The notes under the pieces were generated by a model, which had not been told where the DNA came from, ran no database searches, and was given only the letters and a program-made list of their open reading frames with translations. DNA of 24,837 bases. It comes from a bacterium (GTDB taxonomy: Bacteria; SZUA-182; DTGQ01). The stretch is taken from positions 1 to 24,837 of the forward strand of contig JAILZY010000052.1 in the NCBI GenBank assembly GCA_023512255.1, given 5' to 3'. Shown piece by piece: positions 1-24,837 of the stretch. Position numbers and translations under genes: made by a program. Each line of letters opens with the position of its first letter. Position 1 is the stretch's first letter.

Positions 1-73
1 CTATTATCTTTTACCTCAATACCCTTCCCCTGCGGCTTATCTCCTCCTCCTAATTTAAACATGGGGAACATCT
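1..73. repeat. Left arm of window-terminal inverted repeat
   Basis: The reverse complement of this segment matches 24763-24836 with about six differences over ~74 positions, including one 1-base indel. The outermost ~27 bases are nearly identical. There is no gene in the arm. It is probably a copy of a dispersed repeat at which assembly stopped. Between the arm and base 230 I see no coding or regulatory feature. Confidence 0.85.
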
Positions 74-230
74 GTAATTTCCTTGGTTTAGGGTTGAAGA
101 TTCCAGGCATTAATGCTATGATTCAATATTAGCAGCTCAAGTGTTAGATTTTGGGTATTTTTCATGGAGAAAACAAATCCCCAGCTCTCTGATATTGTTC
201 GAAAAAGTGATGACCAGCAGGAGTTAAGAG

Positions 231-353
231 GTCCTCTCGCTAACAAAGTACGCAATTTGGGCAGACCCAAGGGCCGCCTCTATAATTGATAGTAATTTAT
301 AGAGTAATTGATCCGCTGCGCAACTTGTGTTACTCACTTAGCGAAAGAACCCC
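231..353. repeat. Family-A inverted-repeat element, copy 1
   Basis: This is a ~123-bp element whose left end contains TCGCTAACAAAGT and whose right end contains TTAGCGAAAGAACC, which is roughly its inverse. The inner core, with GTAATTGATCCGCTG and CTTGTGTTAC, is shared with copies at 1839-1974 and 10836-10956. This copy has a degenerate left tip and about a dozen extra bases in the core. It ends 57 bp before the DUF2065 start codon. It has no coding capacity and looks like a non-autonomous MITE. Confidence 0.75.
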
Positions 354-410
354 ATTAAGCTCTTGATAGTGTCTTATACACACACTAGGTGTTGCTTAAA
401 AGGGGAAGAG

Positions 411-596
411 ATGGAATTTTTTCTCTGTGTAATAGGGATGGTTTTTATTATCGAGGGAATTCCGAGTTTTTTATTTCCGGGTGTCTGGAAGAGGATGCTA
501 GTTAGAATTGATAATATTCCTGACTCCAGGCTGCGACGACTGGGATTGGTGAGTATTCTGATCGGGTTGGCCATAATATACTTAGGGCGAAGATAG
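411..596 (+). CDS. DUF2065 (YjeT-like) small membrane protein
   Basis: A 61-residue protein with two hydrophobic segments (about residues 3-20 and 43-58) separated by a short basic loop. The pattern of an N-terminal EG, a proline and aromatic stretch, W-K-(R/K)-M, an N-(I/L)-P-D turn and then L-R-R-x-G matches the DUF2065/YjeT family, whose function is unknown. In E. coli, yjeT lies beside hflC and purA, but that context is absent here. I start at ATG 411 because AGGGGAAGAG lies directly upstream; extension to 363 would add residues without family similarity. It probably sits in the inner membrane. It is separated from the next gene by 130 bp and may be monocistronic. Confidence 0.8.
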   Translation: MEFFLCVIGMVFIIEGIPSFLFPGVWKRMLVRIDNIPDSRLRRLGLVSILIGLAIIYLGRR

Positions 597-726
597 AGAG
601 AGCCTTTAGGTTGAAAAATCTAAATCTAGGACCTTGCTAGATAGGGTAAATCAAATAGGTAAGAGATTTTTAAACCCGACCTCGACCGAGGCGTACCTCA
701 TCGTTATGGTATTCTAAGGAATAACC

Positions 727-1833
727 ATGAACAAGCTGGCCATTGGGTTATATTCAGGAGGCCTGGACAGCATCCTGGCTGTAAAGCTGATCGTGGATCA
801 GGGATTTCAGGTGATCCTGCTCAGGTTTACTAGCCCTATTTTTGAGGGCCGTCAATCTGAAACCGAAATTTTGAACAGTATTTTACCGAAAGAATCCTTC
901 TGCCTGCGGGAGATTGCTCTTGGAGCTGATTTCCTCCAAGTGATTCGCTCACCCAAATATGGATATGGGAAAAACCTAAACCCTTGTCTGGATTGCAAAA
1001 TCTTTATGCTCAAAAAGGCCGGGGAGATTTTGAAAGAAGGGGGAGGAGCTTTTGTCTTTACAGGAGAGGTCCTCGGCCAGCGCCCGATGTCACAGCGAAG
1101 AGATGCCTTGCGGATTATCGAAAGAGATTCAGGGTTGAGCAGATACCTTTTGCGCCCGCTATCTGCCCGGCTGCTGCCCCCGACTCTGGCTGAAGAGAGT
1201 GGGGTAATAAGGCGGGAAGCCCTATTGGACATTTCCGGAAGGTCCAGAAAGAGGCAGATGGAGCTAGCGAGAGAATTTGGTATTGTTAACTATCCCAGCC
1301 CAGCTGGCGGATGTCTGCTTACGGATGAGAGCTTTGCCAAGAGGCTAAAGGCAATTTGGGCCGCAAATGATAACCAGATAAGGATGGAAGATCTGCCTTT
1401 GCTCAAAATCGGGAGACACTTTTTGATTAGACCTGGAGTAAGGCTGATCGTTGGCAGAAATCAGGCTGAAAACCAAAAGATATTAGCCAACGCGAGTGAA
1501 AATAGCTGGCTTTTCCGAGTGGTAAATGCACCCGGGCCTGTATCTTTGGCTCAAGGTAATATGGAAGAGGCGGATTTTGAACTTGCAGCTTCTATTACGG
1601 CCCGCTATAGCGATGCCAAAAATAAGGCTGCTGTGGCCGTAAGTTGTGTATTGAGCGGCAATAGTGGCGGCGGCGGCAGCAGCAGGCATCGAGTCTTGAC
1701 GGTTTGTCCAGTTGAAGATTGCTCTACTAGAGCGATATCGGATCTAGCTCAGTGGTTTTTTTCGCCAATAAAGTGCGAGATCTTGACGGTTTGTCCAGTT
1801 GAAGATTGCCTACTAGAGCGATATCGGATCTAG
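727..1833 (+). CDS. PP-loop ATP pyrophosphatase, ThiI/MnmA-like tRNA thiolation protein
   Basis: A 368-residue protein. Residues 10-15 (SGGLDS) are the PP-loop that binds ATP and adenylates the substrate in ThiI, MnmA and related tRNA-thiolation enzymes. A CxxC pair lies near residues 87-90, a GQRPMSQ segment near 118, and a PAGGCLLTD segment near 196. The C-terminal third resembles the NFACT-R/DUF814-type RNA-binding domain found in ThiI-like proteins. A cytoplasmic tRNA sulfur-transfer role is inferred; the exact modified base cannot be told. AAGGA lies just upstream of ATG 727. The last ~46 codons are odd: a Gly/Ser-rich patch is followed by two copies of LTVCPVEDC encoded by an 87-bp tandem duplication. 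The second copy probably holds the ancestral C-terminus. Confidence 0.75.
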   Translation: MNKLAIGLYSGGLDSILAVKLIVDQGFQVILLRFTSPIFEGRQSETEILNSILPKESFCLREIALGADFLQVIRSPKYGYGKNLNPCLDCKIFMLKKAGEILKEGGGAFVFTGEVLGQRPMSQRRDALRIIERDSGLSRYLLRPLSARLLPPTLAEESGVIRREALLDISGRSRKRQMELAREFGIVNYPSPAGGCLLTDESFAKRLKAIWAANDNQIRMEDLPLLKIGRHFLIRPGVRLIVGRNQAENQKILANASENSWLFRVVNAPGPVSLAQGNMEEADFELAASITARYSDAKNKAAVAVSCVLSGNSGGGGSSRHRVLTVCPVEDCSTRAISDLAQWFFSPIKCEILTVCPVEDCLLERYRI

Positions 1834-1866
1834 CTCAGTGGTTTTTTTCGCCAATAAAGTGCGAGA
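1694..1866 (+). repeat. 87/86-bp tandem duplication spanning gene end and element edge
   Basis: Unit 1 is 1694-1780 and unit 2 is 1781-1866. They are identical except that unit 1 has one extra base near 1723 (GCTCTACTAG versus GCCTACTAG). Each unit contains the end of the PP-loop gene followed by the left tip of a family-A element (TGGTTTTTTTCGCC). The extra base shifts unit 1 past its TAG, so translation continues for 29 codons and stops at the equivalent TAG in unit 2 (1831-1833). Confidence 0.95.
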
Positions 1867-1974
1867 GCTGGTCGGGTACAAGGGTCGCACCTACAATTGA
1901 TAGCATAATTGATCCGCTGTGCACTTGTGTTACGGACTTAGTGAAAGAACCACTTAGATATTAGCGAAAGAACC
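1839..1974. repeat. Family-A inverted-repeat element, copy 2, duplicated ends
   Basis: The core matches copies at 231-353 and 10836-10956, including TAATTGATCCGCTG and the right tip GTGAAAGAACCACTTA. The left tip also occurs at 1753 because of the 87-bp duplication. The right tip is doubled as well, in the form GCGAAAGAACCACTTA ending near 1979. The element directly follows, and partly underlies, the 3' end of the PP-loop gene. Confidence 0.8.
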
Positions 1975-2008
1975 ACTTATACAGTGGGGATAGTAGGTTG
2001 CGCTTGGT

Positions 2009-2166
2009 GTTTTAATAAATAAATTCGCTCTTATATATCAGACACCATAATATCAGACACCATAAACCCTATATCAGAACAACTATAAACCCTTGAAAGA
2101 GCTTAGCTCTTATTAGGGTTATGTCTCTCAATGGTAGCTAATAAATAAGAGCGAATAAATTAAAAC
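2009..2166. repeat. ~158-bp inverted-repeat element upstream of DUF507 pair
   Basis: The left arm 2009-2034 and right arm 2145-2166 are inverted copies sharing GTTTTAA and TTCGCTCTTAT, with small gaps. Inside lie a tandem duplication at 2035-2064 and a short palindrome around GAGCTTAGCTC. There is no coding capacity. It is probably another small non-autonomous element. A TATAAT sequence at 2174-2179, just outside the right arm, could be the -10 box for the DUF507 genes, but I see no good -35. Confidence 0.6.
2035..2064. repeat. 15-bp perfect tandem duplication
   Basis: ATATCAGACACCATA is present twice back to back (2035-2049 and 2050-2064). A degenerate third copy follows near 2071-2088. Confidence 0.95.
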
Positions 2167-2234
2167 TTCAGGGTATAATTTTTATAAATAACTTGCTCTG
2201 ATTTTTAGCTTTTTTGTTGGAAAAGGAACGCAGT

Positions 2235-2513
2235 ATGAAATTAAGGAAACAGCAAATAGAGATCATTGCCTCCAGGATCATCGATGAGCTTCGGGAGAAG
2301 GGCGCATTGGATGTCGAGGATGAGAGCAAAGCCAAGGCATTGGTGAGAAAGGTGATTACCGATGATCTTATGGTCGAGGATAAGCTGAATGAGGAGGTCA
2401 GAGAGCTGTTAGCGAAGGTTTCCTCTGAGCTTCATCAGGGAAGTGTTGAATATCACAAGATGTTCCGGTTAGTAAAGGAGAAGCTCGTCAAAGAGAGAAA
2501 TTTAATCCTTTAA
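2235..2513 (+). CDS. DUF507 family protein, first of tandem pair
   Basis: A 92-residue, highly charged, all-helical protein without signal peptide or membrane segment. Its length, the basic N-terminus beginning MKLRKQQIE and the central acidic stretch followed by L-x-x-E-V-R match DUF507, an uncharacterised family common in Desulfobacterota, Aquificota and Nitrospirota and often found as adjacent pairs. ATG 2235 is chosen because AAAAGGAA precedes it at normal spacing; an upstream TTG at 2214 would add seven residues without family support. The second DUF507 gene begins 44 bp downstream, so the two are probably co-transcribed and may act together. The molecular role is unknown. Confidence 0.85.
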   Translation: MKLRKQQIEIIASRIIDELREKGALDVEDESKAKALVRKVITDDLMVEDKLNEEVRELLAKVSSELHQGSVEYHKMFRLVKEKLVKERNLIL

Positions 2514-2557
2514 AAAATCCTTGAAATCTACTGAAAGATGACCAGTGAGGTGAGATC

Positions 2558-2833
2558 ATGAGATTAAGCAGGGAGAAAATTAATCATCTTTCTCATATAA
2601 TGATAAAAGCCTTCATGCAGGATGAGAATATTGAAATCTTTAGGGATGAAAATGATATCCGACTTGAGATTGTCAGGATTATCACTGAAGAGTTAAAGAT
2701 AGAGGAAGAGCTGGATCAGCAGGTCCGAAAACGGCTGGAGAGCTATAAGCGAAAGTTGATTGAAGGAAGTGCGGAATGGGAGATCCTCTATCAGAAGCTG
2801 TACGAGGAAGAAGCAAATAAAAAGAAACGATGA
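2558..2833 (+). CDS. DUF507 family protein, second of tandem pair
   Basis: A 91-residue helical, charged protein that is a diverged paralogue of the preceding gene. Both have a basic N-terminus, a central V-R-x-I-I-T-E-E-L or similar stretch, an E-E-L-(D/N) turn and a Lys-rich C-terminus with a G-S-(A/V)-E-(W/Y) segment. GAGGTGAGATC supplies a strong ribosome-binding site for ATG 2558. It is cytoplasmic by prediction and its function is unknown. The family's habit of occurring as adjacent genes, kept here, suggests a heteromeric complex, which is inference. The gene ends with four Lys/Arg codons. Confidence 0.85.
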   Translation: MRLSREKINHLSHIMIKAFMQDENIEIFRDENDIRLEIVRIITEELKIEEELDQQVRKRLESYKRKLIEGSAEWEILYQKLYEEEANKKKR

Positions 2834-3153
2834 ATTAATCTATGCTTTTGCGCTTTTTCTCCGAATCCTTGATTTTAATGGATTGGCTATTAGAGATAAT
2901 TTTCAAGGATTTCAAGGCGTTAAGAAATTTCTGCAAAAGTGTAGAATTAATGAGAGAGGAGAAATATTGTTTCCCATATTTTGGTGATGAGAGCCGGGCA
3001 ATTGCATAAAAATAGACTAATATTTATAAATATCAAATACTTATATGATATGAATTAACCAAGTTTAACTTTGTAACATGTTGATATTATTGGCTAACCA
3101 ATTATGAGGCAATTGTCCTGGTAATTATAGCCGGGCAATGTTTAAGGTTAAGG
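2834..3153. other. Non-coding spacer, nothing recognised
   Basis: About 320 bp of AT-rich DNA between the DUF507 pair and the convergent antiporter gene. GCCGGGCAATTG/GCCGGGCAATGT occurs twice (near 2994 and 3131). I see no convincing hairpin followed by a T-run for either gene and no ORF with its own ribosome-binding site. Confidence 0.5.
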
Positions 3154-4476
3154 TTATGATTTTAGACTGTCCGGCTCACTGTTGGGGTACAAATAAGGAG
3201 AGTGAGAAAAAATCCCCGCGGTATTCAATATCCCCTCACTGGCTACTGCTGCATCGTAGTCCTGATGCAAGGTGGCCGGAGCGACGGCCAGCCAATGTTC
3301 CCCAGCCATAGAGATAGCAAAAGCTCCAAGCGGTGCGGTCAGGATAATGCTTAGTATCGCAACAGCTAAGATAAGCTCACCCGGTCCGCTATTCATGCCT
3401 GCAAGCCTCATGGCGGCTAGGGGAGCAGCTCCAAAAGCTGCCTGAACGGTAGCTTTTGGAAGATAAGAGACCACGACGAACATTTTCTCTTTAAGGGTTA
3501 AATTGCTGCCACAAACACAGAGGAAGGTTCCAATGCTTCGGGCGATGAGAGCAAGCCCGATCAAGGCACAACCGGCCAGCCCCGCCCGCAGAGCAACCGG
3601 TATGTTGACCTGTACGCCTACCATCACAAAAAGCATAATTTCAGCGAAAACCCAGATTTTACCAAGTCTAGCCGAGATTTCATGAGCCATGGATTCTCGC
3701 TTTTCCAGGATGATAAAACCGATGGCCATAACTCCTAACAAGGCCGCAAATGGTATCCGCTCCTTCATAAGACGTTCAAACTGGACTAGAAGGATAGAAA
3801 TCCCAATGATCAAAAGTACCCGTTTGGTTGCCCGCGGGTTGAACCGATCGAACAAATGGTACAGAAAATAACCAATAAGCAAGCCAGCACCTATGCCTAA
3901 GCAAATGGAAATAGGGATGGTGGCTAACTTCCAGATGACATTGACCTTATGGCCTGTATATATGCCAATCAGGGCGCTATAGACAGTAATGACATAGACA
4001 TCGTCCATAGATGCCCCAGCCAAGACCAAGGAGGGAATCCCCTTCTCTACTCCCTTCCCTTGTTCGATGAAGCGGATCATGAGTGGTACGACCACAGCCG
4101 GAGAGACCGCCGAGAGCACAAAACCGAGAACTGCCGACTCAAGGTAAGTCAGCCCCAAAAAATGCGGGGCAAGGATGGTTATGGCCACAGCTTCAAAAGA
4201 GGCTGGAATAAAGGAAAGCCGAGCAGCCATTTTACCCACCTTGTTTAGAGTATCCTTGCTCAATTCAAACCCTGCCCGCAGCAGAATTATAATTAGGGCT
4301 ATCAGCCGCAGGTCAGCCGCAATCGCTAAAAGGTCCGGATTCAGGCAACCAAGGGCATAGGGACCAAGGATCACGCCGAGCAATAGCATTCCCACCAAAC
4401 CCGGTAGCCGAACTTTTCGGAATAACCAGTCAATAATCAAACTGAAAATGACAATTTCCGCCAGCGCTAGAGCCAT
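3154..4476 (-). CDS. NHA/CPA2-type cation:proton antiporter
   Basis: A 440-residue integral membrane protein with about 12 hydrophobic segments. Residues 31-43 (LLLGVILGPYALG) form the conserved early helix of CPA transporters, 122-132 (SAVSPAVVVPL) the core discontinuous helix, and 154-160 (GASMDDV) carries the paired aspartates D158-D159 typical of electrogenic two-Asp antiporters. The GIPSL...GASMDD spacing resembles the NHA (SLC9B-like) branch. There is no TrkA-N nucleotide-binding domain, so it is not a full KefB/C. It should exchange Na+ or another cation for H+ across the inner membrane. GAGGAAAAG lies upstream of the ATG. It is read from a promoter near 4990 through a fluoride riboswitch and terminator, so it is probably induced by fluoride. 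No crcB/fluc or clcF is present in the window. Confidence 0.88.
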   Translation of the reverse strand: MALALAEIVIFSLIIDWLFRKVRLPGLVGMLLLGVILGPYALGCLNPDLLAIAADLRLIALIIILLRAGFELSKDTLNKVGKMAARLSFIPASFEAVAITILAPHFLGLTYLESAVLGFVLSAVSPAVVVPLMIRFIEQGKGVEKGIPSLVLAGASMDDVYVITVYSALIGIYTGHKVNVIWKLATIPISICLGIGAGLLIGYFLYHLFDRFNPRATKRVLLIIGISILLVQFERLMKERIPFAALLGVMAIGFIILEKRESMAHEISARLGKIWVFAEIMLFVMVGVQVNIPVALRAGLAGCALIGLALIARSIGTFLCVCGSNLTLKEKMFVVVSYLPKATVQAAFGAAPLAAMRLAGMNSGPGELILAVAILSIILTAPLGAFAISMAGEHWLAVAPATLHQDYDAAVASEGILNTAGIFSHSPYLYPNSEPDSLKS

Positions 4477-4552
4477 AACTGTCTTTTCCTCATCATCTAT
4501 ATCAAATCATCTATCAAATCATTATATTAAACCCTTATTAAACTTTTTCTTA

Positions 4553-4756
4553 GACTGGCACTGGTTCAGTTTGATTTAAAATCAAGGTGAACAAATTTTG
4601 TATTTTTGTAAGTACTTGAAATAATAAAATCTTGCTCTATCCTCCGTCATTCTTGCAAAAGCGGTAATCCAGTCATATCATGGATTCCTACTCTTGCAGG
4701 AATGACGAAAAAGACAAAAGTAGAGGTTTTCAATTAAACTGAACCAATGCCGACTC
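4553..4756. mobile_element. ~204-bp nested palindromic MITE-like element
   Basis: Outer arms 4553-4582 and 4727-4756 are inverted copies sharing TTGGTTCAGTTT (left copy CTGGTTCAGTTT). A second, inner palindrome of 27-bp arms at 4645-4671 and 4681-4707 resembles the widespread CGTCATTC...GGAATCCA / TGGATTCC...GAATGACG bacterial repeat. There is no transposase and no ORF. It lies in the transcribed leader of the antiporter, downstream of the terminator and 77 bp before the start codon, and would fold into a long stem in the mRNA. Confidence 0.8.
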
Positions 4757-4779
4757 GATTAAAAATTTTGCCACAGGCC

Positions 4780-4824
4780 AAAAAAAAGGCCCTTACCAGC
4801 GTTACTAACCCTGGTAAGGGCCTT
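4780..4824 (-). terminator. Intrinsic terminator of the fluoride-riboswitch leader
   Basis: Arms 4811-4824 and 4786-4799 are perfect 14-bp complements (AAGGCCCTTACCAG and its inverse) with an 11-nt loop. On the minus strand they are followed by eight U residues (A-run at 4780-4787). The position just downstream of the aptamer makes it the likely expression-platform terminator. In the other direction it has no T-run. Confidence 0.88.
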
Positions 4825-4873
4825 CATATTCACACATCATAAGCCTTTTTGCTGACCCCTACCAAGAGTTAAA

Positions 4874-4936
4874 CAGTAGGAGTCATCAGCTCCGGGCTTA
4901 TTCAGAGCACTTTACGGCGGAACTCCATCGCCTGCC
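4874..4936 (-). promoter_or_regulatory. Fluoride riboswitch (crcB motif)
   Basis: Read on the minus strand the segment contains GGCGATGGAGTTCCGCC, then AAAGTGCTCTGAATAAGC, then GGAGCTGATGACTCCTAC, in the order and spacing of the crcB-motif fluoride aptamer. The 3' part can instead pair downstream: GCTGA..ACTCCTAC with GTAGGGGTCAGC (4851-4864 region), giving a competing hairpin. Next comes the intrinsic terminator at 4780-4824. Fluoride binding should favour antitermination and expression of the antiporter. Recognition is by eye from the consensus; a covariance search was not run. Confidence 0.88.
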
Positions 4937-4960
4937 AGAAATATATCGGCTTTTATTGAA

Positions 4961-4990
4961 ATTTTAATTTAAGGTAATATTAGATGTCAA
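4961..4990 (-). promoter_or_regulatory. Sigma70-type promoter for riboswitch and antiporter
   Basis: On the minus strand TTGACA (4985-4990) is followed after 18 bp by TAAAAT (4961-4966). The predicted start near 4954 lies about 18 nt before the aptamer, as expected for a leader RNA. Confidence 0.55.
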
Positions 4991-5119
4991 GATAAAAATG
5001 TACTAATTTACGGATCTGGTTTTTCTCTTTATGGTGAAAAAGAGATATCTGATAATGTACTGATAGAAAAACAATATCTACTTCATATAGTATCTTTTTT
5101 TACATCTTGCCGAAATAAA

Positions 5120-5139
5120 TTTTGTATATTTGTACAAAA
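5120..5139. promoter_or_regulatory. Palindrome, possible operator, before small secreted gene
   Basis: TTTTGTA and TACAAAA form perfect 7-bp inverted arms with a 6-bp spacer, 54 bp before the next start codon. A related sequence without good symmetry occurs near 4594-4611. A regulator-binding site is possible; no regulator gene is nearby. Confidence 0.35.
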
Positions 5140-5192
5140 TAGTACACTGGTATTAACTAATAACCCTAAACCACTGTTATGAGGTGAAGCTT

Positions 5193-5495
5193 ATGTACAA
5201 AAAGATCGAATGCAGGTTAGCTATTTTGTTGATATGCGCTATAATTGGTTGTCTGTTTTTTGCCGGTCCGACCTTGGCTGATGCTCCTAAGCCGATAGAG
5301 CCTCCTATTAGTGAGATAAGAGAGGCAGTGATAGAGTTTATCCGTGGGTTTAGCCCTCAGTTAGCTGAGCAGATAGAAACCATGATCGAGAAGCGGCAGG
5401 AATTAGTGGAAAAGATCCTAGAAAGAATAAGGCCGGATAAACCAGTGCCTCCAACACCAGCAACGGGAATCATTGGGGTCTCAGCCGCGCCCTGA
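5193..5495 (+). CDS. Small secreted helical protein, unknown function
   Basis: A 100-residue protein. Residues 1-8 are basic, 9-25 hydrophobic, and a signal-peptidase site fits after A29 (T-L-A). The mature part starts with a Pro-rich stretch (PKPIEPP), has one long charged amphipathic helix (about residues 38-76, with repeated E-x-x-E and I-E-x-x-x pattern), and ends with a second Pro-rich, then hydrophobic tail. GAGGTGA lies just upstream of ATG 5193. I do not recognise a family. It is probably periplasmic or extracellular. It is divergent from the fluoride-regulated antiporter and followed by a hairpin terminator, so it is likely monocistronic. Confidence 0.7.
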   Translation: MYKKIECRLAILLICAIIGCLFFAGPTLADAPKPIEPPISEIREAVIEFIRGFSPQLAEQIETMIEKRQELVEKILERIRPDKPVPPTPATGIIGVSAAP

Positions 5496-5526
5496 AGATG
5501 AGCCAAGATGTTGAAATTACAGATTA

Positions 5527-5564
5527 GCCGGTTGAGGCGAGGGCATATTCTCCCCTCAACCGGC
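5527..5564 (+). terminator. Hairpin terminator after small secreted gene
   Basis: GCCGGTTGAGG (5527-5537) pairs perfectly with CCTCAACCGGC (5554-5564) around a 16-nt loop, 32 bp after the stop codon. The T-run after it is weak (AGATTATAATTATCC), so termination may be inefficient or the hairpin may protect the 3' end. Confidence 0.6.
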
Positions 5565-5665
5565 AGATTATAATTATCCTTAAATAATCTCTCCTTATAA
5601 TCTCTATATTATTTATAATATCCCTATCGGTTATGGCCATTTTCGGTGAAAAGTCAGCTAAATCA

Positions 5666-5738
5666 CCATTCCGTCACTTTCGCCAAAAGTGGTAATCGAG
5701 GGGTAAAAATTCCTCGGATTCTAGCTGTTCAAGAATGG
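5666..5738. repeat. Diverged copy of the CGTCATTC-type palindrome
   Basis: CCATTC...GTGGTAATCGAGG on the left faces CCTCGGATTC...AAGAATGG on the right. Both halves resemble the inner palindrome of the element at 4553-4756 (GCGGTAATCCA / TGGATTCC). It has more mismatches and lacks the outer arms. Confidence 0.5.
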
Positions 5739-5980
5739 TAGCCATGAGCGATCCCTATTATAGTCAGATATTATAGTCAGATCACCGCACCTTAGTTTTT
5801 CGCCTCAGGCGGCGCTGTCTTCAAGCGCTGGATCGTGTCTTTTCCCCTGCCGAAGGCTTTTTCTATAAATAAGGCTAAAAAATGCATTTTTTATCTTTAT
5901 TTTTTAGCACATTAGCGTATAATAGGAGTATAATTTTTGTATGTTTATGTTAATTTTAAGCTTACTTACAGCAATAGTCA

Positions 5981-6020
5981 TACACAAAAAGCTATATATA
6001 TACGCAAAAAGCTATACATA
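5981..6020. repeat. 20-bp tandem duplication
   Basis: TACACAAAAAGCTATATATA at 5981-6000 is followed directly by TACGCAAAAAGCTATACATA at 6001-6020, with two mismatches. Confidence 0.9.
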
Positions 6021-6070
6021 TCGTGTAACCTATGGTTCCCCGGGTCTGCCCTCACTGTCAAGATAGGGGT

Positions 6071-6230
6071 CCTGGGGCAGGGATGAGGCCTCTGGCGTGG
6101 CTATCTGCTGCCTCGGCTGCTCATAGGGCCCCTGGGGTAGGGATGAGGCAGTACGGGGAGGGAAGCTGCGTGAAATTCGCCCCTCTTGCCTGGCTTGCTA
6201 AAGATGAGGCAGTAGGGGTAGGGAAGCTGC
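6071..6230. repeat. Three degenerate GC-rich repeats
   Basis: GGGATGAGGC occurs at 6080-6089. A longer form continuing AGTACGGGGAGGGAAGCTGC lies at 6140-6169. AGATGAGGCAGTAGGGGTAG continuing GGAAGCTGC lies at 6202-6230. The spacers differ in length. GC content is sharply higher than in the AT-rich DNA just upstream. Confidence 0.75.
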
Positions 6231-6271
6231 TGTAAGATCTTGTTTTTTCAGAATCAAGGAGTGATTATATC

Positions 6272-9200
6272 ATGATAAGTCAATCTCCTCCCTGGCCTAG
6301 ATATATAGCCCTGGCAGGTGGCTGGCTGCTTATTTTGGCCGGGCTGTATATGATGAATCAGCAAAATAGCCTTCTGGCGCATAGCCTGGTTGAGATGTTC
6401 GGGGTTGTTGTTGCCGGTGGTGTTTTTATGACCGGCTGGAACTCGCGTCAGTTTCAAGACAATAACTATTTTCCGTTCCTTGGCCTTGGCTATCTATTTG
6501 TCGGCCTAATGGAGATGATTCATCTCCTCTCCCATCCAGGTCTTGGGGTATTGGCAGCCGATAAATGGAGCCCGAATCTGGCTATCGAGCTTCAGATTGC
6601 TACCCGATTGATCGAAAGCGTTTCCCTGCTGATCGCTCCCTGGTTCATTGGCCGGAAGCTGAAGGTTGGCTATATATTCTCTGGTTACCTTCTGGCTACT
6701 GCCCTTGGGCTTTCGCTTTCTTTCTCTCGGCGGTTTCTCCCCGTGTATTTTTTCGAAGGCCGCGGGACAACCGCTCTTGGCAAGGGGAGTGAGATAGTCA
6801 TCTGCCTGATTTTATTTGCTTCCATTATCTACTTGATCCGAAAGCGCAGAGAGTTTGATCCGCAGGTAGTGCGGCTTTTGTTTATCTCGATCATGATGAC
6901 TATCGGCTCTGAATTAACCGCTACTTTTGCCATCAGCATGGATAGCCACTCCATGTTGACTGCACATTTTCTCAAGCTTTTCTCCTTCTATCTTATCTAC
7001 AAGGCTATTGTTGAGATTGGCATGATGAAACCCTATCAGCTTCTTTTTCGGAATCTGAAGCAGAGCGAAGAGCTTTTTAGGGAAAGCTCAAATCGGTGTG
7101 AGGTTTCCCTGGGGCAGTCGAAGCGGGAGTTGACTATCAGGAATCAGATCTCGGATATCTTTCTGACGGTCCCTGATGATCGTATGTATAGCCAGGTACT
7201 AGATATTATCCTTAAGGCTTTGGATAGTCAATATGGATTCTTTGGCTATGTCAATCAGGTTGGTGAGATCGCCGTTGCTAACAAGGCTACAGATTATACA
7301 GACAAGGATCAGGAGTTGCTGGAGGTGATCGTCAACTCCAAGCTAGCTCCTATTCTCTATGCCAGGCTGGAGAGCGAAACCAGAGAGCAGGAGAGACAGA
7401 AGGCGGAAGAGTCGCTCAGAGCTGCTTATGCTGAGCTTGATCAGATCTTCGATACTGCGGCTGATGGGATGTGGGTAGTTGATAAAAATTTTACAGTCAT
7501 AAGGGTCAATAATACCCTATCAGTTATGGCGGGTTTTGATCAGGATAAGATCGTGGGCGAAAAATGCTATCGAATATTCCCTGGTGCCACCTGCCATACT
7601 ACCTCCTGCCCAATGGTCAGAATTCTTCAGGGTGAGGATCGAGTCGAATATGATGTGGTAAAACATACTCTTGATGGTCGGGAGATTTTCTGTCTGGCAA
7701 ACATAACTCCTTTTCTGGCACCTGATGGTGAGCTGATCGGCATAGTTGAGGATTTCAAGGACATCGGTGAGCGAAAACGGATGGAAGAGGAGCTGCGCCG
7801 AGCCAAGGAGGAGGAAGAGGCTAAATACCTGAGGCTGGTTGAGCAGGCCAATGATGGGGTGGTGATTATCCAGGATGAAAAGCTTGTGTTCGTCAACCGG
7901 GCTATGACTGAGATTGTCGGCTATACGGTTGAGGAAATGATTGGTCAGCCTCACTGGAAATTTTTGGCCCCTGAATGCCGTGACCTGATTATCGAAAGAT
8001 GCCGTTTGCGCCTTGCCGGCCAGCCTGTTCCTTCTTTTTACGAGACCAAGTTTCAGGCCAAGGATGGGGTGATCAAGGAGGTTGAGATTTCAGCAGGAGT
8101 TATTCAGTATCAGGCGAAGGCGGCGATTTTAGGAATTATCCGAGATATCAGCATTCGCAAGAGGATGGAAGAGGAGCTGCTGAAGGTTCAAAAACTTGAG
8201 TCCATAGGTCTTCTGGCTGGTGGGATCGCTCACGATTTCAATAATCTTTTGGCCGCGATCATCGGTAACCTGTCGCTGATCGAAATGTATCTCAAGTCTG
8301 GCAGTGGGAGTATCATTGAGACTTTAAAAAATACAGAAATAGCCTCTCAGCAGGCCAGGGAATTGACCCAGCAGCTTTTGACCTTCTCCAAAGGCGGCAG
8401 CCCGGTGAGGAAATCGGCATCTGTGGCCAATCTGTTGAGGGATGCGGCCCGGCTGTCTTTGAGCGGCTCTAACATTACTTGCAGGCTCTATCTGCCTGAT
8501 GACCTCTGGTGGGCTGAAATTGATGAAGGGCAGATAAATCAGGTTATCAATAACCTGCTGATTAATGCCGACCAGGCCATGCCTGGAGGAGGGATCATCG
8601 AGCTTCGGGCCGAGAATGTCGTGGTTAGAGAGTCTGATAATCTTCCGCTCAAGGGGGGTGAGTATATCAGGGTATCGGTTAAGGACCGGGGTATTGGAAT
8701 CCCGAAGGAATATCTCCCCCATATCTTTGATCCTTACTTTACTACCAAGCAGAAAGGCAGCGGCCTTGGGCTGGCCATTTCCTACTCGATCATTAAGAAG
8801 CATGGAGGATATATAACCGTGGACTCTAAGGTTGGGACCGGAACGATTTTTTCCTTCTACCTTCCAGCTTCGAGCAGGCAAGCCCTGGCAGTGGAAGATG
8901 TGATTGAAGAAGAAGGAGTAATATGCGGCCAGGGGAAGATACTGTTTATGGATGATCAGGAAATTATCAGGAATATGGCTGAGGAGATGCTGACCGATCT
9001 TGGCTATGAGGTTGAGTTGGCCAGGGATGGCTATGAGGTGGTTGAAATGTATAAAAAGGCCCACGAATCAGGAAATGACTTCGATGCGGTTATCCTTGAC
9101 TTAACCGTGCCCGGGGGAATTGGGGGCAGCGATGTTATCGGGGAGCTGCTGAAAATTGATCCTGAGGTCAGAGCGATTGTCTCAAGCGGCTACTCGGCAG

Positions 9201-9394
9201 ATCCTATCATGTCAGAGTATGAGCGGTACGGTTTCAAAGGGGTAGTGGCCAAACCTTATAAGCTTGAAGACCTGAGCCGGGAGTTGCACCGCGTCCTCAA
9301 AGGCAGCAGGGGTGATAGGGGTGATCATGGCCCAAAGCCACCCATAGAGTTTGCTAACTGCTGCGCTGCCTCCTCAGGGGAGGAAGAGAAGTAA
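6272..9394 (+). CDS. MASE3-GAF-PAS-PAS hybrid sensor histidine kinase
   Basis: A 1040-residue membrane kinase. Residues ~10-250 form a seven-helix MASE3 sensor. A GAF remnant (~290-375) lacks its middle. PAS1 (~383-505) carries a Cys cluster (C432, C441, C446) and PAS2 covers ~515-640. The HisKA box AGGIAHDFNNL has the phospho-acceptor H654, followed by an HATPase domain (N, G1, G2 boxes through GSGLGLAIS). A C-terminal receiver has D894/D895, D943 and K994. It should autophosphorylate H654 and pass phosphate to its own D943 or to other receivers. The ligand of MASE3 is unknown. AAGGAG precedes ATG 6272. The kinase-receiver half is paralogous to the kinase at 18937-21258. The last 23 codons overlap the convergent cytochrome gene, and the tail after the receiver is low-complexity. 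Confidence 0.92.
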   Translation: MISQSPPWPRYIALAGGWLLILAGLYMMNQQNSLLAHSLVEMFGVVVAGGVFMTGWNSRQFQDNNYFPFLGLGYLFVGLMEMIHLLSHPGLGVLAADKWSPNLAIELQIATRLIESVSLLIAPWFIGRKLKVGYIFSGYLLATALGLSLSFSRRFLPVYFFEGRGTTALGKGSEIVICLILFASIIYLIRKRREFDPQVVRLLFISIMMTIGSELTATFAISMDSHSMLTAHFLKLFSFYLIYKAIVEIGMMKPYQLLFRNLKQSEELFRESSNRCEVSLGQSKRELTIRNQISDIFLTVPDDRMYSQVLDIILKALDSQYGFFGYVNQVGEIAVANKATDYTDKDQELLEVIVNSKLAPILYARLESETREQERQKAEESLRAAYAELDQIFDTAADGMWVVDKNFTVIRVNNTLSVMAGFDQDKIVGEKCYRIFPGATCHTTSCPMVRILQGEDRVEYDVVKHTLDGREIFCLANITPFLAPDGELIGIVEDFKDIGERKRMEEELRRAKEEEEAKYLRLVEQANDGVVIIQDEKLVFVNRAMTEIVGYTVEEMIGQPHWKFLAPECRDLIIERCRLRLAGQPVPSFYETKFQAKDGVIKEVEISAGVIQYQAKAAILGIIRDISIRKRMEEELLKVQKLESIGLLAGGIAHDFNNLLAAIIGNLSLIEMYLKSGSGSIIETLKNTEIASQQARELTQQLLTFSKGGSPVRKSASVANLLRDAARLSLSGSNITCRLYLPDDLWWAEIDEGQINQVINNLLINADQAMPGGGIIELRAENVVVRESDNLPLKGGEYIRVSVKDRGIGIPKEYLPHIFDPYFTTKQKGSGLGLAISYSIIKKHGGYITVDSKVGTGTIFSFYLPASSRQALAVEDVIEEEGVICGQGKILFMDDQEIIRNMAEEMLTDLGYEVELARDGYEVVEMYKKAHESGNDFDAVILDLTVPGGIGGSDVIGELLKIDPEVRAIVSSGYSADPIMSEYERYGFKGVVAKPYKLEDLSRELHRVLKGSRGDRGDHGPKPPIEFANCCAASSGEEEK

Positions 9395-10674
9395 GCTTTA
9401 AGGCCATTGCCATTGATAAGCATCTTATTTTCCCCCCATGGATCTCCCTGTTTATATCCTAGTTTATACCAGTCTAGCAGTTTTCGCCCCCCTTGGCCAT
9501 GACAGTCGCTGCAGGCAAGCGCTTCCTCTTTGGGTCTGATAGAATGGCTTAGGTTAAAATTCATCTGCCTGGTTATTAGGGTAGCTTTGGGATAATCAGG
9601 CAGATGATCAGCATCATTGGGATCATCGTAGGTGCGCATGTCAGCTTCAGTGGTTATCAGCAGAGCGGGATCTTCAGGATCAGGCCGGGCGGCAGCCTGA
9701 ACCTTAGCGGTGGGGATTATGTCATCAAGGTCAGAGTCTTCCGATTTTATCAGCCAGGTAATGCTGATCACATTGAAGGGATAGATTTTGGCGCCGGCAG
9801 ATTCTTTGCGCTCGGCAAAGTCGAGTATTGGCACATAGTGATAGGCAGGAGAAGGGCCGCGGCCGTCATACCATTTATACACCGGCAGCCAGCCAGGCTC
9901 ATGTTTTTGACTTATCGGCTGACCGCCCTTGAATCTTGTCCAATCACGGCTAGCCAGGGCCAGCTCAGACCTTGTGCGGGTATCCGTATGGCAGCTTTCG
10001 CAGGCAACTTTCTGGCAGTGCTGATCAAGACATGCAGGCTCGCGGATAATTTTCCCACTCTCTGCCGCATCACTGTGGGGCGTGGCAGGATGACAGCCGC
10101 TCATGGTGCAGGAGACCAAAGGATCGGTCTTAGTCGGCTCACTGGTATCGACTACCGTCCCCTTGGCTATTTGATGGTCGCAGCTTATATGGCATGATTG
10201 GCAGGAGCCTTGAGAGTATAGACCGAGGTGGACATCCTGATTGGGATCAAAGAAATCTCCCCTCTTTTCCGTATCTTTCCGGTGGCAACTCAAGCATTGC
10301 TTGACTGTTGGAGCCTCAACCGTAAAATTTCCGCTTGCGGCCTGCCTGACCGATGGATGACAGGCTAAGCAATTTACGGTGGGCTTATTGGGATTCCAAG
10401 CAGCACCGATATGGCAGTCATCGCATTTTCGACTGATCCAGCCATCAATTCCATCCTCTTCAGAAAATTTGAACATCGGCAGGGCACACCATTTTTCGAC
10501 CATACCAAGCCCGGTGCCAATCCCAAGCTGCCCGTGATACGACTGCTCGACCGTGATGCAGATCTCGGCTCCTTGAGCGGCGGCGATCTTTTCAATCCCC
10601 AGGCAGGTATGATCAGCCAGAAGCAGGCTAATAATAACTAAAACTGCAAACAAGGCTTTTCTTGGACTTGTCAT
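9325..10674 (-). CDS. Multihaem c-type cytochrome, octahaem tetrathionate reductase-like
   Basis: A 449-residue exported protein. The N-terminus (~6-25) is a signal peptide or anchor. Six CXXCH haem motifs occur at residues 84, 102, 127, 158, 225 and 388, plus one CX4CH (189-195). A further CLDQHC at 215 lies just before the sixth. The middle region, with WLPVYKWYDG (262-271) and AKIYPF (295-300), resembles octahaem tetrathionate-reductase (OTR) family cytochromes, periplasmic enzymes reducing tetrathionate, nitrite or hydroxylamine in vitro. With seven clear haem sites it may be a variant of that family. The long haem-free part (~230-387) is expected for the group. Upstream on the same strand is a Cys-rich membrane protein. 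The 3' end overlaps the convergent kinase gene by 70 bp. The physiological substrate cannot be told from sequence. Confidence 0.82.
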   Translation of the reverse strand: MTSPRKALFAVLVIISLLLADHTCLGIEKIAAAQGAEICITVEQSYHGQLGIGTGLGMVEKWCALPMFKFSEEDGIDGWISRKCDDCHIGAAWNPNKPTVNCLACHPSVRQAASGNFTVEAPTVKQCLSCHRKDTEKRGDFFDPNQDVHLGLYSQGSCQSCHISCDHQIAKGTVVDTSEPTKTDPLVSCTMSGCHPATPHSDAAESGKIIREPACLDQHCQKVACESCHTDTRTRSELALASRDWTRFKGGQPISQKHEPGWLPVYKWYDGRGPSPAYHYVPILDFAERKESAGAKIYPFNVISITWLIKSEDSDLDDIIPTAKVQAAARPDPEDPALLITTEADMRTYDDPNDADHLPDYPKATLITRQMNFNLSHSIRPKEEALACSDCHGQGGRKLLDWYKLGYKQGDPWGENKMLINGNGLKAYFSSSPEEAAQQLANSMGGFGP

Positions 10675-10835
10675 TTTCCCTCATCTCCCCTCTTTCTTGA
10701 GGCCGAACTTCTTCATCCATTATTTATCATTATCTTGATTTATCATTACCTTGCAGTACATGATATATTATCGGAAGCAAAGGCACAGTTTATATTAGTA
10801 GCCTAGGAGCTAGCGGTTTAATATTAATAGCTTAA

Positions 10836-10956
10836 TGGTTTTTCGCTAACAAAGTGCACAAGCTCGGGGGGACGGCGGGCAACAAGGTCTGCGAGCTACA
10901 ATTGATAGCGTAATTGATCCGCTGCGCACTTGTGTTACGCACTTAGCGAAAGAACC
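10836..10956. repeat. Family-A inverted-repeat element, copy 3
   Basis: The most intact copy. Left tip TGGTTTTTCGCTAACAAAGTGC (22 bases, 10836-10857) faces right tip TTAGCGAAAGAACCA (10942-10956). The core contains CAATTGATAGCGTAATTGAT and CCGCTGCGCACTTGTGTTAC as in the other copies. It begins 162 bp upstream of the cytochrome start codon and ends 12 bp from the stop of the upstream membrane-protein gene, so it lies inside the presumed operon. Confidence 0.85.
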
Positions 10957-10968
10957 ACTTAATAGCGG

Positions 10969-11478
10969 CTAGCGGCGGTTGATGAGGAAGGAGAGTCTGC
11001 TCAGAAAACAGGATGGCTTCATGCGGCAGGTTGGGCAGCAAAAGATTCTGGCCAGGAGAAAGAGAACGAGCCCTAGCAGGCCAAACAGGGCTGCCAGGCA
11101 AGCTAGAAGGAGGCTAAAGCTGCGGATCAGGGAGATGATCATCAAGACTTGGGGCAGGAGAGCGAATGAGCCAAAATATATAAAGGGCCATGTGAGCTGA
11201 GAAAATTTATCTAGGCATCCCTGGCTAGTGAGCCTCGGAACCACCTTTCCCCAGCCCATAGGACAGCTTTGTCCATAAAAGTAGCAGTGGCGGCAAACCT
11301 TTAGGCGGACCAGGAAAAGGTAATTAATCAAGATCCAAACTACCCATATCAGCGACAGCCACCCTGATCCAGACAGACTGACAAAGTATAATCCCGTGGC
11401 TCCAACCGAGGCGGTTAGCAGAAAAAGCGCGTTCAAAAAGAAAGGAGATAGAGAAATTTTGCAAGCTCTCAAAATCAT
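10969..11478 (-). CDS. Cys-rich polytopic membrane protein upstream of cytochrome
   Basis: A 169-residue protein with four to five hydrophobic segments (about residues 10-30, 38-58, 95-118, 120-150). Between segments 2 and 3 is CRHCYFYGQSCPMGWG followed by another Cys, and after the last segment CCPTCRMKPSC. CxxC clusters bordering membrane helices suggest a redox, metal or Fe-S role. I recall small uncharacterised membrane proteins with a C-x-x-C-Y-(Y/F)-Y-G...C...GWG signature but know no function. The start is ATG 11478; an adjacent GTG at 11481 is equally possible, with AGGGG upstream. It is co-directional with the cytochrome gene, 294 bp away with a repeat element between, so a joint electron-transfer role is plausible but inferred. 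Confidence 0.65.
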   Translation of the reverse strand: MILRACKISLSPFFLNALFLLTASVGATGLYFVSLSGSGWLSLIWVVWILINYLFLVRLKVCRHCYFYGQSCPMGWGKVVPRLTSQGCLDKFSQLTWPFIYFGSFALLPQVLMIISLIRSFSLLLACLAALFGLLGLVLFLLARIFCCPTCRMKPSCFLSRLSFLINRR

Positions 11479-11541
11479 CACCTCATTATTTACCCCTCAA
11501 TTATTTATTGCCTGGTCATTATTGCCTGGAGTAGCTGGCCT

Positions 11542-11647
11542 CTCTTAGGTTCTCAAGCCCCGCTTGGGGGTGTAGCCTTTCGTCCCAGGTTGTTGACCAC
11601 ATTACCGATTGTCGATGCTCTTACCTCGCGGCGCGGGTAGCCTTTCG
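11542..11647. other. Two related structured units in a 334-bp spacer
   Basis: The spacer 11479-11812 separates divergent genes. Two units share CTCTTA, then a GC-rich hairpin, then GTAGCCTTTCG (11542-11582 and 11618-11647). Unit 2 is closed by a perfect TTGTCGA/TCGACAA stem (11609-11615 with 11645-11651), and unit 1 by CCTGG/CCAGG. On the minus strand each reads GAAAGGCUAC, hairpin, UAAGAG. It could be a tandem leader RNA for the cytochrome genes or a duplicated repeat. The rest of the spacer is AT-rich with a 13-bp tandem duplication (ATCATATATCTTA twice, 11736-11761) and a 14-bp one near 11505-11532. Confidence 0.45.
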
Positions 11648-11812
11648 ACAAACCTTCCGACAAAAGAGAAGCCTTGATTAAGCCGAAAAGAAAGATAGGA
11701 GATATTATACTCGTTTATCTATACCTTTATTATATATCATATATCTTAATCATATATCTTATCGGCCTTTAGAGTGGGGAGGTTTTCGGCAAGCTGTGCT
11801 GAATAGACGGCC

Positions 11813-12442
11813 ATGAAAAAACTCGGCTTCCGCGGCAGATTGTGGCTGCTGACCTTTCATATCTTCTTTGCCTCTGTTTGGATTGGTACCGCCATATCCA
11901 TGAATCTGATCGTGCTGTTCAAGGCTACACCCAAAAGTGGGGAGGAGCTCTATGCCTTTAACCTTAGCGTCAAACTCCTCGATGATTTTCTGATCGCTCC
12001 CTCGGCAGTGGGAGTTGTAATAACCGGCTTCTTGATCTCCCTGCTGACCAAGTGGGGTTTTTTCAAATTCCCTTGGGTTACGGTCAAATGGGTTGGTACC
12101 ATAGCTTTGCTCATGTCCGGGGGGTTTTGGCTTCTGCCCTGGCTAAATCGTATGATCGCTCTCTCCAAGGTGCAACCCCTGGTACAGCTTCAAGATCCCC
12201 ATCATTACCTATACTATCGTACCAGACTACTCATCTTTGGCAACATTCAGGTCCTGGCCTTGGCCAATATGATTTTGATTTCCATAGCTAAACCTGGGAG
12301 CAAGAGCGAAAGGAGGCCCAGAAATCTCTCCCCACCAAGCTTCTCTCTTGAGGACATAGGAGAGGAGGGGGAAATGCAGCCCCTAGCTACAGAGGTTGGA
12401 GGCCACGGCTTGGGGCACAGAAGAGCATGGGGGAATGGGTAA
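11813..12442 (+). CDS. DUF2269-like integral membrane protein
   Basis: A 209-residue protein with four hydrophobic segments (about residues 10-35, 53-75, 83-110, 140-160). The opening segment HIFFASVWIGTAIS with its conserved His and W-x-G, and later YRTR-x-L, resemble the DUF2269 family of predicted inner-membrane proteins of unknown function; conserved His residues in helices might bind haem or metal, which is speculative. No strong ribosome-binding site is seen before ATG 11813. Residues ~165-209 are a hydrophilic Gly/Arg/Ser-rich tail encoded partly by repeat DNA (12407-12427 recurs at 12491-12511). The ancestral stop was therefore probably earlier. It points away from the Cys-rich protein gene and converges on the kinase operon. 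Confidence 0.65.
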   Translation: MKKLGFRGRLWLLTFHIFFASVWIGTAISMNLIVLFKATPKSGEELYAFNLSVKLLDDFLIAPSAVGVVITGFLISLLTKWGFFKFPWVTVKWVGTIALLMSGGFWLLPWLNRMIALSKVQPLVQLQDPHHYLYYRTRLLIFGNIQVLALANMILISIAKPGSKSERRPRNLSPPSFSLEDIGEEGEMQPLATEVGGHGLGHRRAWGNG

Positions 12443-12511
12443 GTTTTGGACCCTTCACTAGGATTATAGGCTTATCACTAGGATTATAGGCTTGGGGCAC
12501 AGAAGAGCAGG
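12407..12511. repeat. Overlapping direct repeats at a gene 3' end
   Basis: GGCTTGGGGCACAGAAGAGC at 12407-12426 recurs at 12491-12510, 84 bp later. Between them TCACTAGGATTATAGGCTTA (12457-12476) is repeated in tandem (12477-12495). The first copy is coding (end of the DUF2269-like gene). Confidence 0.9.
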
Positions 12512-12795
12512 GGGCAGAAGGGCATGATTCGAGGAGCAGTTTATTCCCATTGTGCGTGTGGGGATTGTGCCTCCTATTCTGCCTCTAGGATGTCGATTCT
12601 GATTCCCATTATGCGTGCGGGGATTGGGTAGGATTAGGCTTGGGTCTGGCGGAAAATCATTATTCCCATTGTGCAGAGGCTACCCGATAGCTATTCAGGA
12701 ACTATTCAGGCTATCTTCAGGCGGGGCTGGCTTGCCAGCCCTTGGGGAAAAATCGCTCGGCCGGCCTAATATGGAATCTTGCCGGCAAGCCGCTC
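12443..12795. other. Non-coding convergent spacer with repeats
   Basis: About 350 bp between two convergent genes. Besides the repeats at 12457-12511, three partial copies of ATTCCCATTGTGCGTGTGGG occur near 12542, 12603 and 12661. I see no clear bidirectional terminator and no gene with a ribosome-binding site. Confidence 0.55.
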
Positions 12796-14208
12796 TTATC
12801 CCCTTTGCCCGGAGATTCCCTCTTCTTGTGGCCTATACTTGGAGTAGTAAGGATCTTTGAACCGAATTCGGAATTCGACCCCCTCGCTTCGGATCATGTC
12901 CACTTTTCCCTGAAGCTGATTTTCCACTAGATTGACTACGATTTGCAAGCCAAGAGACTTTGTGTTCCTGAAGTCGAAATCCTGCGGCACTCCAATGCCA
13001 TTGTCAGCAATTCGGATCTCGATCTCATGATTATTTCCCCTGCGCAGGCTGAATCGGATCTGACCGGTTAGATTTTTCGGGAAGGCGTGCTGGAGAGAAT
13101 TCGTAATCAGCTCATTTACGGCTAGACCGCAGGGAACAGCAGCCTCAAGAGAAGCAAAAATACCCTCATCGGCCACAAAGATAAGGGATATATGGCTATG
13201 AGCTCCACGGTAGCTCTTCAGCAGGCTGTTAATCAGATCCGCAAAATAGCTCTTTAGATCAACCTCGGCCAGATTCTTAGACTGATAGAGGTATTTATGA
13301 ACCAGGGCCATTGATTTGATCCGGTTCTCGATTTCCCGAAAGATCCGAAGCACCCGCTCATCTTTAGTATATGCAGACTGGAGGGAGAGGAGAGAGGCGA
13401 TGACCTGTAGGTTGTTCTTGGTTCGGTGATAGAGCTCGCGCAAGAGGAGCTCTTTCTCAGCCAAAGAAGCCCTGATCTGCTCTTCGGCCCGCTTGAGAGC
13501 GGAAATGTCGGTGGCTACGTAAACCATGCCTCGCGACCCTAACTGCTCGCCCCGCAGGGGAGAGCTAGAAAAAAGGACCGGAATCTTTCGACCATTTCTG
13601 GCGATCAGGATCTGCTCGCCTGGGGAGACACTCTCCCTTGCCGTCTCCGGTAGGATTACTCCCAGAGGTTTTCCGATCAGCTCATGTTCACCATAGCCCA
13701 GCAATTTATCCGTAGCCTGATTGATTTTCTCGATCAGCCCTTCAGGGCCGGTTACAATCAAGGCCTCATGGATTGAGGCCAGGATATTGTCGATGTAATT
13801 TTTGGCCCTCTCGATTTCACGTTTTTGGGTGTATAGTTTGATAAATACCCGACATTTGTTCAAGAGGATCGAAGGATGATATGGCTTGACTAAAAAATCT
13901 ACCGCGCCGGAATCATACCCTTTGAAGAGATGATAGTCGTCAGAGTAGATGGCTGAGAAGAAGATAATCGGTATCTGCTGAACCCTCTCATCACTGCGCA
14001 TCAGCTCTGCCAGCTCATATCCATTCATCCCCGGCATCTGAACATCGAGCAGAGCCAGGGCAAAATCATGGTTTAGTACCTGTTTTAGGGCATCGTTTCC
14101 ATTGGTAGCTGATATAATGTCTACGTCAAGGGCCTTTAAGGTTTCTTCAAGCGCAAAGAGGTTTTCTGGTTGATCATCGACAATCAAAATTTTTGGTTTT
14201 TCCTTCAT
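12796..14208 (-). CDS. Response regulator-PAS-HisKA_2 histidine kinase
   Basis: A 470-residue soluble protein. The N-terminal receiver (1-125) has D11/D12, phospho-acceptor D55 in LLDVQMPG and a conserved Lys (LVKPYHP). A PAS domain follows (~140-250). The kinase core is of the HisKA_2 type: H261 within ELYHRTKNNLQV, then an HATPase_c with N-box NELITNSLQHAF and G-box ADNGIGVP. No transmembrane segment is present. It should take phosphate from an upstream hybrid kinase on D55 and use H261 to signal on; its output is unknown. It is the last gene of the operon. The start is ATG 14208 with AAGAAG before it; a GTG six bases earlier is possible. The preceding spacer contains a 25-bp imperfect duplication that also forms the end of cheR. 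Confidence 0.9.
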   Translation of the reverse strand: MKEKPKILIVDDQPENLFALEETLKALDVDIISATNGNDALKQVLNHDFALALLDVQMPGMNGYELAELMRSDERVQQIPIIFFSAIYSDDYHLFKGYDSGAVDFLVKPYHPSILLNKCRVFIKLYTQKREIERAKNYIDNILASIHEALIVTGPEGLIEKINQATDKLLGYGEHELIGKPLGVILPETARESVSPGEQILIARNGRKIPVLFSSSPLRGEQLGSRGMVYVATDISALKRAEEQIRASLAEKELLLRELYHRTKNNLQVIASLLSLQSAYTKDERVLRIFREIENRIKSMALVHKYLYQSKNLAEVDLKSYFADLINSLLKSYRGAHSHISLIFVADEGIFASLEAAVPCGLAVNELITNSLQHAFPKNLTGQIRFSLRRGNNHEIEIRIADNGIGVPQDFDFRNTKSLGLQIVVNLVENQLQGKVDMIRSEGVEFRIRFKDPYYSKYRPQEEGISGQRG

Positions 14209-14264
14209 AAGCACTTCTTAATCCTTAACACTTCTTACTCTATAAAGGAGTGGCTACAGTCTGC

Positions 14265-15113
14265 TTATAAAGAAGTGGCTGCGGCAGTATGGGTTTTCCG
14301 ATAGATCCTCACCCTGCTGCTGAGCGGGGTAAAATCTGCGGCCACAGGGGAAAACCCAAGGCTTTCCTTAGACCCGAGGCAAAGAAATCCACCATGAATA
14401 AGGCTGTCTCTTAGCAGGCTAAGCACACGGCTCTGGAGCTCCTTGTCGAAGTAGATCAGCACATTTCGGCAGAGAATCAGTTGCATCTGGCCGAATACAC
14501 TATCTGTGGCCAGATTATGATTGGCAAAGATGATATTTTTCTTCAGAGAAGTATCCATAATGGCTGAATCGTACTGAGCATAGTAATAGTTGGAAAATGA
14601 CCTGATCCCCCCGGCTTGCTGGTAGTAGAGACTCCATTGCCTGATCTGCTCGATAGGATAAATGCCCTCTTTTGCCTTTTTGAGAGCCGTGTCATTTATG
14701 TCTGTGGCATAGATTGTCGCCCTTTGGTAGAGCCCTTCCTCCTGCAAGATGATTGCCAAAGAGTAGACCTCCTCACCTGTAGCGCAGCCAGCATGCCAGA
14801 CCTTAATAAACGGATAGGTTTTTAGGAAGGGGGCGACCTCTTTTCTTATGGTCAGATAGACCTCAGGATCTCGGAACATATCGGTTACGGTGATCGAAAA
14901 CGCCTGGATCAGCAGGGGGAAAAACGATTCATCATACAGCACAGATGAGATCATCTCCAGGACAGACTTACGACCTGAGCGGGACAGGAGCTGTTTGACT
15001 CTCCTTTTGATCGAATCGGCAGCATAGTGCCTGAAATCATACCCATAGCGCTGATACACGGCTTCAAGGAAAAGGTGGATTTCAATATCTTCCAGGCTGC
15101 TACCTCTTTCCAT
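14265..15113 (-). CDS. cheR: CheR-type protein-glutamate methyltransferase
   Basis: A 282-residue CheR with both family domains. The N-terminal helical domain (~10-75) includes RYGYDFRHY. The Rossmann methyltransferase has SITVTDMFRDPEV (73-85), the SAM-binding HAGCATGEEVYS (107-118), TDIN (137-140) and CRNVLIYFD (215-223). It transfers methyl from SAM to glutamates of receptors. No receptor, CheA, CheW or CheB is in the window, so its target may be the helical sensor or coiled-coil regions of the adjacent hybrid kinase, as seen for CheR-kinase clusters elsewhere (inference). GGAGAGAT precedes ATG 15113. It lies 31 bp from the upstream kinase gene and 56 bp before the downstream one. The last residues (AAATSL) are encoded by a local tandem duplication (14240-14285). 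Confidence 0.92.
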   Translation of the reverse strand: MERGSSLEDIEIHLFLEAVYQRYGYDFRHYAADSIKRRVKQLLSRSGRKSVLEMISSVLYDESFFPLLIQAFSITVTDMFRDPEVYLTIRKEVAPFLKTYPFIKVWHAGCATGEEVYSLAIILQEEGLYQRATIYATDINDTALKKAKEGIYPIEQIRQWSLYYQQAGGIRSFSNYYYAQYDSAIMDTSLKKNIIFANHNLATDSVFGQMQLILCRNVLIYFDKELQSRVLSLLRDSLIHGGFLCLGSKESLGFSPVAADFTPLSSRVRIYRKTHTAAATSL

Positions 15114-15144
15114 AGCTTATCTCTCCTGCTTCTGCTCTCTCCCA

Positions 15145-18100
15145 TTAGCGGTACAGCCAAACCCGCATCATGGAAATTAGGCGATCCACATCAATCGGCT
15201 TTGAGAGATAATCATTGGCTCCGGCAGCCAGGCACTTTTCCCGGTCCTCTCTCATAGCCTTGGCTGTCAGGGCAATGATTGGCAGACTCAGGAATTTTTT
15301 CTGGGCTCTGATCCTGCGGATGGCTTCATAACCATCCATGACCGGCATCATGATATCCATGAGGACAAGATCAATATCAGGATTCTTTCTCAAAATATCC
15401 AAGGCCTTTTGTCCATCCTCTGCCTTGAACACCTTCATTCCTCGCTCCTGGAGGACGCCGGCTAGAGCAAAGGCATTACGCATGTCATCATCGACCAGCA
15501 AGATTCTCTTGCCTGTCAGAATGCTATCCTGATTATAGAGGAGAGAAATTATCTCCTGCTTGTTTTTGGGCAGATTACTGATCAGCCGATGCAGAAAAAG
15601 GGCGGTTTCATCGAGCAAGCGCTCCTCTGATTTTACTCCCTTGACAATGATCGACTCGGTATATTTGCGCAGCTCCTCCTCTTCTTCTTTAGTCAGCTCC
15701 CGAGCAGTGTAGATAATGATTGGCGGGATAACTAGCCCTTTTTCCCTCTCAAGAGCTTGCAGCACCTGAAATCCTGACATATCCGGCAGGCCAAGATCTA
15801 GAACCACGCAGTCGTATTGCTTGGATTTGATCGCCTGGATAGCCTCAGCTCCGCTGCCTGCTTCGGTAACCTTGACATCGCTGTTGCCGACGATCCGAAC
15901 AATGTTTGCTCTCGACGCCGGATCATCCTCTACGACCAAAAGGTCCTTGATTGTCTTGGCAATCATTTTCTCGATCCTGCCCAAGGCCTCGGCCATCTGC
16001 TCAGCAGTCGCCGGTTTGGTCAAAAATCCTATAGCCCCTTTCTGAAAGGCGTAAATGGTCTTTTCCTCAACTGACATGATATGGATCGGAATATGGCGGG
16101 TTGCAGGCTCTCGCTTGAGAGTCTCCATAACCTGCCAGCCGTTAATGCCTGGGAGAAGAATATCCAGAATAATGGCTTGGGGCAGATATTTTTTGGCAAG
16201 CTCAAGCCCTCCTTCTCCCGTGCTTGAGAAAAGGCACTTAAACCCCCTTGCTCGGCATTGATCCATCAGTATTTGGCCAAAATTCTGGTCATCCTCAATA
16301 ATCAGAATGCTGCGATCATCTGGCCGAAGATTATCTCTATCGTCCTGAAGAACAATAGCTGCGGCCTCTGTCTTTTGAAGAGCATCAAGCTGTTGCTGAG
16401 CGGGGGATTCTCCACCCAGCGGCTTTGGCCAAACCGTTGGCTGAGATTTGGGCTCAGCCAAGGCCGATCCTGCCCCTTTTTCCGCTTGCCCGCTCCTGAG
16501 CGGAAGGTATAGGGTAAAGGTTGAGCCCTGCTCAGGTTCACTTCTAGTCAAGACGACCCTCCCACCTAGGAGATTGGCCAGATTTCTTGAAATCGAAAGG
16601 CCAAGCCCTGTGCCGCCATATTTTCGTGCCGTCCCTCCCTCTGCCTGTTGAAAGGCTTCGAAAATTATCCCCTGCTTTTCAGGCGGGATACCTATGCCAG
16701 TATCGGTAAACGCAATGGCTAGGACTGGGGCGATGAGTCCATCTGGTAGGCTCTTTTGCTCATCCAGCTTTCTGATGTCGATCGTGATCCCCCCTTTATC
16801 GGTGAACTTGATCGCATTTGAGATCAGATTCCTCATGATCTGAGAGATTCGCTTGCGGTCAGTCAGGATGAGCTGCGGTGCACTCTGATCGACAGTAACT
16901 TCTAGGGCCAGGCCTTTATTCTCAGCCATATGCTTAAAGTTTGAGATCAACTCTTTGGCTAGCTCCTGAATCGATACCTCCTCAGGATTGATATCCATCC
17001 GACCTGACTCAATCTTGGCCAAATCAAGGATATCATTGATCAGCTCAAGTAGCGCTTTTCCGCTATTATGGATAATCCTGAGCGCCTCAACCTGACGGTC
17101 AGTCAAGTTGCCATCCCGATTTTCGGCCAGAGTCTGGGATAGGATAAGCAGGCTATTCAGAGGGGTTCGCAGCTCATGGGACATATTGGCCAGGAATTCG
17201 GATTTATACCGATTGGCCAGGCTAAGCTCCTGAGTCTTTTTTTCAAGCTCTCTTCGGGCTGCTTCAAGCTCGCTGTTCTTTCGCTCTATTTCAACTCTCT
17301 GCCGCTCCTGCCACTTGGCCCTCTCCTCCAGCTCTTCGTTAGCCGCCTGAAGCTCCTCATGCTGAATTTTGAGCCTCTCTTCGCTTTCTCTGAGCGCCTG
17401 GGTCTGCTCCTCCAGCTCTTCGTTAGCCGCCTGAAGCTCTTTCTGCTGAACCTGGAGCTCTTCTGCCTGACGCTGGCTTTCTTCGAGAAGCACCTGTATC
17501 TTTTCCCTCGATTGAGCAGAGTGAATAGCAATGGCTACGCTTTCCGCAACCAGATTAAGGAATTCCTGATGGATTGCTGAAAATTCAGAGAAAGAGCCAA
17601 GCTCGGCCACTCCCTTCAACTTGTCTCCAAACAAGAAGGGGACGACTAGAATATGCCTGGGGAGTGAGTCACCAATGGCTGAAGTGATCCGCACATAGTC
17701 TTGCGGAATATTGGCTACCAGGATCATGGTCCGCTCAAAAGCTGCCTGCCCAGCCAGCCCCTCGCCAATCCTGATGGTGGGCTTGACCCCGAGCCCCTTG
17801 GGGAGGGCGTAGCTTGCGCAAAGTTTCATTACTCCTTCGCTGTCTTCATCGAGGGTATACAAAGCAGCGATTTGAGCACCTAGGTACTTGGCTAGATAGG
17901 TAATGATGTTTCGGCCTAGATCTAGCAGGCTTTGCTCCCCGCGCATTTTCTCATACAGTTCATTCTGTCCAGATCGCAACCAGCTCTGTTTTCTGTTTTC
18001 CTCCCTGGCCTTGCGCAGCGATCGGGTCATATCCTGGAGAGCTCGGCCAAGCTCATCAGCCTGGCTGCGAAGCTCGACTGTGCTGGAAAGATCGTCTCTG

Positions 18101-18894
18101 GCAATATCTTGGGCCTGTCTGGTGATATTTTTAAAACTGGTGCAGATCTCTTGGAGAGAGAGGTAGACAGGATCTAGCTCATCGCCCGCTCCTTCAAGCT
18201 CCCGCGGGCTTAGAAGATAGCCAGAGGCGATTTTTTTGGCTTTTTCCGAAATTTCCACCGTGCGGGCAATAATACCGCGGCTAGTAAAGGTCGCGATCAG
18301 CATCCCAGAAACCGTAGCCATCAGCAGGAAACCGATCAGAAGATTTGAGGTTATCAGATAACCGCGCTCGGCTTCATCCCTCTCGGTCTTCAACTTCTGA
18401 TAGCTCCTGGACATTATATCTGCTAAAATTTTCTGAGTCTCATCAATTATCTGATGGCCTTTTAGTTCAATCTCCTTGGTGTCTTTACCCAACTGCCTAA
18501 GGTCATTGATATTGCGGTTAATAGCCAGATATTCCTTCCAGAGGAAATCAACCTTTTTTAGCCGCTGTTGATCATAAGGGTCAACCAGATTATGCAGCCT
18601 AGCCAGGGAGCTTTCTAGTGTGCGGATACCCTGATTGATCAATTCTATATTTTTCTTCCTCTCCTCCTGGGAGGCTCCAGAGCGAAGGACAACTTCCTCC
18701 ATTCGGTGGATATCAAGGATGGTGCTGCTGATCTGATTGATAGTTTGGATTCTTTGGATGGCAATATTGATGACTGTGTTGAATTTGCCATTGAAATCCG
18801 CAAGCCTAATGATGGAGATCAAGATTCCTAAAGCCATCAGAGCGAGAATAGCCAAAAAACCGCTGAATAACTTTTTCTTAAACGTTCCCTTCAT
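15145..18894 (-). CDS. Hybrid kinase: HAMP-GAF-coiled coil-HK-three receivers
   Basis: A 1249-residue protein. TM1 (~8-30) and TM2 (~183-206) flank an all-helical extracytoplasmic domain of CHASE3/4HB-MCP type. Next come a HAMP region (~207-295), a GAF domain (~320-465) and a long coiled coil (~470-560). The kinase core has H573 in ANMSHELRTPLN and an HATPase with GGTGLGLSIS. Three receivers at ~868-985, ~990-1110 and ~1125-1245 each carry an acidic pair and an LD/MD phospho-acceptor. It resembles multi-receiver kinases that are encoded with CheR and small RR-kinases. It should be the membrane sensor and phosphate hub of the operon. Inside the coiled coil a 28-residue unit is duplicated. The ribosome-binding site is weak (AGGCAG), and the gene starts 42 bp after the preceding one, in a spacer with an imperfect ~25-bp duplication. 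Confidence 0.92.
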   Translation of the reverse strand: MKGTFKKKLFSGFLAILALMALGILISIIRLADFNGKFNTVINIAIQRIQTINQISSTILDIHRMEEVVLRSGASQEERKKNIELINQGIRTLESSLARLHNLVDPYDQQRLKKVDFLWKEYLAINRNINDLRQLGKDTKEIELKGHQIIDETQKILADIMSRSYQKLKTERDEAERGYLITSNLLIGFLLMATVSGMLIATFTSRGIIARTVEISEKAKKIASGYLLSPRELEGAGDELDPVYLSLQEICTSFKNITRQAQDIARDDLSSTVELRSQADELGRALQDMTRSLRKAREENRKQSWLRSGQNELYEKMRGEQSLLDLGRNIITYLAKYLGAQIAALYTLDEDSEGVMKLCASYALPKGLGVKPTIRIGEGLAGQAAFERTMILVANIPQDYVRITSAIGDSLPRHILVVPFLFGDKLKGVAELGSFSEFSAIHQEFLNLVAESVAIAIHSAQSREKIQVLLEESQRQAEELQVQQKELQAANEELEEQTQALRESEERLKIQHEELQAANEELEERAKWQERQRVEIERKNSELEAARRELEKKTQELSLANRYKSEFLANMSHELRTPLNSLLILSQTLAENRDGNLTDRQVEALRIIHNSGKALLELINDILDLAKIESGRMDINPEEVSIQELAKELISNFKHMAENKGLALEVTVDQSAPQLILTDRKRISQIMRNLISNAIKFTDKGGITIDIRKLDEQKSLPDGLIAPVLAIAFTDTGIGIPPEKQGIIFEAFQQAEGGTARKYGGTGLGLSISRNLANLLGGRVVLTRSEPEQGSTFTLYLPLRSGQAEKGAGSALAEPKSQPTVWPKPLGGESPAQQQLDALQKTEAAAIVLQDDRDNLRPDDRSILIIEDDQNFGQILMDQCRARGFKCLFSSTGEGGLELAKKYLPQAIILDILLPGINGWQVMETLKREPATRHIPIHIMSVEEKTIYAFQKGAIGFLTKPATAEQMAEALGRIEKMIAKTIKDLLVVEDDPASRANIVRIVGNSDVKVTEAGSGAEAIQAIKSKQYDCVVLDLGLPDMSGFQVLQALEREKGLVIPPIIIYTARELTKEEEEELRKYTESIIVKGVKSEERLLDETALFLHRLISNLPKNKQEIISLLYNQDSILTGKRILLVDDDMRNAFALAGVLQERGMKVFKAEDGQKALDILRKNPDIDLVLMDIMMPVMDGYEAIRRIRAQKKFLSLPIIALTAKAMREDREKCLAAGANDYLSKPIDVDRLISMMRVWLYR
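17323..17439 (-). repeat. 84-bp-period duplication in coiled-coil coding region
   Basis: A ~33-bp sequence encoding ELQAANEELEE is nearly identical at 17323-17355 and 17407-17439. The offset is 84 bp, or 28 residues, exactly four heptads, so the duplication lengthens the helix without breaking its register. Confidence 0.85.
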
Positions 18895-18936
18895 TGTTAC
18901 TGCCTATGAGTTAATAACTTATTACTGCCCTATGAG

Positions 18937-21258
18937 TTAATCATCTAATCTCTTTGAATCCATAGTGTTTCTGTTCATCATTACCTTCCCTATGATGTCA
19001 CTTAACTCTCCGATCCGATACGGTTTGGCCAAAGCCGCGCAAAACCCATACTCCCTGAATGAGGCCAGGACAGGATCATCGGCATAGCCGCTGGTAACGA
19101 TCGCTTTTACTTCAGGGTCGATCTGACGAAGCTTTTCGACTGCTTCAACTCCTCCCATCCCCCCGGGGATGATCAGGTCAACAAGCACCGCATCAAAGGG
19201 CCGGCCAGAGTTTTTGGCCTTTTGGAATAACTCGATCGCCTGAGAGCCGTCAACAGCAATCTCAGCTTCATAACCAAGCCGGGCAAGCATATGTTTGACC
19301 GTATTTCTCACTAGCTCCTCATCTTCGAGGATAAGTATCCTCCCTTGCCCAGGTTGAATCTGTCTTGGGGGCTGAATCTGCTTCTGTGAGGCTATTTTCT
19401 CCTCTGCTGGCCCTCCTCTTGGGACGAGATTAGCGGCAGGGATATAGAGAAAAAAGGTTGTGCCAACGCCGACTTTTGATTCTACGCTGATATACCCCTC
19501 GTGCCGTTTGATGATCGAGTGGGCAGTAGCCAGGCCAAGGCCGCTTCCCTGCTCTTTGGTGGTGAAATAGGGATCAAATATTTTGGACAGATGCTCTTGC
19601 GGTATGCCGTGCCCCTCATCTTCGACCGACACCCTGATGTATCTTCCCCCCCGCAGTGGCAATCCATCCTGGGGTCTGACCACGACATTTTCAGCCCTTA
19701 CCCTAACTATTCCACCCTTGGGCATGGCTTGGCTGGCATTGATAATTAGGTTGTTGAAAACCTGACTTATCTGTCCAACATCTACTTCTGCTGGCCATAG
19801 ATTATCGGCCAGGGAAAACTCAGCCTTAACCTTAGACCCTCTTAGGGCAAACTCGACCGTATCTTTCACTAGCCTTGAGATTGATGCGGTTTCTTTTAAT
19901 GGCGCTCCGCCCTTGGCAAAGGTAAGCAATTGTTTGGACAGATCTATGGCCCGGCGGCTTGCGTTCTCAGCCTGATCCAAAAGCTCAAGAACAATATCTT
20001 CAGGCTCGACATGCAGCCTCAGAAGGGAGAGTGTGCCGACGATGCCCATCAGAATGTTCCTGAAATCATGGGCAATTCCCCCAGCCAGAACACCAATCGA
20101 CTCAAGCTTTTGAGCTTTTTGCTGCTCTTCCTCTATTCTCTTGCGCTCGGTGCGATCAATACCTAACTCCAAAACCAGTGAATGTCCGTCAATATCGGTG
20201 AACGGATAGTCATGAATCTCATACGTTCGGCCATCAGGCCCGATCATCTCCCACTGGTAGGGTGCGCTGCTATCCGCGGCGGCGGTATCAAAGACAGGGG
20301 AGGCTAGATAGTTCTCTGCAAACCCATTACCTTTTTGGCCTAGGATTTCATGATATGCTCTTCCCTTCGGATCACCGAAATGGTCGATAAAGTATCGGTT
20401 GACAAAGCGGATGGAATTATCCGGCGCTCGAAGAAGGACAAAGGCAGGCAAGGCATCAAGGAGAGCAAAAAGCCTCTGCCGCTCGGTCTGCAAGGCCTCT
20501 TCTGCCTCCTTCCGCAGGGTAATATCTTCCAGCATAGGCAGAAAGTATAGGGGATGGCCCAAAGCATCCCGCACCAGGCTGACTGAAAGACAAATCCAGC
20601 CTATTTTCCAACTCTTGCACCTTATGCGGCTATCTAGTTGAAATCGATCAATACTGCCATTTAGCAGACTGGCCATTTTTTCAAGCCACACTTTTAAATC
20701 ATCAGGATGAATAATTTCTGGAAAGCTGAGCAAGATGAGCTCCTCTCGCGCATAGCCGCTCATCTGACAGAGCCTTTCATTTACCCGCTGAAAGCGATAG
20801 TCTAGGGAAAGAATAGCCGCTCCGATGGGTGAGTCATCGAATGTCCGCCGCAGTTTCTCCTCACTCTCCCTCAGCCGAGCCTCTGTCTTGGCTCGATAGA
20901 GTGCCATTTCAATATTGGCATACAGCTCTCGATCCTCAAAAGGCTTGAGTATATATCCAAACGGCTCGGTTATCTTTGCCCTGCTCAGGATCTCTTTATC
21001 CGAGAAGGCGGTAAGATAGACAACCGGAATATTGAACCGGGACCGTATCTGATCAGCAGCCTTGATGCCGCTTATATCGCCGCCTAAGACGATATCCATG
21101 AGCACTAAATCTGGCTTTTCCTCTTCCACTTTTCGGATTGCCCACTCGCCTGAAGAGACTACGGCACAGACGCAGTAGCCTTCCCCCTCGAGCTTCATCT
21201 GCAAGCTTTTGGCAATAATAATTTCATCTTCAACAATTAATATCTTGGCTTTATCCAT
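18937..21258 (-). CDS. REC-PAS-PAS-HK-REC hybrid kinase, first gene of operon
   Basis: A 773-residue soluble protein. The N-terminal receiver (1-120) has E10/D11, phospho-acceptor D55 in LMDIVLGG and Lys in YILKPFE. Two PAS domains follow (~130-250 and ~258-380). The kinase has H397 in AGGIAHDFRNIL, an HATPase with GSGLGLATA, and a C-terminal receiver (DAVLVDLIIPGG; AKPYR). The kinase-REC part is clearly paralogous to the membrane kinase at 6272-9394, but here the usual N of HDFNN is R. With a receiver at each end it can both receive and relay phosphate. The start is ATG 21258 with GAGG 11 nt upstream; a GTG at 21264 has better spacing and is possible. A strong promoter lies at 21394-21423. 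Confidence 0.92.
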   Translation of the reverse strand: MDKAKILIVEDEIIIAKSLQMKLEGEGYCVCAVVSSGEWAIRKVEEEKPDLVLMDIVLGGDISGIKAADQIRSRFNIPVVYLTAFSDKEILSRAKITEPFGYILKPFEDRELYANIEMALYRAKTEARLRESEEKLRRTFDDSPIGAAILSLDYRFQRVNERLCQMSGYAREELILLSFPEIIHPDDLKVWLEKMASLLNGSIDRFQLDSRIRCKSWKIGWICLSVSLVRDALGHPLYFLPMLEDITLRKEAEEALQTERQRLFALLDALPAFVLLRAPDNSIRFVNRYFIDHFGDPKGRAYHEILGQKGNGFAENYLASPVFDTAAADSSAPYQWEMIGPDGRTYEIHDYPFTDIDGHSLVLELGIDRTERKRIEEEQQKAQKLESIGVLAGGIAHDFRNILMGIVGTLSLLRLHVEPEDIVLELLDQAENASRRAIDLSKQLLTFAKGGAPLKETASISRLVKDTVEFALRGSKVKAEFSLADNLWPAEVDVGQISQVFNNLIINASQAMPKGGIVRVRAENVVVRPQDGLPLRGGRYIRVSVEDEGHGIPQEHLSKIFDPYFTTKEQGSGLGLATAHSIIKRHEGYISVESKVGVGTTFFLYIPAANLVPRGGPAEEKIASQKQIQPPRQIQPGQGRILILEDEELVRNTVKHMLARLGYEAEIAVDGSQAIELFQKAKNSGRPFDAVLVDLIIPGGMGGVEAVEKLRQIDPEVKAIVTSGYADDPVLASFREYGFCAALAKPYRIGELSDIIGKVMMNRNTMDSKRLDD

Positions 21259-21393
21259 ATACACTATAACCTCAAGTTTATAGGAAAAATTTAAGGCTAT
21301 GGCTGTTACTTTTCTCCTCAAAGCTGATGGGATGGATAAATTTCAATCAACCTTGTATTTGTTTGGAGTATCAACCTATTGGGAATTATAGAT

Positions 21394-21423
21394 ATTATAA
21401 TATGTTATTATTTATTAAGTCAA
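21394..21423 (-). promoter_or_regulatory. Sigma70-type promoter of the signalling operon
   Basis: On the minus strand TTGACT (21418-21423) is followed after 18 bp by a perfect TATAAT (21394-21399). The predicted start near 21387 gives a ~130-nt leader before the first kinase. The surrounding DNA is very AT-rich. Confidence 0.6.
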
Positions 21424-21479
21424 AGAACTAATGAGGTTGCTTATATGTTTCCCATACTTTTTGAAGACTCCCATACTCT

Positions 21480-21660
21480 CCTCCCCCCTTGATAGGGAGG
21501 CTTTGCCCAGCCAGCCAGTCCGACCAGCATCCTCCCCCCCTTGATGTGGAGGCTTTAGTGAGGGGGATAAAAGGCTCCCCTTCCCATTAAGGGAAGGGAT
21601 GATCGGCGCATCTGTCGAAATATTGGGCCGGCGTTTTCCCTTTTCCCATTAAGGGAGGGG
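21480..21660. repeat. Four short hairpins in two repeat pairs
   Basis: CCTCCCCCCTTGATAGGGAG (21480-21499) and a variant at 21531-21552 form one pair of GC-rich hairpins, each followed by GCTTT. CCCTTCCCATTAAGGGAAGG (21578-21597, perfect 8-bp stem) and a variant at 21638-21660 form the second pair, each followed within ~35 bp by a CATCTGT sequence. Together they fill most of the spacer 21424-21765. Confidence 0.8.
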
Positions 21661-21693
21661 AATGTTGGAAACATCTGTGAGGTTGCATATTTC

Positions 21694-21729
21694 ATTGGCA
21701 GATAGTAGATAATTGGCAGATAGCAGATA
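21694..21729. repeat. 18-bp tandem duplication
   Basis: ATTGGCAGATAGTAGATA (21694-21711) is followed directly by the same sequence with one change (21712-21729). Confidence 0.95.
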
Positions 21730-21765
21730 GATGATAGGACTATTGGGGAAAAAAGAGGAGATATT

Positions 21766-22707
21766 TTACTTTTCGCAATCACCTGCCGAAAGGTCAACCC
21801 GAAAGATCAGTCGGCCTACGTATCCGCTCATAACTTTCCTTATCCGCCCATCCTCATGAGCCATGCCCTGTAAGCAGGAAAGGATGCGCTGGCGGAGCAC
21901 TTCCTTGTCGCCATTCTCCACAAAGCCATAAACCAGGTCAAGGAGAATATCAGCCTCTGTCTGCGGATCAGCCAGGCTCTCATGCCGATGGTAGCTAAAA
22001 TCAATCGAGGGGCGATATCCAAGTGAATAGAGGAGATTGAAAGCTAGAGTGATGCTGCTGCCTTGCTGATCGAGCTCTTTTCCGGTAAGATGACGCCACA
22101 CCTCCTCAGCCGTATTTTGCCGCCGTTTCCCTGACCAGGCTGCCATAGCGCACCAGTGGCGACTAGTAGAGATAAATTTCAAAAAGCTTTCAGGCCCGCT
22201 AACTGCCGGTGTCATATGAGCAAAGGCAAGATCAAAGGCTGAGCGAAACCCCATCTGATCAATATCTGCACTCAGCCAATCCAAGTGCAGGGGAATAATG
22301 CGGCTAGCTACCTCAGGCGGTGTTTCCTCCCTTAGATAGTGCAGCATCCCTTCCGACACATCCACGGCTGTTACCAAGGCCCCAGCCTGAGCAAAGGGAA
22401 TGGCAAAGCGGCCCGTTCCGCAGCCAAGATCAAGAATTTTTATCCCTTCCCTGAGAATGCCTCTCTCCTTCAAGAGCAGGAGCATCTCATCTCTCATCGG
22501 ATCTGCCTGCTGTAGCCCTCTCCAGCCTTGGCTAAATTCTTTCGATAATTTGTCCCAACGATCTGGCCTGACAAAGGCTCTGTTCACGGTTTGCTGCATC
22601 TTGTGCTCAAGATGCTCCCAGTGCCGGATCCAGAAGCTTGGATCAAGAATATTATCAAGAGAGCTATTTAAAAGAGAGCTATCTAAGGGGGAATTCACAA
22701 GATTCAT
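21766..22707 (-). CDS. Class I SAM-dependent methyltransferase
   Basis: A 313-residue protein from ATG 22707. SAM motif I is KILDLGCGTGRFAIPF (residues ~90-105), with an acidic residue at the end of strand 2 in VTAVDVSEGM and a post-motif DLAFAHMTP stretch. The N-terminal ~80 residues (WIRHWE...FSQGW) and C-terminal part do not identify a substrate. It is cytoplasmic. I prefer ATG 22707 because AGGAAAGG precedes it; an ATG 21 bases upstream has a poor site. The N-terminus (SPLDSSLLNSSLDN) is encoded by a 15-bp tandem duplication (near 22658-22687). It is divergent from the small secreted protein and radical SAM genes, and on the same strand as the kinase operon but 507 bp away. Confidence 0.82.
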   Translation of the reverse strand: MNLVNSPLDSSLLNSSLDNILDPSFWIRHWEHLEHKMQQTVNRAFVRPDRWDKLSKEFSQGWRGLQQADPMRDEMLLLLKERGILREGIKILDLGCGTGRFAIPFAQAGALVTAVDVSEGMLHYLREETPPEVASRIIPLHLDWLSADIDQMGFRSAFDLAFAHMTPAVSGPESFLKFISTSRHWCAMAAWSGKRRQNTAEEVWRHLTGKELDQQGSSITLAFNLLYSLGYRPSIDFSYHRHESLADPQTEADILLDLVYGFVENGDKEVLRQRILSCLQGMAHEDGRIRKVMSGYVGRLIFRVDLSAGDCEK

Positions 22708-22754
22708 AGGCGACCTTTCCTCGCTCATCAGAGCCTGCCGCTGATAGATCAGGT

Positions 22755-22789
22755 TAGGCTTATTTTATAAACTAGGCTTATTTTATAAA
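22755..22789. repeat. 18-bp tandem duplication
   Basis: TAGGCTTATTTTATAAAC (22755-22772) is repeated directly at 22773-22789. It lies in the 392-bp divergent spacer 22708-23099. Apart from this and the duplication at 23053-23088 I see no feature in that spacer. Confidence 0.95.
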
Positions 22790-23052
22790 ATATATGCGGT
22801 TTATATTCCGCTCTTTCGCTACCCATACCCAAAAGATATCCACGGGCAATACCCTGGCCCTAGGGAGCTTGAATTTGTACTTTAAAATTTGATTAGTTAT
22901 ACCAGATTTGTAGGCCGATCACAATCATTTTTATAAGGAAGGGCCAGATTTTCCCACAGCAATGACCCAAGCCATCAATTTACCCTGGTGGGTGAAGTTG
23001 AGCTGATTTTTCTCCGATGTAAATAGCAGGGTATAGCTTGTCTTATAGCTGT

Positions 23053-23088
23053 CTTATAAGAGATGCCGGACTTATAAGAGATGCTGGA
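23053..23088 (+). repeat. 18-bp tandem duplication beside a ribosome-binding site
   Basis: CTTATAAGAGATGCCGGA (23053-23070) is followed by the same with one change (23071-23088). The second copy ends in GGA, which begins the GGAGGAAG ribosome-binding site of the next gene. TGTCTTATAGC is also partly duplicated just upstream. Confidence 0.95.
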
Positions 23089-23099
23089 GGAAGAAAAAA

Positions 23100-23474
23100 A
23101 TGTCCCTCAAATTGCAGTGTAGGATAGCTGTATGTCTGGCTGCTCTTTTGGCTGCTGTCTTTTTCCCCGCAAGAGAGGGGATAAAGGCTACTCAGGACAG
23201 TAGCCAGGGGAATATTCAGAGAAATGTTCAGAAAAATGTTCAGAAGGAAGAAGATGAAAAATATTTCAAATCTCTTCCTGACCAATCCTTTGCGGTGATC
23301 GAGAAAGATCAAAATGGTGCACTCATTCGTCTTTTGCCACATCATGACGAGAGGGGAAAGCTAGTCATACCCTGGCTGGAGGAGTCTATGAATCAAATCT
23401 TTAAGCTTGATCCTAATCATCGGATAGAGGCTAGGGAGCATCTGTTGAAGGATTACTATGAGATCAATGAATAA
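23100..23474 (+). CDS. Small secreted protein, unknown function
   Basis: A 124-residue protein. Residues 1-8 are basic, 9-22 hydrophobic, and a signal-peptide cleavage is likely between ~24 and 30. Residues 38-49 are three tandem copies of a four-residue unit (NIQR, NVQK, NVQK), from a 12-bp DNA triplication near 23211-23246. The rest is a compact, charged domain with LLPHHDERGKLVIPWLEE and a helical Asp/His-rich end. I do not recognise a family. GGAGGAAG gives a strong site for ATG 23100. A radical SAM gene follows on the same strand after 213 bp. A substrate or partner relation is possible but not shown. Confidence 0.65.
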   Translation: MSLKLQCRIAVCLAALLAAVFFPAREGIKATQDSSQGNIQRNVQKNVQKEEDEKYFKSLPDQSFAVIEKDQNGALIRLLPHHDERGKLVIPWLEESMNQIFKLDPNHRIEAREHLLKDYYEINE

Positions 23475-23649
23475 GGATTACTAAAGGTATTGCTAGAGAC
23501 TATAGATATGGCTGGAGACAATGAATATTACTGATAATAAATAAATGAATAATAAATAAACGAAATTTTAGTCACTCCCTTGGTCAGGTTTTTGAGCTTC
23601 TTTAAGGGCAGAAAAATTCTGCTAACCTTAGAGAGAGACAGTAGATAAT

Positions 23650-23685
23650 CAGAGAGCAGATAATCCTTCAGAGAGCAGAGATAAT
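23650..23685 (+). repeat. ~19-bp tandem duplication before radical SAM gene
   Basis: CAGAGAGCAGATAATCCTT is followed by CAGAGAGCAGAGATAATCC, ending directly before the ATG at 23688. The spacer 23475-23687 also has a duplicated AATAAATAAA stretch near 23536-23560. Confidence 0.9.
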
Positions 23686-23687
23686 CC

Positions 23688-24740
23688 ATGTATGAATTTA
23701 GCGACTTGAAAATTATTCATCACCTTGATCGCCTGTGGGCGATTTGCCGTGGAGAGCTTTCCCCACCAGTTACGGTTGAAATCGAGCTGACCAATGCCTG
23801 CAATCACCGCTGCATCTTTTGTCTTGATCAGTCTTACAACGCGATAATCAATGCAACCCTGAAAGAAGCTCCTTTGTTGAATTTGGCGGCTGAAATTGCT
23901 GGGCAGGGGGTGGAGAGCGTCATTTTTACTGGAGGTGGAGAACCGCTCCTGTACTACTCATTTAGCAAGATAGTTCAGCACTTTCGGACCAAGGGGCTAC
24001 ATATTGGTCTGATAACTAATGGTGAGGCCATTGATCGGCATCTTGAGGCCATTCCCCATCTTAGTTGGGTGCAGGTAAGTTTGGATGCAGCCAGCGTTGA
24101 AATCCATCAAAAACTGCATAATCCATTCAAGAACAACATCTTTCAGACTATTGTCGATAATCTTTATCAGATTTCCACCTCGGTCTTCACCGGCATAAGC
24201 TATGTCCTTCATCCCGATAATTTTCGGCAGATGCCAGCGGCGATTCGTTTGGCCAGGGAAGTTGGCTGTCGTTTTATCGCCTTCAGACGAGTTGATGGCT
24301 TGCCGCAGGCCCAAAGTTTTACGCCAGCGATGCTGATGGAGCTTCGGGAGCTTATGGCTGGGATTAATTGGCGGCAGGAGGCCAATTTTCAGATCTTGGC
24401 TCCGCGGCTTGATCATTTTGCTCCGGGGTATCGTCCGCTACCCTACTCTCCTTGTCTAGCCCACCATCTGATCGGCATCCTGAGTTCAGATGGCAATTTC
24501 TATCCCTGCCGCACCTTGCGGGGCGATGCGGATTATGCCTATGGCTCGATTTATCGGGACAGCTTTCAGAACATCTGGTATGGAGAAAAGCGAAAGGCGG
24601 TGTTAGAGAAGATCGCCCGAGGGGATTGCTCGGCCAGGTGTCTTGGCCACACCTTTTATCTGCGCTACGATCACTATAATCACTGGCTAGAATACCTTAG
24701 CCGGGGTAGGGATCGGGTGGGGCATGTGGAATTTCTTTAA
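23688..24740 (+). CDS. Radical SAM protein with twitch/SPASM-like C-terminus
   Basis: A 350-residue protein. C38, C42 and C45 (CNHRCIFC) bind the radical-SAM [4Fe-4S] cluster. FTGGGEPLLY is the SAM-binding GGE motif, and later ITNGE and VQVSLDA fit strands of the partial TIM barrel. The C-terminal part has four Cys, in YSPCLAH, GNFYPCRT, and DCSARCLG, with GSIYRDSFQNIW between. This is the pattern of a SPASM or twitch domain holding an auxiliary Fe-S cluster. Such enzymes modify peptides, proteins or carbohydrates; the substrate is unknown. The ribosome-binding site is weak (AGAG in the tandem repeat). The stop lies 22 bp before the region of the window-terminal repeat. Confidence 0.88.
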   Translation: MYEFSDLKIIHHLDRLWAICRGELSPPVTVEIELTNACNHRCIFCLDQSYNAIINATLKEAPLLNLAAEIAGQGVESVIFTGGGEPLLYYSFSKIVQHFRTKGLHIGLITNGEAIDRHLEAIPHLSWVQVSLDAASVEIHQKLHNPFKNNIFQTIVDNLYQISTSVFTGISYVLHPDNFRQMPAAIRLAREVGCRFIAFRRVDGLPQAQSFTPAMLMELRELMAGINWRQEANFQILAPRLDHFAPGYRPLPYSPCLAHHLIGILSSDGNFYPCRTLRGDADYAYGSIYRDSFQNIWYGEKRKAVLEKIARGDCSARCLGHTFYLRYDHYNHWLEYLSRGRDRVGHVEFL

Positions 24741-24762
24741 ATTAAATGGAAAAAATTCCTCC

Positions 24763-24836
24763 AGATGTTCCCCATATTTAAAATTAGGAGAAGTAGATAA
24801 GCTGCAGGGGAAGGGTATTGAGGTAAAAGACAATAG
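24763..24836. repeat. Right arm of window-terminal inverted repeat
   Basis: Inverted relative to 1-73, with the shared sequence GCAGGGGAAGGGTATTGAGG near the outer edge and AGATGTTCCCCAT at the inner edge. About six differences separate the arms, so they are independent repeat copies, not an identical terminus. Confidence 0.85.
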
Positions 24837-24837
24837 T

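Follow-up and report, generated by a model that had tools for sequence, protein, structure and literature searches.

The window, the whole stretch of 24,837 nucleotides that was analysed, carries on its minus strand a promoter, a fluoride riboswitch aptamer with a competing hairpin, and an intrinsic terminator. These are followed first by a feature overlooked in the earlier note on this DNA, a MITE-like element within the leader, and then by the gene of an antiporter of the NHA/SLC9B clade. The positions are collected in Table 1.

Table 1 Features of the riboswitch-antiporter locus, in positions of the window.
Feature	Position	Strand	Details
Promoter	4961..4990	(-)	-35 TTGACA 4990-4985; -10 TAAAAT 4966-4961; spacer 18 nt
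Fluoride riboswitch aptamer, RF01734	4870..4941	(-)	54.3 bits, E 1.1e-12
Anti-pseudoknot hairpin	4854..4884	(-)	arms 4884-4874 and 4864-4854; minimum-energy fold
Predicted antiterminator	4810..4866	(-)	4866-4854 paired with terminator 5' arm 4822-4810, 13 bp
Intrinsic terminator	4780..4825	(-)	15-bp stem and U8; inverted repeat and fold
MITE-like element, 195 bp	4557..4751		25-bp terminal inverted repeats; between terminator and start codon
NHA/SLC9B-clade antiporter, 440 aa	3154..4476	(-)	PF00999 138 bits; 7b4l NHA2 E 1.5e-52

The earlier note had proposed a minus-strand promoter, a crcB-motif aptamer, a competing hairpin and an intrinsic terminator, and all four were recovered. The promoter matches the consensus at 11 of 12 positions. 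When the whole window was searched against Rfam with cmscan, the aptamer was the sole RNA-family match, full length (model positions 1-64) and well above the cut-off of 34 bits. No second fluoride riboswitch was found in the 3.83-Mb source genome, and the window copy is the only one. The GGAG/CUCC pairing of the pseudoknot is present. Covariation with changes on both sides was found in P1, in P2 and in the long-range pseudoknot among 22 homologues. By score and helices the aptamer belongs to RF01734, and it would be expected to bind fluoride and Mg2+. The hairpin and the terminator both fold as described, and the 171-nt leader reached a folding z of -5.2 against shuffled sequences. The terminator was not listed by a simple terminator scanner, probably because its loop region is longer than the scanner limit of 8 nt. 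Aptamer and terminator are also kept in two related genomes, G002 of the same genus and G003 of the same family; in G002 the promoter hexamers at the matching place are identical as well. The anti-pseudoknot hairpin arrangement is shared with both by folding. On the opposite strand upstream of the promoter, a 103-aa reading frame with a hydrophobic N-terminus was seen (5184-5495, plus strand), for which no Pfam match was found. Elsewhere on the plus strand, two consecutive frames look like the parts of a single divided gene: 2214-2513 corresponds to the first half of the 182-position DUF507 profile and 2558-2833 to the second.

The switch was modelled from energies only, by folding the transcript at successive lengths, once with the pseudoknot strands free and once with them blocked. 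In the free course the anti-pseudoknot hairpin is predicted to form, followed by the terminator. The antiterminator was predicted only with the pseudoknot strands blocked, at transcript lengths of 133-151 nt, a range that ends just before the 3' arm of the terminator is complete. In this energy prediction the two co-transcriptional folds are mutually exclusive and differ as an ON switch requires. The same alternation was predicted in G003 and, more weakly, in G002. At full length the terminator is favoured in both the free and the bound-like folds, so switching would have to be kinetic. Kinetic switching is usual for such riboswitch platforms.

These folds suggest a fluoride-ON transcriptional riboswitch controlling the antiporter. 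When fluoride is absent, the aptamer 3' ACUCC strand would pair with the downstream GUAGGGGU segment, the terminator would form, and transcription would stop. With fluoride and Mg bound, ACUCC would be locked in the pseudoknot, and the released GGUAGGGGUC segment would pair with the 5' arm of the terminator to allow read-through, which would cross the later MITE-like insertion and reach the antiporter gene. The proposed switch is three-way, with two alternative partners, aptamer or terminator, for the GGUAGGGG segment.

The earlier note had also named the target as an NHA-type antiporter with a DD motif, and this assignment is upheld. Among solved structures, human and bison SLC9B2/NHA2 are the best relatives of the frame 4476..3154. 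The structure predicted for it, with a pLDDT of 84, aligned best to bison NHA2, with a VIA Z of 45.2 and 2.6 A over 385 residues at 33% identity. NhaP structures rank close behind, with lower identity. The residues D158-D159, E95, R313, K341 and T343 match the ion site of NHA2: D158/D159 form the DD motif, E95-R313 the NHA-specific salt bridge, and K341 and T343 are the K and T of NHA2. In bison NHA2 the DD motif is D277/D278 and the salt bridge E214-R431, and NHA2 is reported to be electroneutral despite this motif (PMC8850199). Across 39 homologues E95, R313, K341 and T343 are invariant, and the DD pair deviates in only 2. Its sequence, its predicted structure and the intact ion-site residues all place the protein in the NHA/SLC9B clade.

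The element in the leader is short, has terminal inverted repeats and occurs in several copies, as MITEs do. It is flanked by AGTC at both ends (4755-4752 and 4556-4553). A second full copy, 92% identical, lies at G000:C122:24437-24634 of the same genome, and 13 further partial matches were found there. A clean target-site duplication was looked for at the C122 copy and none was seen. In G003 the leader has no such element and the start codon lies 117 nt past the aptamer, so the insertion in the window leader is probably recent.

The homologue survey for upstream aptamers that the earlier note had proposed was carried out. An alignment-guided scan of GTDB contigs gave 80 relatives at 50-68% identity, which span Spirochaetota, Desulfobacterota, Nitrospirota, Bacteroidota, Planctomycetota, Kiritimatiellota, Alphaproteobacteria and others. 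Their upstream regions were searched with a covariance model built from 22 aptamers. Among loci with enough upstream DNA, 41 of 77 have an aptamer within 250 nt upstream on the same strand, one of them weak (L025, 16.9 bits). A stricter count, with a threshold of 20 bits and only genes preceded by at least 300 nt of DNA, gave 35/70 NHA genes against 8/348 other ORFs of the same loci (Fisher 6e-24). Within Spirochaetota 23 of 30 loci are linked; when 20 of the Spirochaetota loci were re-checked with Rfam, 5 scored above the cut-off and the AT-rich remainder below it. Sixteen loci scored negative or weak were also negative by Rfam. Rfam itself detects the riboswitch before each of the five intact plasmid-borne homologues inspected, in one case with a CBS-domain gene between riboswitch and NHA. 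With the plasmid, locus and gene counts together, the idea of a one-off pairing was rejected. The earlier note had called it a less usual pairing, which did not hold: about half of the sampled clade is linked, and a 2024 review (PMC11139923, citing Baker 2012) places Na+/H+ antiporters second in frequency among the classes associated with the riboswitch. According to that review, about 15% of Flucs and about 30% of CLC-Fs are linked, and the linkage of the NHA clade is at least as strong, with samples and methods that differ between the surveys.

Many NHA genes have no aptamer upstream. In the protein tree, linked genes are scattered among unlinked ones, with about 21 changes, a pattern that would suit an old riboswitch-NHA association with repeated loss; the rows L049 and L181 were ignored for their extreme long branches, which are probably wrongly picked frames. 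G003 has the riboswitch with an NHA orthologue behind it. Exceptions occur on both sides of the pairing. G007 has an NHA orthologue at 68% identity and no aptamer. G002 keeps the riboswitch, but no NHA, CrcB or CLC was found in its genome; the small reading frame after its riboswitch (L016 5959-6710) is broken by repeat-like sequence and gave no Pfam match.

Several arrangements at other loci were also observed. At four loci (L026 2341-6257, L053 2960-6461, L060 2977-6470 and L080 4173-6455) a dynamin-family GTPase gene (PF00350; a shortened one in L080) comes between the riboswitch and the NHA gene, an order that suggests a fluoride-induced dynamin-NHA operon. Additional fluoride riboswitches were seen at L075 5676-6430 and L091 6487-7835. 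One of them precedes a lone 95-aa protein resembling the C-terminal tail of desulfobacterial NHAs, and the other precedes a further PF00999 antiporter, different from the first. A truncated NHA-like antiporter fragment (L023 4022-4570), 47% identical to residues 207-396, occurs on hundreds of enterobacterial plasmids; in one annotated record it sits between an ISL3 transposase and rmtB1.

The occurrence of the known fluoride exporters was compared with that of the NHA clade. In the window genome no PF02537 (Fluc/CrcB) match and no CLC (PF00654) match was found. Assembly gaps are an unlikely cause of the missing CrcB, since the completeness of the genome is 96.6% and the relatives G003 and G007 also have no CrcB. 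Only 2 of 50 other genomes holding the NHA clade, drawn from many phyla, have CrcB. Among 296 Spirochaetota genomes, 48 have the NHA clade, 96 have CrcB and none has both, where 15.6 shared genomes would be expected (0/48 NHA-positive against 96/248 NHA-negative). The corresponding numbers are 1/20 against 6/35 in Desulfobacteria, which is not significant, and 0/3 against 2/6 in the phylum of the window. The Fisher value for Spirochaetota is 1.1e-9 and the Mantel-Haenszel p for the three sets pooled is 1.2e-7, both counting genomes as independent, which they are not, many of the 48 Spirochaetota being close relatives. With 8 independent NHA lineages in Spirochaetota the chance of zero CrcB would be about 0.02, and with 15 about 0.0006. 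NHA and CrcB were found together in the genomes of L044 and L102 and in G094.

Many of the 50 NHA genomes carry CLC proteins. The three CLC-F signatures (GNNLI/GMGLI, GREGT/V and GEVTP in a Voltage_CLC protein) were looked for in the CLC matches of these 50, and none was found. Hidden CLC-F proteins among these matches were rejected, the CLC-F motif being in none where the filter was alignable. A single CLC-F regex match was discarded because it sat in an unrelated frame. The link between the riboswitch and antiporters in general is already known (PMC11139923; PMC11477304 for C. difficile). Nothing specific on NHA or dynamin with fluoride riboswitches was found in the literature, the gene tables of Baker 2012 and Stockbridge 2012 being outside the search, and no earlier report of the mutual avoidance of NHA and CrcB was found in the literature searched.

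Linkage across phyla and avoidance of CrcB support the earlier proposal that this branch may take part in fluoride tolerance. We consider it fairly probable that a fluoride-ON riboswitch controls here an NHA antiporter that acts as a stand-alone fluoride-tolerance transporter, replacing Fluc or CLC-F. With its ion site intact, the antiporter most likely still exchanges cations for H+ electroneutrally, as NHA2 does, and it may ease fluoride by handling the protons and the pH gradient behind HF entry and F- trapping. A wider claim, which we put forward tentatively, is that the riboswitch-linked NHA clade would be a third, unrecognised stand-alone prokaryotic fluoride-resistance family, perhaps a true F- exporter, that replaces Fluc/CLC-F in whole lineages. 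The lineages meant are many Spirochaetota, candidate phyla and anaerobes thought to be without fluoride exporters; Spirochetes and Fusobacteria are named among such groups in the 2024 review (PMC11139923). Bacterial fluoride tolerance has so far been attributed to two exporter families. NHA may be the main fluoride defence of the bacteria carrying the riboswitch-linked branch, which almost never have the standard fluoride channel. If the clade does the job alone, a defence does exist in species scored as without a fluoride exporter, and the human NHA2 exchanger would have a close bacterial relative whose physiological role is clear.

A pH-helper model can be tested sharply against a replacement model by means of the mutual avoidance. 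In the former, which is the current view (PMC11139923), the antiporter would be an accessory of pH homeostasis that aids only against HF acidification, with fluoride dealt with otherwise. The NHA2-like ion-site residues would fit such a role, and so does C. difficile, where a riboswitch-controlled ClC-type protein is paired with an NhaP-type antiporter (PMC11477304), an arrangement that fits a helper role for the NhaP type. A helper should co-occur with exporters, however, whereas the NHA clade avoids CrcB and the CLC matches in its genomes lack the CLC-F signature, which makes this role unlikely here. A pure helper role does not predict the avoidance of CrcB, so NHA probably substitutes for a fluoride exporter; replacement of the known exporters is the more likely reading, as the clade avoids them and is wired to the fluoride switch. 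Direct export, with the NHA clade as a third prokaryotic F- transporter family working for instance by F-/H+ antiport or by moving F- with a cation, would suit the exporter-like genomics, that is, high riboswitch linkage and avoidance of Fluc, much as Fluc and CLC-F avoid each other, with both in about 3% of strains (PMC11139923). It is somewhat less doubtful than the helper role and still improbable, given that the DD motif, E95-R313, K341 and T343 are those of the cation/H+ exchanger NHA2 in nearly all of the 39 homologues and that an anion-site signature was not found in the clade. The unchanged cation site favours cation/H+ chemistry, and direct F- export is kept as the main alternative.

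Two further explanations concern the switch and the statistics. The 195-bp insertion between terminator and ORF may have uncoupled the switch at this locus, leaving the gene under another promoter or ending transcripts in the element. The element contains a strong hairpin by folding and a weak promoter-like match on the strand of the gene. The scanner found no terminator-like site within it, though, and with promoter, aptamer and terminator intact and the ORF full length, uncoupling appears quite improbable. The exclusion of CrcB could also be a by-product of lineage, if a few NHA-bearing clades happen to be without CrcB. The lack of significance in Desulfobacteria and a cluster of very similar NHAs in the Spirochaetota set are in line with this. 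Against it, the same pattern is seen in several phyla and several well separated NHA lineages are present among the Spirochaetota loci, and we regard a lineage effect as rather doubtful.

Compared with known systems, the leader shares with other fluoride riboswitches (crcB motif, RF01734) the aptamer sequence, P1/P2, the pseudoknot and the intrinsic-terminator platform. It differs in its target, an NHA-clade antiporter in place of Fluc or CLC-F, and in the MITE-like element. With SLC9B2/NHA2, of the animal-NHA-like CPA2 clade, the antiporter shares the fold, the DD motif, the E-R salt bridge, and the K and T near the TM12 break. NHA2 itself has been studied as a Na+(Li+)/H+ exchanger, whereas the window clade is bacterial, with about half of its sampled relatives under a fluoride riboswitch. 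Fluc/CrcB channels are controlled by the same riboswitch class and apparently fill the same niche, but they are a family unrelated to NHA and absent from the window genome. CLC-F F-/H+ antiporters, also an unrelated family, are riboswitch-linked and seldom found in one genome with Fluc, as is the NHA clade. The C. difficile CD0656-7 operon, similar to the window, places a cation/H+ antiporter under a fluoride riboswitch, but there it shares one operon with the ClC-type gene (PMC11477304) and is set apart by its annotation as NhaP, not NHA.
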